A stretch of 64,000 bases of DNA, taken from positions 3,772,530 to 3,836,529 of the forward strand of contig NZ_FSRM01000002.1 in assembly GCF_900141745.1 (NCBI RefSeq). Direction: 5' to 3'. Each line of letters begins with the position of its first letter. The first letter of the stretch is position 1. Positions 1-64,000 of the stretch are shown in pieces. Origin of the DNA: Paraburkholderia phenazinium (GTDB lineage: Bacteria > Pseudomonadota > Gammaproteobacteria > Burkholderiales > Burkholderiaceae). The notes under the pieces are model-generated. The model made no database searches. It was not told the origin of the DNA and worked only from the letters and a program-made list of their open reading frames with translations. Both the position numbers and the translations under genes were made by a program.

Positions 1-1139
1 GCTATCTGAGCGACGCAGTGCGGAAACGGCCGAATCTGACGATCCGCACTCACCTCCTCGCCGAGCGCATCCACTTCGAAGACGTGCGTGCGACGGGTGC
101 GCGATTGCGGCACGAAGACGGTTCGACAGAAGATCTCTACGCGAAGGAAACCATCGTTTGCTCAGGCGCAATTCATAGTCCCGCGCTGCTGCTGCGCAGC
201 GGCATCGGCCCAGCCGCCGACCTTGCCGCACTCGGCATTCCCCTCGTGGCCGATTTACCCGGGGTGGGCCGCAACCTGATGGAGCATCCTTCGATCGCCG
301 TTTCCGCCTGGCTGCCGCGCGCCGGCCGCACGCCGTACCCGGAAGAGCATCACGAGCAGGCCATTGTGCGCTTCTCCTCCCGCTTGCCGGACACCGTAGC
401 CGGCGACATGCACGGTGCGATCCTGTCACGCTCCGGCTGGCATTCGATCGGATACCGGCTTGGTACGATATTCTTCTGGGTGAACAAATCGTACTCGCGC
501 GGCCAGCTAAAACTCACCTCAGCGGATCCGCGCGACGAACCGTCGGTCGAATTCAACATGCTGTCCGACCCGCGCGACCTCGAGCGCCTGAAGCTCGCAA
601 TGCGCCTTGGCGCTACCACGCTTGCCGGGACTTCAATGGCAGGGATGCGCGGCACGGTCTTTCCGTCGAGCTATTCGCCGCGTGTCGCGAAAGTCGCGGT
701 GCCCGGCAGGTTCAACGCACTACAGCGTGGCGCGCTCAGCGCACTGCTCGATGTCGCGGGGCCGCTGCGTGGCTGGCTGATTCGCCGGCTGATTACCCAG
801 GGCGTCACGATCGAAAACCTGCTCGCCGACGATGCAGCATTAACCCACTTCGTCACGCGCTCAGTGGGCTGCACCTGGCATCCATCCGGCACTTGCCGGA
901 TGGGCTCGCCCGACGACCCTCAAGCGGTGACCGACGCGAGCGGCTCCGTGCGGGGCGTCGAAGGCTTGCGTGTGTGCGATGCATCGCTGATGCCGTCGAT
1001 CCCCTGCGCCAACACGAATATCCCGACCATCATGATCGCCGAACGCATCGCCGATATGATCAGGCTCGCGCAGCCGGCCTGCGAGTCACCACAATCGTCA
1101 CAACCAGACATAAGGTCAGCGCAGTCAGCAAGGTACTGA
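1..1139 (+). CDS. GMC family oxidoreductase (choline/alcohol dehydrogenase-like), 5' end cut off
   Basis: Flavin-dependent oxidoreductase that would oxidise an alcohol such as choline. The window starts inside the gene; the reading frame is open from base 3, so about the last 379 residues are present and the N-terminal FAD-binding fold is mostly missing. Visible family signatures are the SGAIHSPALLLRSGIG block (GMC signature 2), and the C-terminal CTWHPSGTCRMG block, where the His is the usual catalytic residue, followed by CANTNIPTIMIAERIAD. The 3' end overlaps the convergent ABC permease by 80 bases. The position beside an amine importer with an amine-oxidase-like gene suggests a role in amine or amino-alcohol catabolism, which is inference. 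The exact substrate cannot be told from this part. Confidence 0.93.
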   Translation, partial: YLSDAVRKRPNLTIRTHLLAERIHFEDVRATGARLRHEDGSTEDLYAKETIVCSGAIHSPALLLRSGIGPAADLAALGIPLVADLPGVGRNLMEHPSIAVSAWLPRAGRTPYPEEHHEQAIVRFSSRLPDTVAGDMHGAILSRSGWHSIGYRLGTIFFWVNKSYSRGQLKLTSADPRDEPSVEFNMLSDPRDLERLKLAMRLGATTLAGTSMAGMRGTVFPSSYSPRVAKVAVPGRFNALQRGALSALLDVAGPLRGWLIRRLITQGVTIENLLADDAALTHFVTRSVGCTWHPSGTCRMGSPDDPQAVTDASGSVRGVEGLRVCDASLMPSIPCANTNIPTIMIAERIADMIRLAQPACESPQSSQPDIRSAQSARY

Positions 1140-1851
1140 TCGCCGCAATCGTCGGGTCGATTTCATCGCGCAGCGCGACGAACATCCGCCGCGTGAGCGT
1201 CTGATTGTCGCCACCGGAGACGAACAGTGCGACCACGGTTTCATCGAGCGCCTGAATGAACACGAACACCGCGGCGGAAATCACGCTCGATCGAATCTGC
1301 GGCAGCGTCACCGTCATAAAGCTGCGCAAGCGGTTCATGCCGAGACTGCGGGCTACCATCTCCTGGGTCTGATCGAAGGTCCGCAGATCCGCGCTCACGG
1401 AAATCAGCACGTACGGCAGACCGAGCATCGTGTCGGCGAGAATCAACCCGGTCATGCTGTTGACGAGCCCCGTATGCGCATACACGAAGAACACCCCGAC
1501 CGCGACGATGATGACCGGCACCATCAATGGCAGCATCAGCACGAGACGCACATAGCGCATGCTCCAGTGGGTGCCGTTCTGGATCCCATACGCCGCCGCG
1601 ACGCCAAGCGGCGTAGCGATCAAGGCCGCGGACACGGAAGCCGTCAGCGTGGTGCGCGCGGCCGCCATCCATGTCGGACTGCCGACGAATGCTTCGTACC
1701 AGCGCAGCGAGTAGGCCGGCGGCGGGAAGGTCATAAAGCGCGTGTCGGAAAACGACAGCGGCACGACGATCAGAACCGGCACGATCAGAAACAGCAGGAT
1801 CAGAACGACCACCGCGCCTAAAACAAGCTTGCCGGATGCGGATTTTTTCAT
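1060..1851 (-). CDS. ABC transporter permease, PotC-like
   Basis: Inner-membrane permease of a spermidine/putrescine-type ABC importer, 263 residues. The start ATG at 1851 (MKKSASGK) overlaps the stop of the upstream permease as ATGA, which fixes the start against a longer upstream reading frame. A first membrane segment at about residues 9-31 is followed by the PotC-type 'ADTMLGLPYVLISV' region and the EAA-like loop near 'MVARSLGMNRLRSFMTVTLPQI', which docks on the ATPase. It is the last gene of the leftward operon 5980-1060 and its tail overlaps the GMC oxidoreductase gene on the other strand. Confidence 0.93.
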   Translation of the reverse strand: MKKSASGKLVLGAVVVLILLFLIVPVLIVVPLSFSDTRFMTFPPPAYSLRWYEAFVGSPTWMAAARTTLTASVSAALIATPLGVAAAYGIQNGTHWSMRYVRLVLMLPLMVPVIIVAVGVFFVYAHTGLVNSMTGLILADTMLGLPYVLISVSADLRTFDQTQEMVARSLGMNRLRSFMTVTLPQIRSSVISAAVFVFIQALDETVVALFVSGGDNQTLTRRMFVALRDEIDPTIAAISTLLTALTLCLVVTIVVTRRPAARA

Positions 1852-2807
1852 TTCGCCCCCAAGGTCTTCTCGAGCGGTATCACGCGACTCACAGCGTAGA
1901 AGATCGCAAATACGCAAACGAGCAGCACCACGCTGACGGCGCTCGCTGCCCCCCACCTGTCGTAGAGCTCCACATTACGGCTGACGAGCATCGACACCAT
2001 CATCGATCTGCCGCCGCCCATCAGCTCCGGGGTGATGTAAAAGCCGAGGCAAAGAATGAACACAAGGGTGGCACCCGCGAGCACGCCGCTTAACGACAGC
2101 GGCAAAAACACCCGCAGAAATACGTGCAACGGCGAGCCGCCGAGACTCGCTCCCGCATGCACGAGGTTCTCCGGAATCTTCTGCATTGCCGAGTACAGCG
2201 GCAAGACCATGAACGGCAGCAGGATATGCACCATGGCGATGATCGTGCCCAACTGGTTGTAGGCCAGTTGCAACGGATGATCGATCACACCCATCGACAG
2301 CAGCGTCTTGTTGACGAGCCCCGTACGCTGCAGCAGCACGAGCCACGCGTAAGTGCGCACCAGCACGCTGGTCCAGAACGGCAGAATCACGAGGCCCAGC
2401 ACGAGCGCGCTCAGTTTCGGCGGCAACGCGGCGGCCGCATACGCGACCGGGTAGCCCAGCAGCAGCGTAACGAGCGTGACGATAAAGCTAAGCTTGAAAG
2501 TAAGCGCGAACGTGGCTCCGTAGGCGCTGTCGGTGAAAATGCGCCGGTAATTCTCGAGCGTAAAGCCGTCGGCATAGATCGATTGCCAGGAAAGCCACGC
2601 GAGCGGCACCACCAGCAACACGACGATCACGATCAGCGCCGGCGCGATCAGCAGCAGCATCGTGCGGTCCTCGCGGCGCTGATACCGCACTGCCGCGTTG
2701 GCCCTGTCGACTGCATCGGCCGCATCGGCCTTGTCGGCCGCGAAAGAAGGCATCCACCCGTCTCCTGCAGAAGTTCGCCCCGCGGTAGCGTCGCGCTGAA
2801 CTGACAT
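1848..2807 (-). CDS. ABC transporter permease, PotB-like
   Basis: Second membrane subunit of the same importer, 319 residues. I start it at the ATG at 2807 (MSVQRDAT), which shares one base with the stop of the upstream flavoprotein gene (TGATG). It has an unusually long hydrophilic N-terminus of about 47 residues, rich in Ala and Asp, before the first membrane segment (MLLLIAPALIVIVVLLV). The EAA-like loop is 'LVHAGASLGGSPLHVFLRVFLPLS'. Family knowledge: PotB and PotC form the heterodimeric channel and PotA drives it. No periplasmic binding protein gene is present in this operon within the window. Confidence 0.93.
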   Translation of the reverse strand: MSVQRDATAGRTSAGDGWMPSFAADKADAADAVDRANAAVRYQRREDRTMLLLIAPALIVIVVLLVVPLAWLSWQSIYADGFTLENYRRIFTDSAYGATFALTFKLSFIVTLVTLLLGYPVAYAAAALPPKLSALVLGLVILPFWTSVLVRTYAWLVLLQRTGLVNKTLLSMGVIDHPLQLAYNQLGTIIAMVHILLPFMVLPLYSAMQKIPENLVHAGASLGGSPLHVFLRVFLPLSLSGVLAGATLVFILCLGFYITPELMGGGRSMMVSMLVSRNVELYDRWGAASAVSVVLLVCVFAIFYAVSRVIPLEKTLGAK

Positions 2808-4120
2808 CACGCACCTATTGCATCGAGAAACTGATACCACGCCGCGACCATCCGCACACCCGGCGAGCGCAACGCATGAAAAGGCACCGGTTGCAAACCG
2901 TTCGTTGCGAGCAGCGACAATTCCGGCTTGTCGCCGAGCGCGAGCGCCGCCGCCTGCTGACCGAGCAGGCTGGCCATCGCCACACCTGCTCCGTTGTACC
3001 CCAGACAAAATGTCGTGACAGCATCGCTGCGCCCGATATGCGGCAATTGATCGAAGGTCATGCCGACGTAACCCGACCAGCGGTACTCCACCTTTACACT
3101 GGTGAGGTCCGGAAACAGCGCGACCATCGCGCGCTGCAGCGCATCAAAACCGGCGAGTTGTCCTTCCTTGCCAAACGCATCGCGTCCACCGAACACCATC
3201 CGGCCATCTGCCTTACGGAACCACTTCATCATGCGCCGCGTTTCGGTATAGCTGCGCTGCTCCACCATCAGACGTGCATCGAGTTCGGCGGGTAAACGCT
3301 CAGTTGCAATGATCGCGCTGCGAAACGGCACGAGCGTACGCTGATAAGCACCGGTGGCCGGCGTCAGACTGGAATACGCGTTCGTCGCGACTATCACCTG
3401 TTTGGCCCGCACCGTACCGCCCGGCGTGCGTATCAGCACGCCTTCGCCGTCGCGCTGCATGTCGATCGCCGGACTCGACTCGTAGATCGGCACCTTGCGG
3501 GTCGTCAAACCGGCTGCGATACCCTGCACGTAGCGCAGCGGCAGGATCGTGCCGGCGTCGGCGCTCAATACGCCGCCGACGAAAGCATTCGAACCGGTCT
3601 CGCGCGCCACCTCGGCCCGCGATTGCACAGACATCGACGTATCGCCGAGCGCCTGTCGCACCCAGTCCGCTTCGGCACGAATCGTTGCGAAAGCGCGCTC
3701 CGTATGCGCGCAGCGCAAGCTGCCAGTGTGCTGAAAATGCGCGTCGTGAAGCTTGAATTCATCGACCAGCGACTCAACCACTCGCACGCCTTCGTGCGCG
3801 AGGCGATGCATCGTGCGGGCCGTATCAATGCCATGCAGCCGTGCGATGGTCGGAAACGAGAGGCGGAATTTCGACGACACCACGCCACCGTTACGGCCAC
3901 TCGCGCCCCAACCGACCGGGTTGGCATCGAGCACCACCGTCTCCGCGCCGCGTTTTTGCAATGCGTACGCAGCACAAAGCCCCGAATAGCCGGCGCCGAT
4001 CACCGCCACCTCGGTCACCAGATCGCGGGCCAACGGTGCACCGGTGCTAACGGGCGCCGTCGCGCCGCCCATCGCGGACCACAGCGACGCAGCGGACTGC
4101 CGGGCGGCAGGCGGCTTCAT
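2807..4120 (-). CDS. FAD-dependent oxidoreductase, DAO/PuuB-like
   Basis: Flavoprotein of the D-amino acid oxidase/glycine oxidase superfamily, 437 residues. The dinucleotide-binding motif VAVIGAGYSGLCAAYAL is at about residues 37-53, and the 'GWGASGRNGGVVSSKF' block is typical of the gamma-glutamylputrescine oxidase (PuuB) and OrdL group. The C-terminal 'YNGAGVAMASLLGQQAA' closes the FAD site. It is translationally coupled to the upstream HAD gene (ATGA at 4117-4120) and to the downstream permease. Placing the oxidase inside the transporter operon implies that it acts on the imported compound, probably an amine or amino acid derivative; this is inference. Confidence 0.92.
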   Translation of the reverse strand: MKPPAARQSAASLWSAMGGATAPVSTGAPLARDLVTEVAVIGAGYSGLCAAYALQKRGAETVVLDANPVGWGASGRNGGVVSSKFRLSFPTIARLHGIDTARTMHRLAHEGVRVVESLVDEFKLHDAHFQHTGSLRCAHTERAFATIRAEADWVRQALGDTSMSVQSRAEVARETGSNAFVGGVLSADAGTILPLRYVQGIAAGLTTRKVPIYESSPAIDMQRDGEGVLIRTPGGTVRAKQVIVATNAYSSLTPATGAYQRTLVPFRSAIIATERLPAELDARLMVEQRSYTETRRMMKWFRKADGRMVFGGRDAFGKEGQLAGFDALQRAMVALFPDLTSVKVEYRWSGYVGMTFDQLPHIGRSDAVTTFCLGYNGAGVAMASLLGQQAAALALGDKPELSLLATNGLQPVPFHALRSPGVRMVAAWYQFLDAIGA

Positions 4121-4833
4121 GCGGCGACCTGCTCCTCGGCCTCGACCGCGTCAGCGAGTGCCTTGAGCGTCGCAAACCTGAAGTCGGGTGTAGTCACGCG
4201 CTCGGGTATCGGCGTGGCGCCGAACCCTTGCAGCCCCTGACGGCGCTCGATCCAGCACACCGTATACCCAAGCTCGCGAGCCACGCCGATGTCGTGATAC
4301 TGGCTTTGCGCAACGTGCAGGATGTCGCCGAACTTATAGCCGAAGGCGGACTGGCGTCCGCGGTTATAGGCGAAGAACTGTGGGTCCGGCTTCGCAACGC
4401 CGGTTTCGTCGGCGGTAACGCTGTCGTCGAACGGATCGCCGAGCGTGTGCGCATACGCCGACAAGGCCACGCGATCGGCATTGGTCATCGCCACCAGCCG
4501 GAAGTGCCGGCGCAGGCGCTGCAACGCCGCCACCGAATCGTCAAACGCGGGCCAGTCGAGCACGTCGCGCTGAAAAGCAGCGGCCGTCTGCGGATCGGCG
4601 GGCAGGCCCAGTTCAGCCGCCAACGACTGGTAGACGCTCGCCATCGCGTGGCTGGAGCGGCCCGGATACGTCGCACGGCCACGGATGTACGGTTCGAAGA
4701 TCTGGTCGTCGGTCAAATTGCGGGCCGCTTCGCCGCCGAGCCGCCGGACCGATTCCAGCACGCCTTTTTCAAAGTTGATCAGCGTGCCGACGACATCGAA
4801 CGTCAGCACCTTGAAATCGGTCAGTTTTTTCAT
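4117..4833 (-). CDS. HAD-superfamily hydrolase, haloacid dehalogenase type II-like
   Basis: A 238-residue HAD hydrolase. Motif I is 'TFDVVGT' near residue 12, with the nucleophile Asp present and Gly two residues before Thr, as in the type II haloacid dehalogenase group, which lacks the second Asp of phosphatases. The motif II Thr/Asn area is 'LVAMTNAD' and the motif III Lys region is 'ETGVAKPDPQFF'. A Shine-Dalgarno AGAGGAA lies upstream of the ATG. It lies between the ATPase gene and the flavoprotein gene. Similar HAD genes are often found with amine importers, but the substrate is unknown; a role in clearing a by-product is only a guess. Confidence 0.88.
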   Translation of the reverse strand: MKKLTDFKVLTFDVVGTLINFEKGVLESVRRLGGEAARNLTDDQIFEPYIRGRATYPGRSSHAMASVYQSLAAELGLPADPQTAAAFQRDVLDWPAFDDSVAALQRLRRHFRLVAMTNADRVALSAYAHTLGDPFDDSVTADETGVAKPDPQFFAYNRGRQSAFGYKFGDILHVAQSQYHDIGVARELGYTVCWIERRQGLQGFGATPIPERVTTPDFRFATLKALADAVEAEEQVAA

Positions 4834-4897
4834 TCGTATTCCTCTTCAGTTTTATGTGAACCCTGGATGAGAGAGCCCGGCAATCCGGGCACATGAA

Positions 4898-5980
4898 TCA
4901 GGCGGGCACGACTATGGTGTCCTGCGGGTCGAGCACCACGGTCATCTCCATGCCGGGCGCGGGAATCTGCAGACGGGCGTGGTAACTGCCCGGCTGGCGC
5001 AAGCTGATTGCCGTACCATCCGGCAGCGTCGCGAAGACGCGCAGGCTTTCGCCCTGATACAGCACCTCGGTCACGCGGCAACGCAGCTGGTTGAGCTGCG
5101 CGCCGTTGTCATCACGACTGTCGTGGATGCGCAGCTTCTCCGTCTGCACCGCCAGCAGCAAAGCCTCGGCACGCGGCAGCGGATGCGCTGTGCGCAGCAC
5201 CGTCGCCCCCAGCAGCACCGCATCGGCGCCGGCACGTGTCACGCTCAACAATGTCGCTTCACCGATAAAACTCGCCACAAAGGCATCGCGCGGCCGGTCG
5301 TACAGATGCTCAGGCGTATCGACCTGCACGAGGCGGCCGTTGCGCAACACGGCAACGCGGTCGCTCATCGTCAGCGCCTCGCGCTGATCGTGCGTCACAT
5401 AGACGATCGTCGCGCCCAGCTTTCTGTGCAGGCGGCGCAGTTCGATCTGCATGGTTTCGCGCAGTTGCTTGTCGAGCGCGGAGAGCGGCTCGTCCATCAG
5501 GATCAGTTGCGGCTCGAATACCATGGCGCGGGCGAGCGCCACGCGCTGACGCTGCCCACCGGATAGCTGCGCAATGCGCCGGCCTTCGTAACCGCTCAAC
5601 TCGACCATCGCGAGCGCATCCGATACTTTCTTCGCCCAGCCCGACTTCGGCTGGCGCCGCGCGCGCAGCGGATAGGCCACGTTCTCGCCGACCGTCATAT
5701 GCGGAAACAGCGCGTAGTTCTGAAACACGATGCCGATGTCGCGTTTATGGGGCGGCGCAAATGTAATATCACGGCCACCCACCCACACCGAGCCCGAACT
5801 CGGCTGCACGAAGCCGCCCAGAATGCCGAGCAGCGTGGTCTTGCCCGACCCGGACGGCCCGAGCAGCGAAACGAATTCGCCCGGCGCGATGTCGATGGAC
5901 ACGTCGTCGAGCGCGACCACCGGACCGTAGCGCCGCGCTGCCGAACGGATCGACACGTCTGCTTTCGCTCTTGCGTCCAT
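4898..5980 (-). CDS. ABC transporter ATP-binding protein, PotA-like
   Basis: Cytoplasmic ATPase of the importer, 360 residues. Walker A is GPSGSGKTT (about residues 40-48), the Q-loop is 'VFQNYALFPHMTV', the signature is LSGGQRQRVALARA, Walker B is 'LILMDEP', and the switch His is in 'YVTHDQREAL'. The last 100 residues form a TOBE-type regulatory domain. It is the first gene of the leftward operon, with GGGAAA placed before the ATG at 5980. The divergent LysR gene starts 100 bases away, so the shared region 5981-6079 probably holds both promoters. Sixty-four bases separate it from the HAD gene, the only real gap in the operon. Confidence 0.95.
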   Translation of the reverse strand: MDARAKADVSIRSAARRYGPVVALDDVSIDIAPGEFVSLLGPSGSGKTTLLGILGGFVQPSSGSVWVGGRDITFAPPHKRDIGIVFQNYALFPHMTVGENVAYPLRARRQPKSGWAKKVSDALAMVELSGYEGRRIAQLSGGQRQRVALARAMVFEPQLILMDEPLSALDKQLRETMQIELRRLHRKLGATIVYVTHDQREALTMSDRVAVLRNGRLVQVDTPEHLYDRPRDAFVASFIGEATLLSVTRAGADAVLLGATVLRTAHPLPRAEALLLAVQTEKLRIHDSRDDNGAQLNQLRCRVTEVLYQGESLRVFATLPDGTAISLRQPGSYHARLQIPAPGMEMTVVLDPQDTIVVPA

Positions 5981-6079
5981 GCTTGTTTCCCGTCCACAGG
6001 ACCATCGGTTAGAAAAATATACGTGGCTGTTATTTCGTCAGCAATTCCCAAATTGTTGGATCAGGCATAACATCACGTC

Positions 6080-7045
6080 ATGCCCAATCTCCGCCGCAAA
6101 CTCCCCAGCGCCAATGCCCTGTTCGTGTTCGAGGCCGCGGCGCGGTGCGGCAACTTCACGCGTGCCGCCGAAGAGCTATATGTCAGCCAGCCGGCCGTGA
6201 GCCGCATGCTGGCGCGCATGGAAGACCACCTTGGGGTGCAACTGTTCGAGCGCGTGCGCGGCGGCATCGAACTGACCGAGAACGGCAAGATCCTGTATCG
6301 GAAGATTTCGGAGGGGTTTGGCGGGATCGAATCCGCAATCCGCGAAATCGAGGCCAGGGCAACCGGCATCGAAACGGTGACCCTCTCGGTTTCAACCGCT
6401 TTCACCACACATTGGCTGATGCCGCGCATGAACCGCCTGAACCAGGCGTTTCCGGGCGTCGATCTGCGTTTCCAGCTGATTTCAGGCCGCATTGGCGGGC
6501 CGCTCGTCGACGTCGACCTCGGTATGCGCTTCAGGACCGACGAAGAAATCGACGAGCACTCGGCTCTCGTGATGCCGGAAGTCCTGCTACCGGTATGCAA
6601 TCGCCGCTATCACGAGCAACTGTTGCTGGACGCCGGCAGTCCGCACGACGACACCGTAATAAACATGGATGACGGCGAACGCGGCTGGCAGGAACGTTTC
6701 GCCGCGTTCGCCGAGCATCAGCGCAGGGCCGCGACCATGCTGAGCTTTTCCGACTATGCAATCGTGGTGCAGGCCGCCTTGCTGGGCCAGGGAGTCGCGC
6801 TGGGCTGGTTGAACGTGCTGTCGCACTGGCTGGCCGACGGTGCGCTGATCCCAGCTGAGCACGAACTGATCGTGACGGACCGGCGCTGCTGTCTGGTGTG
6901 GCCGGCAAGCCGTCCGTTGCGCCCGGTAGTGGCTGCGCTGCGCGACTGGATCATCGAGGAAGTGCATGCCGACATGATTCGCGTCGACGCGGCCTACCCC
7001 GATCTGTGCCTCGCAGCCACGCTGCGCAATGGTAAAGCGCTTTAG
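6080..7045 (+). CDS. LysR family regulator, GcvA-like
   Basis: DNA-binding transcription regulator of 321 residues. The N-terminal winged helix spans about residues 8-66, with the recognition helix around 'AAEELYVSQPAVSRMLARMEDHLG'. The remaining part is a periplasmic-binding-protein-like effector domain. The 'LPSANALFVFEAAARCGNFTRAAEEL' opening is characteristic of the GcvA subgroup. It is divergent from the importer operon beginning at 5980, the standard arrangement for a LysR protein that controls its neighbour, so it probably responds to the amine-type substrate or its product. It ends at a strong two-way terminator. Confidence 0.94.
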   Translation: MPNLRRKLPSANALFVFEAAARCGNFTRAAEELYVSQPAVSRMLARMEDHLGVQLFERVRGGIELTENGKILYRKISEGFGGIESAIREIEARATGIETVTLSVSTAFTTHWLMPRMNRLNQAFPGVDLRFQLISGRIGGPLVDVDLGMRFRTDEEIDEHSALVMPEVLLPVCNRRYHEQLLLDAGSPHDDTVINMDDGERGWQERFAAFAEHQRRAATMLSFSDYAIVVQAALLGQGVALGWLNVLSHWLADGALIPAEHELIVTDRRCCLVWPASRPLRPVVAALRDWIIEEVHADMIRVDAAYPDLCLAATLRNGKAL

Positions 7046-7070
7046 CGGCAGCGCCGACGCGCGCCGCTAA
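7042..7070. terminator. Bidirectional hairpin terminator
   Basis: TTAGCGGC at 7042-7049 pairs with GCCGCTAA at 7063-7070, and an inner GCGC/GCGC pair extends the stem around a CGAC loop. It sits between two converging genes, the LysR gene ending at 7045 and the small gene ending at 7079, so it can stop transcription from both sides. Confidence 0.7.
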
Positions 7071-7078
7071 CCGTAAGC

Positions 7079-7288
7079 TCAATGCATCACGCCGAAGATC
7101 ACATCCGCGCCTTCCACCGGTGTGAGGCCGACCTTGAAATACCCTTCGAGCCGGTCCGCAACCGCTTCGTCGAGCGTAAACGGCGGCCGGATAAAGCCGA
7201 CCTTGACCGCATGTTCGTACCACGCAGTGATCCACGCGCGCAGGTCGACCACATACTGCGGCAGTCCGATATATTCGTCGTAAGCCAT
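7079..7288 (-). CDS. Small conserved-looking protein of unknown function (69 aa)
   Basis: A 69-residue protein that I do not recognise. AAGGAGA is placed four bases before its ATG, a strong ribosome site that argues for a real gene. The sequence is acidic to neutral with several aromatic residues (YDEYIGLPQYV, WITAWYEH) and no signal peptide or membrane segment. It lies 27 bases after another small gene, so the two are probably one transcript that ends at the hairpin at 7042-7070. Confidence 0.65.
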   Translation of the reverse strand: MAYDEYIGLPQYVVDLRAWITAWYEHAVKVGFIRPPFTLDEAVADRLEGYFKVGLTPVEGADVIFGVMH

Positions 7289-7315
7289 GATCTCTCCTTC
7301 CCCTTGGTCATGCCA

Positions 7316-7564
7316 TCAGGCGGCTAACCGGCCAACGCTCATTGCAGGCTGGCGATTCGCTGGCGGGAAAACATGCCAGCTGCCGTCGTCATGGCGGAAG
7401 AAAAACAGGGTGACTGGACCACTCGGGCAGTTCGCTTCGATGCACACCCGGCAAATGCGGCCGGATTGCGAACGTTGTGTCATCAATACGCGGAGCGGTT
7501 GGGCGCTGGCCGCACCAAGCCACTTCTCGACCAGAAAACGCAACGACCTTTCCGCAGTACTCAT
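7316..7564 (-). CDS. Small protein of unknown function (82 aa)
   Basis: An 82-residue protein with no recognised family. I start it at the ATG at 7564 because GGAGG lies four bases upstream; an in-frame earlier ATG at 7603 has no such site. It is basic at the N-terminus, has a 'CRVCIEANCPSGPVTLFFF' stretch with three cysteines that could bind a metal, and a 'HDDGSWHVFP' segment. No membrane helix. A TYAGG-N5-CYTAR element lies 100 bases upstream at 7664-7678. It probably forms an operon with the 69-residue gene after it. Confidence 0.6.
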   Translation of the reverse strand: MSTAERSLRFLVEKWLGAASAQPLRVLMTQRSQSGRICRVCIEANCPSGPVTLFFFRHDDGSWHVFPPANRQPAMSVGRLAA

Positions 7565-7663
7565 AGCCCCTCCGAGGTGCCCATGAAAGCATCGTAGGGT
7601 CAACGGAAATGCACCTGTATCGGGAGTGGCGGATGTTGGACGCCGGATCGGCTGATTCTCCGC

Positions 7664-7678
7664 TCAGGATTTCCCTAA
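7664..7678. promoter_or_regulatory. Candidate regulator site, TYAGG-N5-CYTAR family
   Basis: The sequence TCAGGATTTCCCTAA differs at one base from TTAGGATTTCCCTAA at 20580-20594 and is related to sites at 13570-13584 and 53795-53809. It lies 100 bases upstream of the small gene starting at 7564. The imperfect inverted repeat resembles sites bound by NarL/LuxR-type regulators, one of which is encoded right beside it. Binding is untested. Confidence 0.35.
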
Positions 7679-7706
7679 TAATCCTTAGACATTTAATGCG
7701 CGCTGG

Positions 7707-8339
7707 CTACTCGGCGGCCAGACCGTGCCTGATCGCATAGCGGATCAGCTCGGCGTTGTTCGCAAGACCCAGCTTTTGCATGAGACGCATCTTGTGAGTA
7801 CTGATGGTTTTCGCGCTGAGCGCGAGGGCCTCGGCGATGTCGTTGATGCTTTTGCCCGACGCCAGCATCTGCAGCACCTGAAATTCGCGGTCGGACAGAA
7901 TTTCGTGCGGCGGTGCATCGCCCGAGTGCGTCTCGAAGATGATCGCGTCAACCAGCTTCGGGTCGATAAAGCGGCCGCCGCTTGCCAGTTTGCGAATCGC
8001 GGTAAGCAGGACCTCGGGATCGCTATCCTTCGTCACATAGCCGGTCGCGCCCGCGCGCAAGGCCCGCGACACCACCTGAGCCTCGTTGTGGATGCTCAGC
8101 ACCAGCACCGGCAACGAAGGCTGCTCGGCACGCACGCGCCGGATCAGGTCGACGCCGCTGATGCCCGGCATGGTCATGTCGAGCAGCAACAGGTCGATCA
8201 CGCACGTGCGCAGCTTGTCGACGACTTCGGAGCCTTGTGCCGCCTCTCCGTTCACGACGATGTCGGCGGTCGTCGCGATGATCTGCTTCAGTCCGCCGCG
8301 CACGATAGCGTGGTCGTCTGCAATAAGTATCTTGATCAT
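7707..8339 (-). CDS. NarL/LuxR-family response regulator
   Basis: Two-component DNA-binding regulator of 210 residues. The receiver domain (1-118) has the acidic pair in 'ILIADDH', the phosphoacceptor Asp54 in 'LLLLDMTMPGISG', and the Lys in 'GYVTKDSD'. The C-terminal LuxR-type HTH (about 145-205) includes 'LSDREFQVLQMLASGKS' and 'LSAKTISTHKMRLMQKLG'. It is the last gene of a three-gene operon and is coupled to the kinase gene by an ATGA overlap at 8336-8339, so that kinase (8336-9964) is its likely partner. Confidence 0.95.
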   Translation of the reverse strand: MIKILIADDHAIVRGGLKQIIATTADIVVNGEAAQGSEVVDKLRTCVIDLLLLDMTMPGISGVDLIRRVRAEQPSLPVLVLSIHNEAQVVSRALRAGATGYVTKDSDPEVLLTAIRKLASGGRFIDPKLVDAIIFETHSGDAPPHEILSDREFQVLQMLASGKSINDIAEALALSAKTISTHKMRLMQKLGLANNAELIRYAIRHGLAAE

Positions 8340-9964
8340 GTGTGAGGTTCTTCGTCTAGCGGAATGTGAATCGAAACTGAGGTACCTGTACCGGGTGAAC
8401 TGTCGATCAGCAGCGAGGCGCCAATCAGGCGGGCGCGTTCGCGCATGCCAAGCACACCGTAAGAATCGCCTTTGCGCGCTGCATCCTGATCGAAACCGCA
8501 GCCGTCGTCGCTCACGTGCAGATCGAGGCCGTTCGCGGAGCGCGTTAGCGTAACGTCTGCCCTGGTGGCGCGGGCATGGCGCGCAACATTCGTGAGCGAG
8601 GCCTGAACGATGCGAAATACCGCCGTTGCATGAGCATCCGGAAGCACAGGCTCGCTGCCGTTGATGCGAAACTGGCAGGGAATGTTGTTACGCCGGCTGA
8701 AATCTTCAACCAGCCACTCGAGCGCGGAAACGATGCCGAAATTGAGCGCAGCGGGCCGCAGATGGCTCGCCACGTTGCGCACCATCCAGATGGTCGTTTC
8801 AACCAGTTCGCGCATGTCGTCGGCCTTTTTCGCCGCATCCGAGTCGCCAGCGAGCCGCATCTTGAGCAGCGAGACATCCATTTTCAACGCCGTGAGGAGT
8901 TGCCCCAGTTCGTCGTGAATCTCCATCGCGATGCGCTTTCTTTCTTCTTCGCGAATCGCTTCCATGTAGGCCGACAGCTCGCGTAGCTGTTCCCGCGATT
9001 CGAGCAGCGCCTGTTCGATGCGCTTGCGCTCCGTGATGTCGTTCAGGCCGACGTAAATGGCGGGCGCCTCGTTGTAGGTCGCCACGCGGGCCGTCGCCAT
9101 CGCCCAGAATACCGAGCCATCTGGCCGCGTGAACTGAATCTCGCTGTTGTGAAAACTCCCCTCGCGCTGCAAATGATCGACCAGGCTGTCGCGCTCCAGC
9201 GGATCGGCGTAAAAGTCCACGACATTCGCAGCGTCGTTGAGCAGGTCGAGTCCGAACAGTTCCTGGAACGGCCCGTTCGTATAGAGAAGCTGCCCGCCCG
9301 GCATCGAGGTAATGCACAACGGCACCGGGCTCGTCTCGACAATCGCACGAAAACGCGCCTCGCTCGACAGCAGTTTCGCCTCGGCGCGTCTGCGCTCCTC
9401 GACCTGCGCCAGCAGACTCTGGTTCGCCCGTGCCAGTTCGGCGGTGCGCAGCGCGACGCGCCCCTCCAGCTGGTCGCGCGCACGCGATAATGCTGCCTCG
9501 GCCTGCTGACGCACCGACACCTCCGCGAGCAGTTGCCGGTTCTGCACAACCAGTTGCTTGTGCATCGTTCGCAGTGCGAGATGTGTGCTGACGCGCGCGA
9601 TCATTTCCTCTACGTGTACGGGCTTGGTCAGGTAATCGACGCCGCCCGCAGAAAATCCTTCGACCATGTCCTCGCTGCCGGTACGCGAGGTCATGAAGAT
9701 CACCGCAATGTCGCGGGTGCGATCGTCCATCTTCAGGCGCCGGCAGGTTTCGAAGCCGTCGATGCCGGGCATCTTGACGTCGAGCAGAATCAGATCAGGT
9801 TGCGAGAACTGAGCGCGCTCGAGCGCTTCCGCGCCGTCGAGCGCGACAAGGACGCGAAAGCCGCGTTCAGTCAGACTGTCGACGACGACGCCCAGATTGG
9901 CGGGCGTATCGTCGGCGATGAGGATGGTGGGCTGCTCGCTGAGTTGGCCCGTTGTGTCGCTCAT
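8336..9964 (-). CDS. Receiver-PAS-HisKA_3 sensor histidine kinase
   Basis: A soluble 542-residue kinase with no membrane segment. An N-terminal receiver (about 13-130) carries Asp62 in 'LILLDVKMPGIDG'. It is followed by a coiled coil (135-200), a PAS domain (about 203-315), and a NarX/DegS-type HisKA_3 segment with His350 in 'RIAMEIHDELGQLLTALK'. The C-terminal ATPase has 'RHARATRADV' and 'DDGCGFD'. The N-terminal receiver suggests it is itself a relay target of the upstream hybrid kinase, and it would phosphorylate the coupled NarL-type regulator. Start and stop overlap both neighbours by four bases. Confidence 0.93.
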   Translation of the reverse strand: MSDTTGQLSEQPTILIADDTPANLGVVVDSLTERGFRVLVALDGAEALERAQFSQPDLILLDVKMPGIDGFETCRRLKMDDRTRDIAVIFMTSRTGSEDMVEGFSAGGVDYLTKPVHVEEMIARVSTHLALRTMHKQLVVQNRQLLAEVSVRQQAEAALSRARDQLEGRVALRTAELARANQSLLAQVEERRRAEAKLLSSEARFRAIVETSPVPLCITSMPGGQLLYTNGPFQELFGLDLLNDAANVVDFYADPLERDSLVDHLQREGSFHNSEIQFTRPDGSVFWAMATARVATYNEAPAIYVGLNDITERKRIEQALLESREQLRELSAYMEAIREEERKRIAMEIHDELGQLLTALKMDVSLLKMRLAGDSDAAKKADDMRELVETTIWMVRNVASHLRPAALNFGIVSALEWLVEDFSRRNNIPCQFRINGSEPVLPDAHATAVFRIVQASLTNVARHARATRADVTLTRSANGLDLHVSDDGCGFDQDAARKGDSYGVLGMRERARLIGASLLIDSSPGTGTSVSIHIPLDEEPHT

Positions 9965-12132
9965 GGTGCCGGCCTTTGCACAAGATTTTGTTCGACCAAC
10001 TCAAGAATCGCCTTCGACTGGTAGCCCTTCGCCAGTAGACGCACCTGCTCCGCGAATGGGGCATAGCGTGCGTCGAGTGCCGCGACGCGCTCGCTCCAGA
10101 GCGAAATTTCCCTCATGTCGCCATGCCGGGCGAGGCGGTGCAACTCGTTCATTTCCTGCGGCGGCACGGCAAGACTCGCTTCGGACAACGACACGCCCTG
10201 TTGCGCCGTTGCGGGTGCCGTCGCCGGTGCTGTTGCATACGTCCACTCCAGGCCGAGCAACGCCGCGATCTTCTCAAGCAGCCGGTCGAAATCGACTGGC
10301 TTCGGGAGAAAGGCATTCACGCCGGCGTCGAGGCTCCGTTTCTCGTCAGTGCCGGACGGACTCGCGGACACCGCGATGATCGGCACATCCGCAATGCCCG
10401 GCGACTGGCGCAGCCGCTGGGTCACTTCGAGGCCATCCATGTCGGGCATCACGATGTCTGTAACAACCAGCGACGGCCGCTCGTGTTGGGCCTGTTCAAG
10501 CCCTTCACGGCCGGTCGCCGCTTCGACGGTGTCGAACCCGAGCCGCTCGAGCAAAGTAATGACAACCGCACGATTGACCGGCACGTCGTCGATCACCAGC
10601 ACCTTCCTGCGCGGACCGTCGTAGCCCGTCACATCCCGAGCGGGCGGCGCAGTCACCGGGGCGTCCGGCAGCGCGTGCGCTGCCGCAAGCTCGAACCAGA
10701 ACAGGCTGCCTTCTCCAACCCGGCTCTCGACGTGAATCTCGCCACCCATTGCGCGGACGAACTGGCGGCTGATCGCAAGACCCAGCCCGGTGCCGCCAAC
10801 CCGGCGCTCGGGCCGGCCGACCTGTTCAAAGGGCTCGAAAATCGTCTCCAACTGCTCAGCGAGCATGCCGACACCCGTGTCCCGTACCTCGAAGCGCACT
10901 GCCCGCGGCCCAGCCCTCATGATATGCAGACTCACGCTGCCATGGTCCGTGAATTTGACGGCATTCGCGAGCAGATTGAGCAGCACCTGGCGCAGGCGCT
11001 GTCCGTCTGCACGCACGCCGGCAGGCGCATCGCCGGCGATTTCGCAGATGAAATCCAGACCCTTCTGCTCCGCCTTCACGCCGATGATCTCGCGCAGCAC
11101 GTCAACCAGCCCCGCCAGCGGCACGTCGCCGATCTGGACGCGCAATTTGCCGGCTTCGATCTTTGCGAAGTCGAGCGTGTCGTCGATCAGCGTCAACAGG
11201 TGTTCGCCACTGCGCTGGATCACCGCGACACCTTCGAGCTGCCGCTCGCCGAGCGCGGGGTCACGCCGCAAGATCTGGGCGTAGCCGAGAATGCCATTCA
11301 GCGGCGTGCGCAATTCGTGGCTCATGTTGGCCAGGAATTCGCCCTTGGCGCGATTCGCCGCCTCGGCGGCCTGGCGTGCCTCGCGCTCCCTCGCGGCCGC
11401 GCGCTCCTCGAGATACGCACGATGCAGCCGCGCGCCCATCGCGTTGAACGCCGTCACCACGCGATCGAGTTCATCCGGCGCGTCGGGTGCCCGCCGTTGC
11501 AGGCCAAGCGGCTGCGGCGTCTCGTGAAAGTCGTAGTCGCCGACACCGCTCGCGATCGCAGCAAGATGCCGCGTCACGAGCCGGGACAGGATGTAGATTG
11601 CAAACAGCGAAACGAGGAACGTATTGGCCGCCTGGCTCACCAGAATGAGCAGCGCCGTATGCGTCAGTTCGTGGTACAGATTAGCCAGAGTGGCCTGGAC
11701 ATAGAGCGTGCCGATCCGCTGATCCTTGCCCTGCACCCGGTAAAGCAGCGGAAATTCGCGGGCTATTGCCGGACCAGCCGTGCGCCGCCCTGCCGTCACG
11801 ATCATCGGCGCGGCACCCGCACCGGCTTCGATAACCTCGGCGGCGCAGATATCTTCGAGACGCAGAATGCCGTCCAGCTCGATTTGCAGTTGCGGCTGAT
11901 CGAGCCGCCAGAGCGCCTCGCCGACGCCGCCGCTGTAGCTTCTGTCGATGTCCGCGAGACGATTTTGGACCCGTTCGATTCCTCGGTCATAATCACGGTA
12001 GAGTTGCAACGCAGTCAGCAAAAGCGTGACTACGCAGCTGAAAAGGAATACCGTCGCGAGAAGCCGCAGAACCACGCTGTGGCGAAAGCGATTGAGTGAA
12101 CTCCACCATGCGCCGAACGTGTTGAGAGCCAT
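9961..12132 (-). CDS. Membrane hybrid sensor histidine kinase with C-terminal receiver
   Basis: A 723-residue kinase, first gene of the three-gene relay. Two membrane segments (about 20-43 and 158-183) enclose a periplasmic sensor of about 110 residues. HAMP/coiled coil follows, then HisKA with His272 in '[15 protein letters not shown]', an ATPase domain (380-482) with '[13 protein letters not shown]' and '[10 protein letters not shown]', and a receiver with Asp559 in '[13 protein letters not shown]'. The C-terminal 60 residues form a helical tail that could be a degenerate transfer domain, but I see no clear HPt His motif. GGGGGA precedes the ATG. The divergent gene for a solute-binding-like protein suggests a ligand-sensing pair. 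Confidence 0.94.
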
Positions 12133-12247
12133 ATTCCCCCGCGAGTGCCCTGGTTCTCGTTTTCCCTATTCTGCACTCGTTGCCGATCCGCGGTCTACCC
12201 ATAGAGCGCCGGGTAGCAGCGCGCCACGGCGCCGAAGCGCCCTCTCG

Positions 12248-13123
12248 GTGGTGCGTGGCCTCGCCGCGGGGCTGCTTGTCTGCGCTGCGACCGTCCTGCC
12301 CGCGTTCGCCCTGGATACCGTCAAACCGCTAAAGTCTGATGAATTCCGGGTTCGCTACGCCTACCCATTCGAACTCCTTACGGAAGTACTCAAACGTACG
12401 ACGCCAGCCTACGGCCCTTACGTCGAAGAGCCCTACACCGAAACCATTTCGGTCGCGCGTTCGCATGAAGAAGCCCTGAAGGGCGACCGTATCAACATCA
12501 TGATCAGCGATGCAGGGCACAAGGAATTCGACGAGGACATGATTCCCGTTCCGTTCCCGATCGACAAGGGACTGCTCGGCTACCGCGTTGCGCTGATCGA
12601 CTCGGATAACCAGTCGAAGATCGACGCCGTTCAGACGCTCGAGCAACTCCGCACGCTGTCGGTCGGCCAGGGAAGCAACTGGGGCGACGTCCGCGTCTAT
12701 GAATACAACCATGTGCCCGTAAGAACTGCACAAACCTACGAATCGCTTTTTCTGATGCTTTTACATGGACGTTTCGACCTGTTTCCACGGGGCGTCACGG
12801 AAGCCCCGGGGGAAGTACTTGCCTATGGCCCTCAGTATCCGCGCCTCGTAATAGATCGGCACCTGCTGATCCGCTACCCGTTCGCGCAGTTCTTTTATGT
12901 CAGCAAGTCGGAGCCGCGGCTCGCCGCCCGCATCCGCGATGGGCTCGAGCAGATGAAAAAAGACGGCAGCTTCGACGCGTTCTTCAACCAGCACTTCGCC
13001 CGGCAACTCATCGATCTCAAACTGCCGGATCGTACCGTCATCGAGCTCAAGAATCCGTACTTGCCGGCATGGGTTCCGTTGTCGCGCAAGGATCTCTGGT
13101 TCGATCCCAATTCGCTGCGCTAG
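12248..13123 (+). CDS. Periplasmic solute-binding-like protein (family 3-like)
   Basis: Predicted exported protein related to extracellular solute-binding proteins, about 291 residues. The start is uncertain: the frame is open far upstream, into the divergent kinase gene, but a GTG at 12248 or 12251 gives a normal signal peptide (VVRGLAAGLLVCAATVLPAFA, cut before LDTV). No strong ribosome site is seen there. 'TLSVGQGSNWGDVRVYEY' and 'RDGLEQMKKDGSFDAFFNQHF' resemble family 3 binding proteins. There is no transporter next to it, so it may work as a ligand-binding partner of the divergent hybrid kinase rather than in uptake; this is inference. Confidence 0.75.
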   Translation: MVRGLAAGLLVCAATVLPAFALDTVKPLKSDEFRVRYAYPFELLTEVLKRTTPAYGPYVEEPYTETISVARSHEEALKGDRINIMISDAGHKEFDEDMIPVPFPIDKGLLGYRVALIDSDNQSKIDAVQTLEQLRTLSVGQGSNWGDVRVYEYNHVPVRTAQTYESLFLMLLHGRFDLFPRGVTEAPGEVLAYGPQYPRLVIDRHLLIRYPFAQFFYVSKSEPRLAARIRDGLEQMKKDGSFDAFFNQHFARQLIDLKLPDRTVIELKNPYLPAWVPLSRKDLWFDPNSLR

Positions 13124-13153
13124 CCGGCTTGCCAGCCAGTCAGATCATGCAGA

Positions 13154-13462
13154 TCAGCCGGCCATGGCGAGCGTATCCGGTACCGAGGCGTGTAACAGGA
13201 CCTCGTCCACCAGATCTGCCACATTCAGCAAGGTCCGCTCGACCGCGCCACCTAGCATTTCACTGTGGGTTTTGCGCAGTTCCCATAAAGTCTCGCCGAG
13301 CCTGCGAATCGATGCAGGCTCGCTATCGGTCAATGGCCAGCAATGCAGCAGATACGCCAGCGAGGTAACGTTTCGCTGCTCACACCATGTGTCGAACAGA
13401 TGCATGCAGATCGAGTTGATCTGCTCCACTGCATTTTCGCGCTCGGACAGATAGGGGAACAT
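13154..13462 (-). CDS. Protein of unknown function (102 aa)
   Basis: A 102-residue, mostly helical soluble protein; no known family is recognised. It has two Cys near residues 19 and 28 ('CMHLFDTWCEQRN') and one at about 41, many Leu, and no signal peptide. The codon pattern fits the genome. It is convergent with the solute-binding gene. A TYAGG-like element is centred about 115 bases upstream of its ATG (13570-13584). No clear Shine-Dalgarno is visible, which lowers confidence. Confidence 0.55.
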   Translation of the reverse strand: MFPYLSERENAVEQINSICMHLFDTWCEQRNVTSLAYLLHCWPLTDSEPASIRRLGETLWELRKTHSEMLGGAVERTLLNVADLVDEVLLHASVPDTLAMAG

Positions 13463-13569
13463 GGCGCACCAACCGGATAAACGATTTCGATATCCAATGC
13501 TAGGCGCGCGGTCAGCGGGTTGCAGTCAGGAAGCGTGGAAAATGCCCGACATGGATGCTGAATCGCGGG

Positions 13570-13584
13570 TCAGGAAATCCTTAA
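13570..13584. promoter_or_regulatory. Candidate regulator site, TYAGG-N5-CYTAR family
   Basis: The sequence is TCAGGAAATCCTTAA, related to the elements at 7664, 20580 and 53795. It lies in the 177-base gap between the YadH-like permease gene and the 102-residue unknown gene, 108 bases upstream of the latter's start. Confidence 0.3.
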
Positions 13585-13639
13585 TGCAACGCGACAGGGT
13601 CGATAAGGCTGAATCGCCGGACCGGAGCATAGCAGACCG

Positions 13640-14401
13640 TCAGCTCTTCAACCGGTACCCCGTCTTGAAGATCCACGCGACGATAACCAGAAAAATGGCC
13701 AGGAACAGCGCGGTCATGCCGAGACTCACCGCGACGTCCACATCTGCCAAGCCGTAAAAACTCCAGCGAAAACCACTCACCAGGTACACGATCGGATTGA
13801 ACAGGGTCACGATCTTCCAGAACGGCGGCAACATATTGACCGCATAGAAGCTTCCGCCGAGAAACGTCAGCGGCGTGATGATCAGCAGCGGCACGAGCTG
13901 CAGCTTCTCGAAACTGTCCGCCCAGATGCCGATGATGAAACCAAACAGGCTGAACGTCACCGCGGTGAGCACCAGAAACAGCACCATCCAGAACGGATGC
14001 AGCACTTGCAACGGCACAAAGAGCCCGGCAGTAGCGAGAATGATCAGTCCCAGCAGAATCGATTTGGTTGCTGCCGCACCGACGTAGCTCACCACGATCT
14101 CGAGATACGAGACCGGCGCGGACAACAACTCGTAGATCGTTCCTGTGAACCGTGGAAAGTAGATCCCAAACGACGCGTTCGAAATGCTTTGCGACAACAG
14201 CGACAGCATGATCAGCCCCGGCACGATGAACGCGCCGTAAGTGATGCCGTCCACTTCCTTGATGCGCGAGCCGATTGCCGCGCCGAACACGACGAAATAC
14301 AGCGAAGTGGAAATCACCGGCGCAATAATGCTCTGCATCAGCGTGCGCCAGGTGCGCGCCATTTCGAACTTGTAGATTGCGCGGATTGCGTAAATGTTCA
14401 T
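13640..14401 (-). CDS. yadH: ABC-2 type transporter permease, YadH-like
   Basis: Membrane subunit of an ABC exporter, 253 residues, close to the length of E. coli YadH (256). About six membrane segments; the family pattern '[21 protein letters not shown]' after the second segment, '[18 protein letters not shown]', and the C-terminal '[19 protein letters not shown]...[14 protein letters not shown]' are recognisable from the YadH/DrrB family. It is coupled to the ATPase gene by ATGA at 14398-14401. The substrate is not known for this family. Confidence 0.93.
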
Positions 14402-15324
14402 TGATCACCTCTCAGCAGACTGACAAAGATGTCTTCGAGCGAACTCTGCGTCGTCTGCAGATCCTTGAAGCGAATGCCTGCGTCTTCCAGCGCTTTGAGC
14501 AAGGCAATGATGCTGTTTTGCTCGCGTTCCGTGTCGTAGGTGTAGATCAACTCGTTGCCATCCGCGGAGAGCGTGAGGCGATAGTCGGCGAGCGCAGGCG
14601 GCACCTGTTCCAGCGGACTTTCGAGTTGCAGTGTCAGTTGCTTCTTGCCGAGCTTGCGCATCAGTTCGGCCTTGTCTTCGACCAGCATGATCTCGCCCGC
14701 GTTGATCACGCCGATGCGGTCGGCCATTTCTTCGGCCTCGTCGATATAGTGCGTGGTGAGAATGATGGTCACGCCGCTCGCGCTCAGCGAGCGCACCAGT
14801 TGCCACATGTCGCGCCGCAACTCGACGTCGACACCCGCCGTGGGCTCGTCGAGAAACAGCACGCGCGGTTCATGCGAAAGCGCCTTGGCGATCAGCACAC
14901 GGCGTTTCATGCCGCCCGAAAGCTGGATGATCTTGTTGTTACGCTTTTCCCATAGCGACAGGTCCCTGAGCACCTTCTCGATGTACGCAGGGTTCGCCGG
15001 TTTGCCGAACAGTCCGCGGCTAAAAGAAACCGTGGCCCAGACCGTCTCGAACGCGTCGGTAGTGAGTTCTTGCGGCACCAGCCCGATCAGCGAACGCGCC
15101 GCCCGGTAAGCAGTGCCAATATCATGACCGTCCACCACCACGGAGCCTTCCGACGCCTTCACGATGCCGCAAATGATACTGATCAGCGTGGTTTTGCCGG
15201 CACCGTTCGGTCCTAGCAACGCGAAGATCTCGCCACGGCGAATCGATAGATTGATGTTTTTAAGCGCGTGGAAACCGGAAGCGTAGGTCTTGGAGAGATT
15301 CGTGACAGAGACGACAGGCTGCAT
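14398..15324 (-). CDS. yadG: ABC transporter ATP-binding protein, YadG-like
   Basis: Cytoplasmic ATPase of an ABC-2 exporter. I start it at the ATG at 15324, giving 308 residues, the length of E. coli YadG; a TTG nine bases earlier is possible. Walker A is GPNGAGKTT, the Q-loop is 'IGLVPQEL', the signature is [15 protein letters not shown], Walker B is '[13 protein letters not shown]', and the switch His is in '[13 protein letters not shown]'. The C-terminal extension ends '[15 protein letters not shown]'. It forms a two-gene operon with the permease. Confidence 0.94.
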
Positions 15325-15429
15325 GGAGGACAAGGGTACGGACGCAGCTGCCGGTTGGGTTTGCCGGGCCGCAGCCCGGAGAGATGTTTCGGAATCGATG
15401 ATGATCCTCGCAATGTAAAGGGAAGCGCG

Positions 15430-15972
15430 TTATCGCTGGGGTATCTCGAACACGAGACAGGTCGTCGTAGCATGCGCATACAAGGTGCCGTCGGGCCCGA
15501 CCAGGCGCGCTTCAGCGGTTGCCAGTTGGCGGCCGCAATGAATCACTTTGCCCTCAGCACGCACACGTTTTACGCGGGGCGTCAGCCCCTTCACGTAGTT
15601 CACGCTGAGTTCGGCCGTGGTATAGCCTCGTCCAGGCGGCATCTTCGTGTGTACGGAACAGCCGAGTGCCGAATCGAGCAGCGTGGCGACCCAGCCGCCG
15701 TGAATCGTGCCGAGCGGGTTCAGATGCTGTGCCCGCGGTTCACCCTGAAACACGCAGCCGCCGTCACTGACTTCCACAATCGTGAAGTCCAGGGTCTTCG
15801 CTATCGCTGCGTAGGGTACTTCGCCGCGCAGCATGGCCTGCAGGAATTCCAGCCCGGTTTTGCCGGCAACCTGTTCGGGGCTTGCCAGTCCGGGGCCCGG
15901 TCCCGCTTCCAGCCGGCTCACAATCTCCGCCTCCTCGGCGAGCCATGTCTCGATCACTTGTTCGGATGTCAC
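15430..15972 (-). CDS. Hotdog-fold acyl-CoA thioesterase, PaaI-like
   Basis: A 180-residue protein that probably hydrolyses acyl- or aryl-CoA thioesters in the cytoplasm. I use the GTG at 15972 as start because GGAG lies seven bases upstream; the frame is open further up but contains no family-like sequence. The hotdog core has 'LNPLGTIHGGWVATLLDSALGCSV', the PaaI-type HGG active-site block, and 'GYTTAELSVNYVKGLTP'. The N-terminal 60 residues are an added helical segment. Gene order suggests no pathway link to its neighbours. Confidence 0.9.
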   Translation of the reverse strand: MTSEQVIETWLAEEAEIVSRLEAGPGPGLASPEQVAGKTGLEFLQAMLRGEVPYAAIAKTLDFTIVEVSDGGCVFQGEPRAQHLNPLGTIHGGWVATLLDSALGCSVHTKMPPGRGYTTAELSVNYVKGLTPRVKRVRAEGKVIHCGRQLATAEARLVGPDGTLYAHATTTCLVFEIPQR

Positions 15973-16183
15973 TGCAAATCTCCGTGTTTTATTGATGTTT
16001 CGCGCGGGCTGGGGCCGCTCGGCCGCCCTCCGCGCGCGCCATCTTTCGCTCCAGACTGGCGCGCATCGCCGGCCATTCGGTGTCAATGATACTGAAGCGC
16101 ACGGAATTTCGCTTACGGCATGGCGTAACCCCGCCATCGCGGCGAGGGTGTTAAAGCGCTCCCAGGAAATGAGAGACGCAAAT

Positions 16184-16204
16184 CCGCGGCCATTGCGGCC
16201 GCGG
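16184..16204 (-). terminator. Hairpin terminator after the chemosensory-like operon
   Basis: CCGCGGCC at 16184-16191 pairs exactly with GGCCGCGG at 16197-16204 around a five-base loop. On the minus strand it lies 48 bases after the stop of the CheY-like gene and is followed by ATTT, so it probably ends the four-gene operon. Confidence 0.55.
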
Positions 16205-16251
16205 CAATCCAGGCGTGCGGAGACTAAGCGCCCCTGCACACCCGGTGTCAA

Positions 16252-16617
16252 TCAGCTTGCCAGCTTCCTGAACGTTTCCAGCACGGCATCGCCCTTGAAC
16301 GGCTTGACGATCCAGCCCTTCACGCCCGCTGCCTTGCCGCGTTCCTTCATCGCCGGGCTGCTTTCGGTGGTCAGCATGATGACGTTGACCGTGCTGTTGC
16401 CGAGTTCACCACGAATCTTTTCGACCATCGTCAGGCCGTCCATGTTCGGCATGTTGACGTCGCTGATCACGAGCCTGATGCCCGGATTGCCCTTGAGCTT
16501 GGTGAGGCCGTCCTTGCCGTCCACTGCCGTATCGACGTCGAGACCATTTTTCTTCAGGAAGCCGGCTACCTCGTCACGCACCGTGCTCGAGTCATCCACA
16601 ACAAGAATTTTCGACAT
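16252..16617 (-). CDS. CheY-like single-domain response regulator
   Basis: A 121-residue stand-alone receiver. The acidic pair is in 'KILVVDDSSTVR', the phosphoacceptor Asp is in 'RLVISDVNMPNMDGL', the conserved Thr is in 'VIMLTTESS', and the Lys is in 'GWIVKPFKG', so all phosphorylation residues are intact. AGGAA lies before the ATG. It is the last gene of the operon 20368-16252, after the kinase, MCP-tip and CheX-like genes, so it is the expected output. With no DNA-binding domain it should act by protein contact, as CheY does on the flagellar motor; the true target is unknown. Confidence 0.95.
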   Translation of the reverse strand: MSKILVVDDSSTVRDEVAGFLKKNGLDVDTAVDGKDGLTKLKGNPGIRLVISDVNMPNMDGLTMVEKIRGELGNSTVNVIMLTTESSPAMKERGKAAGVKGWIVKPFKGDAVLETFRKLAS

Positions 16618-16660
16618 GTCTATTTCCTATGGCATCGATCAAAATAAGTCGAGGCCGGTT

Positions 16661-17212
16661 TCAAAACAGTTCAAGTTCACCGCTGGTATCTTCGAGCGCG
16701 CTCGCTTCGGCGACAAAATCGATCGGCGCATGCGCACACATGCAAATCGTCGCCCCCAACCTGACGGCATCGTTGATCGACACGGAATACGACGCCAGAA
16801 ACTCCGGCTTGAGCGCCTCCAGATAGGGCCTGCAACGTGCGCTCAGCACATAAGGCGTCGACATGCCCAGATCCGGAAAGTACTGGAGCAACTCCTGATT
16901 CACGGCTCCACAGCACAGATTGCAGATCTCAAGAAACACTTCCAGGAAGGGACGCTCCGACTCTTCTCTTAGGAAGTAGCCTTGCGTACGCTCGTCTTCA
17001 TCGTACTGAAGAATCAGCAGCAGACGGAACGCAATTCCGGAGATCGTCAGGATAACCAGGTTGCCATCGGACAGGCTGTGTGCGCCATGCGCATCCGCCG
17101 GGACGATCTCGCAGACGTCGCTCGCCTCCATCGTCAGGCGCGATCTGATCGCCCTGAAGAAGATGTGTTCAACGCTTTCCTTTGCATGAGCACTGATCAC
17201 GTCGATACCCAC
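16661..17212 (-). CDS. CheX-like chemotaxis phosphatase
   Basis: A 183-residue protein of the CheC/CheX/FliY type, which dephosphorylates CheY-P. The motif E-I-C-N-L-C-C-G-A-V-N in 'FLEICNLCCGAVNQEL' carries the Glu and Asn that form the active site in that family. A second shorter segment 'SINDAVRLGATICM' may correspond to the other half of the fold. The start is a GTG that shares one base with the TAG stop of the upstream MCP-like gene, so the two are translated together. It would limit the signal lifetime of the CheY-like protein encoded after it. Confidence 0.8.
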   Translation of the reverse strand: MGIDVISAHAKESVEHIFFRAIRSRLTMEASDVCEIVPADAHGAHSLSDGNLVILTISGIAFRLLLILQYDEDERTQGYFLREESERPFLEVFLEICNLCCGAVNQELLQYFPDLGMSTPYVLSARCRPYLEALKPEFLASYSVSINDAVRLGATICMCAHAPIDFVAEASALEDTSGELELF

Positions 17213-17934
17213 TAGTGAAGCGTTGCCTGAAACTGGTTGGCCAGCGACTCGACACTCGAGAGCGACGCGGCAATCATCTTGCCGCCTGCCTGGATGTCCT
17301 GGAAGGTCGCCGTGGTCGTCAGGTCGTTTCTATGCAGACTGTCGCGGTAACTCTTCGACAGCTCTTCCGAGCGCGCAGCGAGTGCCCGCACTTCACTCGC
17401 TACCACCGCGAAACCACGGCCTGCCGTGCCCGCACGGGCCGCCTCGATCGACGCATTCAACGAAACGATCACCACGTGACGAACAATCGAAGACAGCTCG
17501 TGGTTTTTCGTGTGCATGTCCTGGTTCTGCGTCATCAGCGAGATCATCTGTTCATGCCAGCGTTCGAACGTGCCCGCCAGACCTTTGAGGCGCGCGGCTT
17601 CCGCCGCAAGCTGAGCGGCCTTGTGCCCCAACTGGTCCTTGCTGTCGAGCGCGGCCTTCAGCTCCGTGCGCACTGCGTCCGCGCTGTCCGACTGCGTCTT
17701 CAGCTCGTCGCGCAACTGGGCGAGCGTGGCTTCGAGTTCCTGCATGTGTTGCTCGTGCACGCCGATCAACTCGCGTTGCGCGGCGCTCGCCTGCGATAGC
17801 GTTGCCGTCTGACGATCTGCTTCCGCGCGCAAGCGGTGCACCGCCCTGGCGCTCGCCAGGCGGTACGCGGCCAGTGCCACGAGAGCGGTGACGGCGCTGC
17901 CGGCCAGCGCTGCTACTAGAACCTGTTGAATCAC
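17212..17934 (-). CDS. Membrane-anchored MCP signalling-tip protein without sensor domain
   Basis: A 240-residue protein with an N-terminal membrane helix (about 2-22), a long Ala/Gln/Glu-rich coiled coil (25-140), and then the highly conserved chemoreceptor tip 'VSLNASIEAARAGTAGRGFAVVASEVRALAARSEELS'. It has no periplasmic ligand domain and no HAMP domain, so it cannot be an ordinary receptor; it looks like a scaffold that contacts the kinase. I take the GTG at 17934 as start because AAGGA is six bases upstream; an earlier TTG at 17940 is possible. It lies between the kinase gene and the CheX-like gene. Confidence 0.85.
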   Translation of the reverse strand: MIQQVLVAALAGSAVTALVALAAYRLASARAVHRLRAEADRQTATLSQASAAQRELIGVHEQHMQELEATLAQLRDELKTQSDSADAVRTELKAALDSKDQLGHKAAQLAAEAARLKGLAGTFERWHEQMISLMTQNQDMHTKNHELSSIVRHVVIVSLNASIEAARAGTAGRGFAVVASEVRALAARSEELSKSYRDSLHRNDLTTTATFQDIQAGGKMIAASLSSVESLANQFQATLH

Positions 17935-17983
17935 AGCCAATCCTTCCGAATGTCAATTACAGTGAGCGGCAAGAGTCAGCCGC

Positions 17984-20368
17984 TCAATCGGCCAGCGTAT
18001 CGAGTTCCAGCTGGTCCGCATCGCCGCGTGTCGGGATGCCCGCGGTATCGACCGCGAGGCTCGCCGGCAGACTCACGATGGTCTGGAACTGGCGGAAACC
18101 GGCGCCCTTGTGGTCGTCGGTGAAGCGCAGGGCGATGCTGCCGTGCTCACGCCTGAGGAAGTCGCGCACAGCGTCCATACCGACACCGCGGCCCGATACT
18201 TCGGTAACCTTATCGGCCGTCGAGAAGCCCGGACGGAAGATCATCTCGGCGATTTCCTCGTCGCTCAGCTCCTGATCGGCTGCAATCCAGCCCTTCTCGA
18301 GCGCCATGCCGCGAATCCGCTGCAGCGCGAGGCCGCGGCCGTCGTCGCTGAGCGTGATCTGCACCGTTTCCCCGTGCATGCCCACTTCGATATTGATCGC
18401 GCCCGCGGCGGGCTTGCCTTGCGCAGTGCGCACGTCGGCGGTTTCGAGACCATGGTCGACGGAATTGCGCAGCAGGTGCATAAACACGTTCTTCAGCGCA
18501 CCACCCGCCTCACGCCGCAAGCGGTAGCCGTTGTCGTCAATCTGCACTTGCGGCGTTGCCTTGCCTAGTTCCTGCGCCAGCGACGGCAGCGATTCGAGCA
18601 CGCCCGACAGCGCCTCGCCCACGCTTTCCGTACCGAGAATGCGCAAAGCCTGACGCACGTTGTGGCGCATCGACTGGAGAGCGTGCAGATCGTCGGCCTT
18701 CGCGGCTTCAAGCAAACGCAGGCTCTCCTGAATATGCGCGATGTCGACCATCAGGAAACGCTCCGCGCTTTCGCGGTGGCTCGCACCCTTGCGGCCAAGG
18801 CTGACTTCGTTGATCGTCGCGTAGCTCTCGACAGCGGCGCGCACACGGGCCAGTTCCTGCATCAGACTGTCCTGATCCCACGCCTCGTGCACCTCTTCCG
18901 AATGACGCAGTTCGTGATAACGCTGCTCAGTCTCGTGCACGATGTTGGTCAGATGCTGCAGGTTGTAGGTCCGCGCGTTGCCCTTGATGGTGTGCATGTT
19001 GCGGAACAGCTCCGAGATCGCTTCGCGGTCCGCCTGCGAATGCTGGCGAATGATGCGCTCGTTCTCGTTGATAAAGCCCGCGGAGCTCTCGATGAAGTGA
19101 TGGAACTTCTCTTCGCTCACCGCCAGAATTTCGCCGATCATCTCCAGCTGGCGCCTCTGCTCGCCGGCCTCTGCCGCGAGCTTGCGCAACTCGGTGACGT
19201 CGCGAATGCACAGCATCAGACGCACGATCGTGTCGCTGTCGTCGGTGATGGCCGACCAGTTCAGATCGAGAATCTTCACGCGGCCATCGGGCATGCGCTT
19301 CGAGATTTCGGTGACCAGCAGGTGTTCGTTGAACGCAAAGTTGATTGCATCTTCGCCGAGACACGCGAAGCTCGCGGCATCGACTTGCGACAACACGTCC
19401 GCGCCGAGATCGGTATCCGCGAACACCAGGTCCATCAGACTGCGGCCCGCAATGTCGTTGGTCTCGAAGATCGCTTCCAGATAGGCGGAATACTCGGAGT
19501 GGACCACCGCCCCTTCCACCACGGTCAGAATGCCCTGCTGCATGTTCTGCAACATCGCCTGAATGTCCGCGGTCTTCTGCTTGAGTTGCAGCGAGCTTTC
19601 CTGAATCTTCTCGATCATGCCGTTGAACGCCACGATCGAGTGACCGATTTCGTCCATGCGGCCCACCGGCACGCGACGAGTGAAGTCCTGGCTCGATGCG
19701 ATCTCGCTCATCATCTCCTGCATGCGGGTCAGCGGGCGCGTGATCTGGCGATACAGCAGCGACCCGATCGATGTCAGCAGGATGATCGCAATACCCGTGA
19801 CGATTGCAATGGCGGTCGTGGTCGTCGCCAGCGTACCGTTCAGCGTGGTGATGGCCTCGTCTTTCTCGCGGTTCTTCTCGATGCGCAGCGTCTCGACGAT
19901 GCCTTCGAGCTCGTCGCGATACTGGGCCACATTCGCGAACAGATACGCTTGCGCCAGCTCGTTCTTGCCGGCGGCCTTCATCTTGGCGGTGTCGTCGATT
20001 GCCGAGAAATAGTTCTCGAGGCTGTCGGCCGCCTGGGATACGAGACCCTTCTGCGCCTGGCTGGCGGCGTCGTGCGCCTGCAAGGCAAGCGCCTGCTGCA
20101 AGGTCGCTTTCTTCTTCGTGAGTTCGTCCTGAGCCTGCGCGACGACGTTGCCGTCCGGCGCATACACGAGCGTCATGATGGCGAGCTGCACGTCCTTAAC
20201 CTGAGAGACCAGATCGGCCGAGGCGAGCGCGCTAGGCACTACCCCTTCTGTGACCTGCTTGACCTCGGCGGCGCTGTGCCGGGTCTGATAGACCGCATAG
20301 CCGCCGATGGCGGACAGTGCGACGAACATCAGAATTACCAATAGCGTGATGCGATGACGGATAGTCAT
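17984..20368 (-). CDS. Membrane CheA-like histidine kinase: sensor-HAMP-PAS-HPt-P4, no P5
   Basis: A 794-residue kinase that fuses receptor and CheA parts. Order: membrane helix 8-28, periplasmic four-helix-bundle sensor 30-183, membrane helix 184-206, HAMP 207-262, PAS-like domain about 268-392, an HPt-like domain with His459 in 'FRNMHTIKGNARTYN', then a CheA-type ATPase with 'LLRNSVDHGLE' (632-642), 'DDGRGL' and 'GFSTADKVTEVSGRGVGMDAV'. It stops right after 'VSLPASLAVD', where CheA would continue into the CheW-like P5 domain, which is absent. First gene of the operon; a FliA-like sequence lies upstream but points the other way. Confidence 0.92.
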   Translation of the reverse strand: MTIRHRITLLVILMFVALSAIGGYAVYQTRHSAAEVKQVTEGVVPSALASADLVSQVKDVQLAIMTLVYAPDGNVVAQAQDELTKKKATLQQALALQAHDAASQAQKGLVSQAADSLENYFSAIDDTAKMKAAGKNELAQAYLFANVAQYRDELEGIVETLRIEKNREKDEAITTLNGTLATTTTAIAIVTGIAIILLTSIGSLLYRQITRPLTRMQEMMSEIASSQDFTRRVPVGRMDEIGHSIVAFNGMIEKIQESSLQLKQKTADIQAMLQNMQQGILTVVEGAVVHSEYSAYLEAIFETNDIAGRSLMDLVFADTDLGADVLSQVDAASFACLGEDAINFAFNEHLLVTEISKRMPDGRVKILDLNWSAITDDSDTIVRLMLCIRDVTELRKLAAEAGEQRRQLEMIGEILAVSEEKFHHFIESSAGFINENERIIRQHSQADREAISELFRNMHTIKGNARTYNLQHLTNIVHETEQRYHELRHSEEVHEAWDQDSLMQELARVRAAVESYATINEVSLGRKGASHRESAERFLMVDIAHIQESLRLLEAAKADDLHALQSMRHNVRQALRILGTESVGEALSGVLESLPSLAQELGKATPQVQIDDNGYRLRREAGGALKNVFMHLLRNSVDHGLETADVRTAQGKPAAGAINIEVGMHGETVQITLSDDGRGLALQRIRGMALEKGWIAADQELSDEEIAEMIFRPGFSTADKVTEVSGRGVGMDAVRDFLRREHGSIALRFTDDHKGAGFRQFQTIVSLPASLAVDTAGIPTRGDADQLELDTLAD

Positions 20369-20579
20369 TTATGCAAATCCCCGAGGTCTAGCGTGTGATT
20401 TTTGCTCTTCATGAGAGCCGCCCGACCTTGTTGTGTTGGTCGGAATTGTCGGGCGCCACGATTATCGTAGACCGCATGTGACAGATCGATGACTAAAGAT
20501 AGCGCCCTGATTTAAACGCCTAAGAAATTAAAGCAGAATAAAACGTAATTATTGCGAATCTTGAATATGCGCAATTTAT

Positions 20580-20594
20580 TTAGGATTTCCCTAA
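20580..20594. promoter_or_regulatory. Perfect TTAGG-N5-CCTAA inverted repeat
   Basis: TTAGGATTTCCCTAA has perfect half-sites TTAGG and CCTAA. It is the most symmetrical member of a family seen also at 7664, 13570 and 53795, and it overlaps the -35-like part of the FliA-like sequence. It lies in an AT-rich gap 212 bases upstream of the CheA-like gene, so it could control the chemosensory operon, the rightward promoter, or both. Confidence 0.4.
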
Positions 20595-20618
20595 AGTTTT
20601 TTCGCTTGATGCCGTTAA
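20592..20618 (+). promoter_or_regulatory. FliA (sigma-28)-like promoter, rightward
   Basis: TAAAGTTT at 20592-20599, an 11-base spacer, and GCCGTTAA at 20611-20618 match the flagellar sigma-28 consensus (TAAAGTTT-N11-GCCGATAA) at 15 of 16 positions. It points right, away from the chemosensory operon, antisense to the small gene 20663-20914 and towards the ArsC-like gene at 21010. Confidence 0.5.
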
Positions 20619-20662
20619 TACTTCGCCCTTTGCTTTCCATGCGTCGCGTACGACGTCACGAT

Positions 20663-20914
20663 CTAGCTCAGCACCCTCAGGCGGCGCCACCGCGTATCCA
20701 TGTCTTTCAGCAGAGCGATGTAGCTCACGGCGCGCTCGGTACCGAGGCTCGCGCTCGCGGCTTCGTTGGTCTCATTCCACAATCGCTCGAAGCGATTCGC
20801 CGCCTCCAGTCTCGCAAGCGGCTGGTTCAACAGAACGACAAATGCAAAAGACAGTTCTTCCACGCTTCGATGCATCTGTGAATGCACCGACATCGATTTG
20901 GCAAAGTGATTCAA
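20663..20914 (-). CDS. Small protein of unknown function (83 aa)
   Basis: An 83-residue protein with no recognised family, rich in Leu, Ala and charged residues, probably helical ('LARLEAANRFERLWNETNEAA'). The start is a TTG at 20914 with GAGGG five bases before it; an ATG at 20893 lacks such a site. It is divergent from the ArsC-like gene and upstream of the chemosensory operon on the same strand, 294 bases away. A reading frame on the opposite strand has a far less protein-like composition. Confidence 0.5.
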   Translation of the reverse strand: MNHFAKSMSVHSQMHRSVEELSFAFVVLLNQPLARLEAANRFERLWNETNEAASASLGTERAVSYIALLKDMDTRWRRLRVLS

Positions 20915-21009
20915 ACGGCCCTCAAGCGTTAGTTGTCATAGGTACGCAAAACTCCATCAGCACAATTCTCAACAAAGATTGTCACCAGAATATTACGGGG
21001 GTAGTTCAG

Positions 21010-21525
21010 ATGAGCCGGAAATGCAATGTGTTGTTCCTGTGCCGCGCGAATTCCGCGCGCAGCGTCATGGCCGAAGCGCTGCTTCGCGAGCTCGGCGGCG
21101 AGCGTTTTGAAGCGTTTAGCGCCGGCATTGAACCAGCTGACGACGTGCACCCCCTCACGCTTGCACAACTACGCCCCACGATAGGCGATCTCGGCAGAGT
21201 GCGGCCAAAAAGCTGGAACGTCTATACGAAAGCAGATGCACCCGTGATGGACGTGGTGATCGCAATGTGTGAAGAAGCCGGCGAAGCGCATGCGCCCGCG
21301 TTTCCCGGCAAGCCGATCTTCTGCGAGTGGAATTTTGCGGACCCGCTCGCAGCAGGCAGCGACGACGCCGAGCAAAAGCGTGTCTTCGAACAGGTGTTCC
21401 GGCAGATTCTGCGTCGCATCAGCGTGTTTGTTGCGCTTCCGCTGCACTCGATGCAAGCATCCGAACAGCGGCTCGCGGTCAATTCGATGGACGAACACGC
21501 GCCGCCCTCGATTGCAGTCGAGTAA
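21010..21525 (+). CDS. ArsC/low-molecular-weight tyrosine phosphatase-like protein
   Basis: A 171-residue protein of the LMW-PTP fold. The P-loop C-R-A-N-S-A-R-S (Cys11, Arg17) holds the nucleophile, and 'EWNFADP' provides the general-acid Asp. Thioredoxin-coupled arsenate reductases need two more cysteines in a 'C-x6-CP' segment; here the first is kept in 'AMCEEAGEAHAPAFPG' but the second is replaced, so arsenate reduction by the usual route is doubtful. The C-terminus is extended by about 30 residues. GGGGG lies nine bases before the ATG. The PiT phosphate transporter follows 193 bases later on the same strand, which suggests a link to phosphate or arsenate. Confidence 0.88.
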   Translation: MSRKCNVLFLCRANSARSVMAEALLRELGGERFEAFSAGIEPADDVHPLTLAQLRPTIGDLGRVRPKSWNVYTKADAPVMDVVIAMCEEAGEAHAPAFPGKPIFCEWNFADPLAAGSDDAEQKRVFEQVFRQILRRISVFVALPLHSMQASEQRLAVNSMDEHAPPSIAVE

Positions 21526-21718
21526 GCACCGCACCACGAGCGGAAATGAACCCTTCGCAGGCATGCCGCGTGCTGCCGCAGTCGTCGCACGGTGCAAAAG
21601 CAGCGCACCGTCGCTGACTTAAAAGGTTCATCGGGGCAACCTAGGATGAAACGTTCGCACTCACGGAGCAGCCAGCCGACATCCGCGACTTTGCCCCCCA
21701 CCGCTTCCGGGAGTGCAA

Positions 21719-23143
21719 ATGCTCGTTCACTTCATGCCGTCATCCGGCATCGTCGTCGCCATGCTGGTCGTCTGTCTCGTGATGGTGCTGGCATTCGAGG
21801 CGACCAACGGTTTCCATGATTCCTCCAACGCGGTCGCCACCGTCATCTACACGCAGTCGCTCAAACCTGGCCAGGCCGTGATCTGGTCCGGTCTGATGAA
21901 TTTTATCGGGGTGATGGTGGGGGGAATTTCTGTCGCCTATGCGCTCGTCGAAATACTGCCGCCCGATGTGTTGACGCCACCGGACGGTTCGCCCGCCGTC
22001 CCGATGCTGGTGTCGATTTTCGCGGCGGCCCTGTTCTGGAACATCCTGACGTGGGCGTTTGCGATACCCAATAGCAGTTCACATTGCATCATCGGCGCGC
22101 TGATCGGCGTCGCGGCAGCCGACGCGCTGATCAAGGCGCGCAGCATGACGCAAGGAGTGGACTGGAAGCAGATCGTGATCGTACTGAAGGGGCTTGCCAT
22201 TTCGCCGATACTGGGCCTGCTGCTGGCTGGCGGACTGTACGGCATCATGCGGCTCGTGGTGCGGCGCGGTCATCTGTTCGAAACACCGAAGGAAGGCCAG
22301 CCACCGGTCTGGTGGCTAAGAGGGCTGCTGGTTCTCACGTGTACCACGGTCAGCTTTTCGCACGGCACCAATGACGGTCAGAAAAGCATTGGCCTCATCA
22401 TGTTGACGATCATCGGTCTGCTGCCGGCTGCATACGCGCTCAATCCACAGGCCACCGGTCAGATGACCGAACTCAGCCAGAACGCGGCAGCCGCAATTCC
22501 ACTGATTCAGCGCTATGGCGACGACGTCAAGGATCAGGCGCTGAAGTCCGCGACCTTGCTGCAAAACGCCGGCCCGCAACTGGCCAGCGAGGCGCACGAA
22601 CTCAAGACCCACGACGATTCTGCGAATTCACCGCAAACGGTGGCGGTGCGGGCACAACTGCGCGGAGCCGTGTACGATGTGCTCTCGGAACTCAAGCACG
22701 TCGGCGAGCAGAACGGTGCCAGCAAGGACGAGAAGGCGCAGGCAACGGATCTGCTGAAGAAAATGGGCCCGCCGGTGCAATATGCGCCATGGTGGGTTCG
22801 TGTGCTAAGCGCGCTATGCCTGGGTATCGGCACGATGATTGGCTACAAACGCGTGGTACGTACGTTGGGCGAACGGCTCGGCAGGCAACATATGACGCCG
22901 GGCCAAGGGGCCAGCGCGGAACTGGTCGGCTCGGTGCTGATCGGCACGGCTGGATTTACTGGACTACCGGTCAGTACAACTCACATCATTACGTCGGGAA
23001 TTGCCGGCACGATGGTAGCGGGTGGCCAGGGTGTGCAAGGCGGTATGCTATGGCGTATCGCACTCACCTGGCTGGTTACCTTGCCTGTCACGATCCTGCT
23101 TTCCGCATGTTTATTCTACTTCCTTGCGAACCCCAACTTCTGA
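21719..23143 (+). CDS. PiT-family inorganic phosphate transporter
   Basis: Inner-membrane phosphate:cation symporter of 474 residues. The two inverted PiT signatures are visible: 'FEATNGFHDSSNAVATVI' near the N-terminus and 'FSHGTNDGQKSIGLIML' in the middle. Between the two membrane halves is a 110-residue hydrophilic loop (about residues 245-360) with Ala- and Lys-rich helical sequence. The C-terminal half has 'GLPVSTTHIITSGIAGTMVA'. I start at the ATG at 21719 because GGGAG is five bases upstream; a GTG six bases earlier is possible. Confidence 0.95.
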   Translation: MLVHFMPSSGIVVAMLVVCLVMVLAFEATNGFHDSSNAVATVIYTQSLKPGQAVIWSGLMNFIGVMVGGISVAYALVEILPPDVLTPPDGSPAVPMLVSIFAAALFWNILTWAFAIPNSSSHCIIGALIGVAAADALIKARSMTQGVDWKQIVIVLKGLAISPILGLLLAGGLYGIMRLVVRRGHLFETPKEGQPPVWWLRGLLVLTCTTVSFSHGTNDGQKSIGLIMLTIIGLLPAAYALNPQATGQMTELSQNAAAAIPLIQRYGDDVKDQALKSATLLQNAGPQLASEAHELKTHDDSANSPQTVAVRAQLRGAVYDVLSELKHVGEQNGASKDEKAQATDLLKKMGPPVQYAPWWVRVLSALCLGIGTMIGYKRVVRTLGERLGRQHMTPGQGASAELVGSVLIGTAGFTGLPVSTTHIITSGIAGTMVAGGQGVQGGMLWRIALTWLVTLPVTILLSACLFYFLANPNF

Positions 23144-23213
23144 CGACCAACACGCGCGCGGTGCCGGTTCCGCGCAACGCTCCGAGCCCCCGGCGGGGAC
23201 CTGGGCGAAACTC

Positions 23214-24221
23214 ATGACGCGACTGCACATACGTCATGCGGCAACCACATTGGCCGTACTCGGCGTCGGACTCGCAATGGGTGCGCCGTTTATCCTCGGC
23301 GCGCATGACGTGCTGACCGGCTTACGCAGCGTCTCCCTGCAGATCTTTGCGGTGCTGGCGGCAAGCGCCGCGCTAAGCGCTGCTGCCAAGGCGGGAAAAC
23401 TGCATCTGATGCAAGGCGCGCTTGGCCTGCGGCTACGCTTCCTGCGCACGCTAACGATTACCGTCGTCACCGATTTCGCATTTCTCGTCTCGCCGTTGGG
23501 CGCAGCGGGCTACGGCGTGAATATGGGCCTGCTGCAGCGTTCGGGAGCCTCGTGGGCACTCGCCACCACGGTGGTCGGCGCGGACCAGGCGTTAGACCTG
23601 ACGTTCTTCGCGGCCGCCGTGCCGCTCTCGTTGCTGCTCGCGCTCGGACCGCTCAGTCAGGTGACGCCGAACTTCCCGTTATCCACCGTCCTCACCGTAC
23701 TGGCGGCGCTCGCGATCGTCGTGGCTGTGCTGTGGCTCTGCCGCCGCCCCGCCGTCGCCGCGCTCGACGCAGCGGGGCGACGCATCGTATGGCTGCGGGC
23801 GCGGCGCGCGCGCTGGACCCGCTTTCGCCAGAGCGTAGGGCGGCAATGGGTGCTGCTGCTGACGGGGCCGCGCTGGCGTCTTGCAGCGCTGCTGGTGTTG
23901 ACCACCTTGCAATGGCTGCTTCGTTACAGCGCGCTGTGGTTCATCCTGCATGAACTCGGCTATCGCTTGCCACTTGGCTTCGTGCTGGCGGTGCAGGCCG
24001 TCGTATTGCACGCGGCGCTGTGGACAGGCGTGCCTGCCGGAGGCGGCAGCGGCGATCTGGCGCTGGCCGCCGCATTCGCGCCATGGGTGCCGCGCGCGGC
24101 CATGGCGACCGCGCTCGTGCTGTGGCGCTTTGCGACGCTCTATTGCCCGTTACTGCTAGGCGCTGCAGGCTTTATCGCGCTGGCGTGGCGCCGCCGCGGT
24201 GCCGTACCGCTCGCACAATAG
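23214..24221 (+). CDS. YbhN/UPF0104-like flippase-type membrane protein
   Basis: A 335-residue polytopic membrane protein with about eight hydrophobic segments, similar in layout to the lysylphosphatidylglycerol synthetase transmembrane (UPF0104) group. Features are 'TDFAFLVSPLGAAGYGVNMGLLQRSGASWALATTVVGADQALDLTFF' in the first half and 'GVPAGGGSGDLALAAAF' in the second, matching the family's glycine-rich conserved loops. It starts 70 bases after the PiT gene and converges with a glycosyltransferase gene; these proteins are often encoded with glycosyltransferases and are thought to move lipid-linked molecules, so a joint role in lipid modification is plausible. Confidence 0.8.
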   Translation: MTRLHIRHAATTLAVLGVGLAMGAPFILGAHDVLTGLRSVSLQIFAVLAASAALSAAAKAGKLHLMQGALGLRLRFLRTLTITVVTDFAFLVSPLGAAGYGVNMGLLQRSGASWALATTVVGADQALDLTFFAAAVPLSLLLALGPLSQVTPNFPLSTVLTVLAALAIVVAVLWLCRRPAVAALDAAGRRIVWLRARRARWTRFRQSVGRQWVLLLTGPRWRLAALLVLTTLQWLLRYSALWFILHELGYRLPLGFVLAVQAVVLHAALWTGVPAGGGSGDLALAAAFAPWVPRAAMATALVLWRFATLYCPLLLGAAGFIALAWRRRGAVPLAQ

Positions 24222-24265
24222 AGTGCCGGGCACCACGTCAAAGCCAGGCGCTTTCTCAAAGACCC

Positions 24266-25015
24266 TTACGCGGCCGTATCGCGCGGCTTTCTGATTCTTA
24301 CCGAAAGCCGAGCGCGGCCCGGATGATCGACCCGCAGGACAAATAGCTGCAGCGTCTGGGTAATCAACGCAAGTGGGTAGGTCACCTTCAGCAGATCGGA
24401 GATCATGCGCCACTCGGCGCGCACGCCCTTCCAGTAGCCGAGCTTTTCGGTCTTGCGCGCCTGCGTGACGTGCGGCCAATGCGTGACCGCAATCGAAAGC
24501 CGGCGCGAGATGATGCGCCGGTTCATGAACATTTCAATGCCGAAGCGCGGCAAGCCATGGATTTCCTTGAGCGCTTCGTCGAGCAACTGCTTTCTGACGA
24601 CGCGCTCCCCGGAGACGAAATCAAGGCCGATAAAGCGAAACAGCAGCAGGCTGTTCTGCCGCAGGCTCATGCTGACGTCGGCGCATCCACTCAGGACGGG
24701 GGCGGCCAACGCGCTGATGTGGTCGAGTGCCAGGCCCTTCAGATCGGCATCGAGCAGCATAAGCCACTCGTGCTCCGCGGCTGCTATACCCACAGCCATC
24801 GCCGCGCTCTTGCCGCGGTTCTGCGCGCATTGGATCAGTCTGACCGAAGGAAAGCGCCTGACGATGTCGGCCGTGCCGTCAGTCGAGCCATCGTCGACGA
24901 CGATGACTTCGGCTAGCAGCGGATGGACCGACGCCACCGCCAGCACCGCAGCGATACGCGGTGCTTCGTTATAGGCGCAAATGATGCATGAAACCCGGTG
25001 ACCTCTAGATGGCAT
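24266..25015 (-). CDS. Glycosyltransferase family 2
   Basis: A 249-residue GT-A fold glycosyltransferase. 'VSCIICAYNEAPRI' starts the nucleotide-binding fold, 'EVIVVDDGSTDGTADIV' gives the first Asp pair, and 'WLMLLDADLKG' the DxD-type metal site. The start is the ATG at 25015 (MPSRGHRV), since sequence upstream is not family-like. The C-terminal part has an amphipathic region ('VTYPLALITQTLQLFVLRV') that may attach to the membrane. It converges with the flippase-like gene, 44 bases apart. The acceptor is unknown. Confidence 0.9.
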   Translation of the reverse strand: MPSRGHRVSCIICAYNEAPRIAAVLAVASVHPLLAEVIVVDDGSTDGTADIVRRFPSVRLIQCAQNRGKSAAMAVGIAAAEHEWLMLLDADLKGLALDHISALAAPVLSGCADVSMSLRQNSLLLFRFIGLDFVSGERVVRKQLLDEALKEIHGLPRFGIEMFMNRRIISRRLSIAVTHWPHVTQARKTEKLGYWKGVRAEWRMISDLLKVTYPLALITQTLQLFVLRVDHPGRARLSVRIRKPRDTAA

Positions 25016-25243
25016 AGAAAATAGTCGTCGTATTGCGGGAGGGGACAGCCCGGTCAAGCGGACCTGGCGAACGGCAGACGTCCGATTTTGACCGCGTTTT
25101 ATGACCGTTTCATCTGCTTCACGATTGCCGAGCAGAGAACCACATGAAAAAGTCGTTAGCGTGACAAGCGAACGAAAAATGCGTGAATCATGAAGAGCCC
25201 GTGCCTCCATTACGCCGCATCGTGCACACCCGCTCCCCCCGCT

Positions 25244-26704
25244 TTACATTCGCGTAAGCACCCGACCGTTGCGTGCGCCGCGGGGCGCGCCATGCCGCCA
25301 GGTCAGCATGCCGTTGACGATCACCGCTTCGATGCCTTCGGCGGTCTGGATAGGGTCGTCATAGGTCGCGCGATCGCGTACCGTGGCCGCATCGAACACG
25401 ACGACATCCGCATGCTTGCCCACTTCGATAGTCCCGCGATCCTTGAGGCCGAAGTTTTTGGCGGTCAGTCCGCTCATCTTCCAGACCGCCGTTTCAAGCG
25501 GAAATAGACGCACGTCACGACTATAGTGGCCTAGCACTCGCGGGAACGTTCCCCACAAACGCGGGTGAGGCTTGCTGCCGCCAGCGAGGCCGTCGGAGCC
25601 GATCATCGTGTCCTCGAAGGCCATGATGTTCCTGACGTCGCCCTCGTCCATGCTGAAATAGACCGCGCTTGCCGGCTGCAGACGCTGTGCGGCTTCCACA
25701 CGGCTTACTTTCCATTCGTCGGCAATCTCGGCAAGCTCGCGTCCCGAGTATTCCGGGTAAGGCTCGCTGGTCGCGATCACGACACGCCCCTGTAGTTTTT
25801 CCTCGACCGTATGCAGCATCGTCGAACTGGCGGTGTACGGATAGCAATCGAGCGCGACGCATTGGCACTGCATTGCGGCACGGATCAGCGGCAAGGTTAC
25901 AACCGACTTGCCGAAGTTCGCTTCCCGCATCAGTTTGTGGTGCGAAATGACGACACGTACATCCAGCGCCCGGCCAATGGCAAAGGTTTCATGCAGAGAA
26001 TCCACACAGCCTTCCGCCTCGTTGCGCATGTGCGTCGCGTACACGGCGCCGGTGCCCGTCAGCGGACGGCACACCTCGATGACTTCCGAAGCAGGTGCTA
26101 GCGCTGCGGGCGGATAGTAGGTACCCGTCGATACACCGATTGCTCCCGCGTCTAACGCTTCGCTCAGCAGGTCGCGCATCGCCGCGATCTCTTCATCAGT
26201 GGCCGCGCGATCGAGCGAGTCCATTGTCATCACGCGCAACGTGGTGTGTCCCACCATGGCGGCGACGTTCACCGAAGCAGGGGCCGCGCGTAGCGCATCG
26301 AGGTAATCGGCAAACCGCCCAAAAGCGGATGCCGTCGACGGGTCGCGTTGCTGCAGCAGACTAAGCGGTAAAGGCAGCGCCATGTTCGCTTTGAGTGGTG
26401 CGAGGCTAACGCCGCAATTGCCAGTGACCACGGTGGTCACGCCCTGCGAGATCTTGCAGATCATCTCGGGGTCGGACAGCACGGACTCGTCATCGTGAGT
26501 GTGCGAGTCGATAAAACCCGGCGCTACAATGTTGCCACCGGCATCCAGGTCAGCACGCGCGGCTTGCCCGGACAGATCGCCGATGGCAACGATCATGCCG
26601 TCGCGAATGCCGACATCCGCATCGAAGCGCGGACGGCGCGTGCCATCGACGACCGTGCCGCCGCGAATCACCAGGTCGAAAGGACGCGGAGTGTGCTCGC
26701 TCAT
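25244..26704 (-). CDS. N-acyl-D-amino-acid deacylase (D-aminoacylase)
   Basis: Amidohydrolase of 486 residues that would release D-amino acids from N-acyl-D-amino acids. The metal motif is 'GFIDSHTHDDESVL' (His68, His70), and 'VTGNCGVSLAPL' carries the Cys that helps bind metal in characterised D-aminoacylases. Later family blocks are 'VVISHHK' and 'GSDGLAGGSKPHPRLWGTFPRVL'. It is the last gene of a leftward operon after an M81 peptidase gene (10 bases away) and an MFS carrier. With the D-amino acid dehydrogenase at 30664 it makes a route from acylated D-residues to keto acids. Confidence 0.94.
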   Translation of the reverse strand: MSEHTPRPFDLVIRGGTVVDGTRRPRFDADVGIRDGMIVAIGDLSGQAARADLDAGGNIVAPGFIDSHTHDDESVLSDPEMICKISQGVTTVVTGNCGVSLAPLKANMALPLPLSLLQQRDPSTASAFGRFADYLDALRAAPASVNVAAMVGHTTLRVMTMDSLDRAATDEEIAAMRDLLSEALDAGAIGVSTGTYYPPAALAPASEVIEVCRPLTGTGAVYATHMRNEAEGCVDSLHETFAIGRALDVRVVISHHKLMREANFGKSVVTLPLIRAAMQCQCVALDCYPYTASSTMLHTVEEKLQGRVVIATSEPYPEYSGRELAEIADEWKVSRVEAAQRLQPASAVYFSMDEGDVRNIMAFEDTMIGSDGLAGGSKPHPRLWGTFPRVLGHYSRDVRLFPLETAVWKMSGLTAKNFGLKDRGTIEVGKHADVVVFDAATVRDRATYDDPIQTAEGIEAVIVNGMLTWRHGAPRGARNGRVLTRM

Positions 26705-26714
26705 AGTAGGGGTC

Positions 26715-28181
26715 TCAGTTCAATGAACCTGATTCAGGTTGCTCAATCGGCCACTTCGGATACCTGATCTTTCCATAAGTCAGCGCATTCCAGTCCGGAC
26801 TAGCAGAACCCGGGGCGCCGACGTACAGGATATCCTCAGCGATCGTCGCAAACGACGCATGAAAGTGCTGTGCCGACTTGACCACCACAATCCGCTTGCT
26901 GGACAGGTCACACTGAAGTTGCGTGAACAGATCCACATTCATGGCCTGGCCGCGCAACGTGTTGAGGACGATCTCGATGCCCTCCATCTCGATCAACGCG
27001 CAATCGCCCATTTGCGTCGGCGTTCCGCCATTGCCGGTCATTTTCAGGTCGCGCATGAGCGCCTTGACGACACAGCGGCCGTCCACCGGGTCGCCCGACA
27101 ACGGTCCGATCTTGCCGCCTATGCGCATATCGAGCCGCGAGCCGACGCCCGCGTCGAACGCAATACTGACCGCAACAGGATCCCATAGCGGACCGAGCGC
27201 CGCATTGCGGATACCGCGTTCGAGCATGCGCCGCAGGATAAACGTGGAATCGCCTGCCGCGCCGCTGCCGGGGTTATCGGAGCGGTCTGCCAGCACCACT
27301 GGCCCGCGCGGCGCAACCGTGGCCCGGTCGAGTGCGGTGTCGATGTCGAGATAGCGCACCAGCAGCGTGTCGCGCATCGCCACCAGATCGTCGGCCAGTT
27401 CACGCGCAAGTTGCTGCGCCGCCTGCGCGTCGCCGTCGGCATAGACGAGCACTTTCGTGCCCATGTCGGGTACGTCGCCGGTTGCAAAACCCTGCACGAT
27501 CGAAACAGTCAGAATGCCGTTGTGGCCTTCGAGCGACTGGATGCGCGCGACCAGCGAACGCCCAGGTTCGCGCGTCGTGTGAATCGGCACGACCATATCG
27601 CAATCGATCACCGCTGAAACCGGCGCGATCTCACGCTGTGCGAGACGCCTGCATAGATCGGCCAGTTCGTAAGCGCGCTCGAGGATGTCGGTATGCGGAT
27701 ACTCCTTGTACGCCACGAGCACGTCGCTATGCGCGATCATCGCTTCGCTCAGGTGAGCATGCGGATCGAGTTCCGCGCCGATCACCACACCGGGCCCGAC
27801 GATTTCACGCACCCGCGCGAGCAGATCGCCTTCGCAATCGTCATAGCCGTCGGCGACCATTGCCCCGTGCAGGCCGAGCAGCACGATATCGACGGGCAAC
27901 GCGGCGCGCAGGTCGGCCAGCAATTCGTCACGCAGCGACTCATAAGCCTCGCGCGTGACGGTGCCGCCAGGCTGCGCCGAGGCAACCATGCCTTCGATCA
28001 GCGTCCAGTCATAAGCCTGCGCGCGTTGCCGTGCAGCCCACAGCGGTCCACCAAACGACGACATCTCGGCAGGATGGCAACCCGCTGGAAAATAGCGACG
28101 CTCCTTGAATGCGGCGAGGCCAGTCGGCATCGGCGCGAAGGTGTTGGTCTCGGTCGCAAGACTGCCGGTAAACACACGCAT
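26715..28181 (-). CDS. M81 family metallopeptidase (MlrC-like)
   Basis: A 488-residue zinc peptidase of the MlrC family, known from microcystin breakdown but widespread and probably acting on small peptides. The N-terminus is 'RVFTGSLATETNTFAPMPTG'; 'LLGLHGAMVADGYDDCEGDLL' and 'IGAELDPHAHLSEAM' contain the conserved Asp and His. The start ATG at 28181 is preceded by AAAGGAG; a start 15 bases earlier would lie inside the ribosome site. The gene lies 11 bases after the MFS gene. In this operon it could cleave imported D-residue-containing peptides before the deacylase acts. Confidence 0.92.
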   Translation of the reverse strand: MRVFTGSLATETNTFAPMPTGLAAFKERRYFPAGCHPAEMSSFGGPLWAARQRAQAYDWTLIEGMVASAQPGGTVTREAYESLRDELLADLRAALPVDIVLLGLHGAMVADGYDDCEGDLLARVREIVGPGVVIGAELDPHAHLSEAMIAHSDVLVAYKEYPHTDILERAYELADLCRRLAQREIAPVSAVIDCDMVVPIHTTREPGRSLVARIQSLEGHNGILTVSIVQGFATGDVPDMGTKVLVYADGDAQAAQQLARELADDLVAMRDTLLVRYLDIDTALDRATVAPRGPVVLADRSDNPGSGAAGDSTFILRRMLERGIRNAALGPLWDPVAVSIAFDAGVGSRLDMRIGGKIGPLSGDPVDGRCVVKALMRDLKMTGNGGTPTQMGDCALIEMEGIEIVLNTLRGQAMNVDLFTQLQCDLSSKRIVVVKSAQHFHASFATIAEDILYVGAPGSASPDWNALTYGKIRYPKWPIEQPESGSLN

Positions 28182-28192
28182 CGGATCTCCTT

Positions 28193-29419
28193 TCACGGAC
28201 TACCCGCCAACGGACGAACCGCAACGGCGCGGGCCGGGTTCCACGTCGCCGACACAAGCGTCGCCAGCACCCCGGAAACCAGCAACAGCCAGAATGCCGC
28301 AAGATACGAACCACCGCTCGCGGCAATCAGTGCGCCCATCGCGACCGGGGCAATCGAATTGCCCAGTTGCCCGCCGAAGTTCATCAACCCCGTCGCACTG
28401 CCGATCAGATGCTCCGGGAAGTGGCGCAACGGCGCGGAAAACACCGTGGCATAGACAAAGTTGAAGGCCAGCAGAAACAGCGTCCAGTACATGACGAGCA
28501 GCGCGATCGAGGTAGTCGTGATCATCAGCGCAAAGAATACCGCGCTAAACAGCGCGCCAAGCAGCATGAAGACGCGCTCGCGCCCGTTGCCGTACTTGTC
28601 GAGCAGCACGCCAACCGCATTGGTCCCGGCGAACGCAATGAGGTTGGGAACGGTCGCGGCGAGACCGATGTGCAGCAGATCGATCCGGTACGCTTTCATC
28701 AGATAGGAGGGCATCCACGACTGCACCCCGACATACAGCATGCTAGTGAAGAACCAGATTGCCGTCAGTTTCCATGCCATCGGCGTGCGCAGCAACGCGC
28801 TCCACGAAACGCGTGAACGGTCTGCTGCGCGCTCGCGCTGGCTCGCCATGCCGCTGCGCAGCGCGAACCACAGAATCAGTGCTACACCCATGCCGACCAC
28901 TGCGAGGATATGAAACGAACCACGCCAGCCGAGCCGTGCAACCGTCAACCCGATCAGGCCCGAACCCGCAGCATTGCCGAGAAACACGGTGGAAATCAGA
29001 AACGACTTGGCGCGCGCTCTTTCCGGCTTGGGAAACACTTCGGCCACCGTCACCGAACTGGCCGGCGAGAAGCTGCCCTCGCCGACGCCGAACAGAAAGC
29101 GAATGACGAGCAACGAGCCGAACGACCATGCCATGCTGGTAGCGCCCGTAAACACCGACCACATGACAATGCACAGCACCACGACAATACGCGAGCCGAA
29201 ACGGTCCGACAGCCAGCCGCCGGCCAGCTGCATCAACGCGTAACTGATGTAGAACGCGCTGAGCAGCATGCCGGCTTCACGCGCATCGAGCGAAAGTTCG
29301 TGGCCGATCGGAATGATCGCCGTGCTCATGAGGATGCGGTCCGCGTACCCCACCGCCCAGGCAAGGAACAACCCCGACAGGCACGCCGCCTTCTGTGAGC
29401 TGGAGAAACTGGCTTCCAC
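28193..29419 (-). CDS. MFS transporter, anion:cation symporter (ACS)-like
   Basis: A 408-residue carrier with 12 predicted membrane segments. The motif 'GGWLSDRFGSR' after the second segment is the MFS loop 2-3 signature, and 'FGVGEGSFSPASSVTVAEVFPKPERARA' is the ACS-family pattern. The start is a GTG with AGGAGG four bases before it. It is the first gene of the operon 29419-25244, so it probably brings in the substrate of the following hydrolases: an acylated or peptide-bound D-amino acid. The promoter gap holds a striking 4 x 12-base repeat. Confidence 0.92.
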   Translation of the reverse strand: MEASFSSSQKAACLSGLFLAWAVGYADRILMSTAIIPIGHELSLDAREAGMLLSAFYISYALMQLAGGWLSDRFGSRIVVVLCIVMWSVFTGATSMAWSFGSLLVIRFLFGVGEGSFSPASSVTVAEVFPKPERARAKSFLISTVFLGNAAGSGLIGLTVARLGWRGSFHILAVVGMGVALILWFALRSGMASQRERAADRSRVSWSALLRTPMAWKLTAIWFFTSMLYVGVQSWMPSYLMKAYRIDLLHIGLAATVPNLIAFAGTNAVGVLLDKYGNGRERVFMLLGALFSAVFFALMITTTSIALLVMYWTLFLLAFNFVYATVFSAPLRHFPEHLIGSATGLMNFGGQLGNSIAPVAMGALIAASGGSYLAAFWLLLVSGVLATLVSATWNPARAVAVRPLAGSP

Positions 29420-29478
29420 GCAACCTCCTTATGTACTACGGATTGATCCGGTGTGGCCCGGACTGCGGTGTTGTTCTG

Positions 29479-29526
29479 TTCATTGCAAGCTTCATTGCGA
29501 GCCGTATTGCGAACCTCACTGCAAAC
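29479..29526. repeat. Four 12-base tandem repeats in the MFS/LysR promoter gap
   Basis: Four units in exact 12-base register with consensus YTCATTGCRARC: TTCATTGCAAGC, TTCATTGCGAGC, CGTATTGCGAAC, CTCACTGCAAAC. They lie between the divergent MFS gene (start 29419) and the LysR gene (start 29636). Spacing near one helix turn fits an array of sites for one regulator, possibly the adjacent LysR protein. Confidence 0.6.
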
Positions 29527-29635
29527 TATATGAACCGCGCCGTGCTGCGCCCAATGAAAATAAAACGCTGTAATATAACCTCGGGCTATAGGCGCGTCAT
29601 CATGCGGGCCTCACGTTACTCCACAGGAGCCTCGG

Positions 29636-30535
29636 GTGCGTTTGCGACATATCGAAGTGTTCAGTGCCATCATGCTGACCGGTTCCACCAATGCGGCGGC
29701 GCGGCTCCTGCACATCTCGCAACCGGCTGTCAGCAAGATGCTTCAGCACGCGGAACGCACGGTGGGCTTTCCGCTCTTCCTGCGCAGCAAGGGCAAGCTC
29801 GTGCCGACCCAGGAGGCATTGCGCCTGCAGCAGGAGTTGACGCCGTTCGACGAGCAATTGAAGCGCATCCGCCGACTCGTCACGAGTCTTTCGCAAGGCG
29901 CAGCGCGTCCGTTGCGCGTCGCGGCAACACCCGCGCTGGCGCATCATCTGTTGCCCCAGGCCGTTGCACGCTGGGCACAAGCGTTTCCGCAATTGCGTTG
30001 TGAACTTGCTGTTTCCCATACGCGCGAGATCGAGCAGGCCCTGCTGCTCGACGAAATCGAACTTGGCCTGACCATGAGTCCGGTGTCACATCCGAACCTG
30101 CTGCTCACGCCGCTGCGCCGCTGCAACCTGTGCGCGATCGCGCCGGCCGGCTGGTGGTCCGCGAAACTGCTCACACGACCGCTGCAGGCGAAAGAACTCG
30201 CCAATCAGCCGTTCATTACGATCGACGCCAACGACTACCTTGGCGCCATTCTGTCGAACTGGCTCGCCGACGCCGGACAAAGCCCGGCAAGCGCCATCTC
30301 GGTTCAGACCTACCCGCTCGCGAAGTCGCTGGTGCAGGCGCGTGTGGGCGTGGCCCTCGTCGATTCGTTCACCGCGAACTATCCGCCCAATGGCGCGGAG
30401 ATCCAGGTGCGGCCCCTCGATATCGACGCCAGCCTGAACGTCTATGCGCTGACCCAGCATGAGCATCCGCCGCCGCGCAGCGCGGAGCGTCTGATCGAAT
30501 TCCTGCGCGAAGGCGGCGAAGCGACCGATACCTGA
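29636..30535 (+). CDS. LysR family regulator of the D-amino-acid locus
   Basis: A 299-residue LysR-type regulator. The winged helix at residues 1-60 includes 'GSTNAAARLLHISQPAVSKMLQHAERTVGFPLF'. The rest is the effector domain. The start is a GTG with AGGAG six bases before it. It is divergent from the MFS-peptidase-deacylase operon and is followed on the same strand by the D-amino acid dehydrogenase gene, so it probably controls both and senses a D-amino acid or derivative. The 12-base repeats upstream are a possible binding array. Confidence 0.93.
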   Translation: MRLRHIEVFSAIMLTGSTNAAARLLHISQPAVSKMLQHAERTVGFPLFLRSKGKLVPTQEALRLQQELTPFDEQLKRIRRLVTSLSQGAARPLRVAATPALAHHLLPQAVARWAQAFPQLRCELAVSHTREIEQALLLDEIELGLTMSPVSHPNLLLTPLRRCNLCAIAPAGWWSAKLLTRPLQAKELANQPFITIDANDYLGAILSNWLADAGQSPASAISVQTYPLAKSLVQARVGVALVDSFTANYPPNGAEIQVRPLDIDASLNVYALTQHEHPPPRSAERLIEFLREGGEATDT

Positions 30536-30663
30536 GGCCCGCTGACAGGCTGTCTATAACCCGGAGCTATAACCCGCCTGCAGATCGGTATTGGACGGCC
30601 CCAACGGCACTACGGAACAATGGTTGCTCATTCACCTGGGTCTCCCAATTACCCCCTACTGCC

Positions 30664-31917
30664 ATGCATGTACTTGTCATCGGAGCCGGCGTAATCGGAC
30701 TCGCCGCAGCATGGTATCTGCGCGCCGACGGGCATCAGGTCACCGTCGTCGAACGCAACCAGGACGTCGGCCTCGAAACCAGCTTCGCCAACGGCGGTCA
30801 GCTCTCCTATAGCTATGTCGCCCCGCTCGCGGGCCCGGGCGTCCTCTCCAAACTGCCTGGCTGGCTGCTGCGCCACGATTCGCCCGTCCGCTTCCGGCCA
30901 AGCGCCGACCCGGAGCAGTGGCGCTGGCTGCTGCAGTTCGTGCGTGCCTGTACGCTCGAGCAGAGCGAGGCGTGTACCCGCAAGCTGCTGTCTTTGTCGT
31001 TTTTCAGCCGCGATCTGATGCATGAACTGCTCGTGCATGAACCCGACATACGCTTCGAACACGCGAACGCGGGCAAGCTAGTGGTGTATCGCACGGACGC
31101 TGCTTTCGATGCAGCGTGCCGTCTGCTGGACTACCAGCGCTCGCTAGGCTGCGAACAGGACGCGCTCGATGCGAAGGCGTGCATCGCGAGAGAACCCGCC
31201 CTCGCCCATCTCGGCAGCCAGTTGTGCGGCGGCATTTTTACCGCCAGTGAAGACAGTGGCGACTGCTACCAGTTTTGCGTGAGCATGATGCAGCTATTGC
31301 GCGAGCGCGGGGTTGGCTTTCGTTTCGGCACCGCGGTCACGCAACTGCGCGAGGTCTCGGCACAAAGAGTTGCTGCGTATGCGGGTGAGGAACGGCTCGA
31401 CGCGGATCACATCGTGCTCGCCAACGCTGCGCCAAGCGTACCGCTGCTTCGCGCCCTAGGGATTCGTGTGCCGCTTTATCCGCTCAAGGGCTACAGCCTG
31501 ACCGCGCCCGTTGTGGCAGATGCGGCCGCGCCGCGCATCAGCATCACTGACTTCGAGCGCAAGATCGTCTATGCACGATTGGGAAACCGGCTGCGGATCG
31601 CGGGCATGGCCGATATCACCGGCCGGCTCGCCGACATCGATCTCAAACGGGTAGCGACGCTGCGTGCGCAATCGGCTGCCACCTTTCCCGGTGCGGTCGA
31701 TTTCGACACCGCCGCCGTGTGGTGCGGACTTCGCCCCGCCACGCCGAAGAGCATGCCGGTCATCGACGGCACGCGCTTTGCCAACCTCTGGCTGAACCTG
31801 GGACAGGGTGCGCTCGGCTTCACGCTGGCGCTTGCGTCAGGACGTCTGATTGGAGATCTGGTCGCACGCCGCGAACCGGCCATCGCACTCGATGGTTTCG
31901 GACTCCGCAGCATGTAA
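30664..31917 (+). CDS. dadA: D-amino acid dehydrogenase small subunit-type flavoprotein
   Basis: A 417-residue FAD enzyme that oxidises D-amino acids to 2-oxo acids and passes electrons to the respiratory chain. FAD motif 'VLVIGAGVIGLAAAWYL' at 3-19, then 'GLETSFANGGQLSYSYVAPLAGPGVLSKLPGWLL', which is diagnostic of DadA, and the C-terminal 'WCGLRPATPKSMPVI' and 'NLGQGALGFTLALASGR'. It follows the LysR gene by 128 bases on the same strand. It completes the D-aminoacylase pathway encoded on the other side of the regulator. Confidence 0.95.
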   Translation: MHVLVIGAGVIGLAAAWYLRADGHQVTVVERNQDVGLETSFANGGQLSYSYVAPLAGPGVLSKLPGWLLRHDSPVRFRPSADPEQWRWLLQFVRACTLEQSEACTRKLLSLSFFSRDLMHELLVHEPDIRFEHANAGKLVVYRTDAAFDAACRLLDYQRSLGCEQDALDAKACIAREPALAHLGSQLCGGIFTASEDSGDCYQFCVSMMQLLRERGVGFRFGTAVTQLREVSAQRVAAYAGEERLDADHIVLANAAPSVPLLRALGIRVPLYPLKGYSLTAPVVADAAAPRISITDFERKIVYARLGNRLRIAGMADITGRLADIDLKRVATLRAQSAATFPGAVDFDTAAVWCGLRPATPKSMPVIDGTRFANLWLNLGQGALGFTLALASGRLIGDLVARREPAIALDGFGLRSM

Positions 31918-31932
31918 AGCCGCATTGCGGCT
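31918..31932 (+). terminator. Hairpin after dadA
   Basis: AGCCGC at 31918-31923 and GCGGCT at 31927-31932 form a six-base stem with an ATT loop directly after the dadA stop. No T-run follows, so termination strength is uncertain; the GNAT gene converges from the right. Confidence 0.4.
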
Positions 31933-31944
31933 CTCAGTTGCATC

Positions 31945-32457
31945 TCAACCGGACGGTCCCATGCCATTGGCCAACTGAGTCCCGTCCGGCTGCAACGCAT
32001 ACACCACATCGGGACATCCTTCTTCGTTGTCGCTGCCGTCACCAAAAGCGATCGCGACAAATCCATGCCGCTCGTAAAACGCGCGCGCCCGTTTGTTTTC
32101 GGCAAAGCAATGCAGATGAATGGGCAAGCGCGCGTTCGCCCTCACCTCAGCCAGAAGGCTCGTGCCGACACCCTGGCCGACTCGCGACGGCATGACGTAG
32201 AGTTGATCGAGCCACAGCACGCCGTCGACTGTGGAGATCGCGGCGATGCCAACGATCAGCCCTCGCGTGTCGGTCGCCACGGTGACGCCACCCGTCGGGA
32301 TTAACCAGTCTGCGATCCACCGGCAGACGGCGAGGTCGGAATGCGCGAGCGGCGCAAACGGCATCAATTCCTTGCGCGCCCGGAGAAAAACATCGGTGAC
32401 GCCACCTATATCAGCAACCGTGGCTGGGCGGATGATGAGTTCCAGCTTCAACTCCAT
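31945..32457 (-). CDS. GNAT family N-acetyltransferase
   Basis: A 170-residue acetyltransferase. The acetyl-CoA loop is 'VMPSRVGQGVGTSLLAEV', a variant of the Q/RxxGxG/A motif, after the beta strand 'VLWLDQLYV'; the C-terminal strand-helix is 'LPIHLHCFAENKRARAFYERHGFVAI'. The acceptor cannot be deduced. It converges with dadA and lies downstream of the metal importer gene on the same strand. Confidence 0.92.
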   Translation of the reverse strand: MELKLELIIRPATVADIGGVTDVFLRARKELMPFAPLAHSDLAVCRWIADWLIPTGGVTVATDTRGLIVGIAAISTVDGVLWLDQLYVMPSRVGQGVGTSLLAEVRANARLPIHLHCFAENKRARAFYERHGFVAIAFGDGSDNEEGCPDVVYALQPDGTQLANGMGPSG

Positions 32458-32515
32458 TTCGATGCGGTTTTCAGAGCGAGGTTTTTATAAGCACTCAGTG
32501 CAGGATACGCGTCTT

Positions 32516-33835
32516 TCAACTCGACAATCCCGGCACACTGACGCCGAAAGTTTGCAACAGCAGGACCACGTTCAGCACAAGCACCACGACCCCCGAGAAC
32601 CCGGCCGCGAGCATCATCGGCACGCCGTTTCGATACTGGCCCATCACCCGCTCGCGGCAGGTGAACCAGATCAGTGCCGCCATCGGCACGGGCAGCGCAA
32701 AGCTCAGCACCACCTGGCTGATGACGAGCGCATGCGTCGCATTCACTCCCAACGCGACGACGATAAACGAAGGCACCATCGTAATCGCTCTTCGCAACCA
32801 CAGCGGAATCTGAAAGCCGACGAAGCCCTGCATGATCATCTGCCCTGCCATGGTCCCGACCACCGAACTCGAGATTCCCGACGCAATCAACGACAGCAGG
32901 AAGATCCCTGCCGCGCCAATGCCGAGCAACGGTGCAAGCGTGTGATACGCCGTTTCGATTTCGGCGACCTCCGGATGACCCGCATGGAAAGCCGCGGACG
33001 CCATGATAACCATGGCGATATTGATCAGTCCCGCAATCGTGAGGGCGATTACCACTTCGATATTGGAGAATCGCAGCAGCATGACCCGTTCGCCCTCGTT
33101 GCGCGCGGGGGCGCGGTTTTGCGTGAGGCCCGAATGCAGAAACAGCGCATGCGGCATCACTGTGGCGCCGATAATGCCCACAGCGATCGTCACCGCACCG
33201 GCATCCGGCAATTGCGGCGTAAAAAGATGCCCGAATACGCTTGGCCACGCCACCCGCGTGATGAAGAGTTCGGCCAGATAGGAGAGCCCGATGATGCCGA
33301 CCAGCGCGCCGATCGCCAGTTCCAGCGGCCGGAAACCGGCCTTCTCGAACAACAGCAGGAAGTACGTGACGAGCGCCGTGACGATCATGCCGGCCAGCAA
33401 AGGCATATGAAACAGCAACGCGAGACCGATCGCACCGCCCAGAAACTCGGCCAGATCGGTCGCCATTGCGGCAATTTCACTCACCATCCACATCGCGAAT
33501 ACGAGCGGCGCAGGAAAATTTTCCCGGCATAATTCGGCGAGATTGCGCCCCGTGACGATGCCGAGTCTGGCCGAGAGCGCCTGAAACAGCATGGCCACGA
33601 TGTTGGCGAGCAGAACCACCCACAGCAAGGCGTAGCCGTAGCGAGCGCCGGCCTGGATGTTGGTCGCGAAGTTGCCGGGGTCCATATAGGCCACCGAGAC
33701 GACCACCGCCGGTCCTGCAAACGGCAACACCATGGCCGCGCCGCGGCGGCGCCCTTCGAGCACCTCGCGGATCGCCAGGGTGGTGCGCCCGGTGACCGTG
33801 CCGGAGGCCGTTTTGTCGCGCACACGTTCGTCCAT
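32516..33835 (-). CDS. mntH: Nramp-family divalent metal importer (MntH-like)
   Basis: Proton-coupled Mn2+/Fe2+ importer of 439 residues with 11 predicted membrane segments. The metal-binding DPGN motif is at Asp52-Asn55 ('SVAYMDPGNFATNIQAGA'), and the second conserved element is 'GATVMPHALFLHSGL'. 'EFLGGAIGLALLF' matches the family region before it. I start at the ATG at 33835 because GAGG is five bases upstream; alternative starts at 33886 and 33901 (GTG) lack this. It is divergent from the beta-propeller gene, and the 203-base gap holds a 10-base-pair hairpin. Confidence 0.93.
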   Translation of the reverse strand: MDERVRDKTASGTVTGRTTLAIREVLEGRRRGAAMVLPFAGPAVVVSVAYMDPGNFATNIQAGARYGYALLWVVLLANIVAMLFQALSARLGIVTGRNLAELCRENFPAPLVFAMWMVSEIAAMATDLAEFLGGAIGLALLFHMPLLAGMIVTALVTYFLLLFEKAGFRPLELAIGALVGIIGLSYLAELFITRVAWPSVFGHLFTPQLPDAGAVTIAVGIIGATVMPHALFLHSGLTQNRAPARNEGERVMLLRFSNIEVVIALTIAGLINIAMVIMASAAFHAGHPEVAEIETAYHTLAPLLGIGAAGIFLLSLIASGISSSVVGTMAGQMIMQGFVGFQIPLWLRRAITMVPSFIVVALGVNATHALVISQVVLSFALPVPMAALIWFTCRERVMGQYRNGVPMMLAAGFSGVVVLVLNVVLLLQTFGVSVPGLSS

Positions 33836-33963
33836 CTGTGCCTCGTCGGATTGCCCCGAATCGCAAAAGATGCGATCCGCAGGCATTTGATCGGCCCACA
33901 CGTGCTAATTTCTCACATTTGCCGCGAGCGTGCGTCATCGAAAACCGCGCTCAGGACGTTAAT

Positions 33964-33986
33964 GAAGTGCGGCTTTGCCGCACTTC
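33964..33986. promoter_or_regulatory. Perfect 10-bp hairpin in a divergent promoter gap
   Basis: GAAGTGCGGC at 33964-33973 and GCCGCACTTC at 33977-33986 form a perfect 10-base-pair stem with a TTT loop. Genes on both sides start here and point away, so it is not a normal terminator. It could be a leader structure for the beta-propeller gene or an operator. Confidence 0.4.
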
Positions 33987-34038
33987 CATGAAGGCACAGC
34001 TTTTCGGTGTCGCTTTACACCTTCGGATACTTTACAGA

Positions 34039-35052
34039 ATGCCTTACTCGCCGGTTACATTTCTTTCGAGAGCCACCCTGGCCGCCGCGGCCGCCTTCTC
34101 CCTGATCGGCCACCTGAATACCGCTTACGCCGCCGACCGGGTCATCGTGCTCGACTCGGGCGAGTCAGAACTCTCGCTGATCGACGAAGCTACCCACAAA
34201 GTGGTCGGCACCGAGCCGACCGGCAAAGAACCTCATCACCTGATGATCACGCCGGACGGCAAGTCGCTGATCGTCGCCGATTCGATTTCGAACAACCTGA
34301 TGTTCGTCGACCCGCACACCGGCGCGGTGCAGCGCACCGTCGACGGTATCGAGGACCCGTATCAACTCGGTTTCTCGCCGGATCACAAGTGGTTTGTCAC
34401 GGCTGCGCTGCGCATGGACCGCGCCGACATCTACCACTATGACGGCACCAACATGACGCTCGTCAAGCACATCCCGCTTGCGAAGACGCCGAGCCACATG
34501 ACGTTCGCTTCCGACAGCCGCACCGTGTTCATGACGCTGCAGGACTCGGGCGAACTCGCCGCCATCGACCTGCCCACGCAAACCGTGCTGTGGAAAATGC
34601 ACGTGGGCAACGAGCCGGCCGGCCTGTGGATGACGCCTGGCGACAAGTACCTGCTGGTCGGCATGACCGGCGAAGACGACGTGGCCGTGGTCGACTGGCG
34701 CAAGCAGCAGATCGTCAAAAAGATCCACACGGGCCGCGGCGCGCACAACTTCCGCAACCTCGATGACGGCAAGCACGTGGTGGTCTCGAATCGCGTCGAA
34801 AGCACGATCAGCATTATCGACTACACCACGCTCACCAACGTCGGCGACATCACCGGACTGATGCCCGGACCGGACGACATGGAACTAACTCCGGACAAGC
34901 GCTATCTATGGGTCGGGTTCCGCTTCGCCAAGCACGTCGGCGTCATCGACCTGACTACGCGCAAACTGATCGATACCATCGCAGTGGGCCGCTCGCCGCA
35001 CGGCATCTATTTCGACAATCGCGCACCGGTAATTGCACCGAACCCGGACTAA
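34039..35052 (+). CDS. Exported YVTN-type beta-propeller protein
   Basis: A 337-residue periplasmic protein. Signal peptide at 1-31 ('RATLAAAAAFSLIGHLNTAYA', cleavage before ADR). The mature part is built of about seven repeats of the YVTN/cytochrome D1-like type, for example 'VIVLDSGESELSLIDEATHKVVGTEPTGKEPHHLMITPDGKSL' and 'HVGVIDLTTRKLIDTIAVGRSPHGI'. There is no haem motif, so it is a scaffold or ligand-binding propeller, not a cytochrome. I chose the ATG at 34039; an in-frame ATG at 33988 would add 17 residues before the signal. The hydroxylase gene follows 54 bases later. Confidence 0.85.
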   Translation: MPYSPVTFLSRATLAAAAAFSLIGHLNTAYAADRVIVLDSGESELSLIDEATHKVVGTEPTGKEPHHLMITPDGKSLIVADSISNNLMFVDPHTGAVQRTVDGIEDPYQLGFSPDHKWFVTAALRMDRADIYHYDGTNMTLVKHIPLAKTPSHMTFASDSRTVFMTLQDSGELAAIDLPTQTVLWKMHVGNEPAGLWMTPGDKYLLVGMTGEDDVAVVDWRKQQIVKKIHTGRGAHNFRNLDDGKHVVVSNRVESTISIIDYTTLTNVGDITGLMPGPDDMELTPDKRYLWVGFRFAKHVGVIDLTTRKLIDTIAVGRSPHGIYFDNRAPVIAPNPD

Positions 35053-35106
35053 ACGAACGGCCTGCTTAAAGATGCATTGCATGACCAGTTATTCACGAGG
35101 ATTCTG

Positions 35107-36123
35107 ATGTTCCATGAAATCGTCACGCAGCTCGACAACATGGTGTCCGCCCTGCAGACGCTGCTATATGTCGACGTGGTGCAGCCGTTTTTCTACCGCT
35201 TCGGCCTGATGGGTTACGACGAAGACACCTATGACGCCCTGTACTGGGTGATCATCGGCGCGCTGCAAATCGTCGTCATGTATCTCGCGCTGCGTCCGCT
35301 CGAAGCGCTGCGCCCCATCGAAGAGTGGAAGGACCGCAAGGCCTTGCGCGCCGATGTGCTGTACACGTGGATCGCCAAACTGGGCATCATCAATATCGCG
35401 TTCTTTTTCATGCTCCAGCCGCTGTTCGATCACTGGCAGAGCCTGATCTCGATCTACAACGTTCCGAACATCGATATCGACAACCTCTGGCCAGGCGTGA
35501 CGGATCAGCCGATCGTCTCGTTCCTGATCTATCTGGTGGTGCTCGACTTTGCCGGCTACTGGTATCACCGCTGGCAACACCGCTTCGGCGTGTGGTGGGA
35601 ACTGCACGCGGTGCATCACAGCCAGCAGCAGATGTCGTTGTGGAACGACGACCGCAATCACTTCCTCGACGACATCATCCAGGCCGCATTCTTTGCAGCG
35701 ATCTCGCTGTTTATCGGCGTGCAGCCGAACCAGTTTGTCGTGCTGATTGCAGTCAGTAACTTCATGCAGAGCATTCAGCACGTCAATGCGCGCTTGCCGT
35801 ATGGGTGGCTACTCGAGCGCATTGTCGTCAGCCCGATCTTTCATCGCCGCCATCACGCGGTCGGTTATGGTCATGAAGGCACCGCTTACGGCTGCAACTT
35901 CGGTGTGCTGTTTCCGTGGTGGGACATGATGTTCCGCACGGCGTCATGGAATCGCACGGTCGAGCCCACCGGTATTCGCGATCAGTTGCCGGCACCGCTC
36001 GGCGATAACCGCCCCTACGGCCAGGGCCTGCTCGCCCAGCAATGGTTGGCGTTCGGCCGCATCGCCGCACGTCTGACCGGCCGGCGCGCGTACGCGCCGG
36101 GCACAACCGACGCAGCAAACTGA
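35107..36123 (+). CDS. Sterol desaturase/fatty acid hydroxylase family protein
   Basis: Membrane di-iron oxygenase of 338 residues. The histidine clusters are HRWQH (154-158), HAVHH (167-171) and 'FHRRHHAVGYGHEG' (about 244-257). Several membrane segments flank them, e.g. 'YWVIIGALQIVVMYLAL' and 'IVSFLIYLVVLDFAG'. GAGG is six bases before the ATG at 35107. It probably hydroxylates or desaturates a lipid; the substrate is unknown. Co-transcription with an exported propeller is unusual and may mean the product or its electron donor works at the envelope. Confidence 0.92.
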   Translation: MFHEIVTQLDNMVSALQTLLYVDVVQPFFYRFGLMGYDEDTYDALYWVIIGALQIVVMYLALRPLEALRPIEEWKDRKALRADVLYTWIAKLGIINIAFFFMLQPLFDHWQSLISIYNVPNIDIDNLWPGVTDQPIVSFLIYLVVLDFAGYWYHRWQHRFGVWWELHAVHHSQQQMSLWNDDRNHFLDDIIQAAFFAAISLFIGVQPNQFVVLIAVSNFMQSIQHVNARLPYGWLLERIVVSPIFHRRHHAVGYGHEGTAYGCNFGVLFPWWDMMFRTASWNRTVEPTGIRDQLPAPLGDNRPYGQGLLAQQWLAFGRIAARLTGRRAYAPGTTDAAN

Positions 36124-36131
36124 CCCGTCGA

Positions 36132-36155
36132 CGCAGGGCGGCCTGCCGCCCTGCG
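36132..36155 (+). terminator. Strong hairpin terminator
   Basis: CGCAGGGCGG at 36132-36141 pairs with CCGCCCTGCG at 36146-36155 around a four-base loop, nine bases after the hydroxylase stop. No T-run, as is common in this high-GC group. Confidence 0.6.
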
Positions 36156-36561
36156 CTATCACGCTCGCTGTAAATTAATCTATTCACGGTCACGCCAGAC
36201 GCGCCGCTGTCGTACCCCGCCACGCAGTACGTCCTCCACTGTTCGAACCTTCGCGTATCCTTGCGTCGCACTGCATCGCAAGCTCTCACCAGCAAGCCGA
36301 TTACGCAATGGTTGCATGTCCTTACAAATCGGCCTGCTTTTCGATAGGTCTCCAAGGGATCGAATCTGCCGCCGCAAAGCGCGCTCTTACGATCGTCCAA
36401 CGGGCTCTATGCAGCGCTCACATTTCGTTGCAAACTCGCGTCCCGGTTACAACGCGAATGTCATCCGCTCCCCCGTTCGCGACGTTAGCCAGTTGGACGT
36501 ACACATAAGGGCCGCTTTCGACTTCGGGCCTGACAAAATGAAACCTTCGGAGCAGCCGATA
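36156..36561. other. Non-coding gap before the FecR-like gene
   Basis: About 400 bases between the hydroxylase terminator and the exported FecR-like gene. It is less GC-rich than the genes around it. I see no convincing gene on either strand: the open frames have an Arg- and Ser-rich shadow-like composition. It presumably holds the promoter and leader of the next gene, but no clear -35/-10 pair or riboswitch was recognised. Confidence 0.5.
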
Positions 36562-38751
36562 ATGACAACAACCTTCCACCGCCTGCGCGCGACCGCGCTC
36601 ACGGTCTCCGCCGTTCTTGCCATGATTCCGTTCGCGGGCCACGCTCAGGTGCCCTCGCCCACAGCGCCCGCTGCTTCGGCTGCCGGTGACCCGCCTGACC
36701 GCGTCGCACGTTTGAATTACTTCGCCGGCACCGTGACGCTGGAACCTGCCGGCCTGACCGACTGGTCCTATGCCGTACTGAACCGGCCGCTGACGACCGG
36801 CGACCAGTTGTGGGCCGATGCCAACGCGCGCGCGGAACTGCATGCCGGTTCGACGGCGCTGCGGCTCGATCAGCAGACCGCGCTCGACATCGTCAACCTG
36901 AATGACACGATCACGCAGTTGAAGGTTACGCAAGGCACGCTGTCCGCTCACGTGCGCGCATTGCCGGGCGGTCAGAACTTCGAGATCGACACGCCGAACG
37001 TGGCGCTTGTCGCCACCGCGCCAGGCCTGTTCCGCGTCGACGTTGCAGCCGACGGCAGTTCGACCACCATCACGGTGCGTGCAGGCACCGCCACGGTGTA
37101 CGGTGATGGAGGCTCATTCCAGGTGAACGCGGGCCAGCAGATCCAGTTTGTCGGCACCAACCTGCAACAGCAGGCGGACGGCGGTGCACCGGCACCCGAT
37201 GCGTTCGACCAGTGGGTCGCAAGCCGCGATCGCGCGGAAGACAACTCGGTCTCCGCACGCTACGTCTCACGCGAAATCCCCGGTTATGAAGACCTCGACG
37301 CCAACGGTACGTGGCGTAGCGACCCGACCTACGGCGAAGTGTGGGTGCCGACGGTAGCTGTCTCGGCTGGATGGGCGCCGTATCACGAAGGCCACTGGGC
37401 GTGGATCGCGCCGTGGGGCTGGACGTGGGTGGACGACGCGCCGTGGGGCTTCGCGCCTTTCCATTATGGACGCTGGGCCTATGTCGGCCGCGCGTGGGCA
37501 TGGGTGCCGGGTCCCGTGGTCGTGAGCCAGCCGCCGGTGTATGCACCGGCGCTGGTGGCCTTCGTCGGCGGCGGTGGTGGTGGCGGCGGCGCGCATTGGG
37601 GTGTCGACCTGGCGATTGGCGGAGCAGTAGGCGCCGGCGTGGCGTGGTTTGCACTCGGGCCGGGAGAGCCGTGGCATCCGGCGTATCACTACAGCCCGAC
37701 GTACTACAACCGCATCAACAACGTGAACATCACCAATGTTCACAACACGACGATCATCAACAACATCCACAACACGTACATCAACCAGAACGCACCGGGC
37801 GCCATTACGGCGGTACCGGCAAATGCGTTCGTACGCGGCGAGGCGGTTGCGCAGGCAGCGCGTCCGTTCAATGCGCAGAATCTGGCCCATGCGCAGATCG
37901 GTGCCGGCGCGCCGGCTATCGCGCCGGTTCAGCAGAGCTTTGCCGGCGCGCTGCGCCCGGCTCACGTGGGTGCACCGGCAGCGCTCGCGCAGCGTCAGGT
38001 GGTTGCGACCCGCGCACCGGTCGTGCCGGCCGCTTACCACGACACGTTAGCCCAACGCTTTGCCGCGGGCGGCGGCAAGGTGGCGGGGGCCGGCGCACCG
38101 GTGGTACGCACTGCGGCGCCTGCTGCCTTCACTGCCGTGGCACACCCGGGCGCGCCGGGTACAGCAGCGCCTCGTGGAGGCTTCCAGGTGATCAACCGGG
38201 CACAGGTTCATCCAGTCGGTCCGCAAGGCGCTCCTGGGCACGGCAATGAGGCGCAAGCGGGTCATGCGCCGAATGCAGCGGCTCCGGGTGCAGCAGCACC
38301 GAATGCCGCCGCTCCGAAGCCGCAAGCCGGGGAGCAGTTGCATCCGAACGCAGCTCAGGAGAACGGCGTACCACGTCCGCAAGGCGAAGCTCCGCACGCA
38401 CAGCCGGAAGAACGTAACGCGCGCCCTGCCGAAGCCGGCGCCGCGGCACCGCATGCACCGGAAGCCGGGCATGCCCAGCCGGAAGCCCAGCATGCGCAGC
38501 CCGAGCCACAGCGTCCTGCCGAAGCCGCCGCCGGCCAGCAGCCACAGCATGCTCAGGAAGCCGCACCCAGGCCGCATGAAGCGCAACCGGCCCAGGCGCC
38601 ACACGCGAACCCGCATCCGGCCGAGCCTCATGCCAATCCGCACCCGGCAGCGCCGCATCCGGAACCGCACCCGGAGCAACATGCACAGCCGCATCCGGCT
38701 CCAGAGCAGCACAAGCCGGAAGGTGAGCATAAAGACGAGCATCCGCACTAA
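36562..38751 (+). CDS. Exported FecR/DUF6600-like protein with His/Pro/Glu-rich tail
   Basis: A 729-residue secreted protein. Signal peptide at 1-29 ('TALTVSAVLAMIPFAGHA'). Residues about 40-210 form a FecR-type domain ('GDQLWADANARAELHAGSTALRL', 'RAGTATVYGDGGSFQVNAGQQI'). A Trp/Tyr/Pro-rich block follows ('WVPTVAVSAGWAPYHEGHWAWIAPWGWTWVDDAPWGFAPFHYGRW'), typical of DUF6600, then a Gly run, an Asn-rich 'NNVNITNVHNTTIINNIHN' segment, an Ala-rich linker and about 190 final residues made of His, Pro, Glu, Gln and Ala. There is no sigma factor gene, so it is not a normal FecR. I use the ATG at 36562, with CGGAG ten bases upstream; the ATG at 36538 is possible. Confidence 0.85.
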   Translation: MTTTFHRLRATALTVSAVLAMIPFAGHAQVPSPTAPAASAAGDPPDRVARLNYFAGTVTLEPAGLTDWSYAVLNRPLTTGDQLWADANARAELHAGSTALRLDQQTALDIVNLNDTITQLKVTQGTLSAHVRALPGGQNFEIDTPNVALVATAPGLFRVDVAADGSSTTITVRAGTATVYGDGGSFQVNAGQQIQFVGTNLQQQADGGAPAPDAFDQWVASRDRAEDNSVSARYVSREIPGYEDLDANGTWRSDPTYGEVWVPTVAVSAGWAPYHEGHWAWIAPWGWTWVDDAPWGFAPFHYGRWAYVGRAWAWVPGPVVVSQPPVYAPALVAFVGGGGGGGGAHWGVDLAIGGAVGAGVAWFALGPGEPWHPAYHYSPTYYNRINNVNITNVHNTTIINNIHNTYINQNAPGAITAVPANAFVRGEAVAQAARPFNAQNLAHAQIGAGAPAIAPVQQSFAGALRPAHVGAPAALAQRQVVATRAPVVPAAYHDTLAQRFAAGGGKVAGAGAPVVRTAAPAAFTAVAHPGAPGTAAPRGGFQVINRAQVHPVGPQGAPGHGNEAQAGHAPNAAAPGAAAPNAAAPKPQAGEQLHPNAAQENGVPRPQGEAPHAQPEERNARPAEAGAAAPHAPEAGHAQPEAQHAQPEPQRPAEAAAGQQPQHAQEAAPRPHEAQPAQAPHANPHPAEPHANPHPAAPHPEPHPEQHAQPHPAPEQHKPEGEHKDEHPH

Positions 38752-38758
38752 GCTCGTT

Positions 38759-38785
38759 GCGGCTGCCCGTTGTGCGGGCAGCCGC
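38759..38785. terminator. Strong bidirectional hairpin terminator
   Basis: GCGGCTGCCCG at 38759-38769 pairs exactly with CGGGCAGCCGC at 38775-38785 around a TTGTG loop. It lies in the 47-base gap between converging genes and should serve both. Confidence 0.7.
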
Positions 38786-38798
38786 CGTCAAGGCGTCA

Positions 38799-39566
38799 TC
38801 ACCCCGGACGCAGCGATCGCGCCGTGGCCACCAGATTGATCGGACTCACACGAATGATCCCGCCACGCGGGCTGTCGATGTCCGCGATCAGCGCGAACGA
38901 TGTCGCGACCACCAGCGGCAATACCAGCAGCAGCGTCAGGCCCACTTTGGCCGAGCGTGCGCCATAACCGACCAGCAGGTTGCAGCACACCGCGATCGCC
39001 ACCATGAGCCCCCACGCGGCGATTGGAATGCGATTCCACCACGCGGCCTGCGTGTACCCCTGCGAGTTCAGCACATCGTTCATGCCGGCGACAGCCAGCG
39101 CAGTGACGGGCGTCGGCTGCGCCCCAGCAGCGTCGCGCACTGCGGCCCACAAACCCGACTGCAGTTGCGCAGTGGCCGTGTTGATCTGTTCGAGCTCCTG
39201 CACATCGCGTGTCGTGTAAAACAGCACGCGTTGTTCGAGGTAGTGACCCAATAGCGTTCTCACCTGCTGCGCATCCGCAGCGGGCAGCAAATCCGCACGC
39301 ACGAATTCCGTGCCGATTGCGTTGGCTTCTTCTTCCTCATAGTTCTTGCGCTGATCGTATCGCCCCACTGCCATGGAAAAACTAAAGCCGATCATGAGCG
39401 CAAGCAGCGTGAGCGTCGCGGCCTGAACGACGTTGAAGTCTTCGCGCGACTCTGCAGTGAGGGCCTTCACACGCCTGAGCAGACTCGCCCCAATCAACGC
39501 CGACAAGGACATCGCCACCAGCGTCGACACAAACACCACCGCCGGATAGTCCATTGCATTACGCAT
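38799..39566 (-). CDS. DUF4239/bestrophin-like membrane protein
   Basis: A 255-residue membrane protein with four predicted helices: about 8-30 and 47-67, then 185-202 and 207-228 after a soluble helical middle part. 'GTEFVRADLLP' and 'LQSGLWAAVRDA' fit the DUF4239 (bestrophin-like) pattern seen in many proteobacteria. GGGGGAG is three bases before the ATG. Function is unknown; some related proteins are proposed to be channels. It is downstream of an exported unknown protein, 33 bases apart, so they are probably one operon. Confidence 0.78.
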   Translation of the reverse strand: MRNAMDYPAVVFVSTLVAMSLSALIGASLLRRVKALTAESREDFNVVQAATLTLLALMIGFSFSMAVGRYDQRKNYEEEEANAIGTEFVRADLLPAADAQQVRTLLGHYLEQRVLFYTTRDVQELEQINTATAQLQSGLWAAVRDAAGAQPTPVTALAVAGMNDVLNSQGYTQAAWWNRIPIAAWGLMVAIAVCCNLLVGYGARSAKVGLTLLLVLPLVVATSFALIADIDSPRGGIIRVSPINLVATARSLRPG

Positions 39567-39599
39567 ACGCTCCCCCGGATTGCGAATCTCGAACGAGGC

Positions 39600-40511
39600 T
39601 TAAGAGCCTGTCTTCAGATAATATCGGCCATCGGCTGCAACATTCGGACCGAAGCCGCATGCGGCCACTGCACCGTGCGTCGCGATGTCGAGCGTCTCAG
39701 GCGCGGTCAGCCTGAACTCGAGCAGGCATTTATCCCCGTGGCCGTCATACGCGCCAAGATTGCCCGCTTTCGCAGTGGCCTCGATCGTGGCGCCGACCGG
39801 CTCTTCCGAGACGACCACTCGCGCAATGGCGCCGAAAAACCGCACGTTTGCCACGACGGTTCCAGTGTTGACCACCGGCTGACCTTCGTTGCTGACGCCT
39901 GGATAGACGAACCGTGCCTCGAGCCGATACACGCCGTGACGCCCTTTCACCGGGGCGAGTGTGACGGTGCTCCATGCGCCCAGGCTCAGATAACGTGCGA
40001 AGCTCACCCCGGACGCGGGCAGACCCTGCACCACCTGCTTGTCTGCGATACCGGACAGACGTTGCTGCGCCACCTCGACGACGCGGCTTAGCATCGGATC
40101 GTCGGGCGCATCCTTGCCGCGGCTTGCGGCAGTGCGATAGTACGCACGGGCATTCGAAAACGCGCCCAGCCCCGCCTGCACATCGCCCTCGTGGATCAAG
40201 GCCATCGTGGCGCGTGCATGCGCCGAATTGAGGGCCTTCGGCGAGTTCTCTTCTTCGGCCTGCAAGGTGGCCGCATCGGCCAGCATCGATTCCATGTCGA
40301 CCAGCGTCTGCGCATCCTTGATGCGTCCCGCATCTAGCGCTGCAACACCGAGCGCCGCGCATGAGGCGTTGGTGCGGCACTGCACGTCCTTGCCGGCGAG
40401 CACGTAGCGACGGTACGCCTCGGCACGCGAGCCGGTATCGAACGCCTGGGCGGCAGCGAACGACGGCACTAGCACAGCGATAGCAGCAAAGACGAGAGGT
40501 TTTCCGAGCAT
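39600..40511 (-). CDS. Exported protein of unknown function (303 aa)
   Basis: A 303-residue predicted periplasmic protein with signal peptide 'MLGKPLVFAAIAVLVPSFAAAQ' when started at the ATG at 40511; a TTG at 40529 would add six residues. The first half is helical with a Cys pair ('VQCRTNASCAAL') and TPR-like sequence around 'ALGVAALDAGRIKDAQTLVDME' and 'GLGAFSNARAYYRTAASRGKDA'. The second half is beta-rich ('YRLEARFVYPGVSNEGQPVVNTG') with two more Cys. I do not recognise the family. It is cotranscribed with the DUF4239-like gene. Confidence 0.7.
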   Translation of the reverse strand: MLGKPLVFAAIAVLVPSFAAAQAFDTGSRAEAYRRYVLAGKDVQCRTNASCAALGVAALDAGRIKDAQTLVDMESMLADAATLQAEEENSPKALNSAHARATMALIHEGDVQAGLGAFSNARAYYRTAASRGKDAPDDPMLSRVVEVAQQRLSGIADKQVVQGLPASGVSFARYLSLGAWSTVTLAPVKGRHGVYRLEARFVYPGVSNEGQPVVNTGTVVANVRFFGAIARVVVSEEPVGATIEATAKAGNLGAYDGHGDKCLLEFRLTAPETLDIATHGAVAACGFGPNVAADGRYYLKTGS

Positions 40512-40822
40512 GAGTGGAAGTGAGGGCAATTACGTACTCGATAAGGAGCGTCCTGCATGAACTTTTGCATGAACGCGCCCGCTACGCGAATGTGCTTTCA
40601 CAGGTTCAGGTGCTACCAGTGATGCTGACAGAAAATCGACGAATGTGCGAACTCGCGCCGAAAGTTGTTGACGGGGTGAACAGGCCGCATCGGTATCGGC
40701 ACCCGGCTCGTTAGCTTCCATACGCCATAGCCATCATCGGCCTGGCGGATACCGATGCAATTGTGCTGGGCGAGATGCGCGCTGATCGCCGCGCTAGACA
40801 GGCCCTGTTCGCGCGCCCACTC
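40512..40822. other. Gap between the exported-protein gene and ftrA-like gene
   Basis: About 310 bases. The right two thirds (40613-40822, minus strand) continue open in the frame of the FtrA-like gene after its stop, with high GC3, but have no start of their own or recognisable product. The left part should hold the promoter for the 40511 gene. Nothing else is supported. Confidence 0.4.
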
Positions 40823-41791
40823 TCACCCATCACCCGCATCCGCGCCAAACTTCTTCCGATACGCTCCAGGACTCGTCAAAGCGATGCGCCGGAAATGCCG
40901 GCGCATCGATTCCTCCGAGCCAAAACCGGCCATCTGTGCAACGCGGGCCATCGGCAATGGGGTTTGCGCCTCCAGCAGTTCGCGCGCGATCGCCACGCGT
41001 TCACGCACCAGCCACTCGTAGGGGGCCATCCCGGTGGCATCATGAAACTGACGCTGCAACGTTCGCGGACTCATCGCCGCTTGCCCGGCAAGCGAGCTCA
41101 ATGTATGCGGCAATGCCGGGTTCGCCCTGATCCAGTCCATCAATCTGGCGACACGACCGCCCTCGTCCTGAGGCATCGGTCGCGGGACGAACTGCGCCTG
41201 GCCGCCCTCACGATGCGGCGGCACGACGAGCCGCTGCGCCACCCGGTTCGCGATCGCGCTACCGTGGTCGCGCCGCACCAGATGCAGCAGCATGTCGAGC
41301 CCCGCGGCCGATCCGGCCGAAGTCATCACCTGCCCTTCGTCGACGTACAGCGCGTCTGTCTGTACACGCAATTGCGGATAACGTTGCTGCAGCTTGTCCG
41401 CGTAGCGCCAGTGAGTGGTGACGGTTTTGCCGTCGAGCACCCCCGCTGCCGCAAGAACGAAAACCCCGGAGCAGATCGAGCAAAGCCGTGCGCCTCGCCG
41501 GTAGGCTGCACGAATTTTGGCCAGCAGGGGCGCGGGCGGCAATTCGTCGGCATCGCGCCAGCCCGGCACAACAATCGTCGCGGCGCGATCGAGCAGCCGC
41601 AGCGAGTACGGCGCCGTAACAGTAATGCCGCCTGCCGCGCGCAGCGGTCCCGGCTCGACTGCGCATACTGCGAAGCGATACCACTCCCGCTCGAGCTCCG
41701 GACGCTCGAGTGCGAACAGTTCGGTAACGCAGCCGAATTCGAAGGTACAGAGCCGGTCGTAAACCAGCGCGGCGACGAGATGATCTTGCAT
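40823..41791 (-). CDS. FtrA-like AraC family regulator with DJ-1/PfpI domain
   Basis: A 322-residue regulator. Residues 1-190 form a DJ-1/PfpI-like (GATase1) domain of the FtrA/GlxA group, with Cys in 'ARLCSICSGVFVLAAAG' at the nucleophile elbow. Residues about 215-315 are two AraC HTH motifs ('LSSLAGQAAMSPRTLQRQFHDATGMAPYEWL' and 'PMARVAQMAGFGSEESMRRHFRR'). It is divergent from a rhodanese gene, the partner usually found next to ftrA. A 9-base inverted repeat at its start is a likely operator. Confidence 0.93.
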   Translation of the reverse strand: MQDHLVAALVYDRLCTFEFGCVTELFALERPELEREWYRFAVCAVEPGPLRAAGGITVTAPYSLRLLDRAATIVVPGWRDADELPPAPLLAKIRAAYRRGARLCSICSGVFVLAAAGVLDGKTVTTHWRYADKLQQRYPQLRVQTDALYVDEGQVMTSAGSAAGLDMLLHLVRRDHGSAIANRVAQRLVVPPHREGGQAQFVPRPMPQDEGGRVARLMDWIRANPALPHTLSSLAGQAAMSPRTLQRQFHDATGMAPYEWLVRERVAIARELLEAQTPLPMARVAQMAGFGSEESMRRHFRRIALTSPGAYRKKFGADAGDG

Positions 41792-41825
41792 GGCGTGATG
41801 TTACCGTAGATTGACGATCACGCCA
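41791..41825. promoter_or_regulatory. Candidate FtrA operator, 9-bp inverted repeat
   Basis: TGGCGTGAT at 41791-41799 and ATCACGCCA at 41817-41825 are perfect inverted repeats with a 17-base spacer. They lie in the 97-base gap between the divergent ftrA-like and rhodanese genes, touching the ftrA-like start codon, as expected for an autoregulatory site. Confidence 0.5.
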
Positions 41826-41888
41826 CTTCTCCGGTGACTCGCCATCCGCAACAATGAAGGCTCATCCACCGCTAACAGGAGTTCCTTC

Positions 41889-42305
41889 ATGTCGCCCGCT
41901 GACAGCCTCGACCCAGTAACCGCCATCGCCGCAGCCGACAGCGCTGCCGCCCTCGCCCATTTCCAGGCATCGCTTCGCTTCGAAACCGACTGCTCGGATG
42001 TGTTTGCCGCGTGCGCCACAGGGAAACCCGCTTTCGTGCTGCTCGACGTGCGCAGTCCAGCGTTATATTTACAGGCACATATCGCCGGTGCGATCAATCT
42101 TCCGCACGGAAAAATCGTCGCCTCGAAGCTCGTGGATTACCCTGACGACACGCTGTTCGTCACCTATTGTGCCGGGCCCCACTGCAACGGCGCCACGCGC
42201 GGCGCCATCCGTCTCGCCCAGCTGGGGCGGCCGGTCAAAGTGATGATCGGTGGTGTGACCGGTTGGCTCGACGAAGGCTTCGAACTGATGTCAGGGAATG
42301 CTTAG
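41889..42305 (+). CDS. Rhodanese-like sulfurtransferase
   Basis: A 138-residue single rhodanese domain. The catalytic Cys94 is in 'VTYCAGPHCNGATRGA', with the six-residue active loop following it; 'FVLLDVRSPALYLQAHIAGAINLPHG' is the family N-terminal block and 'VKVMIGGVTGWLDEGF' the C-terminal one. AGGAG precedes the ATG. It is divergent from the ftrA-like regulator, which probably controls it. Sulfur donor and acceptor are unknown. Confidence 0.93.
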   Translation: MSPADSLDPVTAIAAADSAAALAHFQASLRFETDCSDVFAACATGKPAFVLLDVRSPALYLQAHIAGAINLPHGKIVASKLVDYPDDTLFVTYCAGPHCNGATRGAIRLAQLGRPVKVMIGGVTGWLDEGFELMSGNA

Positions 42306-42433
42306 GAAATACCTCTTCAAAACTCTCCCAAACCCTGAAAATCTATTAAAAAAATCCTCACAATAAATTAAACAAATCCTGCCAGCGGTCGATAACCAGT
42401 TGAGCTGTTCCCCCCTATTCGGCTGGACTAAAC

Positions 42434-44506
42434 ATGCCTGGCACATACAACTTCTGGCTGGTAGGCGCCTCGTTCGTCGTAGCGACCCTCGCGTCCTACA
42501 CCGCACTCGACCTCACCGGCCGCATTTCTCTGCTCGCCTCGTCACGCCTGCGGCATGCATGGCTCGCCGGCGGCGCGGGAGCAATGGGCGTCGGCATCTG
42601 GTCGATGCACTTCATCGCCATGCTGGCGCTGTCACTGCCCATTCCGCTCGGCTACGATTTCCCGCTGACCGCACTCTCGCTCGCCATCGCCGTGGGCGTG
42701 TCGTATCTGGCGCTGCTCTCCACGACGCGTGCGCAGCTGACGCTCACGCACCTCGCGACCGGCAGCGTGCTGCTGGGTCTCGGCATTGCGGGCATGCACT
42801 ACACCGGCATGGCGGCAATGCGCATGCAACCCGGCATCGACTATCAGCCGGCCTGGTTCTGCGCATCGATTGCGATCGGGATCGGCGCCTCGATGGCCGC
42901 GTTGCTGATCGCGCGCCGGCTGCGCAACGACGGCGAGCGCAACGTCACGCGCTGGCGTGTCGGCGCGGCGCTGGTCATGGCCGTCGCCATCAGCGGCATG
43001 CACTATGCCGGCATGGAAGCGGCGCACTTTCCTGTAGGTGCCATCTGCGGTGCCGCCAAAGGCGTGAATACCGAATGGCTCGCGACAGCCGTGATCCTGT
43101 TCACCTTCGCAATCCTGATCGTTACGCTGATGCTGTCCCGCTTCGACGCCCGCACCACCTTCCTCGCCAGCGCCGTAACCAACCTGAACGGACAGATCGT
43201 GCGCCTCGCCACGCTCGACACGCTGACCGGACTGCCGAACCGCACCACGCTCACAGAACGGATCCAGTCGGCCATCGAACTGGCAGGCCGCCGCCACAAT
43301 GTCTTCGCAGTCCTGTTCATGGATCTGGACGGCTTCAAGACCATCAACGACTCGCTCGGCCATTCCGTCGGCGACCAGGTGCTGGCCGCCTTTGCGCAGC
43401 GCCTGCAAGCCTGCGTGCGCGCCACCGACACCGTGGCGCGGCTGGGCGGCGACGAATTCGTGGTGCTCGCGGAAAATCTGGTGGCGCGCCAGGACGCCCG
43501 CCTGATCGCAGAGAGCGTCCTCGAACGCATGCGCGAAGGCGTGTGGAACGACAACGAGCCGCTGCAGGTCATGCCGAGTATCGGGATCGCGCTGTTCCCG
43601 CAGGACGGCGACACCGTCGAGACCCTGCTCAAGCACGCGGACGCGGCCATGTACGAGGCCAAGCGCGCGGGCCGCAGCACGTGGCGCTTCTTCGAAACGA
43701 GCATGAACGAAGCGGTGACGCGTACGCTGCAAATCCAGAACGCATTGCACGAAGCACTCAGCACCGGCCTTTTCACGCTGAATTTCCAGCCTAAATTCCG
43801 TGGCGACAGCAACGAGCTGGCAGGCGCCGAAGCGCTGATCCGCCTCAACCATCCGGTGCTCGGCACGCTGCCGCCGCTGGAATTCATTCCGATTGCCGAA
43901 CGCTCCGGCCAGATCGTGCAGATCGGCTACTGGGTGGTGCGTGAAACCTGCCGGCAAATCCGCCGCTGGATCGACGAAGGCCTGCCGTCGATGAAGGTGG
44001 CGATCAACCTGTCGCCGCGTCAGCTCTCGCAGCCGAATCTGGTCAGCACCGTGCTGGACATCGTCAAGAGCGAGCACGTGGCCTGCGACCAGATCATGTT
44101 CGAGATCACCGAAACCGTGGCCATGCAGGACGCCCCCAAAACAATCGAGATGATCCGCGAGTTTCAGGAATGCGGCTTCGAAATCGCCATCGACGATTTT
44201 GGCACCGGCTACTCGAGCCTCGCCTATCTGCAGCGCTTTCGCGTCAAGCAACTGAAGATCGATCGCTTCTTCACCAACGGTCTCGACGATCAAGGTCCGG
44301 AAGGCGCGGCGATCGTCTCCGCGATCATCGCGCTCGCCCACTCGCTCGATATGGATGTGGTCGCCGAAGGCGTCGAAACGTCGTCGCAACTCGGCAAGCT
44401 CAAAGCCATGATGTGCGACGAGATGCAGGGCTTTCTGCTCGGCAGGCCGCTGGCGGCGGACGCCTTCAGCGACCTGCTCAAGGAGCGGATGGCGGAGCTT
44501 TCATGA
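42434..44506 (+). CDS. MHYT-GGDEF-EAL c-di-GMP protein
   Basis: A 690-residue membrane enzyme for cyclic di-GMP turnover. The N-terminal MHYT sensor (about 5-235) has seven membrane helices and three signatures: 'WSMHFIAM' (57-64), 'GMHYTGMAAM' (120-129), 'GMHYAGMEAA' (188-197), which are proposed to bind copper for O2, CO or NO sensing. The GGDEF motif is intact at 338-342 with an RATD inhibitory site at 329-332. The EAL motif is at 466-468, with 'DDFGTGYSSLAYL' and 'VVAEGVET' later. Both synthesis and breakdown are possible. The next gene overlaps it by four bases. Confidence 0.96.
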   Translation: MPGTYNFWLVGASFVVATLASYTALDLTGRISLLASSRLRHAWLAGGAGAMGVGIWSMHFIAMLALSLPIPLGYDFPLTALSLAIAVGVSYLALLSTTRAQLTLTHLATGSVLLGLGIAGMHYTGMAAMRMQPGIDYQPAWFCASIAIGIGASMAALLIARRLRNDGERNVTRWRVGAALVMAVAISGMHYAGMEAAHFPVGAICGAAKGVNTEWLATAVILFTFAILIVTLMLSRFDARTTFLASAVTNLNGQIVRLATLDTLTGLPNRTTLTERIQSAIELAGRRHNVFAVLFMDLDGFKTINDSLGHSVGDQVLAAFAQRLQACVRATDTVARLGGDEFVVLAENLVARQDARLIAESVLERMREGVWNDNEPLQVMPSIGIALFPQDGDTVETLLKHADAAMYEAKRAGRSTWRFFETSMNEAVTRTLQIQNALHEALSTGLFTLNFQPKFRGDSNELAGAEALIRLNHPVLGTLPPLEFIPIAERSGQIVQIGYWVVRETCRQIRRWIDEGLPSMKVAINLSPRQLSQPNLVSTVLDIVKSEHVACDQIMFEITETVAMQDAPKTIEMIREFQECGFEIAIDDFGTGYSSLAYLQRFRVKQLKIDRFFTNGLDDQGPEGAAIVSAIIALAHSLDMDVVAEGVETSSQLGKLKAMMCDEMQGFLLGRPLAADAFSDLLKERMAELS

Positions 44507-45270
44507 AATTCGACGTAGCAACGTTCAATTCGATTTGCCTGATGACGTTCTTGTGCAGCGGCATCGTTTCAATTGCGCTCTCGCGCATCTTCGAACGTGT
44601 TGCGGCATTCCGCTTCTGGTCGGCCGCATTTTTCCTGATGAGTGCGGCGGCTGCATGTTTCGGACTGCATCTGATCTGGAATACCAGTGCGCTGCTGGTC
44701 GCAACGGCCACCTTTAGCCTGCAGTCGCGGATCCTTATATGGGTGGGCACACGCGCCCTGTTCGGCGCCACCACGTCGCTTCGCGTTGCTTTAGCGGTGA
44801 CTGCGGTGTTCTGCGTGCTGTTTTCTCTCGCCCATCTGCTGCACGCGCCGATCGTCGTTCGCGCTTCGCTGCTGACGTTGTTCTTCTTGCCGTGCCGCGC
44901 GCTGACACTCTATGAGGTCTGCCGCAGACGCCGTCCGGACCTCGGACCGGCACGCATGATGGTGGCGATCGCGAGCGTGATCGCGTGCCTCAACGCGGTC
45001 GTGCCGCTCACCCTGGTACTGCTGAACCGGGCCAATGCGTCGCTGATACTGGGCAATCCGCAATCTACGTCGGCGGTGTACGCGGTCGTGTTCGCCGGCG
45101 ATCTGCTGCTGGTCATCGGCCTGATCATGCTGGCCTTGCAGCAGGTGCTTGCCGAACAGCGCATGCTCGCCAATCTCGACAAGGGTGCCGCACAGCGGCC
45201 CGGTCTGCTTAATCCGGCGCTGCGCCCCGAGGGGCCGAATTTGTCCGGGTCGGCTGCGCTGCCGGATTAG
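44503..45270 (+). CDS. Orphan seven-helix membrane protein coupled to the GGDEF-EAL gene
   Basis: A 255-residue protein with six or seven membrane helices and only a short cytoplasmic tail. The start overlaps the stop of the MHYT-GGDEF-EAL gene as ATGA. The sequence style ('FNSICLMTFLCSGIVSIALSRIFERVAAFRFWSAAFFLMS...') resembles the N-terminal membrane sensor of many beta-proteobacterial diguanylate cyclases, but no GGDEF domain follows; the protein ends 40 residues after the last helix. It may be a sensor subunit for the preceding enzyme or the remains of a cyclase that lost its catalytic part. Confidence 0.8.
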   Translation: MKFDVATFNSICLMTFLCSGIVSIALSRIFERVAAFRFWSAAFFLMSAAAACFGLHLIWNTSALLVATATFSLQSRILIWVGTRALFGATTSLRVALAVTAVFCVLFSLAHLLHAPIVVRASLLTLFFLPCRALTLYEVCRRRRPDLGPARMMVAIASVIACLNAVVPLTLVLLNRANASLILGNPQSTSAVYAVVFAGDLLLVIGLIMLALQQVLAEQRMLANLDKGAAQRPGLLNPALRPEGPNLSGSAALPD

Positions 45271-45350
45271 GCCTGGCCCTTGCTTCAGGTCCTGAGGCCT
45301 GATTTGATCTGAGCTGATTTCCCATAGGCCGATGCACTGCGCCCCGCGGC

Positions 45351-45779
45351 TCAGATGAGGTGAGGCTCCGTTTCGTTCGTCTCGCGGCCGAGCACCGTAG
45401 GAGGCACCAGCGCCGGGTCGCGCCGCGTCAGCTTGCCATCGACGGAAGCGCCGCAATCCATGCGCAACTGCTGGTAATGAATGTTGCCCGTGACGTGCGC
45501 ATTAGGTTGCAGCTCGACAAAGTGATCGGCGATTACGTCGCCGACAATCTTGCCGTTCACCACCACGTCGTAACCATGCACGTTGCCCTCGATCGACCCG
45601 CGATCGCTCAGCACGAGCAACGTCTGCGTGCCCGCCTTACCGTTGACATTGCCACGCACGTGGCCGTCCATACGCAGTCCTTCACTAAATTCGAGGTCGC
45701 CGGTAATGCACACGTCGTGAGCGATCAGGGTGGCGAGCTTGGTGTGCTGAATGCTCGTGGGTTTCTTCTTGCTGAACAT
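45351..45779 (-). CDS. Bactofilin (polymer-forming cytoskeletal protein)
   Basis: A 142-residue bactofilin that should form cytoplasmic filaments without nucleotide. The core is a repeated right-handed beta-helix: 'VCITGDLEFSEGLRMDGHVRGNV', 'GSIEGNVHGYDVVVNGKIVGDV', 'AHVTGNIHYQQLRMDCGASVDGKL'. The short basic N-terminus 'FSKKKPTSIQ' may bind membrane or partner. It is last of a three-gene leftward cluster with a coiled-coil membrane protein and an M23 peptidase, the usual arrangement for bactofilins that place a peptidoglycan enzyme. Confidence 0.95.
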   Translation of the reverse strand: MFSKKKPTSIQHTKLATLIAHDVCITGDLEFSEGLRMDGHVRGNVNGKAGTQTLLVLSDRGSIEGNVHGYDVVVNGKIVGDVIADHFVELQPNAHVTGNIHYQQLRMDCGASVDGKLTRRDPALVPPTVLGRETNETEPHLI

Positions 45780-45886
45780 AGGTCATCTCTAACGGGGAAT
45801 GGAAACGTTCGTCGCGCTGCGTGGCCGGGCGACGGCCGGCTTGATTGGCCAATGGCCTGATTGGTGGGCACGTCGCCGCCGGCCGC

Positions 45887-46255
45887 TCAGCGGCGCTTCT
45901 GCCCCTGGCCGCGCAGAAACAGCAATTCGGTATTCAGGCGGCTGGCTTCGGCAGCTGACGCGTCAGCGGTCTTTTGCACGTTGGCGCGAGCCGTGGACTC
46001 CTGTGCGAGCGCGAGGCGCGTGCGCTCCAGTTCTGCCTGCACTGCGTCCGGCGAAACCGGCACGCTTGCACACCCTGCCGGCACCGCGGCGTGCTGCGAG
46101 TCACGCCACCGCATTGCCGTAGCGCCCATAGCAACACCGCACGCAAGCACGCCGGCCCAGATCGCCACGCGAGCGACGCGCGAGCGCACCGGCTGCAGCG
46201 TATAGGCACGCTGCGTGAGACTGCCCGCGGCGCGGGCCGAACGAAGATCAACCAT
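45887..46255 (-). CDS. Membrane-anchored coiled-coil protein
   Basis: A 122-residue protein with one membrane helix at about 31-50 ('VAIWAGVLACGVAMGATAM') after a basic N-terminus and a periplasmic part that ends in a coiled coil ('VQAELERTRLALAQESTARANVQKTADASAAEASRLNTELLFL'). It resembles the small partner proteins found between M23 peptidase and bactofilin genes. I start at the ATG at 46255, which overlaps the peptidase gene by eight bases. It probably links the peptidase to the cytoskeletal filament; this is inference from gene order. Confidence 0.7.
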   Translation of the reverse strand: MVDLRSARAAGSLTQRAYTLQPVRSRVARVAIWAGVLACGVAMGATAMRWRDSQHAAVPAGCASVPVSPDAVQAELERTRLALAQESTARANVQKTADASAAEASRLNTELLFLRGQGQKRR

Positions 46256-47204
46256 GGGACGTGGCGCCGAACAGCGCAAGGTAGGCGGTCGGATCAACCG
46301 GGGCGCCGTTCACCAGTACTTCGAAGTGCAGATGCGGCCCGGTGGAGCGGCCAGTGGTACCGATGTCCGCGACGTGCTGGCGCGGCAGCACCAGATCGCC
46401 TTCGTGGACGAGGATGCGCGACGCGTGACCGTAGCGCGTGATGAGACCGTTGCCGTGATCGATCTCCACCGCATTGCCGTAGCCGCCCTTCGGACCGGCA
46501 TAGACCACGCGGCCACCGGCCGCGGCAAGAATCGGCGTACCGCTCGGTGCGACCAGATCGACGCCAGGATGAAAACTGAGCTTATGCGTAAACGGATCGA
46601 TGCGGTTGCCGAACGGCGAACCGAAGCGCGCGCCATCGGCCGGCATGCGGCCAGGAAACGCGCTGAAGGCGACCTCGTGCACATCCGTCTCATGCTCGAG
46701 CGCGGAAAGCGTCGCACGCATGCAATCGAGCTGCTGCTGGGTCGAAGCCGCATCGCCACGCGAAGGCCGCGTAGCGATTTCGACGCAGCGCCGCGGCGGC
46801 AGCGACGGGCCGCCTTCGCCATCCGCATCCGAGGTGTCCTGATCCGCTGGATTAGCCGGCGCGCGCGGCGGCGCTTTCGGTGTGTTCAGGCGGGACTCGA
46901 AATCGCGCAGCGCGCCGACCTGCGTCGTCAGGCGCTCGAGCCGCGGCTCGAGCTGCGCCATCGAGGCATTGAGCTTGCCGAGTTGATCGATCGCATAGTC
47001 GTGTTCGACGCGGCTTGTCGCCGGCGCGCCCTGGCCCGTTGCATCGTGAGAGGGTAAATGGATGCCGATCGCCACCCCTGCGGCGAGCGACAGAACCGAA
47101 GCGCCTGCGACCGCCACAATCGCAATGCCAAGCGCCGCGCGCCGCGTAACGAAGCGGACCTCCCCGCTACTCAGCCGGCTACCGGCACCGAGAATGGAGG
47201 ACAT
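46248..47204 (-). CDS. M23 family peptidoglycan endopeptidase
   Basis: A 318-residue LytM/M23 peptidase. One N-terminal membrane helix (about 25-48), a coiled coil ('LGKLNASMAQLEPRLERLTTQVGALRDFE'), a low-complexity linker, then the catalytic domain with 'FHPGVDLVAPSGTPI' (His and Asp zinc ligands) and 'GPHLHFEVL' (HxH). All four metal and catalytic residues are present, so it should be an active cell-wall hydrolase. The ATG at 47204 has GGAG eight bases upstream. It is first in the cluster with the coiled-coil and bactofilin genes. Confidence 0.94.
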   Translation of the reverse strand: MSSILGAGSRLSSGEVRFVTRRAALGIAIVAVAGASVLSLAAGVAIGIHLPSHDATGQGAPATSRVEHDYAIDQLGKLNASMAQLEPRLERLTTQVGALRDFESRLNTPKAPPRAPANPADQDTSDADGEGGPSLPPRRCVEIATRPSRGDAASTQQQLDCMRATLSALEHETDVHEVAFSAFPGRMPADGARFGSPFGNRIDPFTHKLSFHPGVDLVAPSGTPILAAAGGRVVYAGPKGGYGNAVEIDHGNGLITRYGHASRILVHEGDLVLPRQHVADIGTTGRSTGPHLHFEVLVNGAPVDPTAYLALFGATSHG

Positions 47205-47434
47205 CAACGGCTCTCCGCCGGCGGCGCGCATTGCCACGCGGACTCGCAAGAGCGCTGACAAGCGCGGCGCGCAGACAGGACGGAGACAACAATGACAGCG
47301 AAGAGGCTAACCGGCATGCAGCATGAGTCGGACGACGACCGACGTGGGATGAAAGACAAGGGCGCAAATTATCCCCTCTCATCGTCGAGCATCATCTCAA
47401 ATTCGGATGCCTCAGCAATCACGCAAGCTTGCGC

Positions 47435-48292
47435 TCACGCATCGACCAGTTGCCGCAATCGCTCGCGCAGTGCTTCCGAGGCCCGTGTCATCGGCGCGCG
47501 CAGTTCGTCGCGGATCAGTCCCTGGGCCGCCAGCGCTGCCTTCACCGGACCAGGATTGGGCTCCGAACACAGTGCCCCGATCAACGGTGCGAGCGTGTGG
47601 AAAATCGCCCGGCCATCTTCGAGACGGCCCTCCGTTAGCGCACGGTACAACGCCACAAAACGCTCGGGATGCACATGCGCCGAAGCGGCAATCGCGCCGC
47701 TGCCACCAAGGCAAAGCGTATTGAACAGATTCATGTCGTCACCGGCGAGCACCTGCAGGCGGCCGTCGAGAATCAGCGCGAGCGTCGTGTCGAGCGAACC
47801 GGCGCAGTCCTTCACCGCCCGAATCCGCGGATGCGCGGCCAGCGTCAACAGCGTCGCAAGTTCGAGACGCACGCCAGTGCGATACGGAATGTCATAGAGG
47901 ACCACCGGCTTGACGCTGAGATCGGCCAGACCGGTGAAATGTTCGATCAACCCGGCCTGCGAAGGCCGGATGTAGTACGGCGCCGAGATCAGCACGCCCG
48001 CGACCGGCAGATCGTTCAACTGTGCGATGCGCGCGCGCAGACTCGCGGTGTGATTGCCGGCCACGCCGGCCAGCACCGGCAGCGCGCGGGCTTCCGCAAG
48101 GATGGTCGCCAGCACCGCATCCTGCTCGGCGGTTTCGAGCGCTGCCGGCTCGCCGGTGGTACCGAGCGCAACCAGCCCTGCTACGCCTGCCTCTGCATAG
48201 AAACGCACCAGGCGCCGCAGCGCGCCGTGATCGACAGCGCCGTCGGCGAACGGCGTAATGACAGGAACCCAGATACCCGAAAAGATAGACAT
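47435..48292 (-). CDS. DapA family aldolase (4-hydroxy-tetrahydrodipicolinate synthase-like)
   Basis: A 285-residue Schiff-base aldolase. Key residues fall at the same positions as in E. coli DapA: GTTGE (44-48), Tyr106-Tyr107, Tyr133, Arg138 ('LYDIPYRTG') and Lys161 in 'AVKDCAG'. Retained Arg138 fits use of aspartate semialdehyde, but 'YYIRP' differs from the usual 'YYNRP', so it may be a paralogue with another 2-oxo acid reaction. No lysine genes are nearby. It is divergent from the pyrB-like gene with a tiny gene between them. Confidence 0.9.
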   Translation of the reverse strand: MSIFSGIWVPVITPFADGAVDHGALRRLVRFYAEAGVAGLVALGTTGEPAALETAEQDAVLATILAEARALPVLAGVAGNHTASLRARIAQLNDLPVAGVLISAPYYIRPSQAGLIEHFTGLADLSVKPVVLYDIPYRTGVRLELATLLTLAAHPRIRAVKDCAGSLDTTLALILDGRLQVLAGDDMNLFNTLCLGGSGAIAASAHVHPERFVALYRALTEGRLEDGRAIFHTLAPLIGALCSEPNPGPVKAALAAQGLIRDELRAPMTRASEALRERLRQLVDA

Positions 48293-48378
48293 GACTTAAC
48301 CTCGAACGCGACCGTATCGATTCCGTTCAGCGTGGCGAGGGGGTCAAAAGCGGGGAAATAAAACGCGGGCCCTGGTGA

Positions 48379-48406
48379 CTGTTCCGTCGCACATCTGACG
48401 GAACAG
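48379..48406 (-). terminator. Perfect 10-bp hairpin after the tiny gene
   Basis: CTGTTCCGTC at 48379-48388 pairs exactly with GACGGAACAG at 48397-48406 around an eight-base loop. It lies 11 bases after the stop of the 36-residue frame at 48417-48527 on the minus strand, which supports a transcript ending here. Confidence 0.55.
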
Positions 48407-48416
48407 CAGGCTCCGG

Positions 48417-48527
48417 TCAGATGAGCAGCTGTTTTTTGGCTTTGGCGCTAGCGGCCGCGCAGGCAGACGCCACGCTCGCGAGCGCGAGGCGGGTTGCGGT
48501 TGAGCGGAGCATGTGGCCGGTTTCCAT
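48417..48527 (-). CDS. Tiny Ala-rich protein (36 aa), function unknown
   Basis: A 36-residue frame on the minus strand (METGHMLRSTATRL...KAKKQLLI). Codon use is strongly genome-like, the peptide has a hydrophobic Ala-rich middle and a basic 'KAKKQLLI' end, and a strong hairpin follows the stop. An internal ATG at 48512 with GGAAA upstream may be the true start. It occupies the divergent gap between the dapA-like and pyrB-like genes. I do not recognise it and cannot exclude chance. Confidence 0.45.
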   Translation of the reverse strand: METGHMLRSTATRLALASVASACAAASAKAKKQLLI

Positions 48528-48559
48528 GCCCCGCAGTGTAACACTGGAACCAAAATTCC

Positions 48560-48587
48560 TTGACTTCTCATGCCGTCGTTCTAATAT
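48560..48587 (+). promoter_or_regulatory. Sigma-70 type promoter for the pyrB-like gene
   Basis: TTGACT at 48560-48565 and TAATAT at 48582-48587, with a 16-base spacer. Transcription would begin near 48594, about 33 bases before the ATG at 48627, leaving no room for an attenuator-type leader. Confidence 0.6.
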
Positions 48588-48626
48588 ACGCACCGCGTAC
48601 ATCAACCCAACCCAAAGGTGACCGGC

Positions 48627-49919
48627 ATGAGCGTCCCGCAACAAGCCTTCCTCCGCGACGCCATGCGCCGCATGAACATGACCCGCGACACCTTCGCGAG
48701 CCGCATCGGCGTGTCTCGCCGGGCTTTGGACACGTGGCTGCTGCCGGACGATTCGCAGGAATCGCGGGCCATGCCCGAGATCGTCGAGCGTTTCGTGTCG
48801 GAAATCGTCGTGCACGGCGAACCGGGTGAAAGCTATACGCAAAGCGTAGACTCCCAATCGCTCGCCAGCCAGATGCTGTTCGAAGGCAAGCCGCAACTGC
48901 TATCGGTCGATCAGTTCTCGCGCGACTCGGTCGAGGCCCTCTTCCGGGTCGCGGACATCATGCAGCCCATCGCCCGGCGCCGCGAAATCTCCCGCGTGCT
49001 GGAAGGCGCGGTGCTCGGCAATCTGTTCTTCGAAGCCAGCACCCGCACGCGCGTGAGTTTCGGCGCGGCGTTCTGCCGGCTCGGCGGTTCCGTCTGTGAC
49101 ACCACGGGTTTTACGTTCTCGTCGATGGCCAAGGGCGAGTCGATCTACGACACGAGCCGCGTGATGAGCGGCTACGTCGACGCGCTGGTGATCCGCCATC
49201 CGGAGCAAGGCTCCGTGGCCGAATTCGCGCGCGCCACCAATGTGCCGGTGATCAACGGCGGCGACGGCCCCGGCGAGCACCCGAGCCAGGCGCTGCTCGA
49301 CCTGTACACGATCCAGCGCGAGTTCTCGCGCCTGGGCAAGATTGTCGACGGCTCGCACATCGCGCTCGTCGGCGACCTCAAATACGGGCGCACGGTGCAC
49401 TCGCTCGTCAAGCTGCTGGCGCTGTACCGCGGCATCAAGTTCACGCTGATCTCGCCGCCGTCGCTGGAAATGCCGAGCTATATCGTCGAACAGATCTCGC
49501 GCAACGATCACGTGATCGAGCAGACCCACGATCTGAACGCGGGCCTGCGCGGCGCCGACGTCGTGTACGCCACGCGCATCCAGAAAGAGCGTTTCGCCGA
49601 CGAATCGTTCGAAGGCTACACGCCGGACTTCCAGATCAATCAGGCGCTGGTGGACAGCGTGTGCGGGCTCGATACGCTGATCATGCACCCGCTGCCGCGC
49701 GACAGCCGCCCTGGCGCGAACGACCTGAGCACCGATCTGAACCACGATTCGCGTCTGGCGATTTTCCGCCAGACCGACAACGGCATTCCGGTCCGGATGG
49801 CGATTTTCGCGGTGCTGCTGGGCGTTGAAAAGCTCGTGCAGCACTCGATGCGCGACGCCGCATGGCGTCCGCCGGTGTATCTCGGCCCGGACGATGCGGT
49901 GTTTCACGGCATCGATTGA
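48627..49919 (+). CDS. pyrB: Aspartate carbamoyltransferase with N-terminal HTH domain
   Basis: A 430-residue protein, about 120 longer than E. coli PyrB. Residues about 5-62 form an XRE-like helix-turn-helix ('FLRDAMRRMNMTRDTFASRIGVSRRALDTWLLP'). The ATCase part begins near 85: the carbamoyl phosphate loop STRTR is at 138-142 in 'FFEASTRTRVSF', then 'GEHPSQALLDLYTI', 'GDLKYGRTVHSLVKLL' and 'MHPLPRD'. Catalytic residues look complete, so it should make carbamoyl aspartate for pyrimidine synthesis. AGGTGA lies before the ATG. There are no other pyr genes nearby. The HTH could allow self-regulation or only oligomer contacts. Confidence 0.93.
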   Translation: MSVPQQAFLRDAMRRMNMTRDTFASRIGVSRRALDTWLLPDDSQESRAMPEIVERFVSEIVVHGEPGESYTQSVDSQSLASQMLFEGKPQLLSVDQFSRDSVEALFRVADIMQPIARRREISRVLEGAVLGNLFFEASTRTRVSFGAAFCRLGGSVCDTTGFTFSSMAKGESIYDTSRVMSGYVDALVIRHPEQGSVAEFARATNVPVINGGDGPGEHPSQALLDLYTIQREFSRLGKIVDGSHIALVGDLKYGRTVHSLVKLLALYRGIKFTLISPPSLEMPSYIVEQISRNDHVIEQTHDLNAGLRGADVVYATRIQKERFADESFEGYTPDFQINQALVDSVCGLDTLIMHPLPRDSRPGANDLSTDLNHDSRLAIFRQTDNGIPVRMAIFAVLLGVEKLVQHSMRDAAWRPPVYLGPDDAVFHGID

Positions 49920-49942
49920 TGCTGCCTAGGCACAATCATCGG

Positions 49943-49970
49943 TAAAGTGAAGGGCCCCGGTTGCCGTTAA
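49943..49970 (+). promoter_or_regulatory. FliA (sigma-28)-like promoter for the diguanylate cyclase gene
   Basis: TAAAG at 49943-49947 and GCCGTTAA at 49963-49970, with 15 bases between TAAAG and GCCG, one more than the consensus 14. It would start transcription near 49977, 90 bases before the GGDEF gene at 50067. The -10 element is identical to that at 20611. Confidence 0.4.
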
Positions 49971-49971
49971 C

Positions 49972-49993
49972 TACGCAGGAGGGGCCCTGCGTA
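49972..49993. promoter_or_regulatory. Inverted repeat between pyrB-like and GGDEF genes
   Basis: TACGCAGG at 49972-49979 and CCTGCGTA at 49986-49993 pair around a six-base loop, and a further CCTGCGTA-like copy follows at 50004. It may be the terminator of the pyrB-like gene or a site overlapping the transcription start of the next gene. Confidence 0.45.
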
Positions 49994-50066
49994 ACCGGCA
50001 TTACCTGCGTAAGCGGTACGTGCAAGCTAGTGGGTCACGGCCCCGGCCCAATTCGCCGAACCTACG

Positions 50067-51851
50067 ATGATACGTACCGCTCTCCCTTCGATGTCGATAG
50101 ACCGACGCTTCGGCATCCAGATGGCTGTCGTCTTCGTTCCGGTGCTGGCGTTGTCCTGCTGGCTGCTCGCCTATGAGTGGTCCACCTACGCGGCGGCCGA
50201 CGAGGCGCTGCACAGCTTCCAGTCGTACCGCCTCGCCCTGCTCGCCATGGAGAAGGTCTCCGCAGAGCGGGGACCGAGCAATGGGGTGCTAGGCGAGGAT
50301 CTGCCGATTCCAGCGGCACGCATGGCCGCGCTACAGAAGGCACGCCGCGCCAGCGACATTCAGGTCACCTTGCTGGCCGATTCGCTGCGCCGCAAACATT
50401 GCTTGCGCTGCGCCGCCGAGCTCACCATCGTGAGCGACCTGCAGACCGACCTGGCCGCCGCGCGATCGAACGTCGACCGGCTTGCCCGCCTCGCCCGGCC
50501 GCAGCGCGACGACCACGCGTTGCAAGGCGCCGTCAACAGCATGATCGCGATCATCCCCGAGTTCATGCCCATCGTGACGATCAATACGGCAACGGCGATC
50601 AAGGGCGACCCGAATGCACTCAACTGCATGCTCGTCGGGCGCCTGACCGCGGATCTGCGCGAGCAGGCCGGACAACTGGGCTCGCACTTCACGAGTGCCC
50701 TCACCCTGCGCAGACCTCTTACCGGGGACGAACAACTCGGCATCGAACGCACGCGGGGACGCATCGAGCAATTGCGGGCGCTGCTCGACGCCCGAACACC
50801 CAGTCTGGCTGCCGCAGATCCGCAAGGGCTCGCCCGCATGACCGACCAGTACTTCGGCAACGGTCTGGGCTACGTCGCCAGTGTGCGCGCGCTCGCCGCC
50901 CGGCCGGGCGGCGCGGGCATTTCCACCGCTCAGTTTGCGCAGCAGTACGTCCCCACCATGCAGGCGATTACCGGCTTTCGCGACAATGTGATCGCGCTGG
51001 CCCACGACGAACTGAGCCACAACCGCAGCGATGCATTGCTGGTACTCATCGGCACCGGTTTCGCCGAGGTTCTGCTGCTCGCGTTGCTGATTACGATTGC
51101 CGTGGGTTTCAGGCGTCACGTCATCGGCCCGTTCGTCAAGGCGACCCGCATCATTGATGCGTTGGCGCGCGACGATCTGACCGCGGACATCCCGCGGGTG
51201 TCCGGCCGCCGGGAAATCCGCGGCATGTTCGATGCCATGCGCGTTCTCAAGAAAAGCAGCGCCGAACGTATCCGCCTCGAGCAGGAACGCATGTATCTGA
51301 TTGCGGAGCTGGCCAACCTCGCACAAACCGATCCGTTGACACATCTCCTCAACCGCCGTGCTTTCGAAAACCATGCTCGCGCATTGTTCGAGGAAGTCAG
51401 GAGTTCCAGGCAGCAGGTCGCACTCGTCATGTTCGACGTCGATCATTTCAAGCGAATCAACGACACGTATGGCCATACCGTCGGAGATGACGCGTTGCGG
51501 ATAATCGCTAGCCTCTGCCGCGAGCATTGGCAGGACTCCGATATTGTCGCGCGCATCGGCGGCGAGGAATTCGCCGTGCTGGTGCGCGTCGACAATGCCG
51601 CGCATGTACTCGATCTCGCACAACGTCTGCGCAAGCGGATCGCAGAGACGCGGGTGCCCACTGGGACAGATACCAGCTGCTCGATTACCGCCAGCTTCGG
51701 CATTGCCGTTTCTGCGGACCCGGACGAATCAGGTGTGACGGCACTGCTCAAGCGCGCGGACCAGATGCTGTATGCGGCGAAGCTGTCGGGCCGCAACTGC
51801 GTGATGATCGACACCGGCGACGCCATGGACGAAGCGCCCAGCGCGTCCTAA
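50067..51851 (+). CDS. Membrane diguanylate cyclase with large periplasmic sensor and HAMP
   Basis: A 594-residue protein. Membrane helices at about 18-37 and 325-347 enclose a 290-residue all-helical periplasmic domain with 'AERGPSNG', the pattern of nitrate/4HB-type sensors. HAMP follows, then GGDEF with GGEEF at 498-502 in 'IVARIGGEEFAVL' and 'DVDHFKRINDTYGH'. It should make cyclic di-GMP. The RxxD product-inhibition site is absent (QDSD). The stop codon overlaps the stop of the convergent gene. A FliA-like promoter lies upstream. Confidence 0.94.
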   Translation: MIRTALPSMSIDRRFGIQMAVVFVPVLALSCWLLAYEWSTYAAADEALHSFQSYRLALLAMEKVSAERGPSNGVLGEDLPIPAARMAALQKARRASDIQVTLLADSLRRKHCLRCAAELTIVSDLQTDLAAARSNVDRLARLARPQRDDHALQGAVNSMIAIIPEFMPIVTINTATAIKGDPNALNCMLVGRLTADLREQAGQLGSHFTSALTLRRPLTGDEQLGIERTRGRIEQLRALLDARTPSLAAADPQGLARMTDQYFGNGLGYVASVRALAARPGGAGISTAQFAQQYVPTMQAITGFRDNVIALAHDELSHNRSDALLVLIGTGFAEVLLLALLITIAVGFRRHVIGPFVKATRIIDALARDDLTADIPRVSGRREIRGMFDAMRVLKKSSAERIRLEQERMYLIAELANLAQTDPLTHLLNRRAFENHARALFEEVRSSRQQVALVMFDVDHFKRINDTYGHTVGDDALRIIASLCREHWQDSDIVARIGGEEFAVLVRVDNAAHVLDLAQRLRKRIAETRVPTGTDTSCSITASFGIAVSADPDESGVTALLKRADQMLYAAKLSGRNCVMIDTGDAMDEAPSAS

Positions 51852-53653
51852 ACCACCTTCCCGGACTGCGCGTAGGCGACGAATTGCACTTCGGGCATCG
51901 GTCTGCCGAACAGATAACCCTGCGCCCTGTGGCACTCCAGCGAGGCAAGCACATCGGCCTGCTGCTGAGTTTCCACGCCTTCAGCGACGACATCCAGCCC
52001 AAGCGACTCCGCCATCGAAATCATCGCTTTGACTAACGCGAGATTCTTGCCGCGAGCGTCGATGTCGCGCACAAACGAGCGGTCGATTTTGAGCGTGCTG
52101 ATCGGGAAGTGTCCGAGATAACTGATGGCCGAGTAGCCGGTGCCGAAATCGTCGATCGCGATCGCCACGCCCATTTCGTTCAGCTCGTCGAGCGTGCGAC
52201 CTACGTTCTGATCGTTTTCCAGCAACAGGCTTTCGGTGATTTCCAGCGTCAGCCACTGCGGCGCACAGCCGCTCGCCGCCAGCGCCGCCTGCACACTGCG
52301 AGCAAGGTCGTTCATGACGAACTGCCGCCCCGAGACGTTGACGGAGATGCGCATCGGCACGGCACGTCCGGCGTTCCAGCGGACCACGGCTTCACAGGCC
52401 GCGGCGAGCACCCAGTCGCCGATCTCGACAATCGTGCCGTTATCTTCCGCTACCTTGATAAAGATGTCCGGGGTCAACAGGCCTCGCCCGGGATGATTCC
52501 AGCGCAGCAGCGCTTCCGCGCCGACGAGGCCCGCGTCGCCCAGACCGACGATAGGCTGGTACAGCAGCACCAGCTCGCCCGCGTGGGCCGCGCCGTGCAG
52601 CGCCATGCCCAGCTCCATACGCTCGACGGCCGCTCGCGTCGTGGCAGGATCGTGAAAACAGAACTGGTTGCCGCCAATCCGCTTGGCGGCATACATGGCG
52701 GAATCGGCGTAGCGAAGCAGCGTCGCGGCATCGCTGCCGTCACGCGGATAGCGGCTGATGCCGATGCTGCCCGTCATGAAGACCTCGTTGCCGTCGATCA
52801 CCACCGGCTCCGCCAGGGCCATCAAGATCCGGCTCGCGATGATGGCCAGATCCAGATCGTCATCGTGCACCGGCGCAAGGATCGCGAACTCGTCGCCGCC
52901 CAGCCGCACGACCGCGTCGTCGCCGCGCTTGCCTTGCAGGAGACGCATCGACACCGCGCGCAGCAACTGGTCGCCACATGCGTGTCCGAGTACGTCGTTG
53001 ACCTCCTTGAAGCTGTCGAGGTCCAGCACCAGCAGACCGATCTGACGTCTGCCGGCGTCGGCGTACGCCAGTGCCGCCGGCAGACGATCTTTCAACCAGG
53101 CGCGATTAGGCAGATCCGTCAGCGGATCGAAGAATGCCAGTTGCCGGACCTTTTCCCGGTAGTGGACGATATCGGTGATATCGCGTCCCACTGCCAGCAC
53201 GGTTTCCGGCTGTCCTCGCTCTCCGGGTTCGGGGACGAACCTGACTGCCACCCATCTGACATCACCGTTGGGCCCGTCATACTGGAACTCCGCTTCGCGG
53301 GCAGACGCGGCCCGAAGCGTCACGCGAATGCAATCTTCGTAGTCGAGTTGTCCGGCCGGCGTGCCGACCTCCGCTGCCGGCGCCAGGCGAAAGCCACCGC
53401 CACCAGGAATCTGCTGCATCGCTGGGTTCGCGTAGACGACCTCACGCCGCCGGTTGTAGCGGGCGATGAAATCGGGCGAGTGTTCGATCAGCGTTCTGAA
53501 GAGTTGTTCGTGCTCATGCCCGGTCCGCCAGCGCGCGCCTGAAGGTCTGCGCGGCCGTCCGAGCCACTTCTGCACACGGGCGTCGCAGCGAGTCCTGAAG
53601 TCGGCAAGCTGGACGAGAAGCGCGCCCATCCGTGAGCCTGCGTTCGTCGCCAT
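51848..53653 (-). CDS. PAS-GGDEF-EAL c-di-GMP protein
   Basis: A 601-residue cytoplasmic protein. PAS domain at about 48-165 ('LFRTLIEHSPDFIARYNRRREVVYANPAMQQI'), GGDEF at 252-256 with an RGDD inhibitory site at 243-246, and EAL in 'LVGAEALLRWNHP' with 'DDFGTGYSAISYLGHFP' and 'VVAEGVETQQQ'. Both catalytic motifs are intact. It is convergent with the membrane cyclase gene, the two stops overlapping by three bases. A TYAGG-like element lies 142 bases upstream of the start. Confidence 0.95.
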   Translation of the reverse strand: MATNAGSRMGALLVQLADFRTRCDARVQKWLGRPRRPSGARWRTGHEHEQLFRTLIEHSPDFIARYNRRREVVYANPAMQQIPGGGGFRLAPAAEVGTPAGQLDYEDCIRVTLRAASAREAEFQYDGPNGDVRWVAVRFVPEPGERGQPETVLAVGRDITDIVHYREKVRQLAFFDPLTDLPNRAWLKDRLPAALAYADAGRRQIGLLVLDLDSFKEVNDVLGHACGDQLLRAVSMRLLQGKRGDDAVVRLGGDEFAILAPVHDDDLDLAIIASRILMALAEPVVIDGNEVFMTGSIGISRYPRDGSDAATLLRYADSAMYAAKRIGGNQFCFHDPATTRAAVERMELGMALHGAAHAGELVLLYQPIVGLGDAGLVGAEALLRWNHPGRGLLTPDIFIKVAEDNGTIVEIGDWVLAAACEAVVRWNAGRAVPMRISVNVSGRQFVMNDLARSVQAALAASGCAPQWLTLEITESLLLENDQNVGRTLDELNEMGVAIAIDDFGTGYSAISYLGHFPISTLKIDRSFVRDIDARGKNLALVKAMISMAESLGLDVVAEGVETQQQADVLASLECHRAQGYLFGRPMPEVQFVAYAQSGKVV

Positions 53654-53794
53654 GGTGTGTGTGGTCCCTTAAGGGCACGGGCGTGCTGCCCGTGCAGCGT
53701 GTGTGGCCTGCCATGACTATGTATACGGTGGAACGCGGGCGCGCCTGAATAGGTAGGGGAGACGATCTGACGTCAAGTTTTGCTGATTATTATG

Positions 53795-53809
53795 TCAGGC
53801 AATCCTTAG
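53795..53809. promoter_or_regulatory. Candidate regulator site, TYAGG-N5-CYTAR family
   Basis: TCAGGCAATCCTTAG lies in the 301-base gap between the PAS-GGDEF-EAL gene (start 53653) and the end of the GH42 gene. It is the closest relative of the site at 13570-13584. The rest of the gap holds the GH42 terminator and nothing else that I can support. Confidence 0.3.
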
Positions 53810-53917
53810 CAAACCTGGACAGGAAATAATGCTCAGGTGGTGGGCAAAAAATCGCGTGTCGAAACGCCTGGGATCCATGCGCTGGTGTCGTCAGGGACCA
53901 CCGGCAGACATGAACGT

Positions 53918-53944
53918 GGGCGTGGGTGTGCTCCGCCCACGCCC
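53918..53944 (-). terminator. Hairpin terminator of the galactoside operon
   Basis: GGGCGTGGG at 53918-53926 pairs with CCCACGCCC at 53936-53944 around a nine-base loop. It begins 11 bases after the stop of the GH42 gene on the minus strand and should end the operon. Confidence 0.6.
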
Positions 53945-53954
53945 ATCGGAGGCC

Positions 53955-55937
53955 TTACTTAAGAAGCAGGACTTCTACACCCATCGGCTCCAGAACAAGT
54001 GGCTGGGACACAGGCTGATCCGTCAACGCGCTTCGAACAACCGGCACGGCAAGCTCGACCTGCGCCGCCTCCTTCGACAGGTTGAGCACGAACAACAGCC
54101 GCCGACCGTCGCCCGAGCGAATCGACAACTCCACCCCCGAGGGCAGATCGTCGACAGCGTTAAGTCCCAGTTCCGCCACAATATCGCCGATCAGGATCCG
54201 GTACCCGTCGTCGTCGGGAATGCAGCCGACGTAATACGCCACGCCTTGCCCGAAGTGATTTCGTGTAATGGCCGCGCGCTGCGCGAAGAACTCCGTCGTA
54301 TAGGTTGCGATCGTCTCGGCGGTGGTCGGCGAGAGTATGTCGCACCACTGCGAACAGGATGCTTGCGATTTGCCGCGCAACAGGATGCCTTGCTGATCGT
54401 TTCCTACCGGGTCGTACTCATCGACGATGGTGCCGGCAATCTCGCTCAATCCCCCGGGCAGGCGCGCCGCGAGGCATACATTGTTCATGTTCTTCACGCC
54501 GCTACGCGTGGTGAGCAGCACGGTTCCACCCTGCGCGACGTATTCGCGCAACTTCTCCACCACGGCGTCATTTTCAAGGAACAGAAATGGCGCGACGACC
54601 AGACGATACGGGCTGATCGCAGCAGTCCAGTTGATGACATCCGTGCCGATTCCCAACCGCACGAAGGCCTGGTGAATCTGCTTGAAATTGTCCAGATAAT
54701 CGAATCCGTCCGCCTGCGGCTGGATCTTCAACGCATTCAGTTGCTCGTGCGAAAACAGCATGGCGACATCGTTGACGACGTTCGTACCTTCCAGCAACGG
54801 CGCGACATGCCGGACTTCCTCGCTGAAGCGGACGAACTCTTCAAACCGCCGCCCCGGCTCGCCGTGGTGGTCATGCAATCCATGCCAGAACTGTTCGGCG
54901 CCGACGCGCGCGGTGCGCCAGCGAAACTGGACCACGGCGTCCGCGCCGCGCGAAACGCTTTGCCAGGCGTGCGCGCGGATCATGCCGGGATACGGTGTGC
55001 GCGACATCGGATGCCAGCAGCCTGGCGTCCCGCTCAACTGCTCCATCACCCAGAAGTTCTTCTGCTTGATGCCGCGCGTGAGGTCGTGTGTCAGCGCGCC
55101 GTGATAGACGCGCGATTTGCTGTCATTGGCGAGGTCGGTGCTCGGATAGTAGTCCACCGACGCGAAATCCATGCTGTCGAACAGATCGTAGTAGTCGTTG
55201 ATGACCGGATAACCCCACAGATTGTGCGTAACGAACTGCCCGCCGCAGTGGGCGCGAATCACGCCCGCTTGGAAGCAGTTGAAGTCGGCAACGGAATCCG
55301 AGCAGAAGCGTCGATAGTCGAGCAGGTACGACGGGTTCAGGTACGGCGAGCCGCCCAGAGGTGTCGTAATCTGCGACCACTCGCTATATTCGCCGCTCCA
55401 GACCACCGTTCCCCACTCACGGTTAAGCGTGTCGAGATCGCCGTATTTGCGCTGCACCCAGAGCCGGAAGTCGCTGTTCGCCGCGTCGCTGTGACTGTCG
55501 TTGCCGATCATCTCGTTGTCGGTCTGCCAGCCAATCACGTGCGGGTTCTTGCCGTAGTGCCGTGCCAGCTTTTCGACGATGATCTCGGTGTACCGGCGCA
55601 GCGACGGGCTGTTGTAGCAGCGATGCAGGCGCACGCCCGGGTAGATGGGCTGCAGTTGGCTGTTCAACGGCAAGATGTCGGGGCACTTTGCGACGAGCCA
55701 GTTTGGCGGCGTTGCCGTCGGCGTACCAATCACCACTTCAATCCCGTGACGCGCCAGCGTCCCGATTGCTTCATCGAGCCAGCCGAAGTTGAACTGGCCT
55801 TCCTGCGGTTCGAGACGCGACCATGCGAATTCCGCGAGCCGCACCAACGTGATCCCCGCGGCTTGCATACGCTGAGCATCGTCCTCCCAAACGCCCGAAT
55901 CCCAATGCTCGGGGTAATAGTCGACACCGACCTTCAT
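53955..55937 (-). CDS. GH42 family beta-galactosidase
   Basis: A 660-residue glycoside hydrolase that would split beta-galactosides in the cytoplasm. 'KVGVDYYPEHWD' starts the barrel; the acid/base Glu142 is in 'GWQTDNEMIG' and the nucleophile Glu299 in 'NFWVMEQLSG'. Cys107 and later Cys residues could be part of the zinc cluster seen in some GH42 enzymes. The ATG at 55937 has AGGAA six bases upstream. Last gene of the leftward operon, 65 bases after the permease gene, so it acts on the imported sugar. Confidence 0.95.
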   Translation of the reverse strand: MKVGVDYYPEHWDSGVWEDDAQRMQAAGITLVRLAEFAWSRLEPQEGQFNFGWLDEAIGTLARHGIEVVIGTPTATPPNWLVAKCPDILPLNSQLQPIYPGVRLHRCYNSPSLRRYTEIIVEKLARHYGKNPHVIGWQTDNEMIGNDSHSDAANSDFRLWVQRKYGDLDTLNREWGTVVWSGEYSEWSQITTPLGGSPYLNPSYLLDYRRFCSDSVADFNCFQAGVIRAHCGGQFVTHNLWGYPVINDYYDLFDSMDFASVDYYPSTDLANDSKSRVYHGALTHDLTRGIKQKNFWVMEQLSGTPGCWHPMSRTPYPGMIRAHAWQSVSRGADAVVQFRWRTARVGAEQFWHGLHDHHGEPGRRFEEFVRFSEEVRHVAPLLEGTNVVNDVAMLFSHEQLNALKIQPQADGFDYLDNFKQIHQAFVRLGIGTDVINWTAAISPYRLVVAPFLFLENDAVVEKLREYVAQGGTVLLTTRSGVKNMNNVCLAARLPGGLSEIAGTIVDEYDPVGNDQQGILLRGKSQASCSQWCDILSPTTAETIATYTTEFFAQRAAITRNHFGQGVAYYVGCIPDDDGYRILIGDIVAELGLNAVDDLPSGVELSIRSGDGRRLLFVLNLSKEAAQVELAVPVVRSALTDQPVSQPLVLEPMGVEVLLLK

Positions 55938-56002
55938 AAAATTTTCCTGAATGTAGAGAATGGACACCGGGTGTCGCAGCCCCGGCACGAAACCGGCAAG
56001 AC

Positions 56003-56854
56003 TCAGCCCTTCGTTGCGCCGAATGTCAGGCCTGCTACAAAATGTCTTTGCATTGCGAAGAAGATCAGCACCGAGGGCAATGCGGCCAGTAGTGAACCTG
56101 CAGAGACCAGGTTCCATGCGGTGGTCCACTGCCCCTGCAAGGCGGCAACACCGACCGTCAACGGTGCCGCGTGATCGCCCTCGGTAAGACAGAGCGCCCA
56201 GAAATAGTCATTCCAGACAAAGGTAAACACGAGCACGGCAAGCGCGGCCAGCGCGGGACGAATCAGCGGCAGCACGATGCGGTAGAACAGCTGCCATTCG
56301 TTCGCCCCCTCCACGCGCGCAGCCTCCACGAGCTCGTAGGGCAATTCCTTGATGAAGTTGCGCAGGAAGAGCGTACAGAAACCGGTCTGGAACGAGAGAT
56401 GGAACAGGATCAGGCCGCCAACCGAATTGAACAGACCGAGCTTCAAGGTCAGATCGCGAACTGGAATCATCAACACCTGGATCGGTACGAAGTTGCCGGC
56501 CACGAAGGTGGCAAGCACAGCCGCATTGCCCTTGAACGGATAGGTCGCCAGCGCGAAACCCGCCATGGCGGACAGCACGATCGCGCCGATGACCGACGGG
56601 AACGTGATGAGACAGCTGTTCCACGCATAGTGCAGCATCGGCGAGTCGACCAGTACCGTTCGATAGTTCGTCAGTGCTGCGAATTGATGCGGCCAGCCCC
56701 AATAATTGCCTTGCATCAGTTCGTCCGAAGAGCGAATGGACGTGACCAGTACGGCGAGCAGAGGCAACAGCCACACAGCCAGAGCAACGGGCAGCGAAAA
56801 CCTGTAAAACGCGCGACTGGCGGGCTTCCAGTGAGAAATCGGCAAGGGATACAT
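56003..56854 (-). CDS. Sugar ABC transporter permease, MalG-like
   Basis: A 283-residue permease with six membrane segments. The EAA loop is 'LVEAARVEGANEWQLFYRIVLPLIRPALAAL'. The N-terminal 'SHWKPASRAFYRFSLPVALAVWLLPLLAVLVTSIR' and 'GFALATYPFKG' fit the MalG/CUT1 family. It lies 14 bases after the partner permease gene. Together with that permease it forms the channel of the galactoside importer. Confidence 0.93.
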   Translation of the reverse strand: MYPLPISHWKPASRAFYRFSLPVALAVWLLPLLAVLVTSIRSSDELMQGNYWGWPHQFAALTNYRTVLVDSPMLHYAWNSCLITFPSVIGAIVLSAMAGFALATYPFKGNAAVLATFVAGNFVPIQVLMIPVRDLTLKLGLFNSVGGLILFHLSFQTGFCTLFLRNFIKELPYELVEAARVEGANEWQLFYRIVLPLIRPALAALAVLVFTFVWNDYFWALCLTEGDHAAPLTVGVAALQGQWTTAWNLVSAGSLLAALPSVLIFFAMQRHFVAGLTFGATKG

Positions 56855-56868
56855 AGACGCTCCGTGAA

Positions 56869-57744
56869 TCAGTGATCCGAACGCAACAGGCGGCGCAATT
56901 GATAGGCGATGAAAACCAGCATGATCAGGAACAGCACGACTGCGATCGCCGCCGAATAGCCGTAGCGGAAATACTTGATGGCCTGGTCGTACATGAAATA
57001 CGCGAGCACAGTTGAGCTATCGAACGGTCCGCCACCCGTCATCACGGAGATCAGGTCGAAGCTGCGCAACGCGCCGATGACGGTCAGCGTGACCGCCATG
57101 AAGGTAGCGGGCCGCAATTGCGGCAGCACCACGTGCCAGAGCAGGCTCAGGCCGCGGGCGCCCTCGAGGCGCCCTGCTTCGATCACTTCCGGGTTGATGC
57201 CCGTGAGGCCAGTGAGGAAGAGAATCATGCAAAAGGGAATCTGCACCCACAGCGCCGCGACGATGATGCCGAACGTCGCCATATGTTCGTTGCCCAGCAC
57301 CGGAATGCCGTGCCCCACGATCAGCTTCAGCAAACCGAAGGCAGGATCGTAGAACCAGCTGAACACCAGCCCCACCACCACGCCGGGGATCACAAAGGGC
57401 GCGAAAAACAGCGACTTTGCAAGCCGGATACCACGCACCGTCTGATTCAGATACAGCGCGAAGGCGAGCCCGGCCGGCGGTGCGAGCAACGTCAGCACCA
57501 GCCACAGCACGTTATTTTTGAGTGCGGTGTAGAAGGTATCCGAGTGAAACAGCTCGAGGTAGTTGGCGAATCCGGCGAACGTGGCTGGGCTCACCCCGTC
57601 CCAGTTATAAAAGCTCAGCATGATGCTGCGCAGGATCGGATAGATGACGTACGCCGTGAACATCAGGCACGCTGGTGTCAGAAACAACAGCGCAGCACGG
57701 CGACGTCGCCGCGCGAGCGGCGACGCAACGTTGGATACAGACAT
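56869..57744 (-). CDS. Sugar ABC transporter permease, MalF-like
   Basis: A 291-residue permease of the CUT1 type. Six membrane segments; the EAA loop is 'VIEAGRLEGARGLSLLWHVVLPQLRPATFMAV'. I start at the ATG at 57744 (MSVSNVAS), giving a basic 'ARRRRRA' stretch before the first helix; a frame 13 residues longer exists. The gene is 93 bases after the binding-protein gene. Confidence 0.93.
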   Translation of the reverse strand: MSVSNVASPLARRRRRAALLFLTPACLMFTAYVIYPILRSIMLSFYNWDGVSPATFAGFANYLELFHSDTFYTALKNNVLWLVLTLLAPPAGLAFALYLNQTVRGIRLAKSLFFAPFVIPGVVVGLVFSWFYDPAFGLLKLIVGHGIPVLGNEHMATFGIIVAALWVQIPFCMILFLTGLTGINPEVIEAGRLEGARGLSLLWHVVLPQLRPATFMAVTLTVIGALRSFDLISVMTGGGPFDSSTVLAYFMYDQAIKYFRYGYSAAIAVVLFLIMLVFIAYQLRRLLRSDH

Positions 57745-57837
57745 GATTCGGCTCGCTAAAGCGCGCTCAGGCGCGCATTGCATTCGTTGAAAGCGTTTCG
57801 CCGCAGCGCAGGTTCAGGCCGCCTGCGCTGCGCAAAC

Positions 57838-59070
57838 TCATTGCTTGTAGATGCGCTGACGCGTTTCCTCGAGATGTGCGAGCACCTGATCGAGCGTCGA
57901 CGGATCGCTGACGAAGCGCTGCATGCCCTTCATCCCCTCGTCGGCCATTTCCTTGGTCATGTCCCGATCGTAGAACTGCGCAATGCCGCCCTTGGTGTTG
58001 GACAGAATGGCAAAGCCCGTCTTCGTGAACGGATCGTCGGCAACGCTCGCCTGGTTATTCGCCGGCAGCGACCCGAACGCCTTGGCCCAGCGGGTGTCCA
58101 TGGCGGGTGTCGACATAAAGGCAAGGAAGCGGCGCGCATCGACCTTGTTCTTCGCCTTGGACGGAATGTTCAGGCAATCTGCCGAACCGTCTTCCGCCAC
58201 CGTGATCCTGGGATCCATCACGGGGAACTGGAAGTAGCCGACCTTGGGTTTGATGGCATCGGGCAACCCGCCGGCAATGAAGCTGCCCATCAGCATCATC
58301 GCAGCCTGGCCCTGTATCAGCAGTGGCTGGGACGAGTCGAGCGTGTAGGAGAGCGGATTGTCGACGAAGTACTTGTTGTCGATCAGCATCTTCCACGTTT
58401 CATAGACTTTCTTGACGCGCGCATCGGTGTAGGGAATCTTGCCGTCCATTAGCTGCATGTGGAACGCGTAGCCGTTCAGACGCAGATCGATGTAATCGAA
58501 CCACGCGGCGAGCGGCCATGCATCGCGGCCGCCCACTACGATCGGCGCAATCCCCGCTGCCTTGAGCTTCTTGCAGTCGTCGAGGAATTCGTCCCACGTC
58601 TTGGGCTCGCCTTTGATGCCCACCTTGTCGAACAGATCCTTGCGGTAGAACACGCCCCACGAGAAGTAGTCGGTCGGCAACGCGTACTGCTTGCCTTCGT
58701 ACGACGAAGGTTCTTTCAGCGAGGCCAGAGTCGTGTTCCAGCCATTCTTCTGCCAGTCGCCCGACATGTCGTCCAGCAAGCCACGTTTGGCGTAGTAACG
58801 CATCCGTTCACCCTCATGCCACTTGACGATATCGGGTGCCTCCGAAATCAGCCAGCCGGGAAGCTGGACCTTGTAGGCCTCCTCCTCGATATACGCGGCC
58901 TTCACGGTGACGTCGGGATTGGCCTTCTGGAACTCGGCAATCGCCGTGTCCCAGAAGGCGCGTTGATTCGCGCCCTTGAACGCAATATTGACCGTCAGTG
59001 TGCCCGCGTGGACCTGTGCGGCAAAAACCAGCGCCGCGCCGAGTAGCGACAGGCGGAAGCCATGTTTCAT
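57838..59070 (-). CDS. Sugar ABC transporter substrate-binding protein (family 1)
   Basis: A 410-residue periplasmic binding protein. Signal peptide 'KHGFRLSLLGAALVFAAQVHA', cleaved before GTLTV. The mature part has the family 1 (CUT1) pattern: 'FQKANPDVTVKAAYIEEEAYKVQLPGWL', 'YALPTDYFSWGVFYRKDLFDKVGI' and 'GQAAMMLMGSFIAGGLPD'. No lipobox Cys. AGGAGA is five bases before the ATG at 59070. It captures the sugar for the adjacent permeases; the GH42 gene in the operon suggests a beta-galactoside. Confidence 0.94.
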   Translation of the reverse strand: MKHGFRLSLLGAALVFAAQVHAGTLTVNIAFKGANQRAFWDTAIAEFQKANPDVTVKAAYIEEEAYKVQLPGWLISEAPDIVKWHEGERMRYYAKRGLLDDMSGDWQKNGWNTTLASLKEPSSYEGKQYALPTDYFSWGVFYRKDLFDKVGIKGEPKTWDEFLDDCKKLKAAGIAPIVVGGRDAWPLAAWFDYIDLRLNGYAFHMQLMDGKIPYTDARVKKVYETWKMLIDNKYFVDNPLSYTLDSSQPLLIQGQAAMMLMGSFIAGGLPDAIKPKVGYFQFPVMDPRITVAEDGSADCLNIPSKAKNKVDARRFLAFMSTPAMDTRWAKAFGSLPANNQASVADDPFTKTGFAILSNTKGGIAQFYDRDMTKEMADEGMKGMQRFVSDPSTLDQVLAHLEETRQRIYKQ

Positions 59071-59099
59071 TTTCGTCTCCTGGGTATTTGTTATGCAGC

Positions 59100-60233
59100 T
59101 CAAACGGCCACGCCGTGCTCGTCGAACAGATGGCATGACATGGGGTCGATGGCGAGGCGAACCGTCTCGCCCGGGCGGACCGGTGTATTGCCCTGGACCT
59201 TGACGAGAAGCGTCGAGCCGTCAGGGTCGTTGCAATGCAGATAGCTCTGCTCGCCAAGCCGCTCGATCAGCGACACCGCGCGCGTCAGCGTCGCCGCACG
59301 GCCGCTATCGATGCCGGCCGGCCCGGTCTGGGAAGCCGAAACGTGTTCGGGCCGCACACCGAGCGTCACGGCCTGCCCCGGTTCCAGCCGGCGCGTGACA
59401 TTGCCCACGCGGACGGTTTCCCCGGTACTGTTGAGAGCGACGATGGCGTTCGCGCCATCCAGCTGGCTAACGCGGGCCGGAAGAAAATTCATCTGCGGCG
59501 AGCCGATGAAACCGGCCACAAAACGGCTATTGGGCCGCAAATACAGGTCCATCGGTTTGCCGATCTGCGCGATGCTGCCCGTGCCGGCTGAGTCGCGGCT
59601 GACGTTGAGGAGCACGATCTTGTCGGCCAACGTCATCGCCTCAACCTGGTCGTGCGTGACGTAGACCGTGCTTGCCGCGCTGAAGCGGCGATGAATGCGC
59701 GCAATTTCCACTCTCGTCTGCCCGCGCAGCGTGGCATCGAGGTTCGACAGCGGTTCGTCGAACAGGAACACGCCCGGCTCGCGGACAATCGCGCGTCCAA
59801 TCGCGACACGCTGACGTTGTCCGCCAGACAGCGCGGCCGGCTTGCGATCGAGCAACGACTCGAGCTGCAGGATCCTCGCGGCCTCCTTGACCTTGCTGTC
59901 TACCTGTGCGGCCGGCAGCCTTGCGAGCTTGAGGCCAAAGCTCATGTTCTCCGCCACCGTCATGTGCGGGAACAGCGCATAGCTCTGAAACACCATGGCG
60001 ACGCCGCGCTTCGCGGGCGGCACCGTATTGACCACCCGCCCGCCGATCGAAATCTCGCCGCCGCTTGGGTCTTCAAGACCCGCGATGATGCGCAGAAGGG
60101 TCGACTTGCCGCAGCCTGAGGGACCCAGAAACACGCAAAACTCGTCTTGTGCAATGTCGAGATCGACGTCCCGAAGCACCGGCGCGTTGCCGTCGAATTG
60201 CTTCGAAACGCCCCGCAGGGAAATGGCTGCCAT
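59100..60233 (-). CDS. Sugar ABC transporter ATP-binding protein, UgpC/MalK-like
   Basis: A 377-residue ATPase. Walker A GPSGCGKST, Q-loop 'MVFQSYALFPHMTV', signature LSGGQRQRVAIGRA, Walker B 'VFLFDEPLSNLD', switch His in 'YVTHDQVEAMTLAD', and a C-terminal TOBE/regulatory domain ('LGVRPEHV'). It is the first gene of the operon 60233-53955, an unusual order since the binding protein gene more often leads. A LacI-type operator lies just upstream at 60249-60270. Confidence 0.95.
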   Translation of the reverse strand: MAAISLRGVSKQFDGNAPVLRDVDLDIAQDEFCVFLGPSGCGKSTLLRIIAGLEDPSGGEISIGGRVVNTVPPAKRGVAMVFQSYALFPHMTVAENMSFGLKLARLPAAQVDSKVKEAARILQLESLLDRKPAALSGGQRQRVAIGRAIVREPGVFLFDEPLSNLDATLRGQTRVEIARIHRRFSAASTVYVTHDQVEAMTLADKIVLLNVSRDSAGTGSIAQIGKPMDLYLRPNSRFVAGFIGSPQMNFLPARVSQLDGANAIVALNSTGETVRVGNVTRRLEPGQAVTLGVRPEHVSASQTGPAGIDSGRAATLTRAVSLIERLGEQSYLHCNDPDGSTLLVKVQGNTPVRPGETVRLAIDPMSCHLFDEHGVAV

Positions 60234-60248
60234 TGTGTCTCCAACCCA

Positions 60249-60270
60249 TTTGGTTTAACGTTAAACCAAA
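60249..60270. promoter_or_regulatory. LacI-family operator, perfect 22-bp palindrome
   Basis: A perfect inverted repeat with core TGGTTTAACGTTAAACCA (60251-60268) and central CG, the typical form of LacI/GalR-family operators. The symmetry extends two more bases on each side. It lies 16 bases upstream of the ATPase start codon and faces the divergent LacI-type gene, so it should repress the galactoside operon. Confidence 0.8.
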
Positions 60271-60445
60271 CCAACCGAAAAATACGGCCAGCGGCCGTTC
60301 AGGAGGTCGAGCAACGTCTATGTGAAGATGAAAGTTAGCAGCGCGGGATACGCTTGGCAAGTTTTTTTTCTGTGCTTTTTCGGCGCACGAAAAATTAACG
60401 GCTTCCTGTGCGGGTTGGTAAGATCGGCGTCTGCGATGATATTTA

Positions 60446-60459
60446 CGCCTGTACAGGCG
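60446..60459. promoter_or_regulatory. 14-bp palindrome upstream of the LacI-type gene
   Basis: CGCCTGTACAGGCG is a perfect palindrome 50 to 63 bases before the LacI-type start codon. It differs from the operator at 60249 and may belong to another regulator or form a leader hairpin. Confidence 0.35.
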
Positions 60460-60508
60460 CGTGGATGGCAAGGCTTAAGGGGGGAAAATGTCGAGGCGGG
60501 AAGGCTTG

Positions 60509-61537
60509 ATGGCGACGATCAAGGAGGTAGCCGAACTGGCGGGTGTCACGCCAACCACGGTCTCGAATGTGCTTCGTGGCCGCGGACGCGTCGGAACCGA
60601 AACGCGGCAACGCGTGCTGGACGCGGTGGAAGCCAAAGGCTACCGGCCCAATCTGAACGCGCGAGCGCTGGTCGAACGTCGCGCGCCGACGCTTGCTCTC
60701 ATGCTCGGTTGCATCACCAATCCGTTTTATCCGGAATTCACCTTACAGGCCAACAATGCAGCACGCCGGCACGGGCGCTTTCTACTGGTTTGCAATACTG
60801 ACTATGAGCCGGATGGCGGCACGGGATTTCTAGCCGACGTGGCGGGCTCGTTGTCGGACGGTATCCTCGTGGCAAACAACGGCGATCTGCGCATCGAAGA
60901 ACTGCAGGCCATCCAGGCAACCGGCACGCCGGTGGTGATATCGATCTGGGAGTTTCCCGATGAGCCGCCCGGTGTTCCTTGTGTCGCTTTCGATTCGCAC
61001 AAGGCCGGATCGATCGCCACCGAACACCTGCTGGAACTTGGGCATCGCCGTATCGGCGCGCTGATCGGCAGCGCAAAAAACGGCATCCACGGCGGTCGGT
61101 ATGAGGGTTTCCGCGACGCGCTGCGCTTGCAGAAAGTCAAACACGTGCAGGCTGACGCGCGCTTCGTGACGGATACGTACCAGGGCGGCTTCGACTCCGC
61201 CACCGACCTGCTTAGCGCCCGCCCGGACCTGACGGCGCTTTTCATCTCGAACGACCTGATGGCGCTCGGCGCGCTCAACGCGGTGGCGGCGCTCGGCCTG
61301 CGCGTGCCTGAGGATGTGTCGATCGTCAGCATCACCAACATCGAAATGGCCAGTCAGTCCCGGCCGGCGCTCACGACTGTTGCCATTCCGACGGCCGAGA
61401 TGGCCGAGCAAGGCGTCGAGCTGCTGATCAGGCTCGGCTCGGGCGTACGCGGCGTGCCAAACATGATTCGCACGTCCGATCCTGTGCTGATCAGGCGTGC
61501 GTCGACGGCTCCGGCGAAGCAGGGCACGCAACCGTGA
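60509..61537 (+). CDS. LacI family transcription regulator of the galactoside operon
   Basis: A 342-residue repressor-type regulator. Residues 1-50 form the LacI HTH and hinge ('ATIKEVAELAGVTPTTVSNVLRGRGRVGTETRQRVLDAVEAKGYRPNLNARAL'). The rest is the sugar-binding domain ('HLLELGHRRIGALIG', 'ALFISNDLMALGAL'). I use the ATG at 60509, which matches the usual family start; an in-frame ATG at 60488, with AGGGGGG before it, is equally possible. Divergent from the ABC/GH42 operon with the operator between. Confidence 0.94.
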   Translation: MATIKEVAELAGVTPTTVSNVLRGRGRVGTETRQRVLDAVEAKGYRPNLNARALVERRAPTLALMLGCITNPFYPEFTLQANNAARRHGRFLLVCNTDYEPDGGTGFLADVAGSLSDGILVANNGDLRIEELQAIQATGTPVVISIWEFPDEPPGVPCVAFDSHKAGSIATEHLLELGHRRIGALIGSAKNGIHGGRYEGFRDALRLQKVKHVQADARFVTDTYQGGFDSATDLLSARPDLTALFISNDLMALGALNAVAALGLRVPEDVSIVSITNIEMASQSRPALTTVAIPTAEMAEQGVELLIRLGSGVRGVPNMIRTSDPVLIRRASTAPAKQGTQP

Positions 61538-61603
61538 TCACGCCACAGAACCCGTGGGGCACGTGAGATGCGCAGACTGCGCGCAGCCCCGCCCCAAGCC
61601 GTT

Positions 61604-62410
61604 TTATGCCCACGCTTCATGCATTTGCGCATGCTCCGTGCTGGCCGGTATGCGCGGAGTCTTGATGCGGCTCGAACGTGCGTCACGGGCCTCGCTGCCC
61701 TTACCCGTATCGCCGCAGGGCACAAAAATATAGCCGCGGCCGCGCACGGTCTGAATGTATTGCGGACTCCCAACGTCAGGCTCGATAACCGAACGTAGGC
61801 GGAATACCAGTACATCCAGGCCACGCTCCGTCTGCCCGGTGTCGCGCATGCCAAGCAGGGCAATCAGGCTCGGGCGCGACATGATCTTCAGCGGATTCAC
61901 GGCGAAGACCTTGAGCAAGGCGAATTCGCTCGAGCGCAGGTCGACCTCTTCGTCGTCCTTGATCAGGCGCCGCGTTGCGAAGTCGATCTGCCAGTCGCCG
62001 AACGAGTAGCGCTCGCGGATCTCAGGCGCGGCATACACCACCGATGCCCGGCGACGCACGACCGTACGCAGACGCACCGTCAGCTCACGAACATCGAACG
62101 GCTCCACCAGGTAATCGTCAGCACCCAGTTCGAATGCGATGATCTTGTCGATCACGTCCGCCGACTTGCTGATCATGACGACCGGCATGTCGTAACCCGC
62201 GGCGCGCAAACGCCGCAGCGCCGCATGGGCCTCGGAGACAGGCAGTTCGGCGCGCATCACGATGGCGGTCGGCAATTCCTGCTCGACGCGGCGAACCAGG
62301 AAGGTCGCGTTGTATAGCACCGACATTTCGATCTGTTCACGGTGAAAATGGGCACGCAGTTCATCGCGTACCGCCTGGTCTGGCTCAACAACAAGAAGCC
62401 GCATGTTCAT
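61604..62410 (-). CDS. OmpR-type regulator with degenerate receiver domain
   Basis: A 268-residue protein with receiver-like (3-120) and OmpR winged-helix (about 133-232) domains. The winged helix is normal ('FGDWQIDFATRRLIKDDEEVDLRSSEFALLKVFA', 'YIQTVRGRGYIFV'). In the receiver the acidic pair is partly kept ('VVEPDQ'), but the phosphoacceptor position is Arg53 ('AIVMRAELPVSE') and the conserved Lys is Glu103 ('DDYLVEPFD'), so it cannot be phosphorylated in the normal way. A 38-residue tail rich in Arg and Ser follows the DNA-binding domain. It is divergent from the BaeS-like kinase gene. Confidence 0.92.
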   Translation of the reverse strand: MNMRLLVVEPDQAVRDELRAHFHREQIEMSVLYNATFLVRRVEQELPTAIVMRAELPVSEAHAALRRLRAAGYDMPVVMISKSADVIDKIIAFELGADDYLVEPFDVRELTVRLRTVVRRRASVVYAAPEIRERYSFGDWQIDFATRRLIKDDEEVDLRSSEFALLKVFAVNPLKIMSRPSLIALLGMRDTGQTERGLDVLVFRLRSVIEPDVGSPQYIQTVRGRGYIFVPCGDTGKGSEARDARSSRIKTPRIPASTEHAQMHEAWA

Positions 62411-62719
62411 GACGTTCGAACACCTCTAGACTGCTGTGAAGAATAATCCGGTGACCTCCGCTTCGGCCTCGCAGCTGGGCCTGGCGGTCAGAACGGTTAC
62501 CGGAGCAACCATGACGCCATAGTAGGGACCAAATGCGCACCCAAAATGGGGAAACCAAGGAGAAACTGTGAAGAACACCCGACATGAGCTTTGACGGGTG
62601 CCCGCGGATGCGAAAATCGGGCAACATACGCCGCTTCCAATGGGTATACGCGCTGCGGCAAAACCCGGCGCTCACCCGGGACAGGCGGCCACGCAAAGGC
62701 GTGGCGGCAGGAAATCCAA
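62411..62719. other. Divergent promoter gap between the atypical regulator and the BaeS-like kinase
   Basis: A 309-base gap. CTGTGAAGAAYA occurs twice as a direct repeat, at 62434-62445 and 62566-62577, which could be regulator sites. No open frame here looks like a gene. GAGGTG lies near the regulator start and AGGAA near the kinase start. Confidence 0.4.
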
Positions 62720-64000
62720 ATGAAAATAGGCATCACGTCCAAGCTGTTTCTGGCTATCGCCACCTCATGCATTGCGATTGCAGTCGCGATGGGCGCGGCC
62801 ATGCGCGTGAGCTTTGAAAACGGCTTTTTCGATTACGTCGGTCAGCGCAACACCAGCAGCGCCAACCAGCTGGAGAAGGCTCTCGAAGACGCCTATGCAC
62901 AGCACGGCAGCTGGGACTTTCTGGTAAACGACCGCTCGGCGTGGATGAAGTTTGTCGAGAATTCGAGCGCCGGCACGTCAAGGTCGATGCCGTGGGGGTC
63001 GGGAAATCCCGATGGCCCGGGTGGCCCTGGAGGTCCGGGCGGTCCCGGTGGCCCAGGCGGCCCGGGTGGTCCGGGCGACGACATGGGCCCGCCAGGTGAG
63101 CCTCCCGGCCCGCCACCGGATATGCCCGACCAGCCAGGCCGCAGCAACGGCCCGGACGCGCCGGGGGGACCTCAGTTCGCCAGCCCTGCACCGAACGCCG
63201 CTGTGGCGAACCGGCCCGAAGGGCCCGCCGCGGCCTCGCAAGCCACGGCAGCGGCCGGCTCGACGCAGCCCGCCTCCCGCAGACCCGGACCGCTTCCTCC
63301 CCGCGCGCTGTACGACGTGAACAAGCGTCGCATTGTCAGCAACGGGCCGTTGCCGCCTCCCGGCTCGCCGCTGGAACCGTTGAAGGTTTCGGGTCAGGTG
63401 GTCGGCTGGCTTTCGATCGAGTCGCCCGAAAACATCTTCTATGCAGCGGACCGCCAGTTCCAGGTCCGGCAGCTAAGGGCAACGTGGATCATCGTGGCGT
63501 TGGCAGCGGTGCTGGCCGCAGGCGTGGCGATGGTGCTGGCGAGGATTTTCCTCGCCCCGATCCGGCGTCTCGTCGAGGCGACCCACCGGCTCGCCAGCGG
63601 CGACTACGCGACCCGCGTTCCAGAAGGCAGCGGCGACGAATTCAACCAGCTGGCCAAGGACTTCAACCAGCTCGCCGTATCGCTGCAAACGGCGGAGACC
63701 TCGCGCCGCAATTTCATCGCCGATATCTCGCACGAATTGCGCACGCCGCTTGCCGTGCTGCGGGGTGAACTCGAAGCGCTCGAGGACGGCGTGCGCCATC
63801 CCGACCGCGCGTCGTTGTCGTCGCTGCAGACCGAGGTGGCCATGCTGAGCCAGTTGATCGACGACCTGTATGAATTGTCGCTCGCCGACATCGGCGCGTT
63901 GTCGTTCGAAAAGGTGCCGGTGGATGCGGCAGGCATCGTCGAGGCCGCTACCGACGCGTTCGAAGAGCGGCTCAGCACGCGCAATCTTGCGCTCGAAACA
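62720..64000 (+). CDS. BaeS-like sensor histidine kinase with collagen-like sensor insert, 3' end cut off
   Basis: The first 427 residues of a membrane kinase; the frame is still open at the window end. Membrane helices at about 8-30 and 253-275 enclose a 220-residue periplasmic part containing six Gly-Gly-Pro units (101-118) and a further Pro/Gly/Ala-rich region up to about 220. HAMP at 277-325, then HisKA with His338 in '[31 protein letters not shown]', a segment very like E. coli BaeS. The ATPase domain lies outside the window. AGGAA is six bases before the ATG at 62720. Its cognate regulator may lie beyond the window. Confidence 0.93.
   Translation, partial: MKIGITSKLFLAIATSCIAIAVAMGAAMRVSFENGFFDYVGQRNTSSANQLEKALEDAYAQHGSWDFLVNDRSAWMKFVENSSAGTSRSMPWGSGNPDGPGGPGGPGGPGGPGGPGGPGDDMGPPGEPPGPPPDMPDQPGRSNGPDAPGGPQFASPAPNAAVANRPEGPAAASQATAAAGSTQPASRRPGPLPPRALYDVNKRRIVSNGPLPPPGSPLEPLKVSGQVVGWLSIESPENIFYAADRQFQVRQLRATWIIVALAAVLAAGVAMVLARIFLAPIRRLVEATHRLASGDYATRVPEGSGDEFNQLAKDFNQLAVSLQTAETSRRNFIADISHELRTPLAVLRGELEALEDGVRHPDRASLSSLQTEVAMLSQLIDDLYELSLADIGALSFEKVPVDAAGIVEAATDAFEERLSTRNLALET
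63020..63073 (+). repeat. Six Gly-Gly-Pro codon-triplet repeats in the kinase sensor region
   Basis: Six consecutive nine-base units each encode Gly-Gly-Pro, yet no two units use the same three codons (ggt ggc cct, gga ggt ccg, ggc ggt ccc, and so on). The protein repeat is therefore kept while the DNA has diverged, which points to selection on the peptide and not a fresh slippage event. Confidence 0.9.

Follow-up and report, generated by a model that had tools for sequence, protein, structure and literature searches.

The four-gene operon and its proteins

We analysed a 64,000-nucleotide stretch of Paraburkholderia phenazinium DNA (hereafter the window), in which positions 16252-20368 carry four genes, all on the minus strand of the ORF list and in the order kinase, MCP tip, CheX-like, CheY-like. 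The features of the locus, with the evidence for each, are:

17984..20368, minus strand: receptor-kinase (KIN), 794 aa; ORFs, Pfam and solved-structure matches
19886-20368, minus strand: 4HB sensor of KIN, residues 1-161; Pfam 4HB_MCP_1
19598-19759, minus strand: HAMP domain of KIN, residues 204-257; Pfam
19196-19567, minus strand: PAS-like region of KIN, residues 268-391; weak Pfam PAS match
18839-19075, minus strand: Hpt (P1) domain of KIN, residues 432-510; Pfam, E 3.3e-8
18098-18499, minus strand: CheA-type HATPase (P4) of KIN, residues 624-757; Pfam HATPase_c
17212..17934, minus strand: MCP-tip protein (MCPt), 240 aa with the likely GTG as start; Pfam, alignment
16661..17200, minus strand: CheX-like protein (CHX), 179 aa with the likely GTG at 17200 as start, the listed ORF beginning at 17212
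16664..16681, minus strand: C-terminal tail GELELF of CHX; sequence comparison, structure model
16618..16660, minus strand: site of a fifth gene in most relatives, here a 43-base gap
16252..16617, minus strand: CheY-like receiver (CHY), 121 aa; ORF, Pfam
16209-16245 and 16184-16204, minus strand: two strong stem-loops behind the CHY gene, with no T-run; RNA folding

This set of a sensor-kinase, a sensorless MCP tip, a CheX-like protein with an ExxN motif and an intact CheY-like receiver had been noted in the initial annotation of the window, and Pfam matches and alignments confirm it. The same annotation described the genes as overlapping or closely spaced and as ended by a hairpin. Close spacing stands, whereas overlap is a matter of the start codon chosen: judged by homology and spacing, CHX most likely starts at GTG 17200 (MISAHAK, matching relatives) and MCPt likely starts at GTG 17934, with an AGGA seen by eye ahead of it, and these starts leave intergenic gaps of 49, 11 and 43 bases (KIN-MCPt, MCPt-CHX and CHX-CHY, respectively). 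The hairpin is recovered as two stems, the RNA of 16165-16251 folding at -45.8 kcal/mol (z -4.4), but there is no T-run behind them and a terminator scan gave no entry there. Inspection by eye of the flanking ORFs between 12000 and 26000 revealed no CheW, CheR or CheB, and none of the four operon proteins has a Pfam match to the CheW domain.

The merging of receptor and kinase, also proposed at the outset, is borne out in KIN and its relatives, which set sensor modules (4HB, TarH, HAMP, PAS or GAF) on P1 and P4 without P5; the sensors are exchangeable, with 4HB, TarH, GAF, PAS and 7TMR-DISM all found by Pfam among 17 kinases scanned. The best matches of KIN over residues ~587-773 are CheA models and solved CheA proteins, in an alignment that begins about 37 residues ahead of the Pfam ATPase match. 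Alignment to T. maritima 1b3q stops at residue 250 of that 379-residue chain, and KIN terminates near the P4/P5 boundary. Pfam gave no match to H-kinase_dim in the 17 kinases and none to the CheW domain (P5) in the same set, which includes one kinase cut by a contig end. After the GRGVGMD motif the chain runs on for 41-84 aa in 74 of 75 family kinases, the remaining one (L019) being truncated; in two further CheA-type kinases that the window's genome encodes, 178 and 314 aa follow it. A regular expression for the Hpt motif matched 63/75 family kinases and one for the N-box 34/75, so these motifs either vary more than the expressions as written allow or are partly lost. We think that KIN works like CheA, though it lies outside the CheA core as given in the accessible text of Berry et al. 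2023 (P1, P3, P4 and P5; PMC10782961), which reports a CheW domain in 100% of 13,673 CheA sequences.

MCPt matches MCPsignal (Pfam, E 9.6e-16), with the signalling hairpin at ~17335-17517; its N-terminus is, by eye, a hydrophobic helix and a coiled coil, and Pfam matches no sensor family in it. Equivalents of Tsr N381, E385 and G390 are kept in all 46 MCP tips of the family, that of R388 in 44 and that of R394 in 41. Phe occupies the position equivalent to Tsr 373 in none of the 46, and V, I, L or M fill the equivalent of 375 in 44 tips and that of 376 in 42, while a canonical MCP of the same genome has F-QTN at 373-376. Among five QTN-type tips from the fetched loci, residue 373 is Phe in three and Glu in two, and Phe is therefore not universal in ordinary tips. 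In canonical arrays, positions 373-376 matter for trimers and for CheA/CheW contact. The family tip, altered at these positions, may serve as a scaffold or activator, as initially suggested.

The ExxN pair of CHX consists of E91 (16928-16930) and N94 (16919-16921), both invariant in 60/60 aligned CHX sequences and also in the family of the fifth protein described below. The Pfam CheX score of CHX is 13.4 bits, below the gathering cut-off of 27; the protein has the CheX/CheC fold, and the ExxN site is the centre of its weak sequence match to solved CheX. G-E-L-E-[LMF]-F or a near variant ends CHX in 59/60 sequences and the fifth protein in 56/57, the one exception in each family having one extra residue, and this tail is about as conserved as the CHX active site. 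It is absent from 13 stand-alone CheX-type proteins of other genomes, controls picked by profile match and size after a wrong ORF (L169) was left out. In the model of CHX, residues 168-178 have pLDDT below 50 and the GELELF tail is low-confidence (disordered); these six residues are a candidate phosphatase docking peptide.

CHY has a receiver-domain match (Pfam, E 5.5e-24) with the catalytic residues D8, D9, D53, T83 and K105 intact. All 79 aligned rows have the first four; 78 have K105, and one is gapped there. It is the best-conserved part of the system, with a median identity to the window of 77% against 49% for the kinase, 45% for the MCP tip and 36% for CHX (nine Paraburkholderia loci left out of these medians). 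Trp102 sits at the position of E. coli Tyr106, and among solved receivers V. cholerae CheY4 is the nearest.

Distribution of the module and its fifth gene

Counting the window's own genome each time, the CheX-like gene occurs in 110/117 genomes of the genus, 141/299 of the family and 5/274 of the class, and among 120 listed out of 325 protein relatives those that are named belong to Paraburkholderia or Burkholderia. Joint conservation of the four genes was expected in the initial annotation and holds: 53/53 newly fetched genus and family loci (Burkholderiaceae, best matches only, with the kinase seen in part) have the four genes collinear on a single strand, and the module reaches beyond Burkholderiales into many beta- and gammaproteobacteria, in most cases accompanied by a fifth gene. 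Its parts are not always linked, because one locus (L126) has only the kinase, fifth gene and CheY and another (L089) has no kinase within reach. A larger stable operon was considered and rejected, since no neighbour family other than these five reached more than 12 of the 87 loci clustered. At L019 (7695-12558) the module is apparently decaying, with a kinase of ~300 aa and neither fifth gene nor CheY found, followed by what by eye are a pstB-like gene split by a likely transposase and a phoU-like gene.

The fifth gene encodes a protein of ~320 aa that joins a pseudo-receiver lacking the phospho-acceptor to a CheX domain; in two relatives it scores above the Pfam CheX cut-off (33.6 and 36.6 bits). 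It is full length in 28 of the 53 Burkholderiaceae loci, shortened in 7 and absent from 18. On a quick tree of MCP-tip and CheX proteins (77 rows, SH-aLRT only), its absence needs 10 changes, at least 7 of them forced by starred branches, and the window and one other locus without the fifth gene (G332) group together within a clade whose other members carry it. Since almost every distant row has the fifth gene, loss is the simpler reading. From these comparisons the usual system looks like one of five genes and the window's four-gene form like a reduced derivative; the initial interpretation, whose merged receptor-kinase and joint conservation stand, had not anticipated the five-gene form.

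A search at E<=0.001 gave no fifth-gene copy anywhere in 17 of 20 genomes with a fifth-less locus (three of the 17 being less than 90% complete), and the window's genome, G332 and G572 have a copy at another locus. In the window's genome this is a second, five-gene copy of the module (L017, G000:C2:2702000-2721000, 6116-11218), whose kinase has TarH as its best sensor match where the window kinase has 4HB_MCP_1. Across the phylum, the fifth gene matched in 31 of 398 genomes, five at full length and the others as short CheX-part or receiver-part matches. The shortened fifth proteins come from one sister genus (L069, L070, L072, L073, L075, L076 and L078; 211-221 matched residues) and form a single clade in the tree; the receiver part is missing in L069, the one read. 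L149 (6917-9493) has a fifth-gene homologue but no module; next to this homologue is a protein with three CheW domains, with FliW-like and FlgL-like genes close by (by eye).

Proposed relay and competing readings

Reading the mechanism from the anatomy of the proteins, we lean, by a little more than an even chance, towards a compact chemosensory-type phosphorelay that tunes a motility-related output, the MCP tip acting on the kinase in place of a CheW-linked array. Membrane-bound KIN would sense through its own four-helix-bundle/HAMP/PAS input, its CheA-type ATPase domain would autophosphorylate the Hpt histidine, and the phosphate would pass to the CHY of the operon. MCPt would be a close partner whose hairpin bundle most likely packs on KIN and sets its activity directly, a contact that would stand in for the array. 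CHX would grip CHY through its GELELF tail and strip its phosphate with the ExxN pair, and phosphorylated CHY would, in flagellated cells, tune an output related to motility. The second CheX-fold protein of most relatives, with its dead receiver, may add regulation that is missing from the window copy.

The phosphatase step could be read otherwise, with the CheX-fold proteins as CheY-binding adaptors in which the tail is active and ExxN a relic. The sub-threshold Pfam score of CHX, the conservation of the tail at about the level of the active site and the missing phospho-acceptor of the fifth protein's receiver are consistent with this, but E and N are invariant in both CheX-type families and the weak match to solved CheX centres on precisely that site, and we regard adaptors as very improbable. 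A further reading makes the module a side input to the main array: its MCP tip and kinase would be incorporated into CheW-linked arrays, and CHY would compete for the main CheA or draw off its phosphate. There are nine CheW matches elsewhere in the window's genome, and CheW is present in all 53 genomes checked for it (those of 48 of the 80 fetched loci plus five from earlier searches, among them G675 with a lone fifth gene at L109, G689 with the partial L126, G232 with a decaying module and G239 with an unlinked kinase). No genome with the module but without CheW was thus obtained among the 53, and whether the relay is self-contained, as initially proposed, or needs the main CheW is not readable from gene content. 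This ubiquity, the presence of FliM in 51 of the same 53 genomes, all bearing the module or part of it, the retained N381, E385, R388 and R394 equivalents of the tip and the triple-CheW neighbour at L149 all speak for a side input; against it, the kinase lacks P5, the tip is changed family-wide at the equivalents of Tsr 373-376, and a phosphatase-type protein and a CheY of the module's own travel with the kinase. We consider a side input unlikely.

As to output, the relay could be self-contained and act on something other than flagella (c-di-GMP, type IV pili or gene control), like alternative-function chemosensory systems. CheY4, the receiver closest to CHY, is a Trp-CheY reported as unable to bind FliM in the accessible part of PMC3774744, which to that extent speaks against direct motor binding by CHY. 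No flagellar gene was recognised by eye, from protein starts, in 17 neighbourhood gene tables, and the largest neighbour cluster (13 genes in 12/87 loci) is of GGDEF/EAL type: all ten members scanned have GGDEF and/or EAL (L085, L099, L102, L106, L112, L115, L119, L126, L127 and L134), L111 and L114 being assigned by clustering. A c-di-GMP link is thereby possible, background density aside, but these genes vary in position, strand and architecture and are absent from most loci. The module is, moreover, nearly restricted to flagellated genomes: in the family, FliM is found in 141/141 genomes with the CheX-like gene vs 91/158 without it (Fisher p 8e-23, a value that ignores descent). Within the genus, FliM is retained by 6 of the 7 Paraburkholderia genomes that lack the CheX-like gene; the correlation with flagella is therefore weaker there than across the family, and co-loss of module and flagella within the genus was rejected. 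A non-flagellar output seems to us doubtful, and the motility-tuning relay remains our preferred reading.

Known systems and neighbouring genes

Canonical CheA/CheW/MCP systems (F1-F17, Tfp, ACF) share with the module a CheA-type Hpt and ATPase, an MCP hairpin, a CheY receiver and a CheX-type fold. Unlike them, the window has its sensor fused to the kinase, no P5/CheW domain in the kinase, an MCP reduced to its tip and an operon without CheW, in which no CheR or CheB was noticed either. Relative to the CheX phosphatases of T. maritima (1squ/1xko) and B. burgdorferi (3hzh), CHX adds a linker and the G-E-L-E-[LMF]-F tail, and a second CheX relative is fused to a pseudo-receiver. CheZ is a phosphatase with a short C-terminal CheY-binding peptide behind a flexible linker; the linker and short terminal peptide of CHX are similar, but the folds are unrelated and docking by the CHX tail is putative. 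CheY4 (4hnr, 4h60) shares with CHY the Trp at the Tyr106 position but, in the accessible part of PMC3774744, belongs to a cluster with cheW, cheR, cheB and cheD. The accessible part of PMC6943060 refers to nineteen chemosensory pathway classes and names methyl-accepting coiled-coil (MAC) proteins, which, in a comparison by name only, resemble MCPt as coiled-coil chemosensory proteins outside the standard MCP classes and differ in being named for methyl acceptance, where MCPt keeps a signalling tip and has no sensor family.

That no system with this gene set has been described, as the initial annotation supposed, agrees with the literature searched (including few subscription papers), which gives no account of one. 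There is, in our estimate, an even chance that the module represents a widespread, unnamed, CheW-independent class in which receptor and CheA-type kinase form a single chain and a detached MCP tip addresses that kinase directly. Such a class would have one CheX-fold protein or two, holding a nearly frozen CheY by a C-terminal docking peptide that they share, and its output, most probably on motility, would run alongside that of the main array. If the module does work free of CheW, a CheA-type kinase can be governed by an MCP signalling tip without a hexagonal array, with consequences for the general question of how receptor tips switch kinases. A further class would then be added to the chemosensory systems, one that most Paraburkholderia sampled possess (by the CheX-like gene), as do many other beta- and gammaproteobacteria, and that may escape surveys based on CheA with CheW/P5.

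The plus strand upstream of the window operon (20842-23143) carries genes for a low-molecular-weight phosphatase-family protein and a PiT phosphate transporter. At several loci, including L083 (52-1705) and L098 (4801-6497), a small secreted-looking protein (~140-150 aa) and an outer-membrane-like protein flank the module. A link of the module to phosphate, considered on account of these neighbours, was dropped because the four secreted-looking or outer-membrane-like flanking proteins scanned match no Pfam family. Elsewhere, at L020 (10084-10896), the MCP-tip protein ends in FELDF, an acidic-hydrophobic C-terminus resembling the CheX-type tails.
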